From Erythrobacter sp. JK5 (GTDB taxonomy: Bacteria > Pseudomonadota > Alphaproteobacteria > Sphingomonadales > Sphingomonadaceae): DNA of 64,000 nucleotides. Shown in pieces: positions 1 to 64,000 of the stretch. The notes under the pieces are model-generated. The model did no database searches and was not told where the DNA came from. It worked only from the letters and a program-made list of their open reading frames with translations. A program made the position numbers and the translations under genes. The stretch spans positions 2,232,001 through 2,296,000 of the forward strand of contig NZ_CP073577.1 of assembly GCF_018205975.1 (NCBI RefSeq), written 5' to 3'. Every line of letters starts with the position of its first letter. Position 1 is the stretch's first letter.

Positions 1-155
1 CCCACTGATTTCATATGAGTTAAGCCTGTAGTTCTGATTGGAAACTGGGAGTGACTACCGCCTTGAAAAATATCGAAGGGGATATCCTCTTCAACGGGTG
101 ATAATACTTCGATCCAATCTGCACGAGTCGCGAATATTTCAATGGATTTAGACAT
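1..155 (-). CDS. Putative immunity protein of the third Rhs cassette (partial, runs off the window)
   Basis: An open frame starts with ATG at 155 and stays open to base 1, giving 51 residues beginning MSKSIEIFATRADWIEVL. It lies 12 bases downstream of the stop of the broken Rhs toxin cassette CT1 (168). That is where the other two toxin tips in this locus carry their immunity genes. The family is not recognised and the C-terminus is outside the window. The immunity role is inferred from position only. Unlike the toxin before it, no lesion is visible in the part present. The sequence is AT-richer than the Rhs core, as is usual for tip and immunity modules. Confidence 0.5.
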   Translation of the reverse strand, partial: MSKSIEIFATRADWIEVLSPVEEDIPFDIFQGGSHSQFPIRTTGLTHMKSV

Positions 156-167
156 TACTTGTAATCT

Positions 168-1302
168 TCACTGCTTTGGCTTGGGGACAGTGAGAAGATG
201 GTCCCCCTTCGTGTTTGTACGGATATTCCCAGCATTGCGACTCTCTCGTTTGGTCAGAGTTCTTCCGTCAACAAGCGTATCGACCGTGTTGATCCGAAGC
301 GTTCTTCCATTCTTTGTCGCGGAAATATCGACAACCCCCCCCTTTCGCCCTCCGCCTGGTGGCTTGATGTATTCCTCTGGGAAACGGTTCCCTCCAGCAG
401 CTATTTCCCAACCACGTCTCTCCAGTTCGTCAGCAACATCCCCTACGTGCTTTCTAGTCGATGGTTTTCCCCAAGCGTCCGTACGGGTTTGGCGGTAGCC
501 GCCTTGGCACTGACCCTGACTGATCTCTCAATATCTCCCGGAGCAGGCGGCGACCACCCTGCTTAACCCCGATCTTGGCGAGCGCGCCAACACCGGTCAG
601 GTCGGTCAGCGCAAGTCCAGTGTGGACGAGCGCCCATCCATAGTTTCCGCACATATAAGCATCGTATGCGTCCCAGCCTGAGCCGAGCACGGGAATCCAG
701 TCGGCTGCGTCACGCTCCCATGAACGCAACCCCAACGGATCGATCCCGTTCACCGGGTCCGCATTCGCATACACATACGGGTTCACATCGCCCGCAAGCC
801 CGATCGGGTCGGCCTGGATGTACCTGCCCGTCACCGGATCGTAGTCGCGGTTGCGGTTGTAGTAGAGGTCACTCAGCACCTGGCTTTGGCCGGGGAAGCC
901 GGGGCGCAGGAAGTCGTTGCCGGGGTCGACCACCGTACCCTTGCGCGTCGGTGGTGACGATTGGCACGCCGAGGTGGTTGCCGTGCACCCAGTAGGTCTG
1001 GAGCGTCCCTTGCGCGTCGGGCGCGAGCGGGGCGTAGCCGGCGATATGGTCGCCGCCGCCGAACGGGGAGTTGTCATTCGCAGCCGGAGGCTCGGCCCAG
1101 ATGAACTCCGCCCGCACATCGCTCGCTGAAGAGCCGTATTGTCCTCGCTACGCTCGTTCAGCTGCGCTTCCCGTCACCACCCGGCCCACTCGTCATAGAC
1201 GAAGTGCCGCGTGCCGGTCGGCTTGTCGACCCGCACCCGGTCGCCCAACCCGTTGTAGGTGTAGCTCTGCGCGCCGATGCTGGTGCGGTCGTAGCTCGCC
1301 AA
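168..1302 (-). pseudogene. Displaced Rhs C-terminal toxin cassette CT1, degenerate
   Basis: The upstream part (about 727-1302) repeats the end of the Rhs core, including the GRYIQADPIGLAGD signature. The tip that follows is unrelated to the other two tips. The frame is broken at least three times. There is foreign sequence with a lost base around 1125-1190. An extra A at 937 is absent from both other copies. A further shift lies near 520-530, after which another frame is open to a TGA at 168. Read across these lesions, the tip contains TDAWGKPSTRKHVGDV and later GRKGGVVDISATKNG, a pattern I associate with nuclease-like tips but cannot name. There is no start codon of its own. It is best seen as a silent or decayed donor cassette. 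Confidence 0.75.
727..1302 (-). repeat. Rhs core-end direct repeat, copy 1
   Basis: This stretch is nearly identical to the core end of the full-length Rhs gene and to copy 2, apart from an extra A at 937 and a short replaced segment around 1125-1190. It stops matching at about 1302. It marks the 5' part of cassette CT1 and would be a target for recombination with the main gene. Confidence 0.85.
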
Positions 1303-1349
1303 AACTAGCGTCGGCTATTAGTTCGATTCGTTGTTGAGAAGCGCCTGAA

Positions 1350-1739
1350 TCAGTATTTTGCCAATTCGGCCCTCAAATCCACAGCAAGCCGTTGAGGATC
1401 TACTAAGACGCCCAAGTCACCGCTAATGGGAAATACGGCAACACTTTGGCCCTCCGTCACTAACTCGGGAGTCCATGATCGAAGCCAGTCTAAGACTGGA
1501 ATCTCCCTCGGAGTACAGTCCTTCCACGCTTCGACTGCGCATCTCTCAGCAAATGCCGAATGCGGCCAGACCGGAACCAATGGATTACCGGCAGTGTCTG
1601 TTGCGAGCACCCAACCGTCGCCCCAAAGCGAGAATAACCTTTCCTCATCGCACGTCTTCTTGACAAAGTACTCGTATCTCAAATGCCCAGCTGCAGCGAG
1701 GAGAGCTTCTTCCTCGTGCTTGCTAAGGCTCCAACTCAT
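1350..1739 (-). CDS. DUF2750-type immunity protein paired with Rhs tip CT2
   Basis: This 129-residue soluble protein matches the DUF2750 pattern as I know it: an N-terminal YEYFVKK segment, a central LWGDGWVLATD, then VPVWPHSAFAE, and a C-terminal VAVFPISGDLGVLVDP. Members are often found beside toxin genes. Its ATG overlaps the stop of the CT2 toxin by four bases (1736-1739), so the two are translationally coupled, as expected of a toxin and its cognate immunity. The inferred role is to bind and block the CT2 toxin in the cytoplasm. Direct binding is not shown by sequence. Confidence 0.75.
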   Translation of the reverse strand: MSWSLSKHEEEALLAAAGHLRYEYFVKKTCDEERLFSLWGDGWVLATDTAGNPLVPVWPHSAFAERCAVEAWKDCTPREIPVLDWLRSWTPELVTEGQSVAVFPISGDLGVLVDPQRLAVDLRAELAKY

Positions 1740-2758
1740 CTACGCCTCCGACGATCGATTCTGTGCTGAATCTTGTGCAGCTGTATATCTTGAAGATCAC
1801 TGTTATCATATCCGTATCCGCGCCTTGCTTCAAAGCCACGCTTGTGTGCGAGATTCATCCCTTGGGGGACTCTTAGCCTTCTTCTTTTCCCTCTGGCGAT
1901 TTCGTTCAGGTCCCGCCTAAGCTCTCCTCTAATCCTTGATGAGAGTTTTGGGTCGTTCACAAGCTCTCTGAGACGTGCCTGCTTTCCGGAGCGTCCAATC
2001 GTGGCTCCGCCCGTTTCATCCGCCCAAAGCTTTCGGAAGAATTGACGCCCCCCAATTTTCCCCGCTCGACGCGCAGCGCCTCTAACTGAGAAGAAGCCAG
2101 CATAGTTGTAGAAATCGTTGCAAAGATCGATATCGCGATTGGAGCCTATCCATTCGCGAACATACCAAGTCGCCCCGAAGGTGAGTCCGTCCGACCAACC
2201 CGCAATGGCATTCATCGTATTCCGGCGATAGCTGTCGGGAAGGCCGGCGTAGTACTCCCACTTGGTCATCAACCCCAACGGATCGATCCCGTTCACCGGG
2301 TCCGCATTCGCATACACATACGGGTTCACGTCGCCCGCGAGGCCAATCGGGTCTGCCTGGATGTACCGCCCCGTCACCGGGTCGTAGTCGCGGTTGCGGT
2401 TGTAGTAGAGGTCGGCGAGCACCTGCGACTGGCCCGGGAAGCCGGGGCGCAGGAAGTCGTTACCGGGGTCGACCACCGTCCCTTGCGCGTCGGTGGTGAC
2501 GAGCGGCACGCCGAGATGGTTGCCGTGGACCCAGTAGGTCTGGAGCGCCCCTTGCGCGTTCGGTGCTACCAGCGCGAGCGGGGCGTAGCCGGCGATATGG
2601 TCGCCGCCGCCGAACGGCGCGTTATCGTTGGCAGCAGGCGGCTCGGCCCAGATGAATTCGGCCCGCACATCGTTCGCCGACGCGCCGTATTCCGCCACCA
2701 CCCGGCCCCACTCGTCATAAACGAAATGCCGCGTGCCCGTCGGCTTGTCGACCCGCAC
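1736..2758 (-). CDS. Displaced Rhs core end with toxin tip CT2 (polymorphic toxin type 8-like)
   Basis: This 340-residue open frame begins at a GTG inside Rhs core sequence. Homology to the full-length Rhs gene continues upstream to about 2870, where a TAG closes the frame, so there is no genuine start, signal peptide or N-terminal half. The first half repeats the core end up to DPLGL. The tip ends with GMNLAHKRGFEARRGYGYD followed by LQDIQLHKIQHRID, which resembles polymorphic toxin type 8 domains (predicted RNases). The family name is from memory and moderately sure. Relative to the main gene, 63 bases are missing between two cgtcata repeats. It is followed by a DUF2750 immunity gene. It is probably silent unless recombined into the main Rhs gene. 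Confidence 0.7.
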   Translation of the reverse strand: MRVDKPTGTRHFVYDEWGRVVAEYGASANDVRAEFIWAEPPAANDNAPFGGGDHIAGYAPLALVAPNAQGALQTYWVHGNHLGVPLVTTDAQGTVVDPGNDFLRPGFPGQSQVLADLYYNRNRDYDPVTGRYIQADPIGLAGDVNPYVYANADPVNGIDPLGLMTKWEYYAGLPDSYRRNTMNAIAGWSDGLTFGATWYVREWIGSNRDIDLCNDFYNYAGFFSVRGAARRAGKIGGRQFFRKLWADETGGATIGRSGKQARLRELVNDPKLSSRIRGELRRDLNEIARGKRRRLRVPQGMNLAHKRGFEARRGYGYDNSDLQDIQLHKIQHRIDRRRRR

Positions 2759-2870
2759 CCGGTCGCCGAGCCCGTTGTAGGTGTAGCTCTGCGCGCCGAT
2801 CGTGCTGCGGTCGTAGCTCTCAAGCCGCCCGTGCCCGTCATAGGCGATTGCGCGAGTGCTAGCCGACTAC
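2268..2870 (-). repeat. Rhs core-end direct repeat, copy 2
   Basis: Near-identical to 3877-4523 of the main Rhs gene, but it lacks a 63-base (21-codon) segment that in the main gene lies between two cgtcata repeats. It also lacks the short Gly/Ser-rich insert at about 4215-4252. It forms the 5' part of cassette CT2. Confidence 0.85.
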
Positions 2871-2903
2871 ATTCTTGTCTGAGGGACCGCGAGGATATCG
2901 TTC

Positions 2904-3326
2904 TCACATCCCTCTTGGGACAGAGTTCAAAGCGTCCTCGTAGCTAACGGCGGACGTGAGAGTTTGGTTCAATTCTCCGACAAAATCGCTGTCATATTCT
3001 CCCCTCTGCCTTACCCGAATCGCCTGCTTAATGCATTGCTTGAACTCTTCGAGACTTAGCTTCTGTCCTCCTGCGAGAACAGGCGCAGTCTTGAACTCAA
3101 CAAGCCATTTAAGGATCGGGTTTCTGGTGGATATGATTAACTCATCAACCACATGAAATAGGAATCCTTTCGAGTCGATGAGCTTAACCTCTCCATCGCG
3201 CGCCTGCTGGCGTAGCTCTTCAAACATCGTGCGAGGAGTTCGCTCGAAATCGGCTGTCGTTTTGGCTAGGAACACATACTCCTTGCTCCAAACCAAGATC
3301 GGATACGATAATTCGCGATGGTCCAT
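2904..3326 (-). CDS. Putative immunity protein for the expressed Rhs tip
   Basis: A 140-residue protein with no signal peptide or membrane segment, starting MDHRELSYPILVWSKEYVF. It starts 15 bases after the stop of the full-length Rhs gene, the standard place for a cognate immunity gene. I do not recognise the family. It is mixed alpha/beta by eye, acidic to neutral, and AT-richer than the surrounding core. The role of protecting the producer from the nuclease-like tip of the Rhs protein is inferred from position. Confidence 0.65.
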   Translation of the reverse strand: MDHRELSYPILVWSKEYVFLAKTTADFERTPRTMFEELRQQARDGEVKLIDSKGFLFHVVDELIISTRNPILKWLVEFKTAPVLAGGQKLSLEEFKQCIKQAIRVRQRGEYDSDFVGELNQTLTSAVSYEDALNSVPRGM

Positions 3327-3341
3327 CGTTTCTTTCTCGCT

Positions 3342-6300
3342 CTAATCGCCACGGTTTGAAGCATTGATCAATACTCCTGCTCCGCTTGCGGGATAGGCAT
3401 AAACAGTAGGAGTTCTGAGTATGTGCCGCCAAGGGGCAGCGAGTGTATCAGACTTCTTAGTCCCTTTCGGATTTCTGTAGGGATCGGTCCTAGCGTGGAA
3501 TTTCGTGCTTACGTAGTTACCATTCCATCTGCTTCTTCGAAAGCTATTCGGTAATAGTTTGTCTAAGAGCGGCTTGTATTCACGGTTTATGTTTCTTCCT
3601 GATAATGTGAGTGGCCTAAAATATCGATCGGGAATAGCATGAGAGAACTCCAATCCCCTACCGGGAGCGGCACCTATTCTTCCGATGCCTCCTCCTACAG
3701 CACCAATCGCTCCACTAACCAACACACTATTCCAATCGTAGCAATCTGCATCAAAAATACTTCGACCGGTCCACCAGTTACCTGCGGCCTGGATAGCAAG
3801 ATCAGTAGCCATACCCACTGCAGCCCCGCACACTGCAGCACCCAGAGGTGTGAAGCAAACTGCAACATTCCCAGTTGGATCGATCATGTTCACCGGGTCC
3901 GCTCCGGCATACACATACGGGTTCACATCGCCCGCCAGGCCAATCGGGTCCGCCTGGATGTACCTCCCGGTCACCGGGTCGTAGTCGCGGTTGCGGTTGT
4001 AGTAGAGGTCGGCGAGCACCTGCGACTGGCCGGGGAAGCCGGGGCGCAGGAAGTCGTTGCCGGGGTCTACCACGCTGCCTTGCGCGTCGGTGGTGACGAT
4101 CGGCACGCCGAGATGGTTGCCGTGGACCCAGTAGGTCTGGAGCGCCCCTTGCGCGTTCGGTGCTACCAGCGCGAGCGGGGCGTAGCCGGCGATATGGTCG
4201 CCGCCGCCGAACGGGTTGCCTGCCCCGGACCCCGAACCGGGGTCATTCGCGGCAGGCGGCTCCGCCCAGACGAATTCGGCCCGCACATCGCTCGCCGACG
4301 CGCCATACTCCGCCACCACCCGGCCCCACTCGTCATAGACGAAGTGCCGGGTGCCGGTCGGCTTGTCGACCCGCACCCGGTCGCCCAACCCGTTGTAGGT
4401 GTAGCTCTGCGCACCGATGCTGGTGCGGTCGTAGGTTTCCAGCCGCCCGTGCCCGTCATAGCTCGCGGAGACCGTCTCGCTGCCCGGGCGAGTCTCGGAC
4501 ACGGTGTTGCCCCGGCCGTCATAGGCAATCGTGCGGGTGCCGCTGTCATCGCTGAAGCTCGCCAGCCGGTTGGTACCGGGCGTGTAGCTGTAGCTTTCCG
4601 AGGATTGTGCCGAGCCCCCCGAAACCGCCATCGTCAGCCGACCCATTTCGTCATAGCCATACAGCGCCGAGCTCGCCGGGTTGACGTAGTCGGCGATCGC
4701 CCCGATCCGACCGACCGCATCGCGGCGATAGGCGAGATGCGAGAGCTCGGCGCCGCCGCCGGTCGGGGCAAGCCGGCGCGCGGCGAGCCTGCCGTCGTCG
4801 CCCCAAACGTTCGCGACCGACAGCCCGTTGCCGAGCGCCATCGCGGTCAGCGGCCCGAACGCCTCGTACTCATGCCCGCTCGAAACCGTCACAGAGGCGC
4901 TGCTCGAATTTGCGCGCGTGCGGACTTGTGCGACCCGTCCCCAGGCGTCGTAATCGTAGAGCACCCAGCGGCCGGAGGGGTAGATGATCCGGGTGATGCG
5001 GTCGGCAGTGTCGTAGGAATACGACAGGCGGGCATTGGAATCGGTGCCAATCGCCTGCTCCCGGATCAGCAGGTTGCCGCGATGGTCGTATTTGAAGCGG
5101 GTGAGGCCGGAACCGTCGGTGACCCTCCCGACCCGGCCGATGCCATAGGAGTCGCCGAGCCCGCCGCCGTCCCACTGATAGTCGATCGCTTCAGAGGCAG
5201 GGCGGCCGAGCGGTTCGATCCGGGTGACGCGGCCGAGGATGTCGTGGGTGTAGGCCAGCACCTGTCCGCGCCCGTCGGTCGACTGCACCATCCGCCCGGC
5301 GGCGTCGTACACATAGGTGCTGGTGCCGCGATCGGGCGAGGTCTCTTCGATCGCCTCGCCGAAGCCGTTGTGGACGAACCGGGTGGTGACCGAGACCGGG
5401 TCGGTAAAGCTGGCGGGGTTCCCCTGCGCATCGTAGCTCGAGCCTAGGGTGCCACCATCGGGCGCGACCGATGCGACCACGCGGTCGAGCGCGTCGAAAG
5501 ACGCGGCGGTGGTAAAGCCGTTGGGGTCGGTTACGCTGGTGAGGTTGTCGACCTTGTCGTAGCCGAACCGCGCGGGAGAGCGGGTGCCGAGTGTCTCACG
5601 CAGCAGGCGGCCAAGCTGGTCGAACTGGCGGCGCACATGGCGCGCGGTCGTGCCATCGGCGCGCTTCACGGTCTCGCGCTCGACATTGCCGGCGAGATCG
5701 TAAGTATATTCCCAGCGTTCGCCGCTCGCCGCGCTCATGGCCGTCATGCGGCTCGCAGCGTCGTATTCCATCAGCAGCGGAGCGGTGCCGGGCAGCGTCA
5801 GCTGGATGAGGTTGCCGACCGCGTCATAGGCCATCGCGGTGGTGGCATCGAGCGAGGGATCGCCCGGATCCCTGACCGTGATTGCCTCGACCCGCCCGAG
5901 CTGGTCGTAGGCGATGGTCGTCACGATGCCGTTGGGATCGGTGATCGAAGCCGGGCGGCCGTTGGCGTCGTGCCCGGCATAGCTGGTCACATGGCCGAGC
6001 GCGTTTGTGGCGGCGAGGAGGTTGCCACCCGCATCATAGGTATAGCTGGTGAGATCATCCTCGCTGCCGTTCGCGGGAAGCGGGCCGTTCTCCGAAAGCA
6101 GGCGGCCGTTGGCATCCCAGCTGTAGGTGTAGGTGCGGGTCTGGCCATTCGTCGGATAGGGCAGCGCGTGGCCGGTGGTGTCGGTCAGCGTGACCGAGGT
6201 CAGCCGGCCCTGCGCGTCGTATCCGCGGGTTTCGGTCAGCCCGGGCCCGACGATCGAGACGGGCACGTTGAAATCTGCATGCCAGGTGATCGTCGTCGTG

Positions 6301-8114
6301 CGCGCCTCCGGCGTGCCGCTCGCCTCGGTGATGCTGACCGGCCGTCCGCGCGCATCGCGCGTGGTGGTGATCAACCGCCCCTCGGCGTCGGTCGCGCTCG
6401 AAATATAGGTGTTTCCGCCATAGGCGATCGTGGCGGTGGTCGCGGGCGTGTCGGCGGTGGCGTCCCCAGCCACCGAAGTCAGCCGGTAATCGCGCTGGCT
6501 CGCCGAAAATTCCGAGAAAGTGTAGAGTTCCCGCTTGCCGTATTCGTTGGTGACCGCGCGCGTGCGCGCCGAACCGGCGGAGCCGTAGACAAAGCTGTTG
6601 CGCTCGGCCCCGTCGGCAAGCTCGCTCGAAATGACCCGCCCGGCGGTGTCATAGGAATAGGTCGACACCGGCTCGCCGCGGTGGTCGACGATCCCGGTGA
6701 CGTTGCGGGCGTAGACGGCGTTCTCGTGCAGATAGGTGACCGAATCGAGCACCGCATCGTTCGCGGCGCGACGCTCGACTTTGGTGAGGCGCTGGATTTC
6801 GGGGAGCAGCACGGCATTCACCACCAGTACCGTTCCCGGCTTGCCCCCGCCGCCCCACGTCCTGCGCCACTTAGGTCCGCCGAAAGCAATGCCGATCCCG
6901 GGAGCGGTCGCGTCTTCGTAATCGTATTCGAGCGAGCTCCCGTCGGGCAGATCGATGGTGCGAACCCGCACCGGAACCGGTTCGCTGCCCGCCGGGGCTG
7001 GTTCGATCGTTGTGATGCGGTGCCTGTCCCAGGTGAAGCTCGCGCTGCGCCCGAAACTGTCGGTCATCGTCGCGAGGGCGCCATCGGCACCGTAAGTGGA
7101 GCTTTGCCAGTAGCCGCTGCGGGTCTCCATCGCGACCGGCCAGCCGAACAGATACGAGCCGCCATTGGGCCCGATGCGGGTCTGGATCGTCCAGACCGTG
7201 TCGTTGCGGTCGGTCAGTTTCCAGGTGGTTTGCACGTCGCGCAGCGTCGCGAGATCGGGCGGCAGCGCGTCGAGCAGTTCGAGCTTGAGATTGTTCGATG
7301 CGTTGCCACCGCCTGCATCCGGGTGTTCGATCCATGTCCCGTCGGGTTGCAGAACGAACCCGTAGCCGGTCCCGTCGGGCATCAGGATCGCGACCGTGGC
7401 GTTCGGTTCGGCCGGCGACCCGGTGACGATGCCGAACTGCAATTCGTGATTGAAATCGAAATTCCAGTATCCGTCGAGTCCGCGCGGGAGATCGCGCGGC
7501 AGCACGCGCTGCTGGATCGGTCGCCCGACCTGGAAACTGCGATATTGACGAGCGATCCGGAACAACCCGTCGGCGGAAGAATAATCGAGCGCACTCAGGC
7601 GTTTGGCCCCCGTCGCCAGCACCACCGGGTTGCGAGTCTTGGGATTGGCGCGCCCGTCATCCTCGCCGCATGGATCGCTGCATGGGCGCTCGTAGGCCCC
7701 GTTGAGCGTGCATCGCCCGTCGGGCGTCGCGAGGTAGTCTTCCGGGCAAGCGATCTGGACGTAGCTCGGGATTTTGACTCCGCAGCTGAAACCGGCACCG
7801 GTCTCTTCGGGGCAAAGGTACTGGTAGCGGGTCCATTCGCAGTGGATGAAGCGCAGATCGTCGGACTTGCGCTTGATGCCCATGAACCGCGAATGGCCGT
7901 TGTCCATCCCCTGGTCCCGCCACTGCGCCTTGCAGGCCTGCGTTGGAGTTTCGAACACGCCGCCCGGTCCGGACTGCGAGATCCAGCCCAGCGGCTCGGC
8001 ATCCTCGGGCTGCTGCGCGCGCAGCTGTGTGCCGAGCACCAGCGTGAAACAGGCGAGGAGGAACCCGATTGTCCGCAGCGAAAGTCTCAACCCGTTTCCC
8101 CCGCGTTCGAACAC
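3342..8114 (-). CDS. Full-length secreted Rhs/YD-repeat polymorphic toxin
   Basis: 1590 residues. A Sec signal peptide occupies residues 1-33 (hydrophobic stretch TIGFLLACFTLVLG, likely cleavage after LRA). A Cys-rich region follows, then a DUF6531-like start of the Rhs shell (NPVVLATG at 162-169). Many YD repeats fill about 350-1330, and the core-ending signature GRYIQADPIGL lies near 1383. The variable tip is about 1416-1590 and contains SHAIPDRYF (1491), WNGNYV (1530) and HARTDPYR (1540). This His/Asn/Asp pattern is seen in a widespread group of Rhs tips and looks HNH-nuclease-like. There is no PAAR domain, so T6SS loading by a fused PAAR is unlikely. The gene lies 16 bases after the small YD protein gene and 15 bases before its immunity gene. 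Confidence 0.9.
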   Translation of the reverse strand: MFERGGNGLRLSLRTIGFLLACFTLVLGTQLRAQQPEDAEPLGWISQSGPGGVFETPTQACKAQWRDQGMDNGHSRFMGIKRKSDDLRFIHCEWTRYQYLCPEETGAGFSCGVKIPSYVQIACPEDYLATPDGRCTLNGAYERPCSDPCGEDDGRANPKTRNPVVLATGAKRLSALDYSSADGLFRIARQYRSFQVGRPIQQRVLPRDLPRGLDGYWNFDFNHELQFGIVTGSPAEPNATVAILMPDGTGYGFVLQPDGTWIEHPDAGGGNASNNLKLELLDALPPDLATLRDVQTTWKLTDRNDTVWTIQTRIGPNGGSYLFGWPVAMETRSGYWQSSTYGADGALATMTDSFGRSASFTWDRHRITTIEPAPAGSEPVPVRVRTIDLPDGSSLEYDYEDATAPGIGIAFGGPKWRRTWGGGGKPGTVLVVNAVLLPEIQRLTKVERRAANDAVLDSVTYLHENAVYARNVTGIVDHRGEPVSTYSYDTAGRVISSELADGAERNSFVYGSAGSARTRAVTNEYGKRELYTFSEFSASQRDYRLTSVAGDATADTPATTATIAYGGNTYISSATDAEGRLITTTRDARGRPVSITEASGTPEARTTTITWHADFNVPVSIVGPGLTETRGYDAQGRLTSVTLTDTTGHALPYPTNGQTRTYTYSWDANGRLLSENGPLPANGSEDDLTSYTYDAGGNLLAATNALGHVTSYAGHDANGRPASITDPNGIVTTIAYDQLGRVEAITVRDPGDPSLDATTAMAYDAVGNLIQLTLPGTAPLLMEYDAASRMTAMSAASGERWEYTYDLAGNVERETVKRADGTTARHVRRQFDQLGRLLRETLGTRSPARFGYDKVDNLTSVTDPNGFTTAASFDALDRVVASVAPDGGTLGSSYDAQGNPASFTDPVSVTTRFVHNGFGEAIEETSPDRGTSTYVYDAAGRMVQSTDGRGQVLAYTHDILGRVTRIEPLGRPASEAIDYQWDGGGLGDSYGIGRVGRVTDGSGLTRFKYDHRGNLLIREQAIGTDSNARLSYSYDTADRITRIIYPSGRWVLYDYDAWGRVAQVRTRANSSSASVTVSSGHEYEAFGPLTAMALGNGLSVANVWGDDGRLAARRLAPTGGGAELSHLAYRRDAVGRIGAIADYVNPASSALYGYDEMGRLTMAVSGGSAQSSESYSYTPGTNRLASFSDDSGTRTIAYDGRGNTVSETRPGSETVSASYDGHGRLETYDRTSIGAQSYTYNGLGDRVRVDKPTGTRHFVYDEWGRVVAEYGASASDVRAEFVWAEPPAANDPGSGSGAGNPFGGGDHIAGYAPLALVAPNAQGALQTYWVHGNHLGVPIVTTDAQGSVVDPGNDFLRPGFPGQSQVLADLYYNRNRDYDPVTGRYIQADPIGLAGDVNPYVYAGADPVNMIDPTGNVAVCFTPLGAAVCGAAVGMATDLAIQAAGNWWTGRSIFDADCYDWNSVLVSGAIGAVGGGIGRIGAAPGRGLEFSHAIPDRYFRPLTLSGRNINREYKPLLDKLLPNSFRRSRWNGNYVSTKFHARTDPYRNPKGTKKSDTLAAPWRHILRTPTVYAYPASGAGVLINASNRGD
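3877..4523 (-). repeat. Rhs core-end direct repeat, copy 3 (inside the full-length gene)
   Basis: The segment of the expressed Rhs gene that is duplicated in front of both displaced tips. It ends exactly where the variable tip begins (about 3870). A crossover here would swap the tip while keeping the Rhs shell in frame. Confidence 0.85.
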
Positions 8115-8130
8115 CCCAAAGTCCCGGCGG

Positions 8131-8451
8131 TCACACGCCCCAGATGGCGCAACCGAATGTTGCCGATCCCCACACCATGCCGCCGGAGATCACGCTCGCA
8201 GTTGAACTCGCGATCCGGTTGCCGTTGCGATCGTAGGTGTATTGGAAGCAGCCGCTGCCTGCGGGCAGCGAGGCCAGCAATGTTGCACCGGCCTGCGGGC
8301 CGATCGCCAGCCACGCCGCAGTCTGGGCCGGAACCGGGAAACTGGCGGCAGCGAGCGCCGCGATCACGCTGACCGTCAGGCGGTCGCCCAACGGCCGCCG
8401 TTTCCCGCGCGTGGTTCCCGACAAATTATGCGTGTTTCGACCCTGCATCAT
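8131..8451 (-). CDS. Small secreted YD-motif protein upstream of the Rhs gene
   Basis: About 106 residues from an ATG at 8451 with an AGGGG upstream. The N-terminus is basic, followed by a hydrophobic stretch (LTVSVIAALAAASFPVPAQ) that looks like a signal peptide. The mature part contains FQYTYDRNGNRIAS, a single YD-type repeat, and ends in a Gly/Trp-rich tail. It sits 16 bases upstream of the Rhs start in the same orientation, so the two are probably co-transcribed. No function is known to me. It could be a decayed N-terminal piece of an older Rhs gene or a small partner of the big protein. Confidence 0.55.
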   Translation of the reverse strand: MMQGRNTHNLSGTTRGKRRPLGDRLTVSVIAALAAASFPVPAQTAAWLAIGPQAGATLLASLPAGSGCFQYTYDRNGNRIASSTASVISGGMVWGSATFGCAIWGV

Positions 8452-8740
8452 TGCATCTACCCCTGCAACCAAAAGACACGAGCCACAGCACCGTTTCTCA
8501 AGAACAGGTCTTCGTCAAGGCGGGTGAGTAAAGAACACGTAGACACGATTACTTGAAATCCCGCAGTTCCGCGCTTCGCAGAGTTCAAGGCTACAGAAAA
8601 TAGTAAGGCATTAAAACTGGCGTCCGGATGCTCGGCAGCGTCGATCGCCGCCGGATGCGGAGCGGGGAAGGGTTGCGGTGCAGCGGCGCCGACGCGTCCA
8701 ACCATTTGGCGCAGCGCGCCTCGCCCGCTAGGCAGGCGGG

Positions 8741-9970
8741 ATGCACCGGCTGGCTCCCCGAACCGATGGCGATCGCGCGTTTGCGCTGCTGCTTGCCTGC
8801 GCCGACCGGCCGCGTTGCGAACGGCGCAATGCGGCGGTTCGCGAAGCGCGGGCGCAGCTGGGCGCGGACTGGGGGGCGTTCGTGCGCGAAGCGAACCGGC
8901 ATCACCTCGCGATCCTTGCCTGCGAAGGACTGCGCGATGCCGACATCGAGCCGCCCGACGAGCTGGCACGGATCGCGGCCAGCGAAAAACTGCGCGCGCT
9001 CGAGCTGCTGGGTCAGGGCAGCCGCGCGATCGACCGGCTGGGAGAGGCCGGCATCGCTGCGGTGTTCCTCAAGGGCCCGGTACTCAGCGAGACGCTCTAC
9101 GGCGATCCGGCGATGCGCCACAGCGTCGATCTCGACCTGCTGGTATCATGGCGCGACTTCCGGCCCGCTCGCGCCGTACTGGGCGAGCTCGGCTATCGCC
9201 TGCACGGCAACGAGCCGCCGTGGGACGACTGGCGGATAGAACCGTGGCGCACCCTGGCAAAGGACATCGCCCTGATCGAACCGCAGCAACGCTTCGCGCT
9301 CGAACTGCATCACCGGCTCAAGACTCCGGATGCGCTGCTGCCCGGCCTGGGGATTTCGCAAGCGATGGACACGGTCTCGCTCGCGGGCAAGAGCTTCGCC
9401 GCGTTCGGGCGCGAAGACCTGTTCGCGTACCTCTGTGTCCACGCCGCAACCTCGCTGTGGGACCGGTTGAAATGGCTTGCCGACCTGCGCGCGATGCTGG
9501 CCGATTGCGATCAGACCGCCATTGCGGCGCTGCAGGCACATTCCGAACGGCTCGGGACGCAGCGCTGCACCGCGCTGGGGCTGCTGCTGTGTGGTCGGCT
9601 GTGGGACCAGGAACTGCCCGATCGCGTTGCCGACCTGGAACGTACGGACGCCAGGCTCGCGCAGCTGCTGGAGGCATCGTGGCAGCGGCTTCGGGGGCCG
9701 CAACGCCGCCACAGCAGTATCGCCAACAGCCTGCAGCGGCGCCATCTCGTGCATCTGCGCGACGACCGGGCCTACCGCCGCGCGCTCTCTCGCGAACTGG
9801 TGCACGACCGCGAGTTGCTCGAACGGTTCATGCTGCCGCGCGCGCTTGCGTGGCTCTACGCGCCGCTGAGACTGTGGCTGTTCATCCGCCGCAAGCTTGG
9901 TCTGATTCGCCCGGCGCGTCCGGTCGGACGTCACGATCAATCGGCGATGCGACAGAACCGCCCGGCATAG
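8741..9970 (+). CDS. Nucleotidyltransferase family protein (NTP_transf_5-like)
   Basis: 409 residues. A nucleotidyltransferase fold is indicated by FLKGPVLSETLYGDP at about 109-123 and the DLDLLV metal-binding motif at 130-135, in the order usual for the uncharacterised nucleotidyltransferase family PF14907. The C-terminal half is helical and Arg-rich. Members often accompany polysaccharide or PqqD-type gene clusters, but no such genes are near here. The substrate is unknown. The 3' end overlaps the convergent flavin reductase gene by 34 bases. The start is an ATG after a purine-rich stretch. Confidence 0.8.
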   Translation: MHRLAPRTDGDRAFALLLACADRPRCERRNAAVREARAQLGADWGAFVREANRHHLAILACEGLRDADIEPPDELARIAASEKLRALELLGQGSRAIDRLGEAGIAAVFLKGPVLSETLYGDPAMRHSVDLDLLVSWRDFRPARAVLGELGYRLHGNEPPWDDWRIEPWRTLAKDIALIEPQQRFALELHHRLKTPDALLPGLGISQAMDTVSLAGKSFAAFGREDLFAYLCVHAATSLWDRLKWLADLRAMLADCDQTAIAALQAHSERLGTQRCTALGLLLCGRLWDQELPDRVADLERTDARLAQLLEASWQRLRGPQRRHSSIANSLQRRHLVHLRDDRAYRRALSRELVHDRELLERFMLPRALAWLYAPLRLWLFIRRKLGLIRPARPVGRHDQSAMRQNRPA

Positions 9971-10437
9971 AATCCGAGCGGGCGCAGATCCTCGCGCGCT
10001 TCGATCGCGGCGACTTCGCCGAACACCATGGTGTGATCGCCCGCCAGATAGGTCGACCAGTGGCGGCACTCGATATGGCCGATCGACCCCGCGATCACCG
10101 GCAGCCCGCGCGCTGTCCAGGTGAAATCAGCCGGTTGCATCAGACTGTCCCCGCGCGAGGCGTAGCGGCGGGCCAGCCCTGACTGGTTCTCGGCGAGAAT
10201 GCTGATTGCGAAGCTGTCCGTCTTGGTAAAGCTTTCGAACAGGCTGGAGGAATTCTGGATGCTCCAGCACACCAGCATCGGATCGAGCGACACGGACACG
10301 AAGGAATTGGCGGTGATGCCGCTCGGCGAACCGTCCTCGCGCGCGCGCGAGACGATGCACACCCCGGTCGAGAACAAGCCCATGACCTGGCGAAACGCGG
10401 CCGGATCGACCGGGTCTGCCGACGCTGTGTCTCGCAC
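9937..10437 (-). CDS. Flavin reductase family protein
   Basis: 166 residues with the flavin reductase-like FMN-binding split-barrel pattern: FSTGVCIVS at about 23-31, SGITANSFVSVSLDP at about 39-53, and a conserved GDHTMVFGEV near 133-142. Such proteins reduce FMN or FAD with NAD(P)H and often supply reduced flavin to a two-component monooxygenase. No monooxygenase partner is adjacent, so the partner must be elsewhere. It is convergent with the nucleotidyltransferase gene and divergent from nhaA. Confidence 0.85.
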   Translation of the reverse strand: MRDTASADPVDPAAFRQVMGLFSTGVCIVSRAREDGSPSGITANSFVSVSLDPMLVCWSIQNSSSLFESFTKTDSFAISILAENQSGLARRYASRGDSLMQPADFTWTARGLPVIAGSIGHIECRHWSTYLAGDHTMVFGEVAAIEAREDLRPLGFYAGRFCRIAD

Positions 10438-10660
10438 TCATGTCTCCGCAATTCGAACCGGTGAACACGCGCGTTCCCCGAAGGCGCGCGCAAAGTCAAA
10501 CGAACCCGCGATATAGCGATCACAGGCGATTTCGCCACCAATCCCGGAGTGTCGTCAGGAATCGGTTCCACACCGCCGATTTTCGGGCACTCTCCCGCAA
10601 CTTGCCCGTTGGACATGCAATACCGTATTCGGGACTGGCAATGCAGACAGAGGACAGGAA

Positions 10661-11878
10661 ATGATCGACCGGGTCGGGGCAGCGCTCCGCGACTTTCTGA
10701 AACAGGAAAGCGCAGGCGGGATCGTGCTGATTGCAGCGGCCGCGCTGGCGCTGCTGATCGCCAACAGCCCGCTGGCCGACGCCTATTTCGGCACGCTCAA
10801 CACCAGGCTCAGCATCTCGTTCGGCACGTTCGCGATCGACAAGGGGCTGATCCTGTGGATCAACGACGGGCTGATGGCGGTGTTCTTCTTCCTCATCGGG
10901 CTCGAGGTGAAACGCGAGATTATCGAAGGGCAGCTGTCGAGCTGGGACAAAGCCTCGTTACCGCTCGCCGCCGCCATCGGCGGCATGGCGCTGCCGGCGC
11001 TGGTGTTCCTCGCCTTCAACTGGAACTCGCCCGATAGCATCAACGGCTGGGCCATCCCCGCCGCAACCGATATCGCCTTCGCGCTCGGCATCCTTTCGCT
11101 GCTCGGCCCGCGCGTGCCGGTGGCGCTCAAGGCGCTGCTGCTGGCGATCGCGGTGATCGACGATATCGGCGCAATCACGATCATCGCATTGTTCTATTCG
11201 GGCGAGCTCGACACCACCATGCTGATCGGCGCGGCGGTAACTTTCGCTGTGCTGATCGCGATCAACCGACTGCGGGTCGGATCGAGCATTCCCTATGTCG
11301 TGCTGACGGTGATCATGTGGGTGTTCGTGCTCAAGTCCGGCGTCCATGCGACCCTCGCCGGAGTGGCGGCGGCGATGACCGTGCCGATGGTGGCGCGCGG
11401 CGGCACGCGCCTGCTCGAGCAGATGGAACACGCGCTGCACAAATGGGTCGCGTTTCTGATCATTCCGGTGTTCGGCTTCGCCAATGCCGGGGTGACTCTA
11501 ATCGGCCTGTCGCCTGCCGACCTGCTTGCGCCGCTGCCGCTCGGCATCGCGCTGGGCCTGCTGATCGGCAAGCAGATCGGCATCTTCGGGTTCGCCTTCC
11601 TCGCCGTGAAGGCGGGGATCGCCAAGCTGCCCGACCATGTCGGCTGGCGCCAGATCCACGGCCTTTCGCTGCTGGCCGCGATCGGCTTCACCATGAGCCT
11701 GTTCATTGGCAATCTCGCCTTTGCCGACCAGGCGCAGGTCGATGCGGTGAAGCTCGGCGTGCTGTCCGGCTCGCTGGTCGCGGCGCTGGCCGGTTTCTTC
11801 ATGCTCAAATCGGCACTGCCCGAGACTGTCGCTCACCAAGACGACCAGAAGGATACCGCCCCTGCTTTCGCCGAATGA
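10661..11878 (+). CDS. nhaA: Na+/H+ antiporter NhaA
   Basis: 405 residues, about 12 membrane segments, the usual NhaA length. The ion-binding aspartates are present: D137 in AIPAATDIAFALG and the D167-D168 pair in LAIAVIDDIGAI. The N-terminal FLKQESAGGIVLI helix is typical. It exchanges cytoplasmic Na+ for external H+ in the inner membrane and so controls sodium and alkaline stress. A good ribosome site (GAGGACAGGAA) precedes the ATG. Its stop overlaps the ATG of the following hydrolase gene by four bases (ATGA at 11875). Confidence 0.96.
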   Translation: MIDRVGAALRDFLKQESAGGIVLIAAAALALLIANSPLADAYFGTLNTRLSISFGTFAIDKGLILWINDGLMAVFFFLIGLEVKREIIEGQLSSWDKASLPLAAAIGGMALPALVFLAFNWNSPDSINGWAIPAATDIAFALGILSLLGPRVPVALKALLLAIAVIDDIGAITIIALFYSGELDTTMLIGAAVTFAVLIAINRLRVGSSIPYVVLTVIMWVFVLKSGVHATLAGVAAAMTVPMVARGGTRLLEQMEHALHKWVAFLIIPVFGFANAGVTLIGLSPADLLAPLPLGIALGLLIGKQIGIFGFAFLAVKAGIAKLPDHVGWRQIHGLSLLAAIGFTMSLFIGNLAFADQAQVDAVKLGVLSGSLVAALAGFFMLKSALPETVAHQDDQKDTAPAFAE

Positions 11879-12737
11879 ACCCGCCGCCCACAGTCTGCAT
11901 ATCAACGGTATAGAGCTGTCGTATTTCGAATGGCGCGCGGACCGGGGCGGCGATCCACCGTTGATCTTCGCCCACGCCACCGGGTTTCACGCGCGGGTGT
12001 TCGATGCGATCATCGCCCATTTCCCGGATCGGCGGGTGATCTCGATCGACCTGCGCGGGCACGGGCGCTCGACCGGCGGGCCGATCATGCACTGGAACGA
12101 GATCGCGAGCGATGTGTGCGTGCTGATCGACCAGCTGGGTATCGAAAGTGCGGTCGGGATCGGGCATTCGATGGGTGCGCACACCCTGCTTCAGGTGGCG
12201 CACGACCGGCCCGGCGCCTTCGCACGACTGGTGCTGTTCGACCCGGTCATTCTCGCCCCCGAATTCTACGCTCCGGCAGAGCCGCTGTTCAGCGCCGACA
12301 ACCCGCACCCGGCGGCCAGGCGCAAGCGCGACTTCGCTTCGCCCGAGGCCATGATGGAGCGGTTCCGCGAGCGCGATCCGTACGACCTGTTCGACGCCCG
12401 CGTGTTCGAGGATTACTGCCGACACGGTCTGCTGCCGCGTGCCGATGGCGAAGGCTGCGAGTTGGCCTGCCCGCCCGAGGTCGAAGCCAGCGTCTACGCC
12501 TCCAGCCGCAGCAATGCGGGCATTCTCGAAACGGCACGTGCGGTCGATATCCCGGTGTGGGTGGTGCGCGCCCGGCATTCCGGGCTGAACGATTTCAAGA
12601 GTTCACCGACCTGGTCCGGCCTCGCTGCGAGCATGCCGCAGGGCAGGGACCTGTATCGGCCCGATCGCACGCATTTCCATCCGTTCGAGGATCCCGAGGA
12701 CGCGGCGAACATCATCCGCGCCGCGATCGACAGCTAG
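11875..12737 (+). pseudogene. Alpha/beta hydrolase, frameshifted near the start
   Basis: Residues from about codon 3 onward form a clear alpha/beta hydrolase: LIFAHATGFHARVFD, LRGHGRS, the nucleophile elbow GHSMGAH, and a late RTHFHPFEDPE with the likely catalytic His. In that frame no ATG, GTG or TTG exists between a stop at 11748 and the TTG at 11961, which is too far in. The natural start is ATG 11875, overlapping the nhaA stop. It joins the hydrolase frame only if one C is added to the CCC at 11880-11882 (MNPAAHSLHING). An undercalled C run is the likely cause. Coupled translation with nhaA is inferred. The substrate is unknown. Confidence 0.75.
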
Positions 12738-12739
12738 GC

Positions 12740-13114
12740 CTAAGCTCCACGCGCCGCTGCCAATACGTCGGCGAGATCGGCGCGCGCGCGGGCGATCTCA
12801 TCGCGGTCGGGGTGGGTAACGTTGCGCCGGATCGCCGCCGCGATGCCGCCGTAGAATTGCAGCAAATGCTCGCGCAGCGGATTGTCGTCGGCGACCGACT
12901 GCGCCAGCCACAGCGCGATCGCGTGCGCCCGCGCCAACGGCTCGCGCGGAGGCGAGGCGGGAGCGCGATCGAGCGCTGCCAGCGCCTGCCCCAGCGCAGC
13001 GACCACTTCTTCAAGGCATATCCGGGTCAGATCGCCGCTGTGCGATGCCTCGATCCGTGCGTCGAGATCGACCCGGCGATAGGCGGCGGCAGGGTTGCGA
13101 GAGAGCAGCTGCAT
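12740..13114 (-). CDS. fliS: Flagellar export chaperone FliS
   Basis: 124 residues, small and all-helical. It begins with a Leu/Tyr-containing segment (NPAAAYRRVDLDARI) like the N-terminus of FliS, and has a hydrophobic four-helix pattern through LLQFYGG near residue 87. FliS binds the C-terminus of newly made flagellin in the cytoplasm and keeps it export-ready. It is the last gene of the long fli operon, six bases after fliD, the usual fliD-fliS order. Confidence 0.85.
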   Translation of the reverse strand: MQLLSRNPAAAYRRVDLDARIEASHSGDLTRICLEEVVAALGQALAALDRAPASPPREPLARAHAIALWLAQSVADDNPLREHLLQFYGGIAAAIRRNVTHPDRDEIARARADLADVLAAARGA

Positions 13115-13120
13115 CGTCGC

Positions 13121-14554
13121 CTACCGCTGGTTGGCGAACAGTTCGACCTGCTGCTCGAGGAAGCTCAGGGTCGATTGCGAAACCGCGATGTTCTGTTCGG
13201 CGCGGATCAGGTTGCGCGTCAGCCGCTCGCGCAGGTTTTCCTGTTGCACCGCGATCCGTTCCAGGCGCACGTCGTTGCGCTCGATCTGCGCTTCGTAGCG
13301 CTTGAGCGAGCCGCCGAGCGAGCCCGGATCGGTGATCCGCGAATTGGCCCGAGCGAGCTTGTCGAAGGTCGCGAACACGCCGAACACGCCGGTCGTGAAC
13401 ATCGCGGCGGTGGCCTCGGGGCTATCCGACAAGGTCGTATCGAGCCGCGCGGTATCGAGCCGGAACGTGCCGTCGCGGTTGAGCGAGAGCCCGAGATCGG
13501 CAAGCGTTCGCGGTTCGCCTACGCCAGCGTTAGGCATGACGGCTTCGCTGGTAAGCCGCGCCAGATCGCGCTTCAGCTCGCGCGCACCGGGATCGTTGCC
13601 CAGCGTCCCGCCTTGCGCTGCGGCGGTTTCCCCCAGCAGCCGCACGATGTCGTTCAGCGCGGCGACGAAGTCGTTCATCACCCCGGTAATCGCGCCGCTG
13701 TCGTTGGTGAAGGAAATGGTGGTCGGCGAACCGGTGTTGGTCGCCTTCAGATTGAGGGTCATGCCGTCCGGCAGGCCGGTGACGGTGTTGCTCGCGCTGC
13801 TGCGCTGGACGGTGTCCAGGGAATACAGCGCGTCCTGCGAAGTCTGGCGCAACTCGCCGGCATCGCTCGCCGGGCTCCAGGCGAGATAGGTGAGATCGCC
13901 CGGCGTCGACGCCGGGTTGGCGGCAGCGCTGGTCGGTTCGAGCACGAACCCGTTCGCCGCACCTTCCGCGCCCTTGATCACGAGCTGCGCGCCGCCGGTG
14001 CCGCTCGCCACGTATGCGTCGAGCCTGCCGCCGCTGGCGCTTCTGATCTTGCCCGCAAGCGTCGCCAGCGTGTCGGAGGCGTCGACCGCGATGTCGAGCG
14101 CGGCCTGCGCCGTGTCCTCGGTGAAAGTCGCGCCCGCGACAGTGCCGAACCGAAACCGCAGATTGCCCTCGCCGACGAGATCGCCCGCGCTCGCATAGGA
14201 TTGCGACACCAGCGTCTGGCTGCGCGCCAGCTGGGTCACTTCGAGCGCATAGGTGCCGCTGGGATTGCTGCCTGCGGGGGTGCTGACACTGGCGACTGCC
14301 GGGTTGCCGATGCTCGCGCGCGGCGACAGGTCGCCGTTGCGGATGCGGTCCCCCAGCGCGCTGGCAAGGTCGTTGACCGAGCTGCGCAGCAGCGCAGCGG
14401 CGGAAATCCGCGCCTGCAGCGTTTCGTTGCGAGACTGCAGGTTGGTGCGCTGGAACGCGAAGCTGGCGTCCGACAGGTCGGAGGCGAGCTGCGCGAAATT
14501 CACGCCGCTGCCCGCGCCGAGCGCCGAGATGATCGATGAGCCGGGATTCTCCAT
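13121..14554 (-). CDS. fliD: Flagellar filament cap protein FliD (HAP2)
   Basis: 477 residues. The N-terminal coiled-coil segment (SSIISALGAGSGVNFAQLASDL) and C-terminal coiled coil (ERLTRNLIRAEQNIAVSQSTLSF region) flank a variable middle part, as in the FliD family. It caps the growing filament and folds exported flagellin. The ATG at 14554 is preferred over the upstream TTG at 14572, because the family normally starts just before this conserved segment. It follows flhB after 30 bases and precedes its usual neighbour fliS. Confidence 0.92.
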   Translation of the reverse strand: MENPGSSIISALGAGSGVNFAQLASDLSDASFAFQRTNLQSRNETLQARISAAALLRSSVNDLASALGDRIRNGDLSPRASIGNPAVASVSTPAGSNPSGTYALEVTQLARSQTLVSQSYASAGDLVGEGNLRFRFGTVAGATFTEDTAQAALDIAVDASDTLATLAGKIRSASGGRLDAYVASGTGGAQLVIKGAEGAANGFVLEPTSAAANPASTPGDLTYLAWSPASDAGELRQTSQDALYSLDTVQRSSASNTVTGLPDGMTLNLKATNTGSPTTISFTNDSGAITGVMNDFVAALNDIVRLLGETAAAQGGTLGNDPGARELKRDLARLTSEAVMPNAGVGEPRTLADLGLSLNRDGTFRLDTARLDTTLSDSPEATAAMFTTGVFGVFATFDKLARANSRITDPGSLGGSLKRYEAQIERNDVRLERIAVQQENLRERLTRNLIRAEQNIAVSQSTLSFLEQQVELFANQR

Positions 14555-14584
14555 GGCTCGAAGAACGGCCAATCACTGCGCCGC

Positions 14585-15721
14585 TTAAGGGGAAATCTCG
14601 GGCTTCCCGTCCGCATCGAACCGCAGTGTTTCGGGCACTTCGACGATCGGCATTCGCGGATCTTCGCCGCGCCTCAGCGACAGCACGAAGGCGACCAGCG
14701 CGGCGATCGCGACATACAGCTCCTCGCGCACCATCTGGTTGGCGCGCGTGGTGAAATAGACCGCGCGCGCGAGCTGCGGATAATGCAGCACCGGCAGCCC
14801 CGCTTCGCCCGCCAGTTCGCGCATCGCCAGCGCGGTTTCGCCGCGTCCCTTGGCCAGCACCACCGGTGCGGGCGCACTGGCCGGATCGTAGATCAGCGCG
14901 ACCGCGAAGTGCATCGGGTTGACGATCACGAATTGCGCGTCCTTCATCGCCTTGCCGATGCTTCCGCGCGCGAGGTCGCGCTGACGCTGGCGCCGGGCCA
15001 TCTTGACCTCGGGCGATCCTTCGGTCTGCTTGGCTTCGTCGCGCATGTCCTGGTGGCTCATCTTGAGCCGTTTGTTGCGCTGAAACCGCTGAAGCGGGTA
15101 ATCGACCAGCGCGATCACCGCGAGGCCCAGCACCAGCAGGCCGAGCAGGCTCACAACCGTGCTCCAGGCATAGCCGACCTGCGCTTCGAGCGTGCTCCGC
15201 CCGAGACCGAGCAGGTGCGGCATGTTCACCAAAGCCCAGTAGGCCGCGATCCCGCCGAGCAGCGCGAGCTTGAGCACGCTCTTGCCGAGCTCGATCAGGC
15301 CCTGGATACCGAATATCCGCTTGAGTCCCGACAACGGGTTGATCCGCTTGCCCTTGAACCCAAGGTTTTCGGGCACCCAGCGCCCCTCGCCCAGCAGCAA
15401 TTGCGATCCGGCGGTGATGGCGATCACCGCAATGCCGATCGCGAAGATCGGCGGCAGCAGCGCTTCGGCGGCGAAGGCAAACAGCGCGTTCGGGGCAAAG
15501 GTTTCGAGCGTGCCATGGTCGAAGCGCAAGCTCGCGTGCGCGACGCGGGTAAGACTGTCGAACAGCCACGGCCCGGCGGACAGCAGCACCGCGCCCCCGG
15601 TGGCGATCGCCGCCGCCGTGCCGACCTCCTTCGATCGCAGCACGTCGCCTTTCTGCGCGGCATCGCGCTTGCGCTTGTCGGTTGGCTCGAATGTCTTTTC
15701 GCCCGCGCTCTCTTCGCTCAT
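14585..15721 (-). CDS. flhB: Flagellar export switch protein FlhB (NPMH variant)
   Basis: 378 residues with four membrane segments in the first 210 residues and a cytoplasmic C-domain. FlhB normally cuts itself between Asn and Pro of NPTH, switching export from rod-hook to filament substrates. Here the site reads NPMH (268-271, in FVIVNPMHFAVALIYD). The Asn-Pro pair and the His are kept but the Thr is a Met. The rest of the family pattern (SHQDMRDEAKQTEG, GRGETALAMRELA) is normal. The ATG at 15721 overlaps the fliR stop by four bases. Longer in-frame extensions upstream are fliR sequence in another frame. Confidence 0.95.
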   Translation of the reverse strand: MSEESAGEKTFEPTDKRKRDAAQKGDVLRSKEVGTAAAIATGGAVLLSAGPWLFDSLTRVAHASLRFDHGTLETFAPNALFAFAAEALLPPIFAIGIAVIAITAGSQLLLGEGRWVPENLGFKGKRINPLSGLKRIFGIQGLIELGKSVLKLALLGGIAAYWALVNMPHLLGLGRSTLEAQVGYAWSTVVSLLGLLVLGLAVIALVDYPLQRFQRNKRLKMSHQDMRDEAKQTEGSPEVKMARRQRQRDLARGSIGKAMKDAQFVIVNPMHFAVALIYDPASAPAPVVLAKGRGETALAMRELAGEAGLPVLHYPQLARAVYFTTRANQMVREELYVAIAALVAFVLSLRRGEDPRMPIVEVPETLRFDADGKPEISP

Positions 15722-16515
15722 CCCGCCGCCCCTCCGGCCAGCAGCAGATCCGACGACCGGACCAGCGCTGTCTCGATCAGCGCGGTGAACTGTTCGACCA
15801 CGATCGGCATGACGACAATCAGCGCGGTGATCCCGGCAAGCACGCCGGCGGGAAGGCCCAGCGCAAACAGGTTGAGCGCGGGGGCCGAGCGCGAGATCAC
15901 GCCGGTGACGGTCTGCACCAGCAGCAGCACCAGCACCACCGGAAAGGCGATCGCGGCGGCGGTCGCGAAGCCGTAGCCCATGAACAGCACGATATCGCGC
16001 CCGGCCACCTCGGCGAGCGCGAAGCTTCCGGCGGGCAGCACGCGGTAGCTTTCGATCAGCAGCTCGAACCACAACAGATGCGCGCCGATCGCGAAGAACA
16101 GCAGCGTCAGGACTAGGCCAAAATAGGTGCCGAGTGCGCCCGATTGCGCGCCGCTGTTGGGATCGATCGAAGTGGCGATGGCAAGGCCCATCGTCCCCGC
16201 GATCTGTTCGGCGGCGATCTGCGGGACGACAAAGGCAACCTGCAGCAGGAAACCGAGCGCGGTGCCGATCACGATTTCCTGTACCACCGCAACAACAGCA
16301 GAAAAGCTCATCATGTCAGGAAGTTCCGGCAACGGCATCCAGTTGCCGATGAACACCGCGAGCGCCAGCGCGAGCAGCGCACGCAGCTGAAACGGCACGG
16401 TCATCCCGCCCAACACCGGCGCGGCGAGCAGCGCGGCTCCGACGCGGATCGACAGGAACAGCACCTGCCACAGCTGCTGATCGAGCGGTCCGAAACCGGG
16501 ATCGAGGATGCTCAT
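15718..16515 (-). CDS. fliR: Flagellar export gate protein FliR
   Basis: 265 residues, six predicted membrane segments, typical length. It starts MSILDPGFGPLDQQLW, then a conserved RVGAALLAAPVLGG segment. FliR joins FliP and FliQ in the export gate inside the MS-ring. The stop overlaps flhB by four bases and the start lies six bases after fliQ. Confidence 0.95.
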   Translation of the reverse strand: MSILDPGFGPLDQQLWQVLFLSIRVGAALLAAPVLGGMTVPFQLRALLALALAVFIGNWMPLPELPDMMSFSAVVAVVQEIVIGTALGFLLQVAFVVPQIAAEQIAGTMGLAIATSIDPNSGAQSGALGTYFGLVLTLLFFAIGAHLLWFELLIESYRVLPAGSFALAEVAGRDIVLFMGYGFATAAAIAFPVVLVLLLVQTVTGVISRSAPALNLFALGLPAGVLAGITALIVVMPIVVEQFTALIETALVRSSDLLLAGGAAG

Positions 16516-16521
16516 CGCGCG

Positions 16522-16794
16522 CTAGATCGCGATCGCCGAAATCTGCGCGAAGATCTCGCGCAGGAAATCGCCCAGCAGCGCCATCATCGTCCCGCCCAGC
16601 ACCACGAATACCAGCGCGACGATGCCCAGCTTGGGCACGAAGGTCAGCGTCTGTTCGTTCACCGAAGTCGCCGCCTGGATGATCCCCACGAACAGGCCGA
16701 CCACCAGCGCCGCGATCAGCACCGGCCCGGCAATCAGCGCGGTGACCCATAGCGTTTGGTCGGCCAGGGCGAGGAGTTGCGCGTCCTGCTGCAT
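16522..16794 (-). CDS. fliQ: Flagellar export gate protein FliQ
   Basis: 90 residues, exactly the family size, with two membrane hairpin helices and the conserved GLFVGIIQAATSVNEQTLTF turn. It is an export-gate component with FliP and FliR. It is tightly packed between fliP (nine bases) and fliR (six bases). Confidence 0.96.
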   Translation of the reverse strand: MQQDAQLLALADQTLWVTALIAGPVLIAALVVGLFVGIIQAATSVNEQTLTFVPKLGIVALVFVVLGGTMMALLGDFLREIFAQISAIAI

Positions 16795-16803
16795 CGTCCC
16801 CTC

Positions 16804-17604
16804 CTATTGGGCGAAACTCATCGCGAGGCTGCCCATCAGCAGTGCCCAGCCATCGACCAGCACAAACAGCAGCAGCTTGAACGGCAGCGAGACGATCGTG
16901 GGCGACAGCATCATCATGCCGAGGCTCATCAGCACGCTGGCAACCACCAGGTCGATCACGAGAAACGGCAGGAACAGCATGAAGCCGATCTGGAACGCGG
17001 TCTCGAGTTCGCTGGTGACGAACGCGGGAAGCAGGATCGAAAAGGGAATGTCGTCGGGATTGGCGAACGTCGCCCCGCCCGCGAGATCGGCGAACATCAG
17101 CAGGTTGGCCTCGCGCGTCTGGCGGATCATGAAGCCGTGAAACGCCTCGCCCGCGCTGGCGATCGCAGCATCGGCGCTCAGCGCGCCGCTGGCATAGGGT
17201 TCGATCGCTGCGGTGTTCACTGCCGACAAGGTCGGAGCCATCACGAACAGCGACAGGAACAGCGCCAGCCCGACCAGCACCTGCGTCGGCGGGGAGCCCT
17301 GCAACCCGATCGCCTGCCGCAGGATCGAAAGCACCACGAGGATCCGCAGGAAGCTGGTCATCATCAGCACCAGCGCGGGCAGGATCGTCAGCAGGCTCAT
17401 CACCACGAGCAGCTGCAACGAGAAGCTCAGCGGGGTGGAATCGCCCGCCCCGTCTCCGCCCAGCGCGCGCTCGATCGCGCCGCCCACGCCCGGAACGGAA
17501 TCGGCTGGCACGGGAAGCGCCGCCGCGTAGGCTGCATCGGGCAGCGAAAACATGGTTAAGGCGCCCAGCATCAATGCGCCTGCAAGGTAAAGCGCGCGGG
17601 CCAT
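16804..17604 (-). CDS. fliP: Flagellar export gate protein FliP
   Basis: 266 residues. A cleavable signal peptide (LPDAAYA before ALPVPAD) and four membrane segments match FliP. The conserved TSFLRILVVLSILRQAIGL, FANPDDIPFSILLPAFVTSE and DLVVASVLMSLGMMMLSP regions are present in order. FliP forms the core of the export gate. The ATG overlaps the fliO stop by one base (TGATG). Confidence 0.97.
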   Translation of the reverse strand: MARALYLAGALMLGALTMFSLPDAAYAAALPVPADSVPGVGGAIERALGGDGAGDSTPLSFSLQLLVVMSLLTILPALVLMMTSFLRILVVLSILRQAIGLQGSPPTQVLVGLALFLSLFVMAPTLSAVNTAAIEPYASGALSADAAIASAGEAFHGFMIRQTREANLLMFADLAGGATFANPDDIPFSILLPAFVTSELETAFQIGFMLFLPFLVIDLVVASVLMSLGMMMLSPTIVSLPFKLLLFVLVDGWALLMGSLAMSFAQ

Positions 17605-17885
17605 CAGTCTCGCTCCGGCCCGGCGGTGCGGGCTTCGGCTTCGCCGAGCCGCACCAGACCCTGCCGCGAACAGCCGAGCAGGATCTCGCGTCCGTGAAAC
17701 CGCACGACCGCAAGCTTTAGGCCCGGCGCGAGCAGGCTGGTTTCGACCAGTTGCAGCGCGCGCTCACCGCCCTGCGCGCCGACCATTCGCCCTTGCAGAT
17801 AGCGTGTCAGCCTAAGGCTGCCCCAGATCAGCAGCGCAAGCAGCGGCAGCAGCAGCGCCAGCCGGGCAAAGTATTCAAGCATCAT
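17604..17885 (-). CDS. fliO: Flagellar biosynthesis protein FliO
   Basis: 93 residues. One N-terminal membrane segment (YFARLALLLPLLALLIWGSL) is followed by a short cytoplasmic domain with a beta-rich VETSLLAPGLKLAVVRFHG, typical of FliO. FliO stabilises FliP during gate assembly. It overlaps fliN by four bases and fliP by one, the standard fliNOPQR order. Confidence 0.9.
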   Translation of the reverse strand: MMLEYFARLALLLPLLALLIWGSLRLTRYLQGRMVGAQGGERALQLVETSLLAPGLKLAVVRFHGREILLGCSRQGLVRLGEAEARTAGPERD

Positions 17886-18211
17886 TGGTCGCGGCCCGCT
17901 TCGTCGAGCGGCGGGACCTCTGGCTTCGCTCGACCGGTGTCGGCGGCGGGTGCACCGGGAGTATCGTCGCCCGCAAGGCTGACGATCCGCAGCGCGAATC
18001 GCCCGTCCTGCGTGACCACTTCACCCTTGGCGATGATCCGGCCGTTGGCCGTGACGTCGAGCAGTTCGTCGGTCAGTCGGTTGAGCGGGACGACGCTGCC
18101 CTCGCCGAGCGCGAGCACCTCCCTGAGCGGCATGTCGGTGCGGCCGAGCTCGACCGACAGGCGCACCGACACGTCGCCGAAACGGTGCAGCGCGGGATTG
18201 TAGGCAGTCAT
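17882..18211 (-). CDS. fliN: Flagellar motor switch protein FliN
   Basis: 109 residues. A SpoA-type domain covers about residues 12-80, with VRLSVELGRTDMPLREVLAL and GSVVPLNRLTDELLDVTANG and the following IIAKGEVV strand, the classic FliN pattern. A Pro/Ala-rich charged tail follows. FliN forms the lower C-ring and docks FliH. It overlaps fliM by four bases. Confidence 0.95.
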   Translation of the reverse strand: MTAYNPALHRFGDVSVRLSVELGRTDMPLREVLALGEGSVVPLNRLTDELLDVTANGRIIAKGEVVTQDGRFALRIVSLAGDDTPGAPAADTGRAKPEVPPLDEAGRDQ

Positions 18212-19125
18212 CGGGTGGGTGCTCCCTCTGCGATACGGGTGAGACGGATCGCGAGGCGATCCTCGAATGTGCCGACATTGCCGTGGGCAAAGCGCTGCGC
18301 GCCGATCCGCAGGGGAATCTCGCGCGGCATGGCGATCGGAATGCTGTCGCCAGGGGCGAGCCGTTCGAGCCGCGAGAGCGGCAGGTCGAATTCGGTCAGC
18401 ACTGCCTCGATCGGCAGCGGCATCGCGCCAAGGTGGGCAGCGCCGCCGTCGGTAGGTCCGGATGCTTTGCGACTTGCGCCTCCCCCTTCACCTTGTCCGG
18501 GGAGAAGGCTGTCCAGCACGGTCTTCGTTGCCGCCAGAAGCAAGTGCCAGGTCGAGCCTCCCGGCTCGCCCAATTCGATCTTGAATGCCGCGCAAGACGC
18601 CGAAGCGCCGAATGGCTTCAGCCGGGTTACGTTTTCCCGATGGAAGATAACGTCGCATTCGCGTTCGACCTGCTCTCCGCTTGCCAAGACAACGCTTTCG
18701 GCGACGATCGCTGCCAGCTGATCGATCAGCAATCCTGCCGAGCGGGTCAGCTGCTCGAGCGGGTCCTGAGGCATTTCGCCGGTTCCGCCGAACGAACGGT
18801 CGGTCAGCGCAATCGTCGTGGCCAGATCGACCGACAGCAAGAGCTGTTGATCCGGACCTCCGCAGCGCAGCAAGCTGTTGGCCGCCACCGGGCCTATCCG
18901 TTCGAAAATCTGCTTGCCGATGAGCCATTCGGGTTCGCCAAGGCTGGCAGCAATCCTGGCACCGCCGAGAAGCACGCCAGTGCGCTCCGACAGCGCCTTG
19001 CCTACGTCGCGGCGCCAGGCGGCGATGACCTCCGCGCGCTCTTCGGGCCGCGGGTCACGTGCGGTCAGTTCGGCACAATGCTGCGCCAGCGCCCGCTCGG
19101 GAGCGAAGGTCTGGGCCATGTTCAT
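18208..19125 (-). CDS. fliM: Flagellar motor switch protein FliM, atypical N-terminus
   Basis: 305 residues. The middle domain keeps the FGGTGEMP turn (GGxG class) and the C-terminal SpoA domain is recognisable (LERLAPGDSIPIAMP). The N-terminus reads MNMAQTFAPERALAQHCAEL and has no LSQxEIDALL-like motif, the segment through which CheY-P binds FliM in enteric bacteria. The start at 19125 is well fixed, because its ATG overlaps the fliL stop by four bases. The protein is somewhat shorter than the usual 320-340 residues. It forms the C-ring between FliG and FliN. Motor reversal by CheY, if any, must work differently. Confidence 0.88.
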   Translation of the reverse strand: MNMAQTFAPERALAQHCAELTARDPRPEERAEVIAAWRRDVGKALSERTGVLLGGARIAASLGEPEWLIGKQIFERIGPVAANSLLRCGGPDQQLLLSVDLATTIALTDRSFGGTGEMPQDPLEQLTRSAGLLIDQLAAIVAESVVLASGEQVERECDVIFHRENVTRLKPFGASASCAAFKIELGEPGGSTWHLLLAATKTVLDSLLPGQGEGGGASRKASGPTDGGAAHLGAMPLPIEAVLTEFDLPLSRLERLAPGDSIPIAMPREIPLRIGAQRFAHGNVGTFEDRLAIRLTRIAEGAPTR

Positions 19126-19714
19126 TGGACGAGGAACGCTTCGAAATGAACCGCATCGATGCCGCCGAAGCCTTCGTGCTCTTCGAGCACGGCGTTGACG
19201 GCAGCGGTCAGCCGCTTGGCCAACTTGTCGCGCCCTTCGGGGGTGTACACATCTTCTTCCGGGGTGGCGGCGAGCTGGACGAGGATCGCCGAGCGGATCG
19301 CGAGCTCGTGGCTCTTGACCCATTGCAGCACGCGCCCGTCGCGCTGGGTCGACACCGCGAGATCGACCTGGATCAGACCCGGCGAATTGGCCAGGTTCGA
19401 GGTGAAGCTTTCATCGAAACTGTAATAGGCGGTGCGAAATTCGCTGCCGCCTTCGCCATAGACCGCGCCGTCTGCTTCCGCGTCGCCCTTGCCGGCGGCC
19501 GGGGCATAGGGATCGGCATCCCCCTTGCGCACCAGCTGCGGGACCTCGGGGCCGGTATCTTCGCTCCCGCCGATCAGTCCGGCAGCGAATGCACCATAGG
19601 CACCCCCGCCCCGGCACCGAGCATCAGCACCGCGACGATAACCATCTTCAGCATCCCGCCCTTCGGCTTCGCCTCTTCATTGTTGCCCTCGGCCTTGTCA
19701 TTCGCCTTGGCCAT
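19122..19714 (-). pseudogene. fliL: Flagellar basal body-associated protein FliL, frameshifted
   Basis: The start is ATG 19714, eight bases after a perfect AAGGAGGT. It encodes a charged cytoplasmic head and a membrane helix (MLKMVIVAVLMLGAGAG), then hits a stop near 19570. The rest of FliL (YGAFAAGLIGGSED onward, ending FEAFLVQ at 19122) is open in another frame. One extra G in the five-G run at 19603-19607 joins the two parts as GAGAGGAYGAFAAG. Every other part matches FliL, which surrounds the stator and supports torque. A base undercall is more likely than real loss, since the gene sits intact inside a coupled operon. Confidence 0.85.
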
Positions 19715-19748
19715 GATTTCCTACCTCCTTGACTGTGCGGTGAGCAGC

Positions 19749-21269
19749 TCACGCGAACAGCCCACTGCCGTCGGCGCTCGCCGCCCGGCTCTCATCCGCC
19801 TGGCTTCGACCCGATTGGTCGGTGCCATGCTGTGCGTTCCCCTGCTGCGGCAAACGTGGTTGAGGCGACCCTTGCGAGGACCCTGGGGAAGACCCGTAGT
19901 TCGCTCCCGATCCGGAGAACGCGGCGGTGTTCTGGCCCGTGCTTCCGTGTTCCTGCCCGCGCTGGTTGTGGCTGGCCGCCGTGTCACCCGACGCGGCCAT
20001 GGCGCGCTCCGCGAGCGCGGACTGGATCGCCGGGACGAACCCGGGGTCGCGGCTCGACAAGGACGCTCGCAGGTCGCCGGCGGCGGTATCGAGCCGCATG
20101 TTCACGAGACCGAACTCCCCGTGCCGCATCAGCACTTCGGGCCGCACGCTGCGGACGACTTCGCGAATGTCGGTCAGCGCCTCGATCGCGCGCTCGATCT
20201 GCGGGGCGATGCGCTGGTCGATCCGGGTTTCGGCTGCGGGAGGAGCGGGTGTCGCAGTCGGTTGTGTGGCCAAGGCGCTAGCGGTCGGCGATGGGGAGCC
20301 GGAGGTGGGCTGGACGGCTTCGGAAAGGGCCGCTGCCGCGCCCGACGAATGCGGCGCAGGAAGGGGAGCCTGCGCCGGATCGCTGCTCGCGCGCGGCATG
20401 CGCGAACCGAGCGAGGGTTCCGTGTCCGCTTCACCATCGACCGCGAGAATTGGACGAATTACGCGGCTCTCGCTGACGTTCCTGGCGTGCGACGGTATCG
20501 GGGCGCGCGACAGGGGCAGCGGCGAAACGTCTTGCCCTGCCTCGGACGCTGGCGCGGCGCGCAGGGGGAGCGGCACGATCTCCGGCTCGGGGTCATGCTG
20601 CTGCAGATCACGCGACTCCGAAAGCGCTGTCGCCCGAGGCACGGCAGGCGGCAAACCCCTGAAATCGGTGAGCACCGGCAGCGCCGGGTCAATCTTGCGA
20701 GGTTGGGTCGCCGTCGGTGCGATCGGTTGTCCGACTTCCGTTTCGGCGATCGCTGCAGGTTGCGGAATCTGCTGCGGGGCAATGCTGGCGATCGCCGGCA
20801 CGGGGTCCGTTGCTTCCAGGCCTGCAAAGGACGGCCGGATGGAGACCTCTTGGGCAATCGCCTGCACCGGTTCCCGCGAAAACCGAACATCCGGCGGCGT
20901 GATCGTCGACCTTGGCCGGGCTTGCTCGCGACCGCGCGCGCCATCGGGGGAGTGTTCGCTCGCGCTCGACCCGCTCGGCAGATCGCCGCCGCCTGCAGGC
21001 AGGGTCTTGCCGGGAACCGGCAACGTCGGGGGCTCGGGCAGCGCGACCAGCGTGGCTGCATCCGCCGGTGCCACGACTGGCTGCGGAACCTGCGGGGGAG
21101 CCAGCGCGGAAGCCAGGAGATCGCTGAAACCGGCGCGAACCGGGGTTTCCGCGGGGTCGTTTCGGACAGCCGGGCCTGTCCCGTCGCCCGCTGTACCAGC
21201 GCGTCCGGGCCGCGAGGCGGTCTTCGCGGTTGCAGGGGTCGAGGGCAAATCGGGCAAGGCAGGGATCAT
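19749..21269 (-). CDS. fliK: Flagellar hook-length control protein FliK
   Basis: 506 residues, rich in Pro, Ala and Ser with low-complexity stretches in the first 340 residues. It ends in a compact C-terminal domain (about 370-430: RPEVLMRHGEFGLVNMRLDT, LRASLSSRDPGFVPAIQ) like the Flg_hook domain that contacts FlhB. FliK measures hook length and triggers the FlhB substrate switch. A Ser/Gln/Gly-rich tail follows. It sits between fliJ and fliL as in many flagellar operons. Confidence 0.85.
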   Translation of the reverse strand: MIPALPDLPSTPATAKTASRPGRAGTAGDGTGPAVRNDPAETPVRAGFSDLLASALAPPQVPQPVVAPADAATLVALPEPPTLPVPGKTLPAGGGDLPSGSSASEHSPDGARGREQARPRSTITPPDVRFSREPVQAIAQEVSIRPSFAGLEATDPVPAIASIAPQQIPQPAAIAETEVGQPIAPTATQPRKIDPALPVLTDFRGLPPAVPRATALSESRDLQQHDPEPEIVPLPLRAAPASEAGQDVSPLPLSRAPIPSHARNVSESRVIRPILAVDGEADTEPSLGSRMPRASSDPAQAPLPAPHSSGAAAALSEAVQPTSGSPSPTASALATQPTATPAPPAAETRIDQRIAPQIERAIEALTDIREVVRSVRPEVLMRHGEFGLVNMRLDTAAGDLRASLSSRDPGFVPAIQSALAERAMAASGDTAASHNQRGQEHGSTGQNTAAFSGSGANYGSSPGSSQGSPQPRLPQQGNAQHGTDQSGRSQADESRAASADGSGLFA

Positions 21270-21721
21270 CGCGGGTTCCTGGTCTGGTGGCGTTCATGCC
21301 CCTGCAGTTTGCGTGCCAGTCCGCCGTCGGTCGGGCGCGAGCGCGCTTCGGCGGCCTGGATGGATGCACGGCGCGCTTCGAGCGCGCGATCCTCGAGCCG
21401 CCTGACGCGGTTTTCGACCCCGGCAAGCGCGTCGGCCTGCCATGCGGCCTGCAGCCGCGCATCGTCGCGCTTGTTTTCGGCCTGTTCGGCGAGTCTGGCG
21501 ATCGCCGCCGCCATCGCGCTCAGTTCGCGCAGGTCACCCGCTTCGCCGACGACCTTGCGGCCGCTGTAGTCGCGCGCCATGGCTTTGCTGCGCCGCGCCA
21601 GATCGGCGCTGCGCGCTTCCTCTTCGATTGTGCCGGCAAGCGAAGCCATCGCTTCGCGCCGCGCGACCCGCGCCAGCATCAGCTGGCGTTCGGCAAGCCG
21701 CAGGCGGCGGCGCTCACGCAT
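21266..21721 (-). CDS. fliJ: Flagellar export chaperone FliJ
   Basis: 151 residues, almost entirely charged coiled coil (RERRRLRLAERQLMLARV, later EQAENKRDDARLQAAW), the form of FliJ, which sits in the FliI ring and activates export. The ATG at 21721 overlaps the end of fliI by eight bases, and the stop overlaps fliK by four. The longer upstream extension is fliI sequence in another frame. Assignment rests on coiled-coil nature, size and position. Confidence 0.8.
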   Translation of the reverse strand: MRERRRLRLAERQLMLARVARREAMASLAGTIEEEARSADLARRSKAMARDYSGRKVVGEAGDLRELSAMAAAIARLAEQAENKRDDARLQAAWQADALAGVENRVRRLEDRALEARRASIQAAEARSRPTDGGLARKLQGHERHQTRNPR

Positions 21722-23042
21722 CGGGCACGACCCGGAGCAATTGCGCGTGCGCATCGGCAAGGTTCACCGCCGAACCGCGCGGTTGCTGCAAAAACGCGTC
21801 GATCGGCCCCGAAAGCTCCAGCGCCCGATCGAGCACCGTGTCTGACCCGGCGCGATAGGCACCCATCATCACCAGGTCGCGGTTGTCCTCGCGCGTCGCG
21901 ATCAGCGCCCGCAGGCGCCGCGCCGCTTCGGCGATTTCGGGCATAGCGAGGTCGTGCATCACCCGGCTGAGCGAAGCGGGAACATCGATCGCCGGGTAAT
22001 GCCCGCGCTGTGCCAGTTCGCGCGACAGCAGGATATGCCCGTCGAGGATCGCGCGCGCGGTGTCGACTACCGGGTCGGAGGCATCGTCGCCATCGGCGAG
22101 CACGGTGTAGAGCCCGGTCACGGCCCCGCCGGTGCGCGCGGAATTGCCCGCGCGTTCGACCAGCTTGGTAATTGTCGCCAGCGCCGAAGGGGGATAGCCG
22201 CGCGCCGCACCCGGTTCGCCGAGCACGAGCGCCAGCTCGCGCGCTGCATGCGCGACCCGCGTCAGGCTGTCGAGGATCAGCAGCACGCGCTTGCCCTGCG
22301 CGCGGAAATATTCGGCAACGCTGGTTGCGTATTGCGCCGCGCGCAGCCGCAGGTTGGGCGCATGGTCGGCCGGCACCGCCACCACCACCATCCGCCCGCG
22401 CCGCGACCCGGCCATGTGCCGCGCGACGAAGTCCGACACCTCGCGCGCGCGCTCGCCGATCAGCGCGACCACGGTGACATCGGCCACCGCGTGGCCCGCG
22501 ATCGTATCGATCAGCACCGATTTGCCGACCCCCGACCCGGCGATCACGCCCAGCCGTTGCCCGACGCCCATGGTCGCCAGCGCGTTGATCGCGCGGATTC
22601 CGCAATCGAACGGCTGCATCACCGGGGCGCGTTCGAGCGCGCCCTCGCGGTGCCCGGCCAGCGGCCAGCTGTTGCGGCAATCGACCGGTGGTCCGCCATC
22701 GATCGGCGCGCCGAGCCCGTCCACCGCCCGGCCCAGGAGCGCCTCGCCGACGCGGACCGTGCCCGGCTCGCCGCAGGCGCGCACCACCGCGCGCGGTTGC
22801 AGCAGCTCCGTATCGCCGAGCAGCATCATCAGCGAATGCCCCGCGCGAAACCCGATCACTTCGGCAAGGCTCTCCCCGCCGTCCTCGGATTCGACCGCGC
22901 CGAGCGAACCGATCGGCAGCGGCAGGCCCGCCACCTCGATCAACCCTCCATCGCAGGCGATCACCCGCCCGGTCAGCACCGGGCCGCTTGCGACCGGAGC
23001 GCTGCGCATCCGCGCCAGATCGAGCTGCAATTCGGCGATCAT
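21714..23042 (-). CDS. fliI: Flagellum-specific export ATPase FliI
   Basis: 442 residues. Walker A is at about 168-176 (AGSGVGKSV) and Walker B is RVLLILDSLTRVA. The F1-beta-like YPPSALATITKLVERAG segment and ALIGERAREV are also present. It is the hexameric ATPase that, with FliH and FliJ, feeds substrates to the export gate. The ATG at 23042 overlaps the fliH stop by four bases. Confidence 0.97.
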   Translation of the reverse strand: MIAELQLDLARMRSAPVASGPVLTGRVIACDGGLIEVAGLPLPIGSLGAVESEDGGESLAEVIGFRAGHSLMMLLGDTELLQPRAVVRACGEPGTVRVGEALLGRAVDGLGAPIDGGPPVDCRNSWPLAGHREGALERAPVMQPFDCGIRAINALATMGVGQRLGVIAGSGVGKSVLIDTIAGHAVADVTVVALIGERAREVSDFVARHMAGSRRGRMVVVAVPADHAPNLRLRAAQYATSVAEYFRAQGKRVLLILDSLTRVAHAARELALVLGEPGAARGYPPSALATITKLVERAGNSARTGGAVTGLYTVLADGDDASDPVVDTARAILDGHILLSRELAQRGHYPAIDVPASLSRVMHDLAMPEIAEAARRLRALIATREDNRDLVMMGAYRAGSDTVLDRALELSGPIDAFLQQPRGSAVNLADAHAQLLRVVPDA

Positions 23043-23668
23043 CCGCGCACCGCCTCGGCAATGGCGCGGCGCCATTCTGTGGGCCCATCGCGCACCGCGC
23101 CATCCGCCCCTTCGAACAGCAACGCCCCGCGATCGAGCGCCGGGTCGGGCCGCACCTGCCAGCCGGCCAGCGCGCTCTCGCCGATCAGCGCGATGTCGTC
23201 GGGATGGAGGTGCAGCGCGGCGTGGCTGGCCGCGCTGCCGATCCGGCTGGCGGCAGCCTGGCAGCGTACGAGCAAGCCGTCGCAGTCGAGCGCGCTCGCT
23301 TGGAGCACCTGCCCGCACAGCGCGACGACCGTGTCGGCAAGTTCGGAGGCAAGACTGTCGAGCGCTGCCTGATCGAGCGCGCGAAACGCCAGCCGCAGCT
23401 CCCGCTGATGGCCGATTTCGATCGCGGCCTCCGCTTCTGCCGCCGCACGGCCTGCGGCCTCGCCCTCGGCAAAGGCGCGTGCGATGGCATCCGGCTGTTC
23501 GTCGACGTGCGATTGCTGTTCGAGAGGTCCGTGCCCGCCTGATGGCAGACCGGATGCGTACGGCGCGGCCTCGCGGAAGCCCTCTGCTTCTTGAAGAGCG
23601 GTAAGCCAGCCGGGAAGCCCGCGTTGGTCGCCGCGCGCCGCGGCAATCCAGTCAGACGAATTCGCCAT
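23039..23668 (-). CDS. fliH: Flagellar assembly protein FliH
   Basis: 209 residues. The middle has the Ala/Glu-rich repeat region (FAEGEAAGRAAAEAEAAIEI) with GxxxG-like spacing typical of FliH. A C-terminal domain resembles the V/F-ATPase E/delta subunit and ends RRAIAEAVRG. FliH inhibits FliI and tethers it to FliN. The 5' end overlaps fliG by 17 bases. Confidence 0.88.
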   Translation of the reverse strand: MANSSDWIAAARGDQRGLPGWLTALQEAEGFREAAPYASGLPSGGHGPLEQQSHVDEQPDAIARAFAEGEAAGRAAAEAEAAIEIGHQRELRLAFRALDQAALDSLASELADTVVALCGQVLQASALDCDGLLVRCQAAASRIGSAASHAALHLHPDDIALIGESALAGWQVRPDPALDRGALLFEGADGAVRDGPTEWRRAIAEAVRG

Positions 23669-24695
23669 CGTCGCTTCCGATCACGATCTCGCCCTGATCG
23701 GCGAGCGAACGCGCGACCTCGACGATCTTGCGCTGCGCCACCTGGACCTCGCTGCGCGCGAGCCGTCCGCGCAGCTCGATCTCGTCGCGGATACCATCCG
23801 CCGCGCGGCTCGACATGGCGGCGAAGAACGGCGCGCGCTGTTCGTCCTTCAGACCCTTGAGCGCATCGACCAGCGCTTCGTTCTCGACATCGCGCAACAG
23901 GCGACCCATCGCCTGCGGATCGAGTTCGAGCAGCATTTCGAAGGTGAACATCTCCTCCTCGATCGCTTCGGCGAGTGCCGGGTCGAGCTGGGCGATGGTC
24001 GGCAGCACCGTGCGCGCCAGTTCGCCCTCTGCGAGATTGATGAGGTTCGCCGCCTCGCGCGGGCCGCCGAGCACCAGTGCGCTCGATCCGAAGCTCGCGC
24101 CGATGCGCTGCGACAGCAGGCTGTCGATCATCGCGATCGCCTGCGAGGAAATCGGGCCGATCTTCGCCACGCGGGTGACCACGTTGGCCTGCTTGTCTTC
24201 GGGCAGCGCCGATAGCACTTCGGCCGCCGGTTCCGGATCGAGCATCAGCAACAGCGCCGCAATCACTTGCGGATGTTCGTCCTCGACCAGCTTGAGCAGC
24301 ACATTAGGGGCGAGCCAGCGCGCCATTTCGATGCTGCGCGGGCGGGCCTCGGGCTCGATCCGCTGCATCATGCTTTCGGCCTTGGTGCTGCCCAGCGAGC
24401 GTTCGAGCAGGCTGCGCACCTGCACGCTGCGATCCTTGGCCGGAAGGACTTCGCGATCTGCCTCGGACACGAAATCCTGCAACGCCTCTGCGATACCCGG
24501 CTGATCGACTTCGCCGAGCGCGACCATGGCGCTGCCGAGCCGTTCGAGTTCGTTGGGGCCTAGCCGTGCGAGCAGATTGGCCGCTTCCTCGTCGCCGAGC
24601 AGCATCAGGAACACCGCCGCGCGATCGATCCGGTTGAGCAGCGGGGCCGGTGCCTGTGCATCAGCCGGTTGCTCGATCTCGTCGGCACCGGTCAC
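23652..24695 (-). CDS. fliG: Flagellar motor switch protein FliG
   Basis: 347 residues with the three FliG domains. The N-domain (IDRAAVFLMLLGDEEAANLL) binds FliF. The middle domain has EHPQVIAALLLMLDPEPAAEVL. The C-terminal torque helix region has MFTFEMLLELDPQAMGRLLR and AFFAAMSSRAADGIRDE. FliG meets the MotA stator and transmits torque. The start is GTG at 24695, sharing GTGA with the fliF stop. Confidence 0.96.
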   Translation of the reverse strand: MTGADEIEQPADAQAPAPLLNRIDRAAVFLMLLGDEEAANLLARLGPNELERLGSAMVALGEVDQPGIAEALQDFVSEADREVLPAKDRSVQVRSLLERSLGSTKAESMMQRIEPEARPRSIEMARWLAPNVLLKLVEDEHPQVIAALLLMLDPEPAAEVLSALPEDKQANVVTRVAKIGPISSQAIAMIDSLLSQRIGASFGSSALVLGGPREAANLINLAEGELARTVLPTIAQLDPALAEAIEEEMFTFEMLLELDPQAMGRLLRDVENEALVDALKGLKDEQRAPFFAAMSSRAADGIRDEIELRGRLARSEVQVAQRKIVEVARSLADQGEIVIGSDDGEFV

Positions 24696-26344
24696 GATCG
24701 CGATCCTTCGGCGGGCGGCTCGAGCATGCGCTGCAACGCCTCGACCGCGCGCTCGGGCTGGGCAGCGGCGAGCCGCCGTGCCAGTTCGACCTGCTGCGGC
24801 AGGTCGCTCTGCCCGGCTGTGGCAGTATCACCCGGTAAAGCCCGGCGCTGCGGTTCGCCGCCCTGGCCGGAAAGTGCGGCGGTGGCATCCGCAGCCGCGT
24901 CTTCGTCGTCATCCCGTGCGCCGCGAAGTCTCGCAATCAGCGGACGCACCGCGAGCAGCAGCACCAGCAGCACTGCCAGCAGGGCCGCGCCATAGCGCAG
25001 CGCCATCGCGAACCAGGGCTCTTCGTAGAAGGCCAGCGGTTCGATCTCGCTCGCTTCGAATGCGCTCACCACCACCTGCACCTGATCGCCGCGATCGGCA
25101 TTCGCGCCGACCGCCGCGCTGACGAGGTTCCGCACCTGCTCGGCGGTCAGCGGGGCGGCAGCCTTGAGCGCCTCTTCGCTGATCGCCACCGCCACCGACA
25201 GTTTCACCAGGCCGCCGGGCCGGGTCGCCGTTACCGCGACTTCGCGGTCGAGCTCGTAATTGCGCTGCGCCGCGCTTTCGCTGTCGGTCGGCACGGCACC
25301 TCCCTCCACCGCTCCGGGCTCGGGCGCGCCGTCGACCAGTTCGGCGTCGGGAGGCGGGGTATTGGCGGTGACGCCGGGTACGCCGCCGACGCCGTTCGCG
25401 GCGGTCCTGGTCGAATTGCGCTCGCTTTCGCTGCGGACCACTCCGTCGGGCTGATAGGTTTCGCGCGCCGAGGTGATTTCATTGTGGTCCAGTTCGACCT
25501 GGACCTGGCTCGAAAAGTTGCCTTCGCCCAGCAACGGCAGCAGCAATTCGCCCAGTTGATCGCGCAGCTTGGCTTCGAATTCGCGCTGCAAGGTCAAGCC
25601 GTCCAGCGACGTGTCGCGCTCGGAAGACAGCAACCGCCCGTTCTGATCGACCACCCGCACCGCATCGGCCGTCAATCCCGGCACCGATCCTGAGACGAGA
25701 TTGACGATCGCCTCGACCTGGCTTTGCGACAGCGTCCGGCCGCTCACCAGTCGCACCATCACCGAAGCGCTCGGCGCATTCGCGTCGCGCACGAACACCG
25801 ACCGTTCGGGGGTGGCGAGATGCACCCGCACGCTTTCGATCCCGTCGATTTCGCGGATCGTCAGCATCAGCTCGCGTTCGCGCGCCATTTTCAGCCTCTC
25901 GCCTTCAAGCGTGCGGCTGCTGCCGAGCGGGATCGAATCGAGCATCTCGCTCGCCCCCTGCGGCGCGGCAAGTCCGGCGTCGCTCGCGACCAGCATGCGC
26001 GCGCGATAAAGATCGTCTTCCGAGACGCTGACCATCCCGGTGGCGCTGTCGATCGCGTAGCCGATCCCGCCGCTTTCGAGCGTTTCGACCACCTTGGCGC
26101 GCTCGCCATCGGTGAGGTTCGAATACAGGACACGCTGCGGCCCGTCCGCGATCGCCATGTAGAGCGCGGCGACCGCCGCGATTGCGCCAACCCCGACGAT
26201 CGCGGGCATGGCCCGCCGGACCGCAGGCTGGTTGGCAAGGTCGCCGAGCCGCGCGCGCCAATCGGGCGCGGGGGCGAGGTTTCGGGATGTCGTCGCCGGC
26301 AAGGCTTGCCCATCGGCGGCGACCGGAAGTGCTGCGTCGGCCAC
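24692..26344 (-). CDS. fliF: Flagellar MS-ring protein FliF
   Basis: 550 residues. There is a membrane segment near residues 45-65 and another near 445-465, with a large periplasmic part containing ring-building motifs (SDAGLAAPQGASEMLD, LEGERLKMARERELMLTI, RVHLATPERSVF). The C-terminal tail that binds FliG ends RAVEALQRMLEP. FliF forms the base on which the motor assembles. It starts three bases after fliE and overlaps fliG. Confidence 0.96.
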   Translation of the reverse strand: MADAALPVAADGQALPATTSRNLAPAPDWRARLGDLANQPAVRRAMPAIVGVGAIAAVAALYMAIADGPQRVLYSNLTDGERAKVVETLESGGIGYAIDSATGMVSVSEDDLYRARMLVASDAGLAAPQGASEMLDSIPLGSSRTLEGERLKMARERELMLTIREIDGIESVRVHLATPERSVFVRDANAPSASVMVRLVSGRTLSQSQVEAIVNLVSGSVPGLTADAVRVVDQNGRLLSSERDTSLDGLTLQREFEAKLRDQLGELLLPLLGEGNFSSQVQVELDHNEITSARETYQPDGVVRSESERNSTRTAANGVGGVPGVTANTPPPDAELVDGAPEPGAVEGGAVPTDSESAAQRNYELDREVAVTATRPGGLVKLSVAVAISEEALKAAAPLTAEQVRNLVSAAVGANADRGDQVQVVVSAFEASEIEPLAFYEEPWFAMALRYGAALLAVLLVLLLAVRPLIARLRGARDDDEDAAADATAALSGQGGEPQRRALPGDTATAGQSDLPQQVELARRLAAAQPERAVEALQRMLEPPAEGSRS

Positions 26345-26347
26345 TTA

Positions 26348-26713
26348 TCAGCTCCCCATCCGCATGATGTCTTGGTAGGCGCTCAGCAGCTTGTTGCGGA
26401 CCTGCAGCGTCGCTTCGAACGCTACCCCCGCTTCCTGCCGCGCGAGCATGACCTGCGCGATATCGGTAACTTCGCCGCGCTCGTAGGCGGCCTGCATGTC
26501 GGACGAGCGCTGTTGGACGGCACTGACCTGCTGCAACGCATGGCCGAGCGTGTCGCCGAAATCTGCGACCGGCGGCGCGGACGGGCCCGATCCGCTCGCC
26601 GGCTGTACACCGGCGGCATCGCGCACATCCTTCAGCGCCTGGCTGCGCGCCAGCACTTCCTGCCGGAGGGCGAGGATATCCTGCAGCCCTGAAGTCGGCC
26701 GGATCGTGGTCAT
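26348..26713 (-). CDS. fliE: Flagellar hook-basal body protein FliE
   Basis: 121 residues. The C-terminal part has the FliE pattern: [18 protein letters not shown] followed by [20 protein letters not shown] and the ending [11 protein letters not shown]. FliE joins the MS-ring to the rod and is the first rod protein exported. The ATG overlaps the stop of the upstream sigma-54 activator by four bases. Confidence 0.95.
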
Positions 26714-28029
26714 GCCCCGGCTCCCGCTGCGATCAGGCCGGATTCACGCATCGAGGCGAGCCGGTAACGCAGCGTGCGCTCCGAAATGCCGAGGCTGCGC
26801 GCGGTCTTCGCGCGGTGCCCGGCATGCTCGTCGAGCGCGGCGAGGATCGCCTGTGCTTCGGATGTAAAGGCCACCTCCGATAGCGATCGGTTCGCCGTAC
26901 CGGTCGCGCCGAGCGAATTTTCTCCATCGACTATCCGCACCGCCTGATCGAACACGACGTGCTCGGAGCCGATGCGCTGTTCTTCGCCCGCCAGCAGGAT
27001 CGCGCGGCGGATAACGTTTTCGAGCTCGCGGACATTGCCCGGCCAAGCGTGCGTTTCCAGCAGCGCCAGCGCCTGCCCCGATAGCCATTGCGGCTGCCCC
27101 TTACGACAGGCGTGGCGCAGCAGCATTCCGAAGGCGAGCGGCGCGATGTCGCCGCGCCGGTTCCGCAGCGCAGGCAGCGCCAGCGGGAACACGTTCAGCC
27201 GATAAAGCAAATCTTCGCGGAACCGCCCGGCATCGACTTCCGCGCTGAGCGTCCGGTTCGTGCAGGCGACGATCCGCACGTCGGTTGCAACCGGCTTGGT
27301 CGCGCCCAGCGGCAGCACTTCGCCTTCCTGCAGGGCACGGAGCAGCTTGGCCTGCAGGGCGAGCGGCAGTTCGCCGATCTCGTCGAGCAGCAAGGTCCCG
27401 CCGTGGGCGGCGCGAAACAGTCCTTCGCGCGCTTCGGCTGCGCCGGTGAAGGCGCCCTTGCGATGGCCGAACAGCAGCCCTTCGAGCATCGCTTCGGGCA
27501 TCGCCGCGCAATTGACCGCCACGAACGGCCCGTCGGCGCGCGCCGACATGCGGTGCACGAACCGTGCGAACACTTCCTTGCCAGTTCCGGTCGGACCTTC
27601 GAGCAGCACCGGAATTTCGCTTTTGGCGATCCGCTCGGCCAGGGTCAGCAGCGCGAGGCTCTCCTCGTCGCCCGCGATCGGCCAGCCGCCCTGTGCGGCA
27701 CAGGCGACCAGCGCCGATCGCGCCGCAGCGGGAGCCGAATTCTCGTATGACAGCGCGAACCGGCGCTCGCCGAGCCGCACCAGGGCCGGGGTTTCCGCCC
27801 GCCGCAGATCGATCTCTACAGTGTCCGCGCCGCGACCGCCGGGGGTGCGTTCGAACTTGCTGTGCTCTCCGAATGCCAGCCGTCCCGCCTGCCAGGTCGT
27901 GCCGAGCAGCGGCAGGGCCGGGGCGAGCAGCGACCGATGGCGCGCGCGCAGACCGGATTCTCCTTCGCACGCGAAGTCCTGCGGGTCGGCGGCGTTAACG
28001 ATCGGCATCGAGCCGGAAGTGGTCCTCAT
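26710..28029 (-). CDS. Sigma-54-dependent flagellar transcription activator (FlbD/LafK-like)
   Basis: 439 residues from ATG 28029, which has GTGAGGG just upstream; a GTG at 28038 is the alternative. The N-terminal 120 residues have no clear receiver domain. The AAA+ domain has Walker [10 protein letters not shown] (145-153), the sigma-54 contact loop GAFTGA (192-197), the Walker B region [13 protein letters not shown] and an arginine-finger region. A C-terminal Fis-type helix-turn-helix ([19 protein letters not shown]) binds DNA. As first gene of the fli operon it most likely drives the -24/-12 promoters seen before flgB and flgA. The missing receiver suggests control other than by a two-component kinase. 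Confidence 0.9.
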
Positions 28030-28202
28030 TTCCCTCACCCTGGTTCACCTGTGGTTGCTGGGTGGAAAGAGATTGCCGCCGTGCCGGACAAGATACGGCA
28101 AATTTAAGACCCCGTAGGACCCCGTATCCTCGCGCGCATGCGCCGGGTCCTGTCTTCCCGTCGAGCAGCGAGGCTGCATGAAAATTCAGCCCCTTAAACA
28201 AT

Positions 28203-28218
28203 CGGGCCGATGGTCGCT
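28203..28218 (+). promoter_or_regulatory. Weak candidate sigma-54 promoter for fliC
   Basis: CGGGCCGATGGTCGCT has GG and GC separated by exactly ten bases, as in -24/-12 promoters, and lies 61 bases before the fliC ATG. It matches only about 8 of 12 consensus positions. A sigma-28 promoter would be more usual for flagellin, but no well-spaced one was found here. Confidence 0.25.
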
Positions 28219-28278
28219 CTTAGCCCCAGCAGCTGCGTGCCCCTTCGCACTGCACGGACCAATCGGGAGTTTGAAACA

Positions 28279-29097
28279 ATGTCAGTCATCAACACCAACA
28301 TCTCGGCCCTGCGGGCGCAGAACGCGAGCATGCAGGCCAACAAGATGCTCGGCGACGCGATGGAGCGCCTGTCGACCGGTCGCCGCATCAACAGCGCCAG
28401 CGACGACGCTGCGGGATTGTCGATCGCGACCGGCTTCACCTCGGCCATTCGCGGCATCAACCAGGGCATCCGCAACGCCAATGACGGCATCGCGCTGGCC
28501 CAGACCGCCGAAGGCGCGCTGGAAGAAGTCACCAACATGCTGCAGCGCGTCCGCGAACTGGCGATCCAGTCGTCGAACGGCACGCTCGACGCCGAAGACC
28601 GCAGCTTCCTCGACACCGAAGTCACCGAACTTTCGGCCCAGATCAGCGACATCCTGTCGAACACCACCTTCAACGGAGTCGCCCTGTTCAGCACCACCAG
28701 CGGCACCGACGTGTCGGTCGACATCGCGATCGACGCCGGACGCACCGTAACGCTGACCAGCACCGCGATCGACGGCGCGAACCTCTCGGCCACCGCGCTC
28801 GACGTATCCTCGGCAACCAACGCGGCGACTGCGGTCACCAATGTCGATGCTGCGCTGAGCGATGTGAACACGACCCGCTCTTCGCTGGGTGCGGGGCAGA
28901 ACCGCCTCGACTCGGCGATCAACAACCTGACGACCACGGCGTCCAACCTTGCCGACGCCCGGTCGCGGATCGAGGATGCCGACTTCTCGGCCGAGTCCAC
29001 AGCGCTCGCAAAGGCGCAGATCCTCGGACAGGCGTCGACTGCGATGCTGGCCCAGGCCAACCAGTCGCAGCAGAACGTCCTCTCGCTGCTGCGGTAA
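28279..29097 (+). CDS. fliC: Flagellin FliC
   Basis: 272 residues, a short flagellin made almost only of the conserved D0/D1 regions. The N-terminus is [20 protein letters not shown] with the following [20 protein letters not shown]. The C-terminus is [20 protein letters not shown] ending [11 protein letters not shown]. The variable D2/D3 part is nearly absent, giving a thin filament. The ATG at 28279 is fixed by the universal start SVINTN. It is monocistronic, with a strong hairpin behind it, and is divergent from the fli operon. Confidence 0.97.
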
Positions 29098-29136
29098 CCA
29101 CCCCCCGCCAGGCACCGCGTCCGGGAGCCGGCAGGC

Positions 29137-29164
29137 GAGCCCGGGGCCGAAAGGTCCCGGGCTC
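29137..29164 (+). terminator. Hairpin terminator after fliC
   Basis: GAGCCCGGGGCC and GGTCCCGGGCTC pair over 12 bases with one G-U pair and close a GAAA tetraloop. It lies 39 bases after the fliC stop. Only two T follow directly, so it may act as a stabiliser of the abundant flagellin mRNA as well as a terminator. Confidence 0.8.
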
Positions 29165-29193
29165 TTGCCGTTGTAGATGGATGGAAAGAAGAG

Positions 29194-31644
29194 CTAGGCC
29201 GCAGCCGAGCCGAGCCGCGCGATCGCGCTCTGGGCGAGACCCGTTGTCCGCGCCAGCTGGAGCGCCGGATCGCCGCGCAGGCGCAGCGGTCGCACCACGA
29301 TCTCGATCATCGCCGGTTCGTCCAGTTTGGGCAGTGCCTCGGGTTCGATCAGCAGCAACGCGGTCTCGCCGAGGCATTCGAATATCCCGGGCGCGTGTTC
29401 GGTCATGGCGTCGAACCGCGCCGCCACCGGGATCGGGACGGCATCGTTCTGCGCCCCGCCCTTGAGCGAACGCACCGGCGCGCAGGAAATCCCCGCCACC
29501 TCGATCCATTCGCAGGCCGCGCCCAGCTGCACCGCGACTCCCGTCCCGCCCTCACCCACCGGCACGCGGATCGCGGCAAAGCCATCATGCGTGGGGAGCG
29601 CCTGAACCTGCGCGTGCGCGCTGCCCTGCGCCCCGACGAAGAACGCCGGAATCTCGAGGACGGACGGCGCGTAATCCTCGTAGGTCAGGCCCAGCCCGAA
29701 GCGCTTTTGCGCGAACAGCGCCAGGCGGGTGCTCATGTCGGCTTCGGCAAGCTCGGCGGGCAGGTACATCCGCGCCGAGCCTTTCATGTAGAACAGCCCG
29801 CGACGGCGCATCCCTTCCCGCGCGCGATCGGCATCGAACAGCGGCACCATCCGCGCGCTGCCCATGTTGATGTCGTGCTCGAAGCTCTTGACCACCTTCA
29901 GCTCATCCGGCTGCGGCAGGAACATGAATCGCGCCAGCGCCGCCGCCGCGCCTTCGCGCCAGGCACGCTCCCGGTGCGGATCCGCTACCCGGACGATCGG
30001 CGGGTCGAGCGCGGCCCGCGCAAAGTCGCAAACGCCCGCCTGCACTGCGTCGCGCACCGCGCTCTGCGATCCCTTGAGTCCACTGGCGGTGCGAATGGGC
30101 TCGCCCGTTTCGCTGTAGTCGGTGACCGATCCCAGTTCGCAGGTAGACAGCTGTTCGAGCACCGCCACGTTGCCGCACAGCGCTTCGCAGAATTCGGGCT
30201 CGAAATGGGCTTCATCGATCAGGCCGCGCTTGTCGAGACCGCTTGCCGCCATCTCGCGCAGCAACAGGTATCGCCCGGCGACATGCACGTCGAACGCCTC
30301 GGCGAGCAGCGCATCGACCCGGTTCTGCGCCGAACCGTTGTAGCCGAGATCGACCAGCATCAGCGTATCGCCCGGCTGCGGGTCGACCGCCGCGCGCACG
30401 TGCTCGACCAGCCGGTCCGCCATCGCGCGGGCACGCCGCAGCGTAACCTTCTGGCGCTGGCCCTTGCGCAACTCGGCGAGCAGCCGCGTGCTTGCCTTGG
30501 CTTTGTCTTCCGCGCTCTCGGCGCGACCGACAAGCAGCTCGATCTCGCTTTCGGTCATCAGCATCTGCCGGGCGAGCGTGGCCGGGTTCAGACCCTGTTC
30601 GAGCGCGACGTGCCGGTCATAGGCTTCGCGCGAGGTCAGCGATGCAGCGGTAGCCGTAAAGCGGCTGATTTCGACCGGCGCGGAGCGGGTCGCCGGGCCG
30701 CCGACCCGGTTGACCCGATGCGACAGGTGCCCGTCGCGCAGCATGAACAGCCAGTGGACCGTGCCGCCCCGCGCGGATTCCAGCGCCTCCGCCTCGCGGC
30801 GCAACCATTGATCGAAAGCGTGGAACAGCGGGCCGAGCACGGCGAAGCCGAGCCGCCTGGCGGGATCCGCGATGACCGGTTCGTCGCGGGCGAGCAGAGC
30901 GCGATGCGGCTGGAGACCGCGAATGCCCTGCCGCGCCTCGCCCGCCAGCTGTCGGCATGCCCGCTCGAACCGCAGGCGCCGGGCGGCCGCGTCGCCGAAC
31001 TGCACGAGGTGCAGCGCCGGGATGCCGAGCGCTCGCGCCCCTTCGTAATCGGCGCGCAGATTGTCTCCGATATGCAGCACTTCGTGCGCACGGCACCTGG
31101 CTGCCTTGAGCGCGTGGGCAAGCAGGCCCTGGGTCTTCGATATCCCGGCGGTAGAGGAGACGATGATCGTGTCGATCAGCCCGGCGACCTCCTCTCCCGC
31201 TGCCGTGGCGATCAGGTCGCGCAGCTGGTCTGCATCGAGATAGGTGTCGCTGACGATCGCGACACGGATTCCGCGCGCCCGGGCGGCGCGCATCAGGTCG
31301 ACCGTCGGCGCAAAGGCGAAGCATGCGCGCGCTTCGGCAGCGAGTTCGCGTGCGATCGCGGCATGGAGTTGCGTGTCGTCCGCACCGGGCAGGGCATGCG
31401 CGTAGATCGCCGGGAGCGTCACTTCGCTGCGCCGGTTCCACGTGGTTTCGGCCTTGCGCGCCTGGGCTTCGCCGCCCATTCGCTGGCCCGTCGTCGGTTC
31501 GCCGAGTTCGCCGAACAGGTCCGCCGGCGCATGGCAATCGCGCCACAACAGCGTATCGAAACAGTCGAGCGAAAGCACCCTGATCCCGGCGGGCGCGCGG
31601 TCGAGCGCGTGGGGCAATTCGTGCGGCAGGATCGTGTCGGTCAT
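29194..31644 (-). CDS. Large HAD-superfamily protein (COG5610-type) beside flagellin
   Basis: 816 residues. The N-terminal 220 residues form a HAD hydrolase domain. It contains LDCFDTLLWR (nucleophile Asp and second Asp), IVSDTYLDADQL, the Lys in GISKTQGLL, and HIGDNLRADYEGARALGI for metal binding. The remaining 600 residues have no domain I can name. COG5610-type proteins usually occur in polysaccharide or glycosyltransferase settings. The position right after fliC (convergent) suggests a role in flagellin sugar modification, but that is inference. The ATG at 31644 has GGAGAG upstream; a start ten codons earlier is less likely. Confidence 0.75.
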   Translation of the reverse strand: MTDTILPHELPHALDRAPAGIRVLSLDCFDTLLWRDCHAPADLFGELGEPTTGQRMGGEAQARKAETTWNRRSEVTLPAIYAHALPGADDTQLHAAIARELAAEARACFAFAPTVDLMRAARARGIRVAIVSDTYLDADQLRDLIATAAGEEVAGLIDTIIVSSTAGISKTQGLLAHALKAARCRAHEVLHIGDNLRADYEGARALGIPALHLVQFGDAAARRLRFERACRQLAGEARQGIRGLQPHRALLARDEPVIADPARRLGFAVLGPLFHAFDQWLRREAEALESARGGTVHWLFMLRDGHLSHRVNRVGGPATRSAPVEISRFTATAASLTSREAYDRHVALEQGLNPATLARQMLMTESEIELLVGRAESAEDKAKASTRLLAELRKGQRQKVTLRRARAMADRLVEHVRAAVDPQPGDTLMLVDLGYNGSAQNRVDALLAEAFDVHVAGRYLLLREMAASGLDKRGLIDEAHFEPEFCEALCGNVAVLEQLSTCELGSVTDYSETGEPIRTASGLKGSQSAVRDAVQAGVCDFARAALDPPIVRVADPHRERAWREGAAAALARFMFLPQPDELKVVKSFEHDINMGSARMVPLFDADRAREGMRRRGLFYMKGSARMYLPAELAEADMSTRLALFAQKRFGLGLTYEDYAPSVLEIPAFFVGAQGSAHAQVQALPTHDGFAAIRVPVGEGGTGVAVQLGAACEWIEVAGISCAPVRSLKGGAQNDAVPIPVAARFDAMTEHAPGIFECLGETALLLIEPEALPKLDEPAMIEIVVRPLRLRGDPALQLARTTGLAQSAIARLGSAAA

Positions 31645-31691
31645 CGTGCTCTCCGGAATGTCTCTGGAGCGCACGGCTAAACAGGTATGGT

Positions 31692-32645
31692 TTACCGCTT
31701 CGGTGCCCGATCCTCAGGGGTTTCACCTGGTCGCGACGCGAGGCGGGCGGGCGATCGGGCCTGATCGAGCAGCAGCACCGATATCCGGCGGTTGCGCGGA
31801 TCGGTCGGATCGCCCGCGATCAGAGGTTCGCGATCCGCCACCCCCTCGATCCGGGCGAAACGGGCTTCGCTCAGCCCTTCGAGCATCAGCGCCTGGCGGG
31901 TCGCTTCGGCGCGCCCGGCCGACAGCGACCAGTTGTTGGCGACGATCCCGTCGCGCCACGGCAGCGAATCGGTATGCCCGCGAACGATCAGCTGCGCGGA
32001 TTGGTCCTGCAGGGTCTGTCCGATCACCTCGAGCAGCGCGCGCGCCTCTCCGGTGAGAATCGTGGTGCCGAGCGCGAACATCGAGAAATCGGCGTCGTCG
32101 ACCAGATCGATACGGATGCCCTCGGGCGAGCTTTGCACCCGCACCTGACGCACCAGGTGCCGGACCCGTTCGTTCTCACGCAACCGCTGTTCGATCTCCT
32201 CGCGGATCTTCTGCATCTGCTCGGCTTGCTGTTCGCCGCGCCCGCCGCCCTCGACCGGCCCGCCGCTGGCCGCGCGCGGAATGGTGATCGAGCGGGTGCC
32301 GGTCTGGCCTGCGGCGTTGGGATAATTGTCGACATCGGTGATCGAACTGCCCCCCAGCATCCCGTCGGACCCGGCGCTTTGCTGACGCAACTTGACCAGC
32401 GTCGGGGTGAAATAGTCGGCGAGCCCCTTGCGCTGGTCCTCGGTGGTCGCGCCGAGCAGCCACAGCAGCAGGAAGAACGCCATCATCGCGGTCACGAAAT
32501 CGGCATAGGCGACCTTCCACGCACCGCCGTGATGCCCCCCTTCCTCGATCGTGATCTTCTTGACGATGATCGGCGGAAGCGCGGCGGCAGCCGCCAGAGC
32601 TTCGCCCGACTGGGTGGGATCGGGGCCCGGGTCTCTTGGTGCCAC
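31692..32645 (-). CDS. motB: Flagellar stator protein MotB
   Basis: 317 residues. The short cytoplasmic N-terminus leads to one membrane helix with the proton-carrying Asp (AYADFVTAMMAFFLLLWLL). A plug/linker and a C-terminal OmpA-like peptidoglycan-binding domain follow (LIVRGHTDSLPW, NWSLSAGRAEATRQAL, NRRISVLLL). It anchors the stator to the cell wall. It starts one base after motA ends and is the last gene of the flg operon. Confidence 0.95.
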   Translation of the reverse strand: MAPRDPGPDPTQSGEALAAAAALPPIIVKKITIEEGGHHGGAWKVAYADFVTAMMAFFLLLWLLGATTEDQRKGLADYFTPTLVKLRQQSAGSDGMLGGSSITDVDNYPNAAGQTGTRSITIPRAASGGPVEGGGRGEQQAEQMQKIREEIEQRLRENERVRHLVRQVRVQSSPEGIRIDLVDDADFSMFALGTTILTGEARALLEVIGQTLQDQSAQLIVRGHTDSLPWRDGIVANNWSLSAGRAEATRQALMLEGLSEARFARIEGVADREPLIAGDPTDPRNRRISVLLLDQARSPARLASRPGETPEDRAPKR

Positions 32646-32646
32646 C

Positions 32647-33510
32647 TCACTTGCCCCGCATCATGTCGAGCAGCTCGGTCAGCTGCGGGCGGTGCGCCGG
32701 AGGCAGGCCCGAACGCGCCGCCTCGAGCACCAGCGGCTGCGGATAGCCGTGCAGCGAGGCGACGATAACCTGCTTGATCGAATGGAAAATCTGCTGGTCG
32801 TGGGCGTTGACCTGCTTCAGCCGGCTTCCCATCGGCCCTGCAAAGCCATAGGCGAGCAGCACCCCGAGAAAGGTTCCGACCAGCGCGCTGCCGATCATCT
32901 TGCCGAGCACTTCGGGCGGCTCGTTGATCGAGCCCATGGTCTTGATCACCCCCAGCACCGCGGCGACGATCCCGAGCGCGGGAAAGGCATCGGCGAGCGC
33001 CTGGATCGCGTGCGCGGGCTCGTCCATCTCGTGCAGCTGGGTCTTGATCGCATTGTCGATCACGTCTTCGACCGCATGCGTATCGAGCGTGCCCGACGAC
33101 ACCACGATCAGCGTCAGCGGATCGCAGATCAAATTGCGGACCATCTCGTCCTTCTGCAGCCTGGGATACTCGCTGAAGATCGCCGAATTGTCGGGATCGG
33201 TGACGTGGCTTTCGAGCGCGACCGCGCCTTCGGCCCGCAGCAGTTTCATCAGCTTGCTGGTCAGCGCGATCGCATCCAGATGGTCCTGATCGGAATATTT
33301 CGGGCCCTTGAAGACCTTGCCGACCCCGCCGCCCAGCAGCTTGATTTCGTGCATCGAATTGCCGATCAGCGTCGCGCCCAGTGCCGCCCCGCCGATCATC
33401 ATCAGCTCAAGCGGCAAGGCTGCCACGATCGGCCCGAGCGCGCCGCCCGCCAGCACGTAGCCCCCGAACACGAGGACGATCAGAACGACGATACCGATCG
33501 CGGCAAACAC
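32647..33510 (-). CDS. motA: Flagellar stator protein MotA
   Basis: 287 residues with four membrane segments, MotA size. The large cytoplasmic loop has the charged residues that meet FliG. The channel-forming region PALGIVAAVLGVIKTMGSI and the GSALVGTFLGVLLAYGFAGP helix are typical. With MotB it forms the proton-driven stator. It lies 16 bases after flgL. Confidence 0.96.
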   Translation of the reverse strand: MFAAIGIVVLIVLVFGGYVLAGGALGPIVAALPLELMMIGGAALGATLIGNSMHEIKLLGGGVGKVFKGPKYSDQDHLDAIALTSKLMKLLRAEGAVALESHVTDPDNSAIFSEYPRLQKDEMVRNLICDPLTLIVVSSGTLDTHAVEDVIDNAIKTQLHEMDEPAHAIQALADAFPALGIVAAVLGVIKTMGSINEPPEVLGKMIGSALVGTFLGVLLAYGFAGPMGSRLKQVNAHDQQIFHSIKQVIVASLHGYPQPLVLEAARSGLPPAHRPQLTELLDMMRGK

Positions 33511-33526
33511 GGGCGCTGCCTCCTGC

Positions 33527-34444
33527 CTAGAGCGCGTTGAAAAGAGTCAGCGAGCTGACGCGGGTGAACGTGGTCTGCGTCGCTTCGAGCGCGGTCAGGG
33601 TCTGCTGCAGCCGTGCGATCGCATTGCCGACATCGGTATCGCCCACCAGCGAGCGTTCCTCCGCAAGCGCGATCGTGCGGTCGAACTGGTTCTGCTGCAC
33701 CACCTCGATCCAGGCGAGCCGGGTTCCCACCACCGTCTGGCTGCGGTTCGCAGCGTCGAGCGCGACGTCGAGCCCGGCCAGGGTATCGCGCGCGATGGCC
33801 CCGGGGTCGGCAGCACCGCCACGCAGAGCCGCGGCCAGTCCGGAGATCAGCGCGAACGTGGTCGTCGGCGTTCCGGCTACATCGAAAGCGAAGACCTGTG
33901 GCCCGGCGACCCCGCGCTCGATCGCGGTGTCCGGCGCGACCGGGACCGAACCGGCATCCGAATTGCCCGCATAGACCACGCTGCCGTCGGCGGCGCGGAT
34001 ATAGGCCGGCCCCCCTGCGGTTCCGGCGAACAACGGCTCCCCGGTCAGGGTCTGCCCGTTGGCCCGGGTGAAAAGCTCCTCGCTCAACTGCTCCAGCTCG
34101 GCGGCGATCGCTTCGCGTCCGCTGGCGCCGAGCGTGTCGTTGCCCGCCTGCGAAGCCAGTTCACGAGCGCGCGCGATCACCTCGCCGACCCCGGCAAGTT
34201 CGGTCGCTGCCGAGGTGAGGTCCTGCGAAAGCTTGGTCGCGTTGTATTCCTCGATGTCCCCGAGCTTCTCGCTGCGGGCGATCGCGCGCAGCCGGGCCGC
34301 AGCCGCGGGGTCCTGCGAGGCGCGCTGAAGCTTCTGCCCGGTCGCGATCTGGGTCTGCAGCGTCTCGATCGCTTCGCGCAGCGCGCTCATCTGCCCGAGC
34401 GAGCGCTGAAAGAAGGTCTGGCTGGAATTGCTGATGATGCTCAT
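33527..34444 (-). CDS. flgL: Hook-filament junction protein FlgL (HAP3)
   Basis: 305 residues, flagellin-like ends. The N-terminal helix has SQTFFQRSLGQMSALREAIE and QTQIATGQKLQRASQDPAAA. The C-terminus has DVGNAIARLQQTLTALEATQ and ends FTRVSSLTLFNAL. FlgL adapts hook to filament. It follows flgK after 13 bases. Confidence 0.95.
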   Translation of the reverse strand: MSIISNSSQTFFQRSLGQMSALREAIETLQTQIATGQKLQRASQDPAAAARLRAIARSEKLGDIEEYNATKLSQDLTSAATELAGVGEVIARARELASQAGNDTLGASGREAIAAELEQLSEELFTRANGQTLTGEPLFAGTAGGPAYIRAADGSVVYAGNSDAGSVPVAPDTAIERGVAGPQVFAFDVAGTPTTTFALISGLAAALRGGAADPGAIARDTLAGLDVALDAANRSQTVVGTRLAWIEVVQQNQFDRTIALAEERSLVGDTDVGNAIARLQQTLTALEATQTTFTRVSSLTLFNAL

Positions 34445-34457
34445 CGTTTCGATCCCG

Positions 34458-35798
34458 TCACCGCAGCGCCAGGATAGTGTCGAACAGCTGGGTCGCGACC
34501 TGGATGATCCGGCTGTTGGCCTCGAACGCCTGTTGCAGGCGGATCAGATTGGTCGCCTCGGCGTCGAGATCGACCCCGGTTTCGATCAGCAGGGCGGATT
34601 GTGAGCTCTGCGCAATCGTGGCGAGCGCGGAGCGCGTGACCTGCTGTCCTGAAATGCGGCTCGACAGGCCGAGCAACAGCGCGTCGGACCCGGCCACGGG
34701 GCCGTCATCGGCCCCGATCGCGGCGATCAGCGCAGCCAGATTGCCGGCGTCGCGGCTGTTGGCGGGCGCTCCGGAAGGCGCGGTGGCAAGACCGCTCGGA
34801 CCGCCGAGGGCAAGCGCGATGTCGCCCGCGCCCGTGCCCGAGAACAGCGGCTGTCCGGCGCTGCCATCCTGCGCGGCGCCGCTGGCCTGCCCGCTGTTGG
34901 CGCGGGTGATGGTCGACAGCGCGATCGCATCGAGCTGGGTCTGCAAATCGGCCTGGGCGGCGAGCGCGCTTGCCCGGCCCGCCAGGGCACCGGTGGCGGG
35001 AGCGACAGCGCTGCCTCCCAGATCGAAACTGGCGGTGCCGTCTGCGGCGAAGTTCGAAGACAGGCTCGTCGCGCTGGTGCCATCGACCAGCAGGGGGCCG
35101 CTGGCAGTGCCAAGGCGCACATTGGCAATTCCGCGCTCGCCGAACGAGACCGAAATGCCCAGTTCATCCGACAGCGCGGCGAGCGCCGCATCGCGCTGGT
35201 CGAGCAGCGCCGCGTGTCCCGCCGTGTTGGGTTCGGTCCGGGTCAGGCGATCGTTGATCCGGGCGAGCGCCGTTGCCTGGCTGTTGACCTCGTCGACCCC
35301 GAAGGCAACTTGCGACCGGGCCAAATCCCGCGCGTGGCCCAGCGCCGTGTTTGCCACCTGGAACGTTTCGGCCAGCTGCCGCGCGCTTTCGAGTGCGGAG
35401 ATGCGCAGGGAGGGATCCAGCGGGTCGCTCGCCAGCCGCGTCAGCGCGGCTTCGAAATCGACCAGGCCTTCGTAGAGCCGCGACTGTTCGAGCGCGGTTT
35501 CGGCCCCGCGCAGGCCCGCCAGTTCGGCATCGGCGCGCGCGAGATCGCTGGCGCTGGCGCGGACCTGTTCGCGGGCAAGCACGTTGTCGGCGCGGCGCAC
35601 ATCGCCCAGCCGCACGCCGCCGTAGCTGGTCGAGGAATAATACGCGATGGTGGCGCTGCCGATCAGCTCGGATTGCCCGAGCGACCGGCGCGAATAGTCG
35701 CTGCTGCCCGCATTGGCGATGTTCTGCGCGGTGAGCTCGAGGCCGGCGCGCGCCGCAGCGGCGCCGCTGCGTCCGATGGTGATGAGAGCGCTCGACAT
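34458..35798 (-). CDS. flgK: Hook-filament junction protein FlgK (HAP1)
   Basis: 446 residues. The N-terminal rod-like motif (LELTAQNIANAGSSDYSRR) and the C-terminal LIRLQQAFEANSRIIQVATQ are diagnostic for FlgK. It joins the hook to FlgL and the filament. Its ATG overlaps the flgJ stop by one base (TAATG). It is somewhat shorter than the enteric protein. Confidence 0.95.
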   Translation of the reverse strand: MSSALITIGRSGAAAARAGLELTAQNIANAGSSDYSRRSLGQSELIGSATIAYYSSTSYGGVRLGDVRRADNVLAREQVRASASDLARADAELAGLRGAETALEQSRLYEGLVDFEAALTRLASDPLDPSLRISALESARQLAETFQVANTALGHARDLARSQVAFGVDEVNSQATALARINDRLTRTEPNTAGHAALLDQRDAALAALSDELGISVSFGERGIANVRLGTASGPLLVDGTSATSLSSNFAADGTASFDLGGSAVAPATGALAGRASALAAQADLQTQLDAIALSTITRANSGQASGAAQDGSAGQPLFSGTGAGDIALALGGPSGLATAPSGAPANSRDAGNLAALIAAIGADDGPVAGSDALLLGLSSRISGQQVTRSALATIAQSSQSALLIETGVDLDAEATNLIRLQQAFEANSRIIQVATQLFDTILALR

Positions 35799-36100
35799 TA
35801 TCCGCCCTCTTTCGCATCGATATATTGCGCAAGCTGTTGCTCGATACTCAGGGCAAACCCGAAGGCCCCCGATGACGAAGCGATCTCGGCGATGTGTTCG
35901 TCGCGCATCTTCTCGAACTGCCTGAGCCCGCCACCGGTCAGCGGCGTCTGCTCGGCAAAGCTCGCGGCGCGTGCGGTTTCGAGCATGCGGCGGATCATGA
36001 TCGCCTCGAACCCCTCGGCTGCCTTGCGCAGCTCAAGCCGTTCCCTGGACAGGGGAGCATCGACCGGGTCGGCGGGCAACGAGGCGGGCAGGCCGATCAC
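35798..36100 (-). CDS. flgJ: Rod-binding protein FlgJ, short form without muramidase domain
   Basis: 100 residues covering only the FlgJ rod-binding domain: LRKAAEGFEAIMIRRMLETA, then FEKMRDEHIAEIASSSG and GFALSIEQQLAQYI. The C-terminal peptidoglycan hydrolase domain of enteric FlgJ is missing. A separate transglycosylase gene at 45477 probably supplies that activity. The start overlaps the flgI stop by four bases. Confidence 0.92.
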   Translation of the reverse strand: MIGLPASLPADPVDAPLSRERLELRKAAEGFEAIMIRRMLETARAASFAEQTPLTGGGLRQFEKMRDEHIAEIASSSGAFGFALSIEQQLAQYIDAKEGG

Positions 36101-37194
36101 AGCACCACCATCTCGGCCTGCAGCGCCCCGGCCTGCTTGAGGCTTTCGAGGATCACCACGAGATCGGCCGCGCCGACGCCGAGCAGGTTGAGCGCATCGA
36201 CAATCTCGCTGAGCGATGCCGCGCCGGGCATCAGCGCCACCCGGTCGGACCGTTCGGAAATCGATATGTCCGAAGCTTCCTCGATCGCGGTCTGCCCCCT
36301 GCCGAAGGGTTCGGGCTGGACCACGCGCGGAGCCTCGTCGATGCGGATCACCAGTTTCCCGTGGCTGATCGCTGCGGGCGACAGCCGCACCGCCTCGTTG
36401 ATCACCACCGTGCCGGTGCGACTGTTGACGATCACCCGCGCCGCGACCGCAGCCGGAGTCACGTCGAGCATTTCGATCATCGCCAGCCTCGCCGCGCGCT
36501 CGTCGTTTCCGAACGGCAGCACCAGCTCGATCGAGACCCCGTCGGCAATCCGTGCGGTTCCCGGGAATTCGGCGTTGATCGCATCGCGCACCCGCGCGGC
36601 GGTAAGGAAATCGGCCTGGTGCAGGTTGAAGCGCAGCGTGCCTTCGCGGTCGAACCCGGTGGCGACCGCGCGTTCGACGCTGGCCCCGTCTGCGATGCGG
36701 CCCACGGTGGCCACATTGACGGTCAGCTGCGATCCATCGCGGCCCGAGACGCCGAGCCCGCCGACCGCGACATTGCCCTGCGCCATCGCGTAGATCTGCC
36801 CGTCTGCACCGTATAGCGGGGTCAGCACCAGCGCTCCGCCGCGCAGGCTCTTGGCCTGCCCGAGAGTGGAAACGGTGATGTCGATCCGCTGGCCGGGCTT
36901 GGCAAAGGCGGGCAGTTCCGCAGTGATGATGACCGCTGCGGCGTTGCGCAGGTTGGGATTGACCCCGGGCGGCAATTGCAGCCCGAGCCGGCCCGAAACC
37001 CCGCGCATCGCCTCGGTCACATAGGCGAGATTGTCGTCGCCGGTGCCCTGCAGCCCGACGACCACGCCGTAGCCGGTAAGCTGGTTGGCGCGCAGCCCGT
37101 CGAACTGGCCGATGTCGCGGATGCGTTCGGCAGAAGCGCTCGCGGGGACCATGGCTGCCACAAGAGCGGCGAACAGGAGAAGCAGGTAACGCAT
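36097..37194 (-). CDS. flgI: Flagellar P-ring protein FlgI
   Basis: 365 residues, a signal peptide (LLLLFAALVAAMVPASASA) and then the conserved ERIRDIGQFDGLRANQLTGY and GVVVGLQGTGDD. The C-terminus ends DLVVILESLKQAGALQAEMV, as usual. FlgI makes the periplasmic P-ring around the rod. It lies 13 bases after flgH and overlaps flgJ. Confidence 0.97.
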   Translation of the reverse strand: MRYLLLLFAALVAAMVPASASAERIRDIGQFDGLRANQLTGYGVVVGLQGTGDDNLAYVTEAMRGVSGRLGLQLPPGVNPNLRNAAAVIITAELPAFAKPGQRIDITVSTLGQAKSLRGGALVLTPLYGADGQIYAMAQGNVAVGGLGVSGRDGSQLTVNVATVGRIADGASVERAVATGFDREGTLRFNLHQADFLTAARVRDAINAEFPGTARIADGVSIELVLPFGNDERAARLAMIEMLDVTPAAVAARVIVNSRTGTVVINEAVRLSPAAISHGKLVIRIDEAPRVVQPEPFGRGQTAIEEASDISISERSDRVALMPGAASLSEIVDALNLLGVGAADLVVILESLKQAGALQAEMVVL

Positions 37195-37207
37195 GATCTT
37201 CTCCCCT

Positions 37208-37900
37208 TCAGAACGGTGAAATCAGGCTGAAGAAGCGCGACAGCCAGCCGGGCCTGCTGGCCTGCTGGACCGCGCCCTTGCCCGAATAGATGATTCGCGC
37301 GTTGGCCACCTGCGACGACGCCAGCTGGTTGTTGGCGTCGATATCGATCAGCCGGATGCGTCCCGAAAACTGGACCCATTCCTTTCCCTGGCTGAGCGAC
37401 ATCTGCTTTTCTCCGAGCACTTCGGCGGTTCCGTTGGGGTAGATCGCCGCGATCGTGACCGCGACAGTTCCGCTCAGCCGGCTTTGCTGCGCGGCCTTGC
37501 CCCCTCCTGTGAACGACCCGGTGGCCGCAGCATTAAGGGCGTTGGGGTTGAGAAATGCGAGCGGCCCGGCGGTCGGCGGGGTCAGCGCAAGGCTGCCCTC
37601 GCGATCGGTCTGGCCGGTGGTGCTTTTCGAGGTGCTGGTGTTTTCGACCAGCACGATCGTTACCATGTCGCCCAGCGCGCGCGCGCGGGTGCCGGTGACG
37701 AGCCCGGAATAGCCGGTGTTGACCCGGAAAATCGCACCGGCGGTCTCCTCAGGCGCGGGCATGGCCGGCGCCTGCGCGATCGCCACCGGGCCGCCGGGTG
37801 GCGGCGGCGCGGCAAAGCCGGTTTGCGGACTGCCGCCCATGCCCATGCAGGCCGAAGCGAGCAGCGCGAAGAGAAGCGGGGTGATCGTGCGAAGGCGCAT
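37208..37900 (-). CDS. flgH: Flagellar L-ring lipoprotein FlgH
   Basis: 230 residues from ATG 37900; a GTG at 37918 overlapping the flgG stop is the alternative. A lipoprotein signal (TITPLLFALLASAC) provides the lipidated Cys. Conserved FlgH parts are RARALGDMVTIVLVENTSTS, LPLSGTVAVTIAAIYPNG-like strands, and QFSGRIRLIDIDANNQLASS with the final NARIIYSGKG. It forms the outer-membrane L-ring. Confidence 0.95.
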   Translation of the reverse strand: MRLRTITPLLFALLASACMGMGGSPQTGFAAPPPPGGPVAIAQAPAMPAPEETAGAIFRVNTGYSGLVTGTRARALGDMVTIVLVENTSTSKSTTGQTDREGSLALTPPTAGPLAFLNPNALNAAATGSFTGGGKAAQQSRLSGTVAVTIAAIYPNGTAEVLGEKQMSLSQGKEWVQFSGRIRLIDIDANNQLASSQVANARIIYSGKGAVQQASRPGWLSRFFSLISPF

Positions 37901-37914
37901 CGTGGCAGTCTCCC

Positions 37915-38706
37915 TCACAGCGTCTGGTTGGCGTTGCGCAGCATCTCGTCGACCGCGCTCACCATCTTGGAATTGATCTCGTAGGCGCGCTGCGCTTCGA
38001 TCATCTCGACCAGTTCCTCGACGACGTTGACGTTCGAGCTTTCGAGCATCCCCTGCCGCACTTGCCCGCGCCCGTTCTGTCCGGCGGCGCCGACATCGGC
38101 GGCTCCGCTGGCGGCGGTTTCGACGAGAAAGTTGTCGCCGATGGCGCGCAGGCCGGCGGGATTGACGAAGCTGGCGATCTGCAGCTGCCCGATCTGGACC
38201 GCGCTCGCATCCTGGCCGGTGGTCGCGCTGACCGTGCCGTCGGGTGCGATCGCGATCGAGGTCGCACCCTGCGGAATCTGGATCGGCGGGGTCACGGAAT
38301 AGCCCTGCGACGTCACCAGCTGGCCTTCGGGCGAGAGCGTGAAATTGCCCGCACGGGTGTAGCCGGTCTGCCCGCCACCCGGCAGTTCGACCTGGAAGAA
38401 GCCCGGGCCGTCCAGCGCAACGTCGAGGTTGTTGCCGGTGGTGTTGAGCGTGCCCTGCGTGTCGATCCGGCTGGTGCCCTGGACCTGCACCCCGGTGCCG
38501 AGGTTGAGGCCGACCGCATAGGCAGTCTGCCCGGTCGATTGCTGCCCGGCGACACGCTGTTCCTGATAGGCGAGCGTAGCGAAATCCGCGCGATCGCGCT
38601 TGAACCCGGTGGTGCCGATATTGGCGAGGTTGTTGGCGATGACGCGCATCCGCGCGTCCTGCGCCTCGAGCCCGGTGCGGGCGACGTGAAGGGCTGAAGT
38701 TGGCAT
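37915..38706 (-). CDS. flgG: Flagellar distal rod protein FlgG
   Basis: 263 residues, the standard size. It has the N-terminal ALHVARTGLEAQDARMRVIA and ANNLANIGTTGFKRDRADF, a middle LGTGVQVQGT with the L/VALDGPGFFQVELPGG strand, and the C-terminal NVNVVEELVEMIEAQRAYEI with SKMVSAVDEML. It forms the distal rod. It lies 25 bases after flgF. Confidence 0.97.
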   Translation of the reverse strand: MPTSALHVARTGLEAQDARMRVIANNLANIGTTGFKRDRADFATLAYQEQRVAGQQSTGQTAYAVGLNLGTGVQVQGTSRIDTQGTLNTTGNNLDVALDGPGFFQVELPGGGQTGYTRAGNFTLSPEGQLVTSQGYSVTPPIQIPQGATSIAIAPDGTVSATTGQDASAVQIGQLQIASFVNPAGLRAIGDNFLVETAASGAADVGAAGQNGRGQVRQGMLESSNVNVVEELVEMIEAQRAYEINSKMVSAVDEMLRNANQTL

Positions 38707-38731
38707 GTCGTGTTACTCCGGTTGAATGGGA

Positions 38732-39471
38732 TCAGCGCAGCGTCATCAGGCTCGCGCCCGCTTCGTCGATATCGCTGGCGGTGCTGATGATCTTCGCGCG
38801 CTGTTCGAAGGCGCGCTGCGCCTCGATCATGGCGATAAGCGTTTGCGCGGTTTCGACGTTCGAACCTTCGAGCGCGCCGCTGGTGACGGTGGCGGTCGGA
38901 TCGGGCGGAAGCACCCCGCCGCCCGGAACCTTGAGGAAAGTGTCGATGCCCTTGGCCAGCAGCGAGCCGTCAGGCGAAACCAGCTTCACCCGATCGAGCT
39001 GCTGCGCAGGCTGATCGGGCGCGGCGGGATCGCGCGCGAGCACGCTGCCGTCCTTGGCGATGCTGATCTCGAACCCGGCGGGCACCGTGATCGCACCGGC
39101 ATTGCCCAGCACGGGCAGGCCTTCGCCGTTTTCGAGTATGCCGGAGGCTGCGATCCGGAGATCGCCGCGCCGCGAATAGACTTCGTCGCCGGCCGGGCCC
39201 CGGTACGCGATCAGCGCCGCGCCATCGACCGCGATGTCGAGCGGGCGGCCGGTCGGATTGACCTTGGCCGCGTCCATGTCCGCCCGCGCACCGCGCCGCG
39301 CGCCACCGCACGGGCTTCGAGCGAACCGTCCCGCAGCGTCGCCGGAGTGACCGCGAACACCTCTTGCCGAAACCCGGGGGTATTGGCGTTGGCAAGGTTG
39401 TTCGCGGTCGCACGCTGGCGATCCATCGCCGCGTTCATGCCCGTAAGGGCGGTGTAGATCATCCGGTCCAT
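38732..39471 (-). pseudogene. flgF: Flagellar proximal rod protein FlgF, frameshifted
   Basis: The N-terminal 63 residues (MIYTALTGMNAAMDRQ, ANNLANANTPGFRQEVF) are in one frame. The rest (DAAKVNPTGRPLDIAVDG to QTLIAMIEAQRAFEQR and the end at 38732) is in another. Adding one G to the GGG run at 39283-39285 gives a continuous VARGAVRGADMDAAKVN and a full-length protein of about 246 residues. FlgF is part of the proximal rod and is needed for assembly, so a base undercall is the likeliest explanation. Confidence 0.88.
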
Positions 39472-39499
39472 GGCTTATCCTCGCGGCGATCCAGCGCGG

Positions 39500-40312
39500 T
39501 TAGCGCTGCAGGTTCAGCACGGTCTGCGAGATCGCGGTCGCGGTATCGATCGCGCGCGCGTTGGCCTGGAAGTTGCGCTGCGCGGTCAGCAACGCGACCA
39601 TCTCTTCGGCGAGGTCGACATTCGAGCGTTCGAGCGTGCCGCTCAGCAATTCGCCGAAATTTCCGATCCCCGGCTCGCCGAATTCGGCCGGACCCGATGC
39701 GCCGGTCTGCTCCCACTTGGACTGACCGAGCGAGCGCAGGCCATTGGTCGAAGCGAACGAGGCCAGCGCGATTTCCGCAACCGGCTGCGTGGTCCCGTCG
39801 GAATAGGCGGCGGTGACGACACCGCGGCGATCGATCGTGATGCTCGACAGGCCCGAGCCCGCAGCATTGGTGATCGGCACGACGGTATTGCCGGGCACAT
39901 TGGAGGTCGCATTGCCGTTTGCATCGACGGGAAAGGACTGCACCAGATCGCCGTTGGAATCGGTCAGCTGACCACTCGCATTGAGCACGAAGCCGCCGTT
40001 GCGGGTAAAGTTGAGATCACCCGAAATCGGATTGGCGGTGGCAAAGAACCCGCCGCCGTTGATCGCGATGTCGAGGCTGCGCCCGGTCTGTTCGATCGGG
40101 CCGAGAGAAAAATCCTGGTTGATCGAGGCAACGGTCGCGCCGATGCCTGGCGTGCGGCGCGGATCGCTGGCCGAACCGCTGGCGACGAGATCGCTGAAAT
40201 TGGCGTTGCTCTTCTTGAAGCCCGCCGTTTCGGCATTGGCAATGTTGTGCGAGATGACGCGAAGGTCGGTTTCGGCGTTTTTCATGCCGCTGAGCGAGGT
40301 GAAGAATGACAT
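39500..40312 (-). CDS. flgE: Flagellar hook protein FlgE, short form
   Basis: 270 residues. The N-terminus SFFTSLSGMKNAETDLRVIS, with the following HNIANAETAGFKKSNANF, is FlgE-like. The middle has SLDIAINGGGFFATAN and the C-terminus NVDLAEEMVALLTAQRNFQA. It is much shorter than the roughly 400-residue enteric hook protein because the outer surface domain is reduced. It polymerises to the hook. It lies 33 bases after flgD. Confidence 0.92.
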   Translation of the reverse strand: MSFFTSLSGMKNAETDLRVISHNIANAETAGFKKSNANFSDLVASGSASDPRRTPGIGATVASINQDFSLGPIEQTGRSLDIAINGGGFFATANPISGDLNFTRNGGFVLNASGQLTDSNGDLVQSFPVDANGNATSNVPGNTVVPITNAAGSGLSSITIDRRGVVTAAYSDGTTQPVAEIALASFASTNGLRSLGQSKWEQTGASGPAEFGEPGIGNFGELLSGTLERSNVDLAEEMVALLTAQRNFQANARAIDTATAISQTVLNLQR

Positions 40313-40345
40313 GGCGGACTATCCTTTCGTGGAATGGGAAGACGT

Positions 40346-40678
40346 TCAGGCGATGACAGGCTGCGCCGCCTGGACAGCGGCCCGCTGGGCCTCGATCAGC
40401 GCATCGAGCTTGGCCGAAATTTCGCTCAGCCGCGCTTGCGAACTCACCGTTGCCTCGAGACTCGAAAACTGTGCCAGCTGAGCCAGCATCTGTTCGTTGC
40501 TTTGCGGTTCGAGCGGGTCCTGATTGGCCAGCTGTGCGGTCATCAGGCGCAGGAAATCGGCCGAATCGAGCGACGCCGCCGCGCTTTGACGCGGGATCGT
40601 CGACGGCGCGTTGAGCCGTTCGAGCGTGTCCTGAATTCCGGGATTGCCAGAGGCTGTCGCCTGGGTCTGCATGATCAT
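40346..40678 (-). CDS. flgD: Flagellar hook-cap protein FlgD, short form
   Basis: 110 residues containing only the conserved N-terminal part of FlgD (DFLRLMTAQLANQDPLEPQS, then NEQMLAQLAQFSSLEA), ending in an Ala-rich tail. The C-terminal Tudor/Ig-like domains found in most FlgD (about 230 residues) are absent. It scaffolds hook assembly. The start overlaps the flgC stop by four bases. Confidence 0.9.
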   Translation of the reverse strand: MIMQTQATASGNPGIQDTLERLNAPSTIPRQSAAASLDSADFLRLMTAQLANQDPLEPQSNEQMLAQLAQFSSLEATVSSQARLSEISAKLDALIEAQRAAVQAAQPVIA

Positions 40679-41091
40679 TGGCTCCTGAGTGTTTCGAGCA
40701 TCAGCTGCTTGGCGGTGGTCAACGCCTGGACCAGGTTCTGGTACTGGCGCGCACTTTCCATGATCTCGACCATCTCGGCGGTCTCATCGACCGGCGCTTC
40801 GAAGATGTGGCCGGTTTCGTCGGCGAGCGGGTGTCCGGGGTCGTAGCGCTTGGTCGGCGCGGTCCGGTCGCGCATCAGCCCGTCGCTGCGCACGCTGGCG
40901 AGGCCCGAAGCCTGGTCGAGCTCGCTGGCGAACACGACCCGCAACGGGCGATAGGCGTCCTCCTCCCGGGTGGTCACGGATCCGGCATTGGCGAGGTTCG
41001 ACGTCGCCGCGTTCATCCGCACCAATTGTGCCGACAGGGCGCGCTCGGTCATGCCGAACAGGGTCATGCGCTGGTCGCCGGGCATCGTCAT
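40675..41091 (-). CDS. flgC: Flagellar proximal rod protein FlgC
   Basis: 138 residues. The N-terminal ALSAQLVRMNAATSNLANAG, middle YRPLRVVFASEL and C-terminal DETAEMVEIMESARQYQNLV fit FlgC. The ATG at 41091 overlaps the flgB stop by four bases; one more ATG lies two codons on. It forms the proximal rod with FlgB and FlgF. Confidence 0.95.
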   Translation of the reverse strand: MTMPGDQRMTLFGMTERALSAQLVRMNAATSNLANAGSVTTREEDAYRPLRVVFASELDQASGLASVRSDGLMRDRTAPTKRYDPGHPLADETGHIFEAPVDETAEMVEIMESARQYQNLVQALTTAKQLMLETLRSQ

Positions 41092-41435
41092 TCGCCCTTC
41101 AGCGCGCGGGTGATGGTGTTGACCTTGCCCTGCACGAACGCGAGCGTGGCGGAATAGGCCACCGCGTTTTCGGTAAAGGCGATCTGCTCGCGCCCCAGCT
41201 CGACCGTGTTGCCATCGAGCGAGGGCATGGTCGGGATCTTGTAGACCAGATGCGCGTCGGCGCTGGCGGTAGCGTCGCGACCGTCGAGCCGCGCCTGCAG
41301 CGCCGCGCCGAAATCGATGTCGCGCGCCTTGTAGCCGGGCGTCGCGGCGTTGGCGATGTTCGAGGCGAGCACCCCCATGCGCTGCGAGCGCAATTCGAGC
41401 GCCGCGCCGTGGATGCCGAAGATCGTTTCGTTCAT
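41088..41435 (-). CDS. flgB: Flagellar proximal rod protein FlgB
   Basis: 115 residues. It has GIHGAALELRSQRMGVLASN, then IANAATPGYKARDIDFGAAL, and a C-terminal region of rod type, typical of FlgB. It is the first gene of the flg-mot operon, 48 bases downstream of a strong -24/-12 promoter. Confidence 0.95.
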   Translation of the reverse strand: MNETIFGIHGAALELRSQRMGVLASNIANAATPGYKARDIDFGAALQARLDGRDATASADAHLVYKIPTMPSLDGNTVELGREQIAFTENAVAYSATLAFVQGKVNTITRALKGE

Positions 41436-41482
41436 GGCGATTGCCTTTCACAAGGGCATTCGTGGTTGGTTCGCCATGCCAA

Positions 41483-41500
41483 CAGCAGAAAGCGTGCCAA
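41483..41500 (-). promoter_or_regulatory. Sigma-54 promoter of the flgB operon
   Basis: On the minus strand TTGGCACGCTTTCTGCTG has the -24 TGGCACG element and the -12 CTGCT element with GG and GC ten bases apart. It lies 48 bases before the flgB ATG. It implies that flgBCDEFGHIJKL-motAB needs RpoN and an activator, most likely the one encoded at 26710-28029. Confidence 0.82.
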
Positions 41501-41680
41501 ACTCATTCAAGTGGTTGAAATCCCTGTCTTTCAGGAATGGGCGTCAGGTATCGCCCACGGCGAGCGGCAAGCTCTTGCCGATCGGGGTGCAAGGAACTGC
41601 CCCGATCGTGCGGGGGCGCTTAATTCCCGCGCGCCGCAGCCGTTCTCGGTTGGGACGACGACAGGAGAAGGGGTGCAAGA

Positions 41681-42343
41681 GTGACCGGCGTGATCGCCCA
41701 GATGTACGACCCCGGCGCGCTCGTCATCGTCCTTGCCGGAACGCTGATCGCGACCGCAGCCCGCTGCGGGGCCCGCGACCTCGGCGTCGCCGGCGCTGCC
41801 CTGGCAGCGCTGGGCCGCACCCGGTTCGACGAGGACGCCAATCGCGTCGCGCTCGCCCGCACGGCGCATGAAGTCGAACAGCGGGGGAAACTGTGCGCCG
41901 CAGTCGCAATGCCCCCCGACGCTTCGCTGGCGCGGCTGATCGATGCCTATGTGCGTCACGGTTCGCTCGACGCCATGCACCAGCAGGCCGGGTCCGATCG
42001 CGCGACGCGCGAGGCCGCCCGCGCGGTTGCCGTGCGAACCTTCGAATATGCCGGTGAGCTCGCCCCGGTCTTCGGGCTGGTCGGCACGCTGTTCGGGATC
42101 ACGCGACTGGTGCCTGGTGCCGGCGATACGATCGAGACCACCATGGCCGCGATCGCCACGGCCGTGCTGTCGACGCTGTACGGCGTTCTCACCGCGCACC
42201 TCCTGTGCATCCCGCTCGCCCGTGCGATCGAGCGCCGGGGCGAGCGCGAGGAGGAGGCGCGCGAACGGCTTGTCGACTGGCTCGCGCCCCACTTGGGCAC
42301 CGCCACACCGATCGCGCTGCGCCCGATGCGCGGCGTGGCCTAG
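41681..42343 (+). CDS. MotA/TolQ/ExbB-family proton channel protein
   Basis: 220 residues, with about three membrane segments (ALVIVLAGTLIATAA near residue 13, LAPVFGLVGTLFGIT near 126, and TAVLSTLYGVLTAHLLCIPL near 166). The last two match the conserved pore-forming pair of MotA/ExbB proteins. The large MotA cytoplasmic torque loop is reduced. The start is GTG with GGAGAAGGGG upstream. It is followed after 15 bases by a MotB/ExbD-like gene, so they form a second stator-like pair inside the flagellar cluster beside the true motAB. The function is unknown. Confidence 0.8.
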   Translation: MTGVIAQMYDPGALVIVLAGTLIATAARCGARDLGVAGAALAALGRTRFDEDANRVALARTAHEVEQRGKLCAAVAMPPDASLARLIDAYVRHGSLDAMHQQAGSDRATREAARAVAVRTFEYAGELAPVFGLVGTLFGITRLVPGAGDTIETTMAAIATAVLSTLYGVLTAHLLCIPLARAIERRGEREEEARERLVDWLAPHLGTATPIALRPMRGVA

Positions 42344-42358
42344 GAAGGAGCGACGACG

Positions 42359-42775
42359 ATGCGCAACGCCGCCGGATGGCAACTGATCCTCGCCGATCTG
42401 GCGCTGATCCTGTTTCTCGTGACGATCTCTGCCCTGGCGGAGCAAGCGGACGAGCAGGACGCGCCAGAACCGGCAGGCGCGGCGCTCCGCGAGGGCGACA
42501 CGGTGGAGATCGCCCCGGCGCAGGCGCTGTTCCGGCCTTCCGCCAACGGCCCGTCGATCGCGCACTGGCTTGACGAGCAACAGCGCGATCCGCGCTCCAC
42601 GCTCAGCATCGTCGCGACCCATCGCCCGGGCGAATCGCGCGAGGGCTGGGAACGGGCCGAGGCGCTGGCCGGGCAGGCGCGCGGACGCGGCATCGATGTC
42701 AGGATCGTGATCGGTCCGGCGTCGACACCGGACCTCTATGCGACCCTGGGATACGACGTGCAGCAGCGCGATTGA
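42359..42775 (+). CDS. Small MotB/ExbD-like partner protein
   Basis: 138 residues. One membrane helix near the N-terminus carries an Asp (LILADLALILFLVTISAL), the position of the proton-binding Asp in MotB, TolR and ExbD. The periplasmic part is only about 100 residues. It shows traces of an OmpA-like fold (STLSIVATHRPGE, WERAEALAGQARGRGIDVRI) but not the usual peptidoglycan-binding residues. It probably pairs with the preceding channel protein. Its GC-rich codon use is like its neighbours. The 3' end faces the GGDEF gene. Confidence 0.65.
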   Translation: MRNAAGWQLILADLALILFLVTISALAEQADEQDAPEPAGAALREGDTVEIAPAQALFRPSANGPSIAHWLDEQQRDPRSTLSIVATHRPGESREGWERAEALAGQARGRGIDVRIVIGPASTPDLYATLGYDVQQRD

Positions 42776-42802
42776 GGCGCAGGCGTTTTCGCGCGATCCG
42801 CG

Positions 42803-43927
42803 TCAGACCGATACGATCCGGTTTCTGCCCGACGATTTCGCCTCGTACAGGGCGGCATCGGCCCGGGTCAGCGCACTGCGATCGTCGGCGTCTTCGGTGA
42901 CTTCGGCGATACCTCCCGAAAAGGTGATCTTGCCGAACGGTTTGCCGGTTTCGCGGTTCATCAGCTGGCGGCCGGCAAGCACCCGGCGCAAACCGTCGAG
43001 CTTGCGCCACGCCGCTTCCTTGTCGAGACCGTAGAACAGCAGCACGAATTCCTCGCCGCCATGACGCGAAACGAAGCACTGATCGCCGGCGATCTCGTTG
43101 AGGGTGCTGGCAATCGCACACAGGATCCGGTCACCGGCCTCGTGGCCGTGGGTATCGTTGACCGCCTTGAAATGATCGACATCGCAGAATGCGACGCACA
43201 GCGGGATGCCCTTTGCGCGAGCTTCCTTGGCGGCAGAGGCAAAGCGACGTTCGAACGCGCGGCGATTGGGCAGGCGGGTCAGATGATCGACATCGGCCTC
43301 CATTCGCGCCTTGGCCAGGCTGGAACGCAGCTGAGCGGATTCGGACTGGCTGCGTTCCATCGCCTGCTCGACCCGTTCGATGCGTTCGAGCATGACCCGC
43401 GCGAGATCGAGCACCTGTGCCATGTCGACCGTCCCACCGGAGGGCCGGTCGACGCTTTCCGAGGCGCGCGCGATCGCGTCGATATGCGCGCCCAGCGCTT
43501 CGCGGCCGTCGCTGGTTTCATCCTGCGCGGACTTGGCGGTTTGCGCGAACCGCATCAGCGAATATTCGAGCCGATCCATCAGCCGCTCGAGCTCGCTCAT
43601 GCGGTCGTTGGAACCGGGATCGAGACGCACGATCGTATCGAGCCAGCGCTGATCGATCGGCTCGCCGGCGCTCTCGCGCGCGGCAAATGCTTCGGCGAGC
43701 GGGCCGTTGGAACCGGACAGCGCCCCGCATATTGCCGACAGGTTGGGGCCGGTGACCGCCAGGTCGTGCCTGATCGTGAATTCGGTGATGCTGCCGAGCA
43801 AGGCACGCCGTTCCTCGCGCACCTGGGGAGAGGGTCGGTCGCGTGCCGCGCTGCCCGCGCCTTTCGGCCCCGGGCCTGGGGCCTTGCTGTCCCGCGACGG
43901 GCGACGGACGACGCTCGGATACGACAT
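42803..43927 (-). CDS. Diguanylate cyclase (GGDEF protein) in the flagellar cluster
   Basis: 374 residues from ATG 43927. The first 200 residues are largely helical with coiled-coil character and no known sensor domain. A GGDEF domain follows at about 205-370: DHLTRLPNRRAFERRF, CDVDHFKAVNDTHGHEAGD, and the active-site GGEEF at 290-294. No RxxD inhibitory site is visible just before GGEEF. It should make cyclic-di-GMP from GTP in the cytoplasm. Its place between stator-like genes and flgA suggests local control of motility versus attachment, which is inference. Confidence 0.88.
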   Translation of the reverse strand: MSYPSVVRRPSRDSKAPGPGPKGAGSAARDRPSPQVREERRALLGSITEFTIRHDLAVTGPNLSAICGALSGSNGPLAEAFAARESAGEPIDQRWLDTIVRLDPGSNDRMSELERLMDRLEYSLMRFAQTAKSAQDETSDGREALGAHIDAIARASESVDRPSGGTVDMAQVLDLARVMLERIERVEQAMERSQSESAQLRSSLAKARMEADVDHLTRLPNRRAFERRFASAAKEARAKGIPLCVAFCDVDHFKAVNDTHGHEAGDRILCAIASTLNEIAGDQCFVSRHGGEEFVLLFYGLDKEAAWRKLDGLRRVLAGRQLMNRETGKPFGKITFSGGIAEVTEDADDRSALTRADAALYEAKSSGRNRIVSV

Positions 43928-44045
43928 GGTGCGACACGATCCTCTTGATCTGCTGTGTTTCGCGTCACTTGGTAGCGGCATATCCTCAACGCCGGACTGC
44001 ATGAGGCCCTGCGGACAACACCTAGCCCACTGCCTTCCGGCGATC

Positions 44046-44061
44046 TGGCACGACCCTTGCT
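44046..44061 (+). promoter_or_regulatory. Sigma-54 promoter upstream of flgA
   Basis: TGGCACGACCCTTGCT is an exact match to the consensus TGGCACG-N4-TTGCW, 59 bases before the flgA ATG. It probably drives flgA-flgM-flgN-transglycosylase-flhA-fliA, placing FliA itself under RpoN control. Confidence 0.9.
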
Positions 44062-44120
44062 GCGTTCTGCGCATGATCGGGACGGTCCCGATTGCCGATC
44101 ACGACAAAAGGCAGGCAGAC

Positions 44121-44648
44121 ATGCGTTCTTTCATCAATCTATTCGGATTTGCGCCGGTGGCGCTGATCATGTTCGTGCCCCTGTTCTCTCCCGCTTTCGG
44201 GGCGGGTGCCGGGCAGGCCTTCACCGACCCGGGCGATATCGACCGCGCGGTGGCCGAATTCACCGGCGCCGCGATCGGCGAGGTGGGCGGCGCGCGCGCG
44301 CCTGCCGACCGGCGTCTGAAGCTGGCGCGTTGCGACGCGCCGCTGCTCGCCGACTGGCACGGCACTGCGAAGACCACGGTGCGGGTCGAATGCCCCGCCG
44401 CCGCCGGGTGGCGTATCTTCGTCGCCACCCGGCCGCATCCGCAGGACGCGCAGCAGCAGCGTGTGGTGAAACGCGGAGACCCGGTGACCGTGCTGGTGCG
44501 CGGACGCGGGTTTTCGGTCCAGCAATCGGGCGAGGCACTGGAGAACGGGGCCATCGGAGACTGGATCGGAATCCGGACCGCACGCCACGCCGACCCGGTC
44601 CGCGCGCGGATCGAACGCCCGGGACTTGCGGTGATTCCGGCCAGCTGA
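44121..44648 (+). CDS. flgA: P-ring assembly chaperone FlgA
   Basis: 175 residues. A signal peptide (FGFAPVALIMFVPLFSPAFG) is followed by RRLKLARCDAPLLADW and a C-terminal SAF-like domain (VVKRGDPVTVLVRGRGFSVQ, GAIGDWIGIR), the FlgA pattern in a short form. FlgA chaperones FlgI in the periplasm. The ATG at 44121 is chosen from the signal peptide; the longer upstream frame includes the promoter region. It is the first gene of the operon behind a perfect sigma-54 promoter. Confidence 0.9.
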   Translation: MRSFINLFGFAPVALIMFVPLFSPAFGAGAGQAFTDPGDIDRAVAEFTGAAIGEVGGARAPADRRLKLARCDAPLLADWHGTAKTTVRVECPAAAGWRIFVATRPHPQDAQQQRVVKRGDPVTVLVRGRGFSVQQSGEALENGAIGDWIGIRTARHADPVRARIERPGLAVIPAS

Positions 44649-44724
44649 AAATTCCTCGCTACGCCACTTAAGACTTCCCGAACGGCGCCGTTCTGATGAT
44701 CAGAAATCCACCTGGAGACGCAAC

Positions 44725-45033
44725 ATGCCCTCTATCGAACTGAGCAGACTGCAGGGAGTGAGTGCCCCCCGCGCGCTTTCCGAAAGCGACCGCGCGCAGC
44801 TCGATGCCCGTGCCAAACCGCGCGCCGACGGCGCTGCCGACCGTGCCGCCACGCCCGGCGTGGCGATCGAGGTCGGTGCCCTGGTCGACGCAGGCCAGCC
44901 TCCGGTCGACAGCGACCGCGTGGCGGAAATTCGTGCCGCTCTCGAAGACGGCAGCTACCCGCTCGTCCCGGCGCGCATCGCCGATGCGATGATCGCGGCG
45001 CGGGTCGGCTTCACCCTGGCCGGGGAGCGCTGA
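44725..45033 (+). CDS. flgM: Anti-sigma-28 factor FlgM
   Basis: 102 residues, mostly disordered and charged in the first half. The C-terminal FlgM motif is present (SDRVAEIRAALEDGSYPLVP, ARIADAMIAARV). FlgM holds FliA inactive until the hook is finished and FlgM is exported. A CTGGAG precedes the ATG. It is followed four bases later by flgN, the classic flgM-flgN pair. Confidence 0.93.
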   Translation: MPSIELSRLQGVSAPRALSESDRAQLDARAKPRADGAADRAATPGVAIEVGALVDAGQPPVDSDRVAEIRAALEDGSYPLVPARIADAMIAARVGFTLAGER

Positions 45034-45037
45034 AACC

Positions 45038-45370
45038 GTGCCCGACCGTCATGACGCGCGCGCCGATATCGCCGGCAACCTGCGGCAAATGATTGCCGTT
45101 CTCGAGCGCGAGCGGCAAGCGCTTGCCTCGCTCGATGCCGATGGCCTGACCGAATCGACCCGCGCCAAGGAACAGCTGTGCGAAGCGCTGGCGACGGCGG
45201 GGCCGGATACGCTCGATGCCGAAAGCCGTGCGCTGGCGGAAACCGCGCGGGCGCTCAACGAGGTCAACCGCCGGGTGCGCAACCTGCTCGCCGCCAATGT
45301 CGCCGCCCGCATCGACGCGCTTGGCGGGCCGCGCGCGACCTATTCCCCGGCGCAATTCGCCCACGTCTGA
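45038..45370 (+). CDS. flgN: FlgN-like export chaperone
   Basis: 110 residues, helical, starting with GTG. LRQMIAVLERERQALASLDA and a second helix pair ending NLLAANVAARIDALGG fit FlgN, the chaperone of FlgK and FlgL. Identification rests on helical pattern, length and the place directly after flgM. Confidence 0.8.
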   Translation: MPDRHDARADIAGNLRQMIAVLERERQALASLDADGLTESTRAKEQLCEALATAGPDTLDAESRALAETARALNEVNRRVRNLLAANVAARIDALGGPRATYSPAQFAHV

Positions 45371-45476
45371 TCGCCGGGGATCGCTCCGATCCCGGTTTGG
45401 CACGCCTGTTGCTGAGGCTGTGCGTGCGCATCGTCCGTGATGCGCCCGAAAAACCAGGCAAGACGATGGGCCCATT

Positions 45477-46391
45477 GTGAGCAACCAGAACCCGATCGCC
45501 AGCATCCCGCCAGCCGCTCCGGTCACCACCGGCGCGGACGCTGCGTCGAGCGTCCAGCGCGCGATCGCCGATGCCGCGCGGCGCACCAGCATCGACTTCG
45601 ATTACCTGCTCGCGCAGGCCGAAGTCGAATCCTCGCTCGACCCGCGCGCAAAGGCGCGCACTTCGAGCGCGACCGGCCTTTACCAGTTCATCGAGAACAC
45701 CTGGCTCGACACGCTCAAGCGCCACGGCCCGCGCTTCGGGCTGGGAAAAGTCGCGGCGCAGATCGGAACGACGCAGGGCGGATCGTCCTATGTCGGCGAC
45801 CCCGCGCAGCGTCAGGCCATACTCGACTTGCGCAAGAACCCGCAGGTCGCATCGTGGATGGCGGCGGGACTGGCGGAAGACAACCGCGCGCACCTCGTGC
45901 CGATCCTCGGCCGCCAGCCGGATCACGGCGAGCTCTATCTCGCGCATTTCCTCGGCGCGGGCGGCGCGGGCCGGTTCCTGTCCGAACTGGCGCGCGATCC
46001 CGGCCAGAGCGCCGCCGACCTGTTTCGCCGACCGGCTTCGGCCAACCGCGCGATCTTCTACGAGCGCGACGGATCGCCGCGCAGCCTGGCGCAGGTGATG
46101 ACCGTGATCGACGGCAAGATGAGCCACGCCCTCGCCCGCGCCGGTGGCCCGGAGAGGGGCGTCGGGCCCCATCCGGTTGCCGATCGGGCCGCATTTATGC
46201 CGCGCAATAGGTCCACGGTCGCCCCGATCCCGACGCTCGCGTCGGTCGCCGCCGGCCGGGGCGGTGGCTCGTCCGCGATGTCTGGCCTGCTGCGCGCCGC
46301 TTCCGGCGGGGAGCGGTTGCAGCCGCTCAGCGCCGAAGGCAGCGCCCAGGTCAGGCGCGCCTACGACCGGCTGAAAGCGCTCGGCCTGTGA
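45477..46391 (+). CDS. Lytic transglycosylase (SLT family), flagellar
   Basis: 304 residues, GTG start. The SLT domain has the catalytic Glu at residue 51 (LLAQAEVESSLDPRAKA), then TGLYQFIENTW and ELYLAHFLGAGGAGRFL, the order of family 1 transglycosylases. No signal peptide is seen, so export through the flagellar apparatus is possible. It likely opens peptidoglycan for the rod, standing in for the muramidase domain absent from the short FlgJ. The stop overlaps the flhA GTG by four bases (GTGA). Confidence 0.88.
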   Translation: MSNQNPIASIPPAAPVTTGADAASSVQRAIADAARRTSIDFDYLLAQAEVESSLDPRAKARTSSATGLYQFIENTWLDTLKRHGPRFGLGKVAAQIGTTQGGSSYVGDPAQRQAILDLRKNPQVASWMAAGLAEDNRAHLVPILGRQPDHGELYLAHFLGAGGAGRFLSELARDPGQSAADLFRRPASANRAIFYERDGSPRSLAQVMTVIDGKMSHALARAGGPERGVGPHPVADRAAFMPRNRSTVAPIPTLASVAAGRGGGSSAMSGLLRAASGGERLQPLSAEGSAQVRRAYDRLKALGL

Positions 46392-48498
46392 CCTCTGCGA
46401 CTCTCACTTCCGGCTGGCGCAACGCCCCGGTCGCGATGGCGCTTCCGGTCGGCATTTTCGCGCTGTTCACGCTGATGGTGATGCCCATCCCGACGCTGCT
46501 GCTCGACATCTTCTTCGTGCTCAACATCGCGATCACGATCGCAGTGCTGATGGTCGCGCTCAACGCCCGCACCCCGCTCGATTTCTCCTCCTTCCCGTCG
46601 GTGCTGCTGTTCGCGACGCTGCTGCGGCTCGCGCTCAACGTCGCCTCGACCCGGATCGTGCTGGTCAACGGGCACGAGGGGGGGCTGCGGCGGGCGAGAT
46701 CATCGAAAGTTTCGGCCAGTTTCTGGTCGGCGGCAATTTCGCAGTCGGCCTGTTCGTCTTCGCGATCCTGCTGATCATCAACATGATCGTCATCACCAAG
46801 GGCGCCGGACGCGTCTCGGAAGTGTCGGCCCGGTTCGTGCTCGACGCCTTGCCCGGCAAGCAAATGGCGATCGACGCGGATATCGCTGCGGGTCTCATCA
46901 CCGCCGAGGAGGCGCGCGAGCGCCGCTCGCAGGTTACGATCGAAGCCGATTTCTACGGGTCGATGGACGGTGCCTCGAAATTCGTGAAGGGCGACGCGAT
47001 TGCCGCGCTGCTGATCCTCGCGGTCAACGTGGTGGCGGGCTTTGCGCTCGGCATGATCAGCCACGGCCTGTCCGCCGCCGAAGCGGGCGAGCTATACGTC
47101 ACGCTCGCGGTCGGCGACGCGCTGGTCGCGCAGGTGCCCGCGCTGCTGCTGTCGATTGCCGCCGCAGCAATTGTCACCCGCGTCGCCGACAAGCGCGACC
47201 TTACCGGCCAGATCGGCGGACAATTCGCCGATCCGCGCGGGTGGTTGCCGGTGGCGCTGATCCTCGCCGCGATCGGCATGGTCCCGGCGATGCCGCAGCT
47301 GGTGTTCTTCCCCGCCGCCGGGATCGCCGGAGCGATCTGGTGGACCCTGCGTCGGCGTGCGGCGCAGCCTGTCGAGCAACCGGCTGTCGAAGAGGAGGCG
47401 TCGCCCGACCGGATCGAGCTCGCCGATGTTTCGGACCAGACGCTGGTGACGATCGAACTCGGCTACGGCCTCGTGCATCTGGTCGATGCCGCCAAGGGCG
47501 CGCCGCTGCTGACCCGCATCACCGGTATCCGCAAACAGCTTTCGCGCGATCTCGGCTTTGTCCTGCCGCAATTCCGCATTCGCGATTCGCTCGACGCCGG
47601 AGCGCAGGATTACGCGGTCATGCTGGGCGGGGTCACGCTCGCCAGCGGCTCCGTGCGTCCGGGCAAACTGCTCGCCATCGATGCGGGCGAGGTGCGCACC
47701 GGTCACGGCCTCACCGGCGAGGCGACCCGCGATCCGAGCTTCGATTGCCCGGCGCTGTGGATCGACCCCGCGCTGCGCGACCATGCCGTCGCCGAAGGCT
47801 TCATGGCGGTCGATCCGAGCACGGTGATCGCGACCCATGCCAACCAGACGCTGCTCGGGCACAGCGACCAGCTGCTCGGCCCCGAGGAGGTGCGCGACCT
47901 GCTCGATGCGCTCAAGGACCGCGCGCCCGCGCTGATCGAGGCGGTCCATCCCGAGCCGCTCTCGCTCGCCGCGGTCACCCGCATCTTCCGCGCGCTGATC
48001 GCCGACGGGATCGGGCTGTCGCATCCGCAGCCGATATTCACCAGCCTCGCGCTCGCCCTGCAGACAACGCAGGATTTCGACGCGCTGGTCGACGCGGTGC
48101 GGATCGACCTTGGCGCGCGATTGGTCGCGCGGGTCTGCAAGCCGGGCGAGCGGCTCAAGGTCGCGACACTCGATGCCGGACTCGAAAGCGCGATTCTGGG
48201 CGGGATGGCCGATCCGGCCACCGGTCAGCCGCTGATCGAGCCCGATTGCGGGGCGATGATCGCCCGGCGCGTCAACGATTTCATCGCCGAAGCCGACGGC
48301 CCGATCGCGCTGATCGTCCAGCCCCCGGCTCGTCGCGCGCTGGCCGGGCTGCTCAAACAGCGCGCCCGGTCGTGCCTCGTCCTTTCGATCAACGAATTGC
48401 CCGCCACCCAGGGCGTCGAAGTGGTCGGCGTGATCGGCGCGGAAGAGAATGCGGACGAGACGGCCGCCCTGCCGAATGAAGGAGCCCTGGCGGCATGA
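46388..48498 (+). pseudogene. flhA: Flagellar export protein FlhA, frameshifted at a G run
   Basis: The start is GTG at 46388. The first 98 residues (FALFTLMVMPIPTLLLDIFF, TLLRLALNVASTRIVLVNGH) are in one frame. The rest (AAAGEIIESFGQFLVGGNFA, KGAGRVSEVSARFVLDALPG, and the cytoplasmic domain to 48498) is in another. Adding one G to the seven-G run at 46678-46684 restores a full FlhA of about 703 residues with eight membrane segments and the soluble docking domain. FlhA is essential for flagellar export. Undercalling is most likely, but a slippery run of seven or eight G could also switch the gene on and off. Confidence 0.9.
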
Positions 48499-49232
48499 AG
48501 CACGATCCCCACAGTTTCGCCGCTGCCACGCCGGTCGCCTACAGCAACGCCTCGCGCGCCGAGGTCGAAGACCGGGTGCGCCGGTTCCTACCCATGGTCC
48601 GGCGGGCCGCGTGGCACATCTACGGCATGGGGCGCGAAGGGCTGGAAATCGAAGACCTGATCCAGGCGGGGATCGTCGCGCTGACCGAGTGCGCGCAGCG
48701 CCATTCCGGTCCGGGCGAAGACGGGTTCGCCGCCTATGCCAAGATCCGCGCGCGCGGGGCGATGCTCGATTGCATCCGCAAGCTGATGAACGATACCCGC
48801 ACCGCGCGAAAGAAGCGCGCGGCCTATCACGACACGCTCGATCGCCTGCGCCAGCAGCTCGGCCGTGAGCCAGGCCGGGCCGAAATCGCGCAGGCGATGG
48901 GGATCGGCGATGGTGAGCTGCTCGAAATCGAGGCTTCGGGCGTCGCCATCTCCTCGATCAGCGATGAGTACGACGAAAGCAACACCGCCTTCGCCAGCGA
49001 CGGCCCCGACCCGTTCGAAGCCCTGTGCGCGCTGGAGGACCGCGAGCGGCTGGTGCGCGCGATGACCGCGCTGCCCGATCGGCTGAAGCTGGTGCTGCAG
49101 CTGTTCTTCGTCGAGGAAATGAACCTCACCGAGATCGCCGAAGTGCTCGAAGTCAGCGTCCCGCGGGTCCATCAGCTGCGCGCCAAGGCGCTGAAGGACC
49201 TGCGCGCGCTGATGGAGGCGGAACTGGCCTAG
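48495..49232 (+). CDS. fliA: RNA polymerase sigma-28 factor FliA
   Basis: 245 residues. Region 2 (FLPMVRRAAWHIYG, then LEIEDLIQAGIVALTECAQR), region 3 (LRQQLGREPGRAEIAQAMGI) and region 4 with its helix-turn-helix (MNLTEIAEVLEVSVPRVHQL) are in order and of FliA type. It directs late flagellar genes and is held by FlgM. The ATG overlaps the flhA stop by four bases. Confidence 0.95.
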   Translation: MKHDPHSFAAATPVAYSNASRAEVEDRVRRFLPMVRRAAWHIYGMGREGLEIEDLIQAGIVALTECAQRHSGPGEDGFAAYAKIRARGAMLDCIRKLMNDTRTARKKRAAYHDTLDRLRQQLGREPGRAEIAQAMGIGDGELLEIEASGVAISSISDEYDESNTAFASDGPDPFEALCALEDRERLVRAMTALPDRLKLVLQLFFVEEMNLTEIAEVLEVSVPRVHQLRAKALKDLRALMEAELA

Positions 49233-49269
49233 TTACCCCCGTCCGTTCGCATCGAGCGAAGCGAGCCGC

Positions 49270-52200
49270 CTAGCCGCCGTCCGAATGCCCGGCCCCTGCC
49301 GCGTGCGCGGCCGCTTCGGATCCGCCCGCGCCGCGACCGCCATCGGCCTCCCACCAATACGCCCGGCGTTTGGCAGTGCCGGTGCCGACTTCGTTCATGG
49401 TCTTCGCATCGTAGAGCCGCCCGCCGAGCATCACCTGCACGATCGAATCGGAATTGCGGATGTCGGCGCTCGGATCCTCGCTCAGCACCACCAGATCGGC
49501 GAGCTTGCCGACCTCGAGGCTGCCGATATCCTTGTCCATCCCTAGCGACTGGGCCGAGGCGATGGTGCCGGCCTTGAGCGCCTCGACCGGGCTCATGCCG
49601 CCGCGTGCGAAGCTCCACAACTCCCAATGCGCACCAATTCCGGCCTGCTGCCCGTGCGCGCCGATCGCCACCTTGACCCCGCGCTGCGCGATCTTCCTCG
49701 CCTCGCGCGCGGCATCGTCGTCGACGAACGCCCAGTCGGGCGCCTTGGTCCGCCGCGCATTGTCGGCCAGCAGCTGCCTGGGCGGGGTGTGGATCATCAG
49801 CGGATGCGCGAACACGTCCATCGCCTGCCGCCAGTAGGGATCGCCCGCAAGCCCGCCATAGGTCACCGCCAGCGTCGGCGTGTAGTTCGAGTTCGACTGG
49901 CCGAAGAATTGCAGCACGTCCTCGTAGAACACGTCGCCCGGCACATTGTGTTCGATGGTCGAGTTGCCATCGGCGATCAGGTTCATGTCCATCCCGAACA
50001 GCGAACCGCCCTCGGCCACCACCAGCATGTTCTCCGCCGCCGCCGCGCGGGCGACCATCTGGCGCTGTTCGCGGCGCGGCTGGTTGTAGTTCTTGACCGA
50101 GATGCCGCCCTGCGCCTTGATCCGGCGGACATGCGCGAGCGCGTCTTCGTAGCTGTCGATCCGCGCATAGACGCTGGGTGCCTTGGCGCCGTAGATGATC
50201 TCCCCGGTCGAGAAGATGCGCGGCCCCAGCATCCGACCCGCCTGCTGGCGTTCGGCAGCGGCGAACACCGTGCTCGCCTGGCTCGACGGATTGTGGATCG
50301 TGGTGACGCCCAGCGCCAGGTCCTGCACCAGCGCCCAGTTCTGCTGCGGGATCAGGTCGCCGGTGCCGTAAGGCCCGTGCGCGTGTGCATCGACGAGGCC
50401 GGGCATGATCGTCTTGCCGCTGGCGTCGATGGTGGTCGCGTTGTCCGGAACATTCACTTCGCCCGCCGGGCCGATGGCCGCGATCCGGTCGCCTTCGATC
50501 ACGATGACGCCGTTCTCGATCACGCCTGCATCTTCGGTATCAAGACCGGCGGCCATGGTGAGGATTTTCGCTCCAGTGATTATGGTGGTCCCCGTTGGCG
50601 CGGATTTGGGCACCGTCATCGCCAGCGAAATGCCGGTTTCGGGCGGGGTGAAGCCCTGCTCCTCCTCTTCGCCCTTGGGCGCGTTGCGGAAGAACGCGCC
50701 GACCTGCGCGCTTTGCAGCTGCGGGCCGATCGACCAGAACAGCGTCGCCCCGCCATTCGCCCAGCCGAGATAGTCGGCCCCGCCGGTCGAAATCTTGGTG
50801 ACCGGCAACGCGCCGCCGCTTTCGCCGACGTCGACCGGCTTGCCGCCGGGCAGCAGCGGCATCGCGAAGACCTCGTAGTTCTGCCGGAAGGCCACCGTCC
50901 TGCCATCGGGCGAAACGCGGAAATCGTTGGCGAGCTCGCCGCGCGCGTGGGTGCGCTGCGCCTCCCCATCGAGATCGGCGGAGACCAGCGAGAGCTTGCC
51001 GTCGTCGCTGGTGGTCATGAAGATCCGGCTCGCATCCGCGCCGAACTGCGGGTTCGATCCCGAACGCGAGACGAGCCGCGGCTGGCCGCCGCGTGCGGGC
51101 ACGACGTAAATCCCGGGATTCTCGGAATATTCGGGCGAGGTCAGGTACCCGCCCGAGCGTTTCTCATAGGCGATCAGCGAACCGTCGGGCGAGAACGCGA
51201 GACTGGCATAATGCCCGGGCTGCTGCGTCACCACCCGCCGGTTCTGCCCGTTCGCGTCGGCGACCACGATTTCGCCCAGCCCCTCGTCGCTCCACCGCAC
51301 GTAGGCGAGGCTGCGCCCGTCGCGGCTGTAGGCGGGCCAGGCTTCGACCGCGTCGGCCCTGTCGCCGGTCAGCGGGCGCGGTGCGTCCTTGCCCCGCGCC
51401 GACTTGGTGTGGAGCCGTCCGAGGCTTTCGAACACCACCCGGCTGCCATCGGGCGAGAGCGTCGCGTATTTCGGCATCGCGGTGACGAAGCGGTCGGGTG
51501 CGACCGCGATCGCCGGATGCGGCGCATCGGCCACGCCGCGCGTATCGTCGATCGCAAACGGGATATCGGCCAGGTTCGATCCGTTGCGGTCGATCCGCCT
51601 GAGCTTGCCGCCCGCCCAGAACACGATGCTGCGGCTGTCGGGCGTCCAGTCCATGTTGGGATAGACGCCGTAGACCGCCCAGGTCTCCTGCAGATCGAGA
51701 TCGAGCGCGTCGTAGATCATCCGTTCGCGGCCGCTGGCGAACTCCTTGACCCACAGCTGGCTGGTATCCTTGTCGCGCCGGACGAAGGCGATTTCCTTCC
51801 CATCGGGCGAGGGCGCCGGACGCACCGCGCCGCCATAGCCATCGACCGCGGTGGTCACTTCGCCGGTCGCGAGCTCGTGTTTCTCGATCGCGAAAATGCC
51901 GGTCTGGCTGTCCTGCGCGTAGATGAAGGTGCTGCCCGGCGTGGTGTTGCGGGTGTAGTAGATCGCGCTGCCATCGGGGGAGAAGACCGGCTCGCCGAGC
52001 TCCTTCTGCAGGCTCTCGCTCGCGCGCTCGACCACCTGCACGCCGCCGCCGCCGGAGACATGGTACATCCAGATTTCGCCCGTCCCGGCGCTGCGCTGCG
52101 TGGTAAAATGCTTCTTGGCTGCGATGAACTCGCCATCGGGCGACCAGGTCGGCTGGTTGAGCAGGCGGAAGTCCTCCTTGGTCACCTGCCGCTTGTCCGA

Positions 52201-52575
52201 GCCGTCGCGGTTCATGACCCAGATATTGTCCCCGCCGCCGCGGTCCGAAGTGTAGGCGATGCGCTGCCCATCGGGCGAGAAACGCGGCTGCACCTCCCAC
52301 GACAGCCCCTCGGCAATGCGCGTCGGCGTCCCCCCGGTGATCGGCATGGTGTAGATATCGCCGAGCATGGTGAAGGCGATGGTCCGCCCGTCGGGCGACA
52401 CGTCGACATCCATCCAGGTTCCTTCGTCCGTCCGGATCGGCACCTGCTCGATGGTCGCGCCGCGCGGAGCCTCGACGTCCCACTTCTCGTCCTTCTTGTC
52501 GTCATCTTGCGCGAGCGCGATGGACGGCATCGCGAGTATGGAACCGGCAAGAAGGGCGGTGGCAAAACGGCGCAT
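49270..52575 (-). CDS. Secreted TolB-propeller/amidohydrolase fusion protein
   Basis: 1101 residues. A signal peptide (FATALLAGSILAMPSIALA) leads to a WD40-like/TolB beta-propeller with many SPDG repeats over about 45-620. An amidohydrolase domain follows at about 665-1080 (IITGAKILTM, PGLVDAHAHGPYG with the metal HxH, later IEHNVPG, VAIGAHGQQAGIGAH and GKLADLVVLSEDP). Proteins of this double build are annotated as periplasmic amidohydrolases of unknown substrate, perhaps acting on peptides or cyclic amides. It ends in an Ala/Gly/His-rich tail. It is convergent with fliA. Confidence 0.88.
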   Translation of the reverse strand: MRRFATALLAGSILAMPSIALAQDDDKKDEKWDVEAPRGATIEQVPIRTDEGTWMDVDVSPDGRTIAFTMLGDIYTMPITGGTPTRIAEGLSWEVQPRFSPDGQRIAYTSDRGGGDNIWVMNRDGSDKRQVTKEDFRLLNQPTWSPDGEFIAAKKHFTTQRSAGTGEIWMYHVSGGGGVQVVERASESLQKELGEPVFSPDGSAIYYTRNTTPGSTFIYAQDSQTGIFAIEKHELATGEVTTAVDGYGGAVRPAPSPDGKEIAFVRRDKDTSQLWVKEFASGRERMIYDALDLDLQETWAVYGVYPNMDWTPDSRSIVFWAGGKLRRIDRNGSNLADIPFAIDDTRGVADAPHPAIAVAPDRFVTAMPKYATLSPDGSRVVFESLGRLHTKSARGKDAPRPLTGDRADAVEAWPAYSRDGRSLAYVRWSDEGLGEIVVADANGQNRRVVTQQPGHYASLAFSPDGSLIAYEKRSGGYLTSPEYSENPGIYVVPARGGQPRLVSRSGSNPQFGADASRIFMTTSDDGKLSLVSADLDGEAQRTHARGELANDFRVSPDGRTVAFRQNYEVFAMPLLPGGKPVDVGESGGALPVTKISTGGADYLGWANGGATLFWSIGPQLQSAQVGAFFRNAPKGEEEEQGFTPPETGISLAMTVPKSAPTGTTIITGAKILTMAAGLDTEDAGVIENGVIVIEGDRIAAIGPAGEVNVPDNATTIDASGKTIMPGLVDAHAHGPYGTGDLIPQQNWALVQDLALGVTTIHNPSSQASTVFAAAERQQAGRMLGPRIFSTGEIIYGAKAPSVYARIDSYEDALAHVRRIKAQGGISVKNYNQPRREQRQMVARAAAAENMLVVAEGGSLFGMDMNLIADGNSTIEHNVPGDVFYEDVLQFFGQSNSNYTPTLAVTYGGLAGDPYWRQAMDVFAHPLMIHTPPRQLLADNARRTKAPDWAFVDDDAAREARKIAQRGVKVAIGAHGQQAGIGAHWELWSFARGGMSPVEALKAGTIASAQSLGMDKDIGSLEVGKLADLVVLSEDPSADIRNSDSIVQVMLGGRLYDAKTMNEVGTGTAKRRAYWWEADGGRGAGGSEAAAHAAGAGHSDGG

Positions 52576-52625
52576 GAGTGTCTCCCTGTGTTGGAACGAG
52601 AGACTAGCGGCGCGAAAGGATATTG

Positions 52626-52940
52626 CTAGGGGCGTTCATACCTCGGATCGAACCAACCCCTGCTGCGTGGCCAGAAGATCATTGAGGTCAGCATCACGCC
52701 AAATACGATTAGCCACGGTATCATCATGTAGTGAATCGTCGCCCAGAAACTTCCGACACAGTGCGGGATGCCCCTTAGTTCGATGACGATATCCCGACCG
52801 CTGCCGCATTGCAGATAGTCACCGTTGCCGAAGACAAGCAAGTATAGGAGGGCCACAAGTCCGAGCGGTATGAGCACGAACGTCCTTGCTAGCCAAAGCC
52901 TGATCTTTTGCAGTCTTGTCAGATCAGACACCCTTTTCAC
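52626..52940 (-). CDS. Small two-segment membrane protein
   Basis: 104 residues from GTG 52940, which overlaps the stop of the acyl-CoA dehydrogenase gene (GTGA), a sign of coupled translation. It has two clear membrane segments (FVLIPLGLVALLYLLVFG and MIPWLIVFGVMLTSMIFWP). Between them is a periplasmic or external loop with two Cys (LQCGSGR and PHCVG). The C-terminus is basic/aromatic (RSRGWFDPRYERP). I do not recognise the family. The same frame extends upstream only as antisense-like sequence inside the dehydrogenase gene. Confidence 0.65.
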   Translation of the reverse strand: MKRVSDLTRLQKIRLWLARTFVLIPLGLVALLYLLVFGNGDYLQCGSGRDIVIELRGIPHCVGSFWATIHYMMIPWLIVFGVMLTSMIFWPRSRGWFDPRYERP

Positions 52941-54223
52941 CCAAACATCCCCTTCTTCGGCCCCAGATACCCGAACAGATACGCCGCCACCTTGCGCATC
53001 TGGATTTCCTCGCTGCCTTCGGTGATGCGGTAGCGGCGGTGGTGGCGGTAGATGTGTTCGAACGGCTTGTGCCGCGAATAGCCGATGCCGCCGTGGACCT
53101 GCATCGCGCGGTCCGCCGCCTCGCAGCACAGTCGGTTCGCCCAGTAATTGCACATCGAGACCTTGTCCGAAATCGTCCGCTCGATCTCCTCGTGCGGCAT
53201 GTTGTCCATCTCCCACGCGGTCTTGAAGATCAGCAGCCGCAGCATCTCGGCCTGCGTCGCGAGCTCGACCAGCGGGAACTGGATCGCCTGGTTGCGCGAC
53301 AGCTCCTGCCCGAACGGTTTGCGGGTGCGGGCGTATTTCACGCTCTCATCGATGCAGAACATTGCCGCGCCGCAACTCGAGGCCGCCTGCCGGATGCGGT
53401 TCTGGTGGACGAAGCTTTGCGCCAGCGCGAGCCCGCGTCCCTCGACGCCGAGCATAGCGCTATCGGGCACCCACACGTCCTTGACCGAAAGGCGCGGGTG
53501 GTCGGTCGGCATGTTGAAGGTCCACATCCACTCCTCGATTTCGAGGCCTTGGGTGGGATTGGGGACGAGGAAGCAAGTGATCCCGCTCGCATCGCCCGCC
53601 GCGCCGCCAGTGCGCGCAAACATCGCGCAATGCGTCGCGACATGCATGCCGGTGATCCACATCTTCTCGCCATTGATCAGCCAGCCATCGACCCCGTCGC
53701 GGGTCTCTTTGACCGCGTGCGTTTCCATATGCGTCGCGTCTGAGCCGTGATGCGGTTCGGTCAGGCCGAAGGCGACGCGGCGGGTGCGTTTGAACCCGCC
53801 GAGGATGAATTCCTGTTTCTGCTCCTCGGTCCCCCACTGGTCGAACATGGCGACGAAAGGGAAGTTGCCGACAATCGAGTGTTCGTTCTGGAGGTCGTTG
53901 TGGAGGCCGAGGCCCATCCGCGCAAAATGCTCACGGATCACCGCCATCCAGAGGTTCGATCCGTCCTTGCCGCCATATTGCTTGGGCGCGGAGAATCGCC
54001 AGTGTCCAGCCTTGTCCGCGCGAGCGGTGGCTGCCTTCAGCAGTTCCTCCCATTCCTCACGCGGCAGCCCGCCCGCCTCGAAGTCCGTCCGCGCCCATTC
54101 GCGGCGATGGTCGAAGAAGCGGATGTTGTCGTCCTGCTGCTCAAGCGGTTTGATCTCCGCCTCGATAAAGGCGTCGAGTTCGCCCAAATAGGCCTGCAGG
54201 TCGGCGGGAATTGCGAAGTCCAT
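52937..54223 (-). CDS. Acyl-CoA dehydrogenase family protein
   Basis: 428 residues. The N-terminal helical domain and the FAD-binding middle (RRVAFGLTEPHHGSDATHME, INGEKMWITGM) are present. The C-terminal helical bundle has RAMQVHGGIGYSRHKPFEHI and ITEGSEEIQMRKVA, the standard family pattern. The nearest types are the ACAD10/11-like dehydrogenases, which often sit beside an aminoglycoside-phosphotransferase-like kinase, as here (54372-55736). It oxidises or dehydrates an acyl-CoA in the cytoplasm. The substrate is unknown. Confidence 0.92.
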   Translation of the reverse strand: MDFAIPADLQAYLGELDAFIEAEIKPLEQQDDNIRFFDHRREWARTDFEAGGLPREEWEELLKAATARADKAGHWRFSAPKQYGGKDGSNLWMAVIREHFARMGLGLHNDLQNEHSIVGNFPFVAMFDQWGTEEQKQEFILGGFKRTRRVAFGLTEPHHGSDATHMETHAVKETRDGVDGWLINGEKMWITGMHVATHCAMFARTGGAAGDASGITCFLVPNPTQGLEIEEWMWTFNMPTDHPRLSVKDVWVPDSAMLGVEGRGLALAQSFVHQNRIRQAASSCGAAMFCIDESVKYARTRKPFGQELSRNQAIQFPLVELATQAEMLRLLIFKTAWEMDNMPHEEIERTISDKVSMCNYWANRLCCEAADRAMQVHGGIGYSRHKPFEHIYRHHRRYRITEGSEEIQMRKVAAYLFGYLGPKKGMFG

Positions 54224-54250
54224 TATTGTGTCTCCAAACTCTTCAGCACC

Positions 54251-54345
54251 CGCTCGCCCTGAGCCTGTCGAAGGGCAGCCGCAAGGTCCGCCCAGCCGTG
54301 GGGCAAGCGTCGGCGCGTGTCCTTCGACAGGCTCAGGATGAGCGG
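54251..54345. repeat. Inverted repeat, REP-like intergenic palindrome
   Basis: The arms CGCTCGCCCTGAGCCTGTCG (54251) and CCTTCGACAGGCTCAGGATG (54321) are complementary over about 25 bases with few mismatches, around a 45-base loop. This motif (CCTTCGACAGGCTCAGG) is, from memory, scattered in many sphingomonad genomes. It fills the gap between the dehydrogenase and kinase genes. It may act as transcription attenuator or be a non-autonomous mobile repeat. Confidence 0.75.
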
Positions 54346-54371
54346 GAGTGGTGCAGAACCCGGGCGGGTCA

Positions 54372-55736
54372 CTACAGCCACCGTTCGCGCGCCACAGCTA
54401 GCGCCGGGTATTTGGGGGAATCAGTCCTCACACATTCGAGAGCCATGAATCTCAGATCGGATAGGAGATACTTGTCGCTCAGGTCTCTACTGCCCGAGAG
54501 TATAGCGAAAGACAGGTCTTCTGGATAATCGGCGACTCGATTGAGGTAGGCCGAAGACGTTTCCCGCTCGATAATCCCTAAGGCATTCCGCGCCACCGCC
54601 AACTGAAAGCGATCATGCCCCTTCATTTGATCTTTCATTGAGGCAAGCCATTCCGAAACCGCTACGGCGATTTCACTTGCAGTCGCCTCACCCTTCGGTT
54701 CGAAAGGTTGGTCCGTAAGACTGTCCCCAACCTGCGCCCGCCGCAGCTTGAGAGGCGCATCCTCTTCCAGCAGCATCAGCAAATCGAGCTCCTGCTCGCT
54801 GGTCCGCCTTGAGATCACCACCCTCTCCAGCATGCGGTCCTGCCCGCTGCGCCAGTGCTGCGCCATCTTTAGGCAGCCGAGCGCCCACCAAACGGTGCGG
54901 TGGATCAGCCAGTAGCGGAAGCGCTCGCGGTCGACTGTCACCCCCGCCTCGGCTTCGTAGGCGGCGAAGTAGTCCTCCAACGACCCCAGCCCCAGCGCGG
55001 GGCGGTCGTAGCGGGCGAAGCGCCATACCGCCATGCAGCCGAACGCCAGATCCTCGTGTCGGTCGCCGAAATGCGCCAGTTCCCAATCCAGAACGCCGGT
55101 CAGCCTGCCCGGCTCGGCGAGGAGATTGCCCATGCGATAGTCGCCGTGGACCAGCACCGGGTGGGCCGGGTCGGGGCAATTGTCCTCCATCCACTTGAGG
55201 CCCAGCGCGATGATCGGACGGTCGCCGCCCGCTTCCTCGAACTGCTGACGAAGGTCGGCAATTGCCGCGCGGTAGTCCATCACCGGCACCGCATCGGGCA
55301 CGTCTCCCCGCTTGATCGAGTGAATCCGCGCCAGATCGCGCGCCGCCTGCCCGAGCAGCGCGTCGGCACCGTCGAACTCAAGGATTTCCCTGGGATTTGG
55401 CGTACCCGGCAGCGCGCGCATCACGAAGCCCGAACCGATCTCGTCCTCGGGTTCGAGCTCGACCACCACCTCGGGCGCAGTCACCCCCGCCGCCTTCGCC
55501 GCGCGGATTACCGCCGCTTCAACATCGTGGCCATAGGGGCGGTCCTCCATGAATGCGAGCGACGGCGCGCGGCGCAGCACGAACTCGTCACGCCGCCCGT
55601 CATTGGCACACGAAAACCGCCAGCTCTCCATAGTCGCGCCGCCGGTCAGCCGGTGCAGTCCCTCTGGCACGCCCAGCCCGGCGCGCTCCATCGCCCGCGT
55701 CAGTCCCGCGTTCAATTCCTCAGGCGTAGCCGCCAT
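54372..55736 (-). CDS. Aminoglycoside phosphotransferase-like kinase (ACAD10/11-associated type)
   Basis: 454 residues. The APH kinase fold covers about 25-330: a Gly-rich LTGGATMESWRF, the catalytic loop VLVHGDYRMGNLL (Asp at 199) and GVLDWELAHFGD in place of DFG. A helical C-terminal domain (about 350-454) of the kind seen in this subgroup follows. Homologous kinase domains fused to or beside acyl-CoA dehydrogenases phosphorylate 4-hydroxyacyl-CoAs before phosphate loss. The neighbour here is such a dehydrogenase. The ATG at 55736 is chosen over upstream in-frame starts as it has GAAGGAAG before it. Confidence 0.85.
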   Translation of the reverse strand: MAATPEELNAGLTRAMERAGLGVPEGLHRLTGGATMESWRFSCANDGRRDEFVLRRAPSLAFMEDRPYGHDVEAAVIRAAKAAGVTAPEVVVELEPEDEIGSGFVMRALPGTPNPREILEFDGADALLGQAARDLARIHSIKRGDVPDAVPVMDYRAAIADLRQQFEEAGGDRPIIALGLKWMEDNCPDPAHPVLVHGDYRMGNLLAEPGRLTGVLDWELAHFGDRHEDLAFGCMAVWRFARYDRPALGLGSLEDYFAAYEAEAGVTVDRERFRYWLIHRTVWWALGCLKMAQHWRSGQDRMLERVVISRRTSEQELDLLMLLEEDAPLKLRRAQVGDSLTDQPFEPKGEATASEIAVAVSEWLASMKDQMKGHDRFQLAVARNALGIIERETSSAYLNRVADYPEDLSFAILSGSRDLSDKYLLSDLRFMALECVRTDSPKYPALAVARERWL

Positions 55737-55817
55737 CGCTTCCTTCTCTCCCCATTCGCTGCCATGAGTGCCTGCAAAACCGGCCCTTCGGCAAGCTCTC
55801 AAATGACAGGATCACGC

Positions 55818-57158
55818 ATGAAGAAACGCCATATCGCCCTCGCCGCGCTGGGAGTGCTCGCCGTGGGCGCGGGCACCGCCGCCTATGTCGCGACGCCGAC
55901 GGTGCACGAAGGCGCGCCGGGCGAAACCCCCGAACTGGGGCGGTTTGGCGATTACACCGTCGGCACCAGCCTGCTCGAAATGACCCTGCCCGACCGCGTC
56001 ACCTTCGGCGCGCTCGGCATGGCAACCGGCCAGACCGAGACCGGGGACCGCGTGCTCGACGTGCGCCTGTACTACCCGGCGGTCGAACGCACCGGGACCG
56101 GCGCGGTCGCCTACACCCACACGATGGACCCGCCCGACATGGAGCCGGTGACGCTCGACTATCAGGGGCGCGCGCTGGACGGCGCGGAGGCGCTGGCGGA
56201 GGGGCAGTTCCCGCTCGTTATCATGAGCCACGGCTTCAACGGCTGGAGCACGCAGTTCAGCAACCTCGCCGAACACATCGCCTCGCGCGGTTATGTGGTG
56301 GCGTCGATCGACCATGCCGACATGAAGCTGGAGGGGACCTCCGATTTCGTGCTGTCGTTCAGCCGGGTGTTGGCCAGCCGTTCGCTCGACCAGCGGCAGG
56401 TTTTGGCGCAGATACTGGCGGCGAGCGGTGAGGGAGCCGAAGGACCCTTTGCGCTGATCGACCCTGAACAGGTCGGCCTGATCGGCTATTCGATGGGCGG
56501 CTATGGCGCGCTGGCGACGGCGGGGGCGGATTACGATTACGAAAGCGGCACCTTCGCGACCGTACCCGGCGACGCGCTGGCGCCTTTGCGCGCGGTTGCG
56601 GGTGAGGATGCCGGGATCGACGCGGTCGTCGCCTTCGCTCCGTGGGGCGGGCAGCCGGACAACCGCGTGTGGAGCAGCGAAACGCTCAGCCGGATCACCG
56701 CACCGGTGCTGATCGTCTCGGGCGGTCAGGACGACGTTTCCAACCACGCCGAGGGCGTCAGCTGGATCTTCGACCAGCTCACCGGCACCAGCCGCCATAT
56801 GCTCGTCTTCCGCGAGGCGCGGCACAATATCGTCGGCAACGCCTTCGCCATGCCCGAAGATGCGCCGTTCCGCGCGATCGAATTCGTCAGCGAGCCGGTG
56901 TGGCGGCAGGACCGGATCAACGGAATCAACCAGCACTTCGTCGCCGCCTTCCTCGACCTCCACCTGAAGGGCGATGCGGACAAGGCGGCCTATCTCGATG
57001 TGCCGACCACCGACGCCAACGCGGGCACATGGGAAACCGGCTTCGGCGAGCAGCTCAACGGCAAGTTTGCCGGGTCGGACGAGCCCGACCACTGGCGCGG
57101 CTTCCAGAAACGCTGGGCGGCCGGGCTGGATTTGTTCTCGAAGAAAGCAGGCGAATAG
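55818..57158 (+). CDS. Exported alpha/beta hydrolase, acetylhydrolase/dienelactone hydrolase-like
   Basis: 446 residues. An N-terminal membrane or signal segment (HIALAALGVLAVGAGTAAYV) is followed by an alpha/beta hydrolase domain with the oxyanion motif MSHGFNGW (136-143). The nucleophile elbow is GYSMGGYG (Ser225), the probable acid is in VSGGQDDVSNHAEG, and the His is in FREARHNIVG. The layout resembles platelet-activating-factor acetylhydrolase-type enzymes. The substrate is unknown. A hairpin terminator shared with the convergent aldehyde dehydrogenase follows. Confidence 0.85.
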   Translation: MKKRHIALAALGVLAVGAGTAAYVATPTVHEGAPGETPELGRFGDYTVGTSLLEMTLPDRVTFGALGMATGQTETGDRVLDVRLYYPAVERTGTGAVAYTHTMDPPDMEPVTLDYQGRALDGAEALAEGQFPLVIMSHGFNGWSTQFSNLAEHIASRGYVVASIDHADMKLEGTSDFVLSFSRVLASRSLDQRQVLAQILAASGEGAEGPFALIDPEQVGLIGYSMGGYGALATAGADYDYESGTFATVPGDALAPLRAVAGEDAGIDAVVAFAPWGGQPDNRVWSSETLSRITAPVLIVSGGQDDVSNHAEGVSWIFDQLTGTSRHMLVFREARHNIVGNAFAMPEDAPFRAIEFVSEPVWRQDRINGINQHFVAAFLDLHLKGDADKAAYLDVPTTDANAGTWETGFGEQLNGKFAGSDEPDHWRGFQKRWAAGLDLFSKKAGE

Positions 57159-57162
57159 CAAA

Positions 57163-57190
57163 CGGCCGCCCGGATCGCTCCGGACGGCCG
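57163..57190. terminator. Bidirectional hairpin terminator
   Basis: CGGCCGCCCGG and CCGGACGGCCG pair over 11 positions with one mismatch around an ATCGCT loop. It lies between the convergent hydrolase (stop 57158) and aldehyde dehydrogenase (stop 57214) genes and can serve both. Confidence 0.75.
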
Positions 57191-57213
57191 CAAGCCAGTG
57201 CCGAATGCCCTCG

Positions 57214-58641
57214 TCAGGCGGGCACGTTGTCTTTCTTCACCGTAATGACCTGCGGATAGGTGAATTCCTTGAGCCCTTCCTTGCCGTATTCGGCGCCGAA
57301 GCCGGACTGCTTGTGCCCGCCGAACGGTGCGAAAGGCGACAGGTGCAGGTACTCGTTGACCCACACCGTGCCGGTTTCGAGCTGTTCCGCGATCTCGACA
57401 CCCTTGTCCGGGTTGGCGGTCCACACCGCGCCCGCAAGGCCATAGTCGGAATTGTTGGCGCGCTGGATGACTTCGTCTTCGGTCGAGAATTTCATCAGCG
57501 GCATGACCGGGCCGAACTGCTCCTCGGCGACGATCCGCGCGTCTTCCGGCGGGTTGTCGAGGATCGTGATCGGGACGTAATAGCCGGTGCCCGAAGGATC
57601 GACATTGCCACCGGTCAGGAACTTGTAGCCCTTGTCCTTGGCGTCCTCGATCAGCTCGAGCACGCGCTCGTACTGCTTCTTGTTCTGGATCGGCCCGACC
57701 CCGGTGCCTTGCTGCGATCCGTCGCCGACCTTCACCGTCTTGGCGTATTCGACGATCGCCTCGCTCAGCTCGTCATAGATATCCTCGTGGATGTAGACGC
57801 GCTTGGCCGCGACGCAGATCTGGCCGGCATTGGAAAAGCTCGACCAGAACAGCTGTTCGGCAACCTTCTTGGGATCGGCATCGGGCAGCACGATCGAGGC
57901 ATCGTTGCCGCCCAGTTCGAGCGTGATGCGCTTGAGATCGGCGCTCGCGCCTTCCATGATCTTCTTGCCGGTCGCGGTCGAGCCGGTGAAGGTGATCTTG
58001 TCGATATCGGGATGCTGGGTGATCAGCGGGCCGAGCGAATCCTCGCCGGTGATGATATTGACCGTTCCCGCCGGTACCTTGTCCGCGATCAGTTCGGCGA
58101 GGCGCAGCGTCGTCAGCGGGGTGAAGGGTGAGGGTTTGAGCACGATCGTGCAGCCGCTCATCAGCGCCGGGATGATCTTCTGCACCGCCATCATCACCGG
58201 GAAGTTCCATGGCACGATCCCGCCGACCACGCCCACCGGCACGCGGCGCGAACGATGCAGGCGGGTGTCGTCGTCCTGCACGATTTCCTCTTCGAGCTTG
58301 AGCGTCGCCTGCGCCGCCGACATGCCCGCCGCGCCGTAGATTTCGCCCTTGGCCTGTTCGTGCGGCTTGCCCTGCTCGCTGGTCAGCAGTCGATACAGCT
58401 CCTCGGCGTTCTCCTTGATCGCGCCGGAGATCGCCATGCAGGCGGCGTTGCGCTCTTCGAAGGAGGTGTTCTTCCAGGTCTTGAACGCGGCGCGCGCGGC
58501 GGCGACCGCGCGGTCGAGCTCGTCCTGGCCGCAGGCCGGGACCTGGCCAATCACCTGCTCATTCGCGGGGTTGACCACGTCGAGCCATTCGCCGGTGGCG
58601 ACCATCTCGCCGTTGATCAGGTTCTTGTACTGGGTGACCAT
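57214..58641 (-). CDS. NAD(P)-dependent aldehyde dehydrogenase
   Basis: 475 residues, family length. The key residues are in place: Asn146 (IVPWNFPVMM), Glu242 (LELGGNDASIVL) and the catalytic Cys276 (NAGQICVAAKRVY), plus the FTGSTATGKKI nucleotide-binding turn. It oxidises an aldehyde to the acid. The sequence resembles betaine or succinic semialdehyde dehydrogenase types, but the substrate cannot be fixed. The ATG at 58641 follows GAGAGGAACA; a longer in-frame start is not preferred. Confidence 0.93.
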   Translation of the reverse strand: MVTQYKNLINGEMVATGEWLDVVNPANEQVIGQVPACGQDELDRAVAAARAAFKTWKNTSFEERNAACMAISGAIKENAEELYRLLTSEQGKPHEQAKGEIYGAAGMSAAQATLKLEEEIVQDDDTRLHRSRRVPVGVVGGIVPWNFPVMMAVQKIIPALMSGCTIVLKPSPFTPLTTLRLAELIADKVPAGTVNIITGEDSLGPLITQHPDIDKITFTGSTATGKKIMEGASADLKRITLELGGNDASIVLPDADPKKVAEQLFWSSFSNAGQICVAAKRVYIHEDIYDELSEAIVEYAKTVKVGDGSQQGTGVGPIQNKKQYERVLELIEDAKDKGYKFLTGGNVDPSGTGYYVPITILDNPPEDARIVAEEQFGPVMPLMKFSTEDEVIQRANNSDYGLAGAVWTANPDKGVEIAEQLETGTVWVNEYLHLSPFAPFGGHKQSGFGAEYGKEGLKEFTYPQVITVKKDNVPA

Positions 58642-58846
58642 GTGTGTTCCTCTCTCGAATCCCCGCGCGGGGACGTCTCTCTTGCGCGAAAGTGGACTTT
58701 CATGCGCAAAAATCAATTGCGAAAACCGATCGCGATCCAGAGTCAGGACCCTAGGCCCTGGGACGCAAGCTTGCGCCTATCAGTTGCACCAAGTCCGTTG
58801 CTTCTGGCAACCGAAACCGTATGCAAGGCTGCAAAAGGAGACCCCG

Positions 58847-59551
58847 ATGACCGAATCCGCCCCAGACTTCGTGATTTACGGCAGCCCGGTATCGCCGTTC
58901 GTGCGCAAGTGCGCGGCGCTGTGCCTCGAAAAGGACGTTCCGTTCGAAACCGAAGCGGTCAACGTGTTCGACCCGCCGCAATGGTTTGTCGACATTTCGC
59001 CGATGAAGCGCATCCCGGTGCTGCGCGATCGCTCGATCGCGGCGGAGGGGGTCGCGGGAACGGTGGCGGATTCCAGCGCGATCTGCGCGCTGATCGAGAA
59101 GAAACATCCCGAACCGCCGCTCTATCCCGCCGATCCCTACGCCCACGGCCGCGCGCTCTTCATCGAGGAATATGCCGACACCGTGCTCGCCCCGGTCGGC
59201 GGTCTCGGCATCTTCCGCCCGATCTTCTTCGCGGCGCAGAAGGGCGAGGAGCCCGATCTCGCGACCGCGCGCGAGACATGGGCCGCCAAGCTGCCGCCGG
59301 TGCTCGATTACCTCGACGGCGCGCTGGGAGATAACGGGTTCTACGCCGGGGATGCGCTGTCGATCGCCGACATTGCGGTCGCCTGCGTGCTGATGCAGAT
59401 ATCGCTGGTGGCCGAAACCCCGATCGACAGCTGGCCGCGCCTCGCCGCGCATTTCGAGCGGATGAAGACGCGCCCATCCATCGCTGGTCCGTTCGCAAAG
59501 GCGGACGGCTTCATCCGCAAGGCCTTGCCCGAGCGGTTTAACCTGACTTAA
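58847..59551 (+). CDS. Glutathione S-transferase family protein
   Basis: 234 residues. The N-terminal thioredoxin-like domain has YGSPVSPFVRKCAALCLEKD and the cis-Pro loop SPMKRIPVL. The C-terminal helical domain has FYAGDALSIADIAVACVL. The catalytic residue is probably the Ser of SPF. A strong AAGGAG lies seven bases before the ATG at 58847. The next gene, mtnP, follows in the same direction after 57 bases. Confidence 0.92.
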   Translation: MTESAPDFVIYGSPVSPFVRKCAALCLEKDVPFETEAVNVFDPPQWFVDISPMKRIPVLRDRSIAAEGVAGTVADSSAICALIEKKHPEPPLYPADPYAHGRALFIEEYADTVLAPVGGLGIFRPIFFAAQKGEEPDLATARETWAAKLPPVLDYLDGALGDNGFYAGDALSIADIAVACVLMQISLVAETPIDSWPRLAAHFERMKTRPSIAGPFAKADGFIRKALPERFNLT

Positions 59552-59608
59552 GGCCCTTTGCCTACACAGCGTGGCGAAGCCGCGTTTCGCGAAGGGGGCT
59601 GCACATCT

Positions 59609-60481
59609 ATGGCCAGCGAATGGTGCATCGGGATCATCGGCGGATCGGGCCTGTACGCGATAGACGGGCTCGAGGACGAGCAGTGGATCGCGATCGAGAC
59701 GCCGTGGGGCGAGCCCTCGGACGATATCCTGTGCGGCACGATCGGCGGGGTCAAGGTGCGGTTCCTGCCGCGCCACGGCCGCGGGCACCCGATCTCCCCG
59801 ACCGAGCTCAACAGCCGCGCCAATATCGATGCGCTCAAGCGCGCGGGCTGCACCGATATTCTCGCCATCTCGGCAGTCGGAAGCTTGCGCGAGGAAATCG
59901 ATCCGGGCCGCTTCGCGGTCGTCGAGCAGTTCATCGACAACACCAGGAAGCGCGAAAACACCTTTTTCGGCAGCGGCTTCGTCACCCACGTCTCGATGGC
60001 CGATCCGGTGTGTCCGCGCCTGTCCGACATGGCGGCCAAGGCCGTGTCCAAGGCCGAGGGCAAGGTCGCGACCGGGGCGACCTATCTCGCGATGGAAGGC
60101 CCGCAATTCTCGACCCGCGCCGAGAGCCGGATGTATCGCGCCTGGGGCGCCGACGTGATCGGCATGACGGCGATGCCCGAAGCCAAGCTCGCGCGCGAGG
60201 CCGAGCTGCCCTACGCGCTGGTCGGCATGGTCACCGATTACGATTGCTGGCGCGACGGAGAGGCAGTCGACGTGGCAGAGGTGATCGCGCAGATGGAAGC
60301 CAACGGCGAACTGGCGCGGGCGATGGTGGCGAATGTCATCGACGCCCTGCCCAAGAAGCGCAAACCCTCGCCGATCGACACCGCGCTCGACGATGCAGTC
60401 ATCACCGCGCCGGATGAGCATGATCCCGACATGATGGCGAAGCTCGACGCGGTGGCTGGCAGGTTGCTTCGCGACCTCTAG
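59609..60481 (+). CDS. mtnP: S-methyl-5'-thioadenosine phosphorylase
   Basis: 290 residues. The purine phosphorylase family motifs are present: GIIGGSGLYAIDG at the N-terminus, the phosphate-binding PRHGRGHPISPTELNSRAN, SAVGSLREEIDPG, and MEGPQFSTRAESRMYRAWG with VIGMTAMPEAKLAREAELPY, the signature of MTA phosphorylases. It splits methylthioadenosine from polyamine synthesis into adenine and methylthioribose-1-phosphate. The ATG at 59609 begins the conserved domain. The stop overlaps that of the convergent isochorismatase-like gene by four bases. Confidence 0.94.
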   Translation: MASEWCIGIIGGSGLYAIDGLEDEQWIAIETPWGEPSDDILCGTIGGVKVRFLPRHGRGHPISPTELNSRANIDALKRAGCTDILAISAVGSLREEIDPGRFAVVEQFIDNTRKRENTFFGSGFVTHVSMADPVCPRLSDMAAKAVSKAEGKVATGATYLAMEGPQFSTRAESRMYRAWGADVIGMTAMPEAKLAREAELPYALVGMVTDYDCWRDGEAVDVAEVIAQMEANGELARAMVANVIDALPKKRKPSPIDTALDDAVITAPDEHDPDMMAKLDAVAGRLLRDL

Positions 60482-61115
60482 GCGCCGGCAAGCGCGGCCA
60501 GGTGCTCCAGTACTTCGGCCTTGCCCACCACGTCGCCGTATTTGGCGTTCATGTCGAACAGGTTCGCGCGGTGCACATCCGCGTGCCGGTCGCCAACCGC
60601 TTCCTCGACCACGATCGGAATGAAGCCGTGCTGGCAGGCATCGACGCAGGTCGCGCGCACGCAGCCGCTGGTCGATAGCCCGGTGATGATCAGGCTGTCG
60701 TGCCCGTTCGCGGTCAGCGTCGAGGCGAGCGAGGTGCCGAAGAACGCGCTGGCGTATTGCTTCGAGATCACCAGTTCATCCTCGCGCGGCTCCAGCCCCG
60801 GGGCCACGCGCCCATCGGATTGCCGCGCACGAAACTGGTCAGCGCGCCGATCTTCTGGGCGAACCGCCCGCCATCGACCATCGAGGGATGGAACTCGACG
60901 TTGGTGTAGATCACCCGCACTCCCGCCGCACGCGCCGCTTCGCGCAGCTCCAGCGCGGCGGCGAGCGCGGGTTCGACATCGGCGTAAAGCGGGCTGTCCT
61001 TGGCGAAATACGCCGCGACGAAATCGATCAGGATCAGCGCCGGACGCCGCCCGAATCCGATCCGGCCGTCGAAGACGCCCGAATAGTTGCTCCCTGCGTC
61101 TTCGCTATCGCCCAC
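60478..61115 (-). pseudogene. Isochorismatase-family hydrolase, frameshifted
   Basis: The first part (RRPALILIDFVAAYF with the catalytic Asp, VIYTNVEFHPSMVDGG, ending FVRGNPMGA) is in one frame. The second (APGLEPREDELVISKQYASA with the Lys, then TGLSTSGCVRATCVDA with the nucleophile Cys) is in another. One extra base at about 60807-60808 gives a continuous NPMGAVAPGLEPRED and a protein of about 212 residues. All three catalytic residues are kept. It resembles N-carbamoylsarcosine amidase-type members. An assembly error is the likely cause of the break. Confidence 0.82.
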
Positions 61116-61147
61116 CCGAAGGGCTCCCGTTCATGCGGCGCGTGCCG

Positions 61148-63679
61148 TCAGAAATTGTATCCGACCTCGATCCCCAGCCGCTGCCTGCCGCCGGGTGAGA
61201 TGAACGATCCGCCGAACTCGATCGCCGGGATCACCTCGTTGAGATACTTGCGGTTGAGCAAATTATCGGCAAACGCGGTGATGTTCCAGTTGTCGCCTTC
61301 CAGCCCGAAGCGCAGATCGAGCACCCCGAACGCCTCGCGCTCGGTGATCGAATAATCGGCATCCCCGACAAAGCCCGGCAGCATCAGCGCCGAAATCGGC
61401 AGCAGCCCGCTGAACAGCGTCGGCGAGGGATCGTCCTGCACCGTGTGGAACCAGGTCGGCCCGGTAATGCGATAATCGGCGCGCAGCACCAGGTCGAAAG
61501 TGCGCGCAATCGGCGCGACCATCTGGGTGCCGAGGTTGATCGTGTAATCGGCGGTGTAGGGCGATTCGTTGCCCACCGTGATCGGTCGCGAGGCGTTGGC
61601 CTTGATCTCGCTTTCGGTGACGTTGAACGCGCCGAAGATATCCCAGCCGGGAATGATCTCGGCATTGAGATTCAGCTCCGCCCCGTAGACCTCGACCTCG
61701 TCGATGTTCGAGACCACGCGCAGCAGCCCGAACGCGCCGACGAAGAATTCGAAGAACTGCATGTCGTCGATCTCGGTGTAATATCCGGCGAGGTCGAAGG
61801 TCACCCGCCCGTCGATCAGCGAGCCCTTGAGCCCCGCTTCGAACGCGCTCGACTTCTCCTTGCGGAAGATGTCCTCGATCAGCACGTTGGTGCCGATGAA
61901 CTGGTTGAACGCCTGGTCGACGATCGCTGCCGAACCCTGGTTGTTGAACCCGCCCGATTTGAAGCCGATCCCCCAGTTGGCGTAGAAATTGAGATCGTCG
62001 TTCAACGCGTAGCGCAGCGAGACCTTGGGCTGGAACTGCTTGAAGGTTTCCGACTGGTCGGCGATCGGCTGCACCACCCCGCCGAGCACCTGCTGACCAG
62101 GATTGATCGGGCCGCCCGTGAACGGATCGAACACGGTCGGCACGAGGTTGCGCACGCTGCGTTCCTCGATGTCGTAACGCCCGGCCAGGCCGATCTCGAA
62201 CCGGTCGGTGACTTCGAAATCGACCGACGCGAACGCGGCGTAGACATCGGTCGAGAAATCATCGTTGTAGAGCTGCGTGGTCGGGTTGATCGAACCCGGC
62301 GCGTTGTAGAGCTCGGTGATGATCCCGCCGCCGAGATCCGCGCCTAGGCTCACCCCGACCTCGCGATCGATATGGAGGTAATAGGCCCCCACCTGCCATT
62401 CGAACGGTCCGTCGCCATTCGAGGCGAGGCGGATTTCGGCGCTGATGTCGCTCTGTTCGCGGATCTGGTACTGCGTCCCGTCGCAGGTCGTCGGGCTGTA
62501 GGGGCCGAAGGTCGATCCCGTCGCCGGGTCGAAGATGAACGGGACCGGCGTCTGGCCGATGAAGGTCGGCGGGTTGATCGGGAAGCCGGTCAGTGCCGCG
62601 GTGCTCGCAAAGCACGCATTCGACGCATCGACCGATGCCTGCGTCGCGCCCGGGAAGGTGAAGCGCGCGAAGTCGGCCGATGTTCCGTCCGCGGTCAGTG
62701 CCTGGTCGACATCACTGTAGAGCGCCCATGCCGTCAGCGTGACGCCGTCGAATTCATGTTCGATCTTGGCCGACGCCTCGAACGTCTGCTGTTCGTTGGT
62801 GGGGCGGATGTTGGAGAAATAGTCGAACGGATGATCGTTCACGTCCTCGAAGAACGCCGGATTGACGCCCGCGAAATTGGGCAGGTGGAACGCGGCGTTG
62901 AAATTGATCGATCCGCCCGACAGATCGGCATAGCGCGCCTTGATGTCGACTTCGGTAGCCGGACCGAGCTGCGCCACGAACCGTCCGTCGACCGACCAGA
63001 CTTCCTGATCGTCGACCGAGTTGGAATTCAGGAAGCGGTTGAAGAAGAACCCGTCGGTGGTGGAATAGCTGCCCGACAGGACGATCCCGGCATTCGTGCC
63101 GATCGGTGCCGAGATATAGGCGCTGCCCGCATAGGTATCGTCCTGCGCAGCGGAAAGCTGGATGCCGCCTTCGAGCACGTCGCCGGGCTTGAGCGTCTGG
63201 ATCACGACCGCACCCGCCGCCGCGTTGCGGCCGTAGAGCGCGCCTTGCGGCCCCTTCAGGATTTCGATCTGGCGCAGCGTGCCCTGGTTCTGGTTGAGTT
63301 GCGCGGTGTTGGTCTTGAGAATACCGTCGACCACCAGCGCGACCGAGCTTTCCGCGTCGCGCGCGCCGTTGATTCCGCGGATGTTGATCTGGGTATCGCC
63401 CGCTTCGGCGGTGCCGGTAACGATGGTGACGCCGGGGGTGAGCTGCACGAACTGGTCGGCGCGCTCGATCCCCGCCTTTTCCAGTGTATCGGCGGTAAAC
63501 ACCGTGACCGAGGCCGGAACTTCGGCAAGCGATTCCGACTGCCTCCGGGCGGTGACTATGATCTGGTTGCCATCGTCGGCAGCGGTTTCGGTGTCCTGGT
63601 CCTGGGCCAGCGCGGGGACAGCGGGCAGCAGCGCGGCCATGGCGACGCCGCCGGCCAGTGCGAATTTGAAGTTCCTCAT
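61148..63679 (-). CDS. TonB-dependent outer-membrane receptor
   Basis: 843 residues. A signal peptide (FALAGGVAMAALLPAVPALA) is followed by a TonB box-like NQIIVTARRQ and a plug domain (VPASVTVFTADTLEKAG, TQINIRGINGARDAESSVAL, EILKGPQGALYGRNAAAGAV). A 22-strand type barrel follows, ending RQRLGIEVGYNF with the terminal Phe. This large class in sphingomonads imports plant or aromatic compounds, siderophores and others. The ligand is not predictable. The downstream isochorismatase-like gene is in the same direction after 32 bases. Confidence 0.94.
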   Translation of the reverse strand: MRNFKFALAGGVAMAALLPAVPALAQDQDTETAADDGNQIIVTARRQSESLAEVPASVTVFTADTLEKAGIERADQFVQLTPGVTIVTGTAEAGDTQINIRGINGARDAESSVALVVDGILKTNTAQLNQNQGTLRQIEILKGPQGALYGRNAAAGAVVIQTLKPGDVLEGGIQLSAAQDDTYAGSAYISAPIGTNAGIVLSGSYSTTDGFFFNRFLNSNSVDDQEVWSVDGRFVAQLGPATEVDIKARYADLSGGSINFNAAFHLPNFAGVNPAFFEDVNDHPFDYFSNIRPTNEQQTFEASAKIEHEFDGVTLTAWALYSDVDQALTADGTSADFARFTFPGATQASVDASNACFASTAALTGFPINPPTFIGQTPVPFIFDPATGSTFGPYSPTTCDGTQYQIREQSDISAEIRLASNGDGPFEWQVGAYYLHIDREVGVSLGADLGGGIITELYNAPGSINPTTQLYNDDFSTDVYAAFASVDFEVTDRFEIGLAGRYDIEERSVRNLVPTVFDPFTGGPINPGQQVLGGVVQPIADQSETFKQFQPKVSLRYALNDDLNFYANWGIGFKSGGFNNQGSAAIVDQAFNQFIGTNVLIEDIFRKEKSSAFEAGLKGSLIDGRVTFDLAGYYTEIDDMQFFEFFVGAFGLLRVVSNIDEVEVYGAELNLNAEIIPGWDIFGAFNVTESEIKANASRPITVGNESPYTADYTINLGTQMVAPIARTFDLVLRADYRITGPTWFHTVQDDPSPTLFSGLLPISALMLPGFVGDADYSITEREAFGVLDLRFGLEGDNWNITAFADNLLNRKYLNEVIPAIEFGGSFISPGGRQRLGIEVGYNF

Positions 63680-63747
63680 CGTATTCAGACCTCCTTGGTC
63701 CTTGGTTGTCGGGCGCGCGCGGTGGCGGCCAGAAGGCTGTTCTCGTG

Positions 63748-64000
63748 TCAGGTCAGGACGTTCGCGCCGCTCATGTAGACGTAGACTTCCTGGAATTTCG
63801 GACCGTCATCGCCGGGGCGCAGACGCCAGAAGTTGGTGTTGTGGAGCAGGGTCACCTGGCCTTGCGAATCGTGCAGCTCGGCAACGAAACAGGCGGAAAT
63901 GCGCCCGTTCGCCTCGTCCACGGTGCAGATGAAATCGCGGTGGATGATGGTTTCGTAGGCGGCGAAGAAATCCTCGAACATGCGGCGGATCTCGTCTTTG
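63748..64000 (-). CDS. NTF2/SnoaL-like protein (partial, 5' end outside the window)
   Basis: The frame is open from base 64000 (KDEIRRMFEDFFAAYETIIH) to a stop at 63748, so the internal ATG near 63981 is not the real start. The part seen has the cone-fold pattern of SnoaL/NTF2-like proteins, with a C-terminal strand pair (TLLHNTNFWRLRPGDDGP, VYVYMSG). Such small proteins may be enzymes or dehydratase subunits. It lies 68 bases upstream of the TonB receptor in the same direction, so the two may share an operon. Confidence 0.7.
   Translation of the reverse strand, partial: KDEIRRMFEDFFAAYETIIHRDFICTVDEANGRISACFVAELHDSQGQVTLLHNTNFWRLRPGDDGPKFQEVYVYMSGANVLT

Follow-up and report, generated by a model that had tools for sequence, protein, structure and literature searches.

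An Rhs toxin gene with displaced tip cassettes beside a VirB-type secretion system in Erythrobacter sp. JK5

A complete Rhs toxin gene and a series of displaced toxin tips lie at one end of the window, a stretch of 64,000 nucleotides from Erythrobacter sp. JK5 (NZ_CP073577.1, forward strand, positions 2,232,001-2,296,000; genome label G000). The full-length gene (3342-8114, minus strand) is an open frame of 1590 amino acids with a predicted signal peptide, RHS repeats, a core end and a tip designated CT1, and it matches PF05593 (1.4e-74) and TIGR03696 (8.7e-18). Its N-terminus is hydrophobic and bears an A-x-A site, the two features of the heuristic rule by which Sec signals were predicted; this rule was passed by 19 of the 20 full-length Rhs proteins examined, compared with 1 of 57 VirB4 and 0 of 63 VirB11 controls. 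No PAAR domain was present among the Pfam matches of the protein up to an E value of 1, the predicted signal peptide being found instead. The main copy of the core end spans 3870-4523, with the last 143 core codons at 3870-4298. It leads into CT1 in the expressed position (3342-3866, 174 amino acids, GC 49%), which is followed by IM1 (2904-3326, minus strand, 140 amino acids), predicted to be the CT1 immunity gene from its position and its GC content of 49%; IM1 gave no profile match above the curated cut-off. Upstream of rhs, on the same strand, is a gene (8131-8472) whose small product is predicted to be secreted and has one YD motif, and homologues of this gene lie upstream of rhs in relatives. 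A scan for promoters and terminators gave nothing above chance.

The displaced core-end, tip and immunity cassettes follow the full-length gene on the minus strand. An earlier note on this DNA had described three copies of the core end, and all three are where it placed them. For the last 143 or so codons, with gap columns excluded, DNA identity to the main copy is 92% for core end 2 (2273-2843, compared over 2273-2680) and 88% for core end 3 (730-1294, compared over 730-1141), and such identities of 88-92% over 400-570 bases are beyond chance. As had been claimed, no two copies lead into the same tip or have the same gene downstream of it; the third immunity gene is cut by the window edge. 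The note also held that only the first copy belongs to a complete gene; one copy does, and it is first in the order of transcription, although third in forward-strand coordinates. Core end 2 is open together with its tip CT2 (1736-2272, GC 53%; ORF 1736-2758), a match to the Ntox8 toxin domain (PF15545, 1.7e-28), and is followed by IM2 (1350-1739), a DUF2750 protein (PF11042, 7.1e-26) and predicted immunity gene whose start overlaps the CT2 stop by four bases (ATGA). The cassette whose core end the note gave as about 727-1302 is present, but its core end and tip are broken, with an internal stop, an insert of about 30 bp and indels; the tip, CT3 (171-729), is spread over two frames. Behind it lies IM3 (1-155 in the window), a predicted immunity gene on the minus strand that starts at 155 and ends 249 bases outside (9751-10155 in locus L007). 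The array is real but longer than the three units described. Besides the two displaced cassettes in the window, there is one further cassette past the left edge, with a core end (core end 4, 92% amino acid identity over 143 residues), an open tip (CT4) and a gene for a TPR protein behind it, and then a 74-bp core remnant (core 5), at about 2229991-2231563 of contig C1 of G000. Thus, of the three displaced tips, CT2 and CT4 are open and CT3 is broken. The displaced cassettes have neither a start nor an export signal of their own. The core ends have a GC content of 67-68%, as does the genome, and the tips and immunity genes one of 42-57%.

No relative of CT2 was found in the PDB, and no Pfam family was found for CT4 or for CT3b, the piece of CT3 at 171-470. 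The pairing of CT2 with IM2 is seen in distant settings: an Ntox8-type tip of a full-length Rhs is followed by a DUF2750 gene on an Enterobacter plasmid, and a polymorphic toxin of type 8 by a DUF2750 gene in an Anoxybacillus plasmid. When core end 2 with CT2 was used as the query in a plasmid search, 1052 records were returned, one of them with at least 80% query coverage. CT2 and IM2 are accordingly a recurrent neighbour pair, and only by analogy are they a putative toxin and its putative neutralising partner.

Comparison with relatives was made between species, as the collection holds one genome per species, and Rhs core ends in the other genomes were detected by a regular expression. In the related genome G001 the full-length gene ends in a CT3b homologue as its tip (66% amino acid identity), and a homologue of IM3 (38%) lies behind that gene. 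Position therefore does not fix the tip: CT3 is displaced in G000 yet occupies the main gene in G001. Among the six main genes of this Rhs lineage with a readable 3' end, the tips all differ and at most pre-toxin parts are common. CT2 and IM2 are displaced in both G000 and G001, CT2 being broken in the latter, and no full-length gene ending in CT2, an arrangement that the note had proposed to look for, was found in 397 genomes of the family, a sample that includes part of the genus; the Rhs loci of the remaining relatives were covered by a separate locus comparison. Between G000 and G001, dS is 1.38 for CT2, 1.45 for IM2 and 1.48 for codons 650-1100 of the main core, so that the CT2/IM2 pair is about as old as the core (1.4 versus 1.5). 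The core ends behave differently: dS within a genome is 0.20-0.27 in both G000 and G001 (two pairs each), and they group by genome even though CT2/IM2 is common to both. They therefore look homogenised within each genome, as by concerted evolution; their dS between the two species is 0.82, below the 1.48 of the rest of the core, and hence the likeness within genomes may partly reflect constraint or exchange between species. In a third genome of the lineage, G046, the main gene and an orphan share 846 bp with one mismatch (99.9%), which shows, as read from the DNA, a very recent copying event.

These results bear on whether the array is a store from which the tip and immunity pair is replaced by recombination, as had been suggested. 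Replacement as such gains support from CT3 in G001, from the homogenised core ends and from the copying in G046; a cleanly switchable store does not, with CT3 broken in G000, CT2 broken in G001, core remnants present and CT2 never on a full-length gene. The displaced cassettes may instead be debris, left when horizontally arriving tips push the old ones downstream to decay, so that only the immunity genes are of use. The broken tips and the 74-bp remnant are what such a process would leave, and the foreign GC of the tips and the want of a start or signal peptide on the orphans agree with it; yet CT2 and CT4 are open. Moreover, CT3 is displaced in one species and in use in another, the core ends look homogenised, and pN/pS is 0.25 for CT2 and 0.22 for IM2 over a dS of 1.4, although this last signature could date from selection in an earlier expressed state. 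Debris alone is thus a rather doubtful account, and the array most plausibly reflects ongoing recombination together with decay. Recombination between the repeated core ends is the likely reason why the working tip differs from one related species to the next. Displaced cassettes would exchange with the main gene by homologous recombination there, or else incoming tips would displace the old ones by the same means, and old immunity genes might persist because they shield the cell from kin whose working tip is still the old one.

Genes of a VirB-type type IV secretion system (T4SS) adjoin the array in G000, outside the window. VirB2, 3, 4, 6, 8, 9, 10 and 11 were found; VirB1, VirB5 and VirB7 were not among the genes sought. 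The VirB10 clade to which this system belongs spans 24 genera of one alphaproteobacterial family. In the genus it occurs in 21 of 114 genomes, and Rhs is present in 19 of these 21 carriers versus 9 of the 93 others (kinship ignored); outside the genus, the figures are 23 of 33 carriers and 7 of 47 non-carriers (kinship again ignored). Rhs lies within 20 kb at 19 of the 25 clade loci in the genus, and the VirB2 gene is often on the Rhs side. The association has exceptions. No Rhs was seen within 20 kb of the T4SS loci of G101, G011 and G038 in the genus, in G368 ten Rhs ends lie at least 1.4 Mb from the T4SS, and eight were counted in G136, a genome with no T4SS of this clade.

We propose that the Rhs protein is a candidate substrate of the adjoining T4SS, with export similar to that of pertussis toxin by the Ptl system. 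Sec would first bring the protein into the periplasm, from where a VirB machine with no adjacent VirD4 would carry it out of the cell. Two other explanations compete with this proposal. It is possible, and we give the idea some weight while doubting it, that Rhs and T4SS merely share variable islands and that Rhs leaves the cell otherwise, through Sec and an outer-membrane route or through a type VI secretion system (T6SS). G000 does have a T6SS, recombinase-like ORFs lie near two loci (L060 and L089), and at 15 of the 36 T4SS loci from the rest of the family no Rhs match falls within 20 kb (21 of 36 have one). Shared islands would not readily account for the control with common VirB10 proteins, among whose listed matches 0 of 125 loci have Rhs within 20 kb, nor for the finding, repeated in many genera, that Rhs flanks the T4SS on one side, the other or both. 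The complete T4SS of G001 and that of G046 are at some other place than the array of this Rhs lineage, yet G001 retains a VirB2 pilin gene beside the array, and G046 retains VirB2 with short pieces of VirB3 and VirB4. As for the T6SS route, VipB was found in G000, G045, G079 and G104 and was absent from the other 19 of 23 genomes searched (the 21 T4SS carriers plus G079 and G080), including G001, G046 and G080, which carry this Rhs lineage; the signal peptide in place of PAAR argues likewise.

It seems very improbable that this T4SS serves ordinary conjugation, with Rhs as its cargo. Its VirB genes are homologous to those of conjugation machines, but the relaxase family PF03432, the only one sought, is absent from G000 and lies within 20 kb of the T4SS at just one locus (G151) of 61, several contigs being shorter than 20 kb. 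For VirD4 (PF02534), the 20 kb around each of the 25 genus loci, some of them on contigs shorter than that, gave no match at 24, and the remaining locus, in G061, has one weak match at 13 kb; the two divergent VirD4-like matches in G000 are about 0.8 Mb off. A role in conjugation is therefore not supported. The joint explanation, an Rhs locus with exchangeable spare tip cassettes and predicted export through the adjoining T4SS, is the one to which we incline slightly. Its stronger form, in which the VirD4-less VirB clade of 24 genera would be a dedicated exporter of Sec-delivered Rhs proteins whose tips are renewed from a gene-converted spare array, is advanced more tentatively, as a conjecture that may well fail.

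Antibacterial T4SSs of the Xanthomonas type use VirD4 to recruit cytoplasmic effectors through a C-terminal domain, and these effectors come as toxin-immunity pairs. The Erythrobacter locus similarly joins a T4SS to toxin-immunity pairs predicted to act against bacteria; unlike the Xanthomonas type, it has no VirD4 gene beside the cluster, and its candidate substrates have predicted signal peptides. Closer to it in this respect is the Bordetella Ptl system, described in the available text of PMC12857230 and PMC3297438 as a VirD4-less T4SS with a Sec-exported substrate. Both are VirB-type machines with no adjacent VirD4 gene and with a signal-peptide-bearing substrate, here a candidate one, encoded alongside. 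In Erythrobacter, a system known from its genes, this candidate is an Rhs protein of the polymorphic toxin class, probably directed at other bacteria and paired with predicted immunity genes, and the VirB2 gene is often on the Rhs side.

The earlier note had remarked that displaced Rhs tips are known elsewhere, which is borne out by the orphan rhs-CT/rhsI arrays of Salmonella and other Enterobacteriaceae. As the text available from PMC3967940 describes them, a full-length gene is followed by fragments of core end, tip and immunity gene that have no start or export signal; an orphan tip is found on full-length genes elsewhere, and recombination in 522 bp of core was proposed. The Erythrobacter array resembles them in its main rhs gene, its downstream tip fragments and an orphan tip (CT3) that stands on a full-length gene in a relative. 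It differs in belonging to Alphaproteobacteria, in its predicted signal peptide and greater length, in the T4SS alongside and in the lack of a T6SS in most genomes searched, and exchange is inferred between species, each represented by one genome. Polymorphic toxins with RHS repeats exported by Sec and the type II secretion system (PMC3482391, as excerpted) likewise combine a signal peptide, an RHS shell and neighbouring cassettes. In Sphingobium chlorophenolicum, also a sphingomonad, T4SS genes near a CDI/Rhs-like polymorphic toxin module were noted, with a T4SS among the possible routes (PMC9111745); this is one sentence on one genome, and the accessible part of that paper draws no systematic link and makes no argument from a Sec signal or a VirD4-less machine. 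A T4SS is likewise kept as a possible route for such toxins in Rickettsiales (PMC11077975, in the part available). Because these two papers mention a T4SS for such toxins, the route for Rhs had been hinted at before, and only hinted at. The accessible literature on Rhs or YD-repeat proteins and type IV secretion yielded no proposal of two-step export by a VirD4-less T4SS, and a search on Rhs and T4SS in sphingomonads or Erythrobacter returned nothing. Orphan arrays are thus already known, and what is new is the neighbouring VirB-type T4SS, with no adjacent coupling protein or relaxase, that recurs beside Rhs.

If the link is functional, a two-step T4SS route would be added to those known for interbacterial toxins, and Ptl-like machines would gain a relative in Erythrobacter that is open to study. 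The arrays would also lend themselves to measuring tip exchange, as the main and orphan copies of G046 suggest (846 bp at 99.9%).

The expressed tip itself offers a few clues. CT1 has no Pfam match and no meaningful structural relative in the PDB, its AlphaFold model having a mean pLDDT of 29.5, and its single, marginal PADLOC match (PDC-M09B, 3.2e-4) covers the pre-toxin part. A relative with 70% identity is carried by an Rhs protein of 1584 amino acids in a metagenome contig. The tip also contains an S-H ... N-G-N ... H pattern that is common to two relatives and hints at a nuclease.

All genes of the rhs array and its immunity set in Erythrobacter sp. JK5 (G000) are carried on the minus strand. 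The full-length rhs or main gene (3342–8114) encodes 1590 amino acids with RHS repeats (PF05593, 1.4e-74) and an Rhs-associated core (TIGR03696, 8.7e-18); a domain search found no PAAR domain in it, and its N-terminus is hydrophobic with a signal-peptidase site by a heuristic rule. Downstream follow the predicted immunity gene IM1, core-end copy 2 with toxin tip CT2 (Ntox8, PF15545, 1.7e-28), IM2 (DUF2750, 7.1e-26) and, by reading of the frames, core 3 and CT3, both broken, then IM3. Repeated core ends, each with a different tip and a small gene behind it, had been described in an earlier note; this was confirmed for cores 1, 2, and 3, and 3342–8114 is the sole complete gene among the copies. 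The array is three deep within the window, as had been claimed, but longer in the genome: a whole-genome search placed core 4, an open tip, and a gene for a TPR protein past the window's left edge, with a 74-bp core remnant beyond this cassette. All five core-end matches in the genome (one contig) lie inside the array. The displaced cassettes (orphans) lack their own start and export signal. An insert of about 30 bp in core copy 3 (about 1141–1171) resembles a small mobile repeat.

The core copies have a GC content of 66.7–68.1%, compared to 66.8% in the remaining window (9000–64000). Because the tips and immunity genes have 42–57% and the core is at the genomic level, the tips are likely imports into a resident core. 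The CT2 stop and the IM2 start share a four-base overlap, and an Ntox8-type tip adjoins DUF2750 on plasmids of Enterobacter hormaechei, where the match is the end of an Rhs protein roughly 1370 codons long, and of Anoxybacillus, where the toxin is annotated as polymorphic toxin type 8. The overlap and this recurrent adjacency support IM2 as the predicted immunity protein for CT2.

Relatives were sought with the whole Rhs protein among 114 genus genomes (one genome per species). The same Rhs lineage was found in G104, G046, G045, G001, and in G062, where it is split over two contigs. G079 has a piece of it at the end of a contig, and G080 has it only as an orphan. The main-gene 3′ end is readable in JK5 and the first five of these relatives, and the six tips all differ, the only likeness at E 1e-4 being in the pre-toxin part of G104 and G001. 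Core copies or remnants follow the main gene in JK5, G104, G046, G001, and G062; none was found downstream in G045. The main gene of G001 carries a CT3-type tip followed by an IM3 homologue, and its next cassette is a broken CT2/IM2. The orphan tip in G046 looks like CT1 by eye; alignment did not reach E 1e-4. Among 397 family genomes (a sample including part of the genus), CT2 was matched beyond JK5 and G001 only by a 201-aa frame in G417 and weakly in G319; for CT1 the same sample gave, besides its own gene, four matches that are weak or partial. In the protein database, CT1 matched its own gene, one 1584-aa Rhs from a metagenome whose tip is 70% identical, and a 1530-aa Rhs (42% identity over 65% of the tip).

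Compared by DNA identity, core ends group by genome rather than by tip. In the comparison of core repeats that had been suggested, the JK5 main core end is 88–92% identical to its own three orphans, 81% to the main gene of G104, and 76% to that of G001, whose own main core end is 91–93% identical to its two orphans. Between JK5 and G001, dS is 1.38 for CT2 and 1.45 for IM2 (pN/pS 0.25 and 0.22); since dS is similar for main-core codons 650–1100 (1.48), the cassette probably dates back to when the two genomes split. The core end preceding CT2 has a dS of 0.20 to its own main gene versus 0.71 to the other CT2-linked core, and so old a cassette beside a core end so close to its own main gene bears the mark of concerted evolution. 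Caution comes from the core-end dS between the two main genes, which at 0.82 is below that of the rest of the core, and from the possibility that the same CT2/IM2 cassette was captured independently more than once. In G046, main gene and orphan have 846 bp in common with one mismatch; the longest identical main–orphan core-end run in JK5 is 114 bp.

Homologous recombination between copies, with tip exchange at the main gene, is the part of the earlier note for which the evidence is divided. It is favored by the likeness of cores within genomes, the 846 bp of G046, the six different main tips, and the use of the CT3 type in G001, but CT2 was found on no full-length gene in the 397 family genomes. 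A fixed cassette order with uniformly decayed orphans does not fit either, as CT3 is on the main gene in G001 and the core 4 tip is open. The broken CT2 in G001, the rarity of CT2, and orphans without start or export signal count against a switchable store. Tips would be renewed through exchange between core ends, as was proposed and supported for Salmonella (PMC3967940).

Left of the array and window, a gene for a predicted secreted protein (6930–7874 of the stretch L007; G000:C1:2228930–2229874) is followed by a VirB2/TrbC pilin gene on the Rhs strand and then, on the opposite strand, by VirB11, 10, 9, 8, 6, 4, and 3 in this order. The first ~140 residues of the secreted protein are conserved and the remainder is variable. 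It occurs in 7 of the 114 genus genomes, those with the same Rhs lineage minus G079, and has 266 database relatives; among the 120 listed, many align to the first third only. This protein may be a second modular component, acting at the surface or in delivery.

The clade of this type IV secretion system (T4SS), defined by VirB10 of at least 57% identity (distant forms are mostly at 36–49%), is present in 21 of the 114 genomes, with 25 loci among them; any VirB10 match, the common distant form included, is found in 110. The TIGR03696 core occurs in 28 genomes: 19 of the 21 clade carriers have it, compared to 9 of the 93 genomes outside the clade (Fisher 5.9e-13, shared ancestry uncorrected). 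Rhs lies within 20 kb of clade VirB10 at 19 of the 25 loci (33 of the 48 Rhs matches in carriers), and of distant VirB10 in 0 of 107 rows, or 0 of 125 among the matches listed; the 18 further rows add none because just one sits in an Rhs genome, on a different contig. Six clade loci have no Rhs this near: the G098:C6 contig has Rhs sequence at both ends (read by eye), an Rhs match in G034 is 28 kb off, the G062 locus is a 3-kb contig, and the loci in G101, G011, and G038 gave no Rhs match. Outside the genus, 33 carriers with 36 loci were found by VirB10 matches at E 1e-70 (47–67% identity). Rhs is present in 23 of these carriers, compared to 7 of the 47 non-carriers that come first in handle order (Fisher 1.1e-6, shared ancestry uncorrected); 21 of the 36 loci have Rhs within 20 kb, and 44 of the 86 carrier Rhs matches lie this close. 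VirB2 alone (G001, L041 6269–6625), or with short VirB3 and VirB4 pieces (G046, L039 10604–11483), adjoins the Rhs array in two relatives with a complete T4SS elsewhere, as if a formerly adjacent T4SS had been lost. A row of Rhs core ends in G136 (C1:2020643–2029508), a genome without the T4SS clade, is a counter-example to a strict link.

A second locus of G104 (L051, G104:C1:898001–918000) holds VirB10, VirB2, and Rhs without the other VirB genes sought, and is perhaps a decayed module. Ten Rhs core ends surround one T4SS at G210:C1:2285342–2319231 (partly L075). Near two T4SS–Rhs loci, ORFs (L060 12128–13942 and L089 17987–19657) resemble large serine recombinases at their N-terminus.

Conjugation is an unlikely role for this T4SS, given the scarcity of PF03432 relaxases near it and the lack of strong adjacent VirD4 matches in the genus. 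No PF03432 relaxase was found in JK5, and one lies within 20 kb of the T4SS at 1 of 61 loci (G151, 16 kb). VirD4 (PF02534) was matched in 13 of the 21 genus carriers, strongly (E <1e-30) in six, with no strong match closer than 90 kb on the same contig; only G061 has one within 20 kb, a weak match, and the two divergent matches in JK5 are about 0.8 Mb from the T4SS. The type VI secretion protein VipB was found in 4 of 23 genomes tested, among them JK5, and not in G001, G046, or G080, all with the same Rhs lineage.

The Ptl system for Bordetella pertussis toxin, as described in two papers (PMC12857230, PMC3297438), has no VirD4 and no VirB5, and its substrate crosses the inner membrane via the general secretory pathway before entering the T4SS. 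The present clusters likewise have no adjacent VirD4 and are adjoined by signal-peptide Rhs. By analogy with Ptl, and on the basis of gene neighborhood and signal peptides, we propose that Rhs may be exported in two steps, the second of which would be through the adjacent T4SS. A 2022 paper remarks in one sentence that a CDI/Rhs-like module of Sphingobium chlorophenolicum has a T4SS nearby (PMC9111745); the main text of a 2025 T4SS review, as far as available, does not mention Rhs.

Sec export of Rhs, claimed previously, agrees with the predicted signal peptides: the heuristic rule (hydrophobicity 1.85 plus an A-x-A-like site, best start within 160 codons) was passed by 19 of 20 full-length Rhs at T4SS loci or of the same lineage, two pairs of which share one genome each. 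As controls, 1 of 57 VirB4 and 0 of 63 VirB11 pass at 1.85; a less strict threshold of 1.6, applied initially, admits 12 of 57 VirB4 that also have the site. Directly upstream of rhs, a small predicted secreted protein with a YD motif is encoded at 8131–8472 (minus strand). A regular expression for such small ORFs matched at 10 of 35 loci, in L045 not upstream of Rhs; similar predicted secreted proteins lie just upstream of Rhs in the relatives' stretches L038, L046, L059–L062, L075, and L076.
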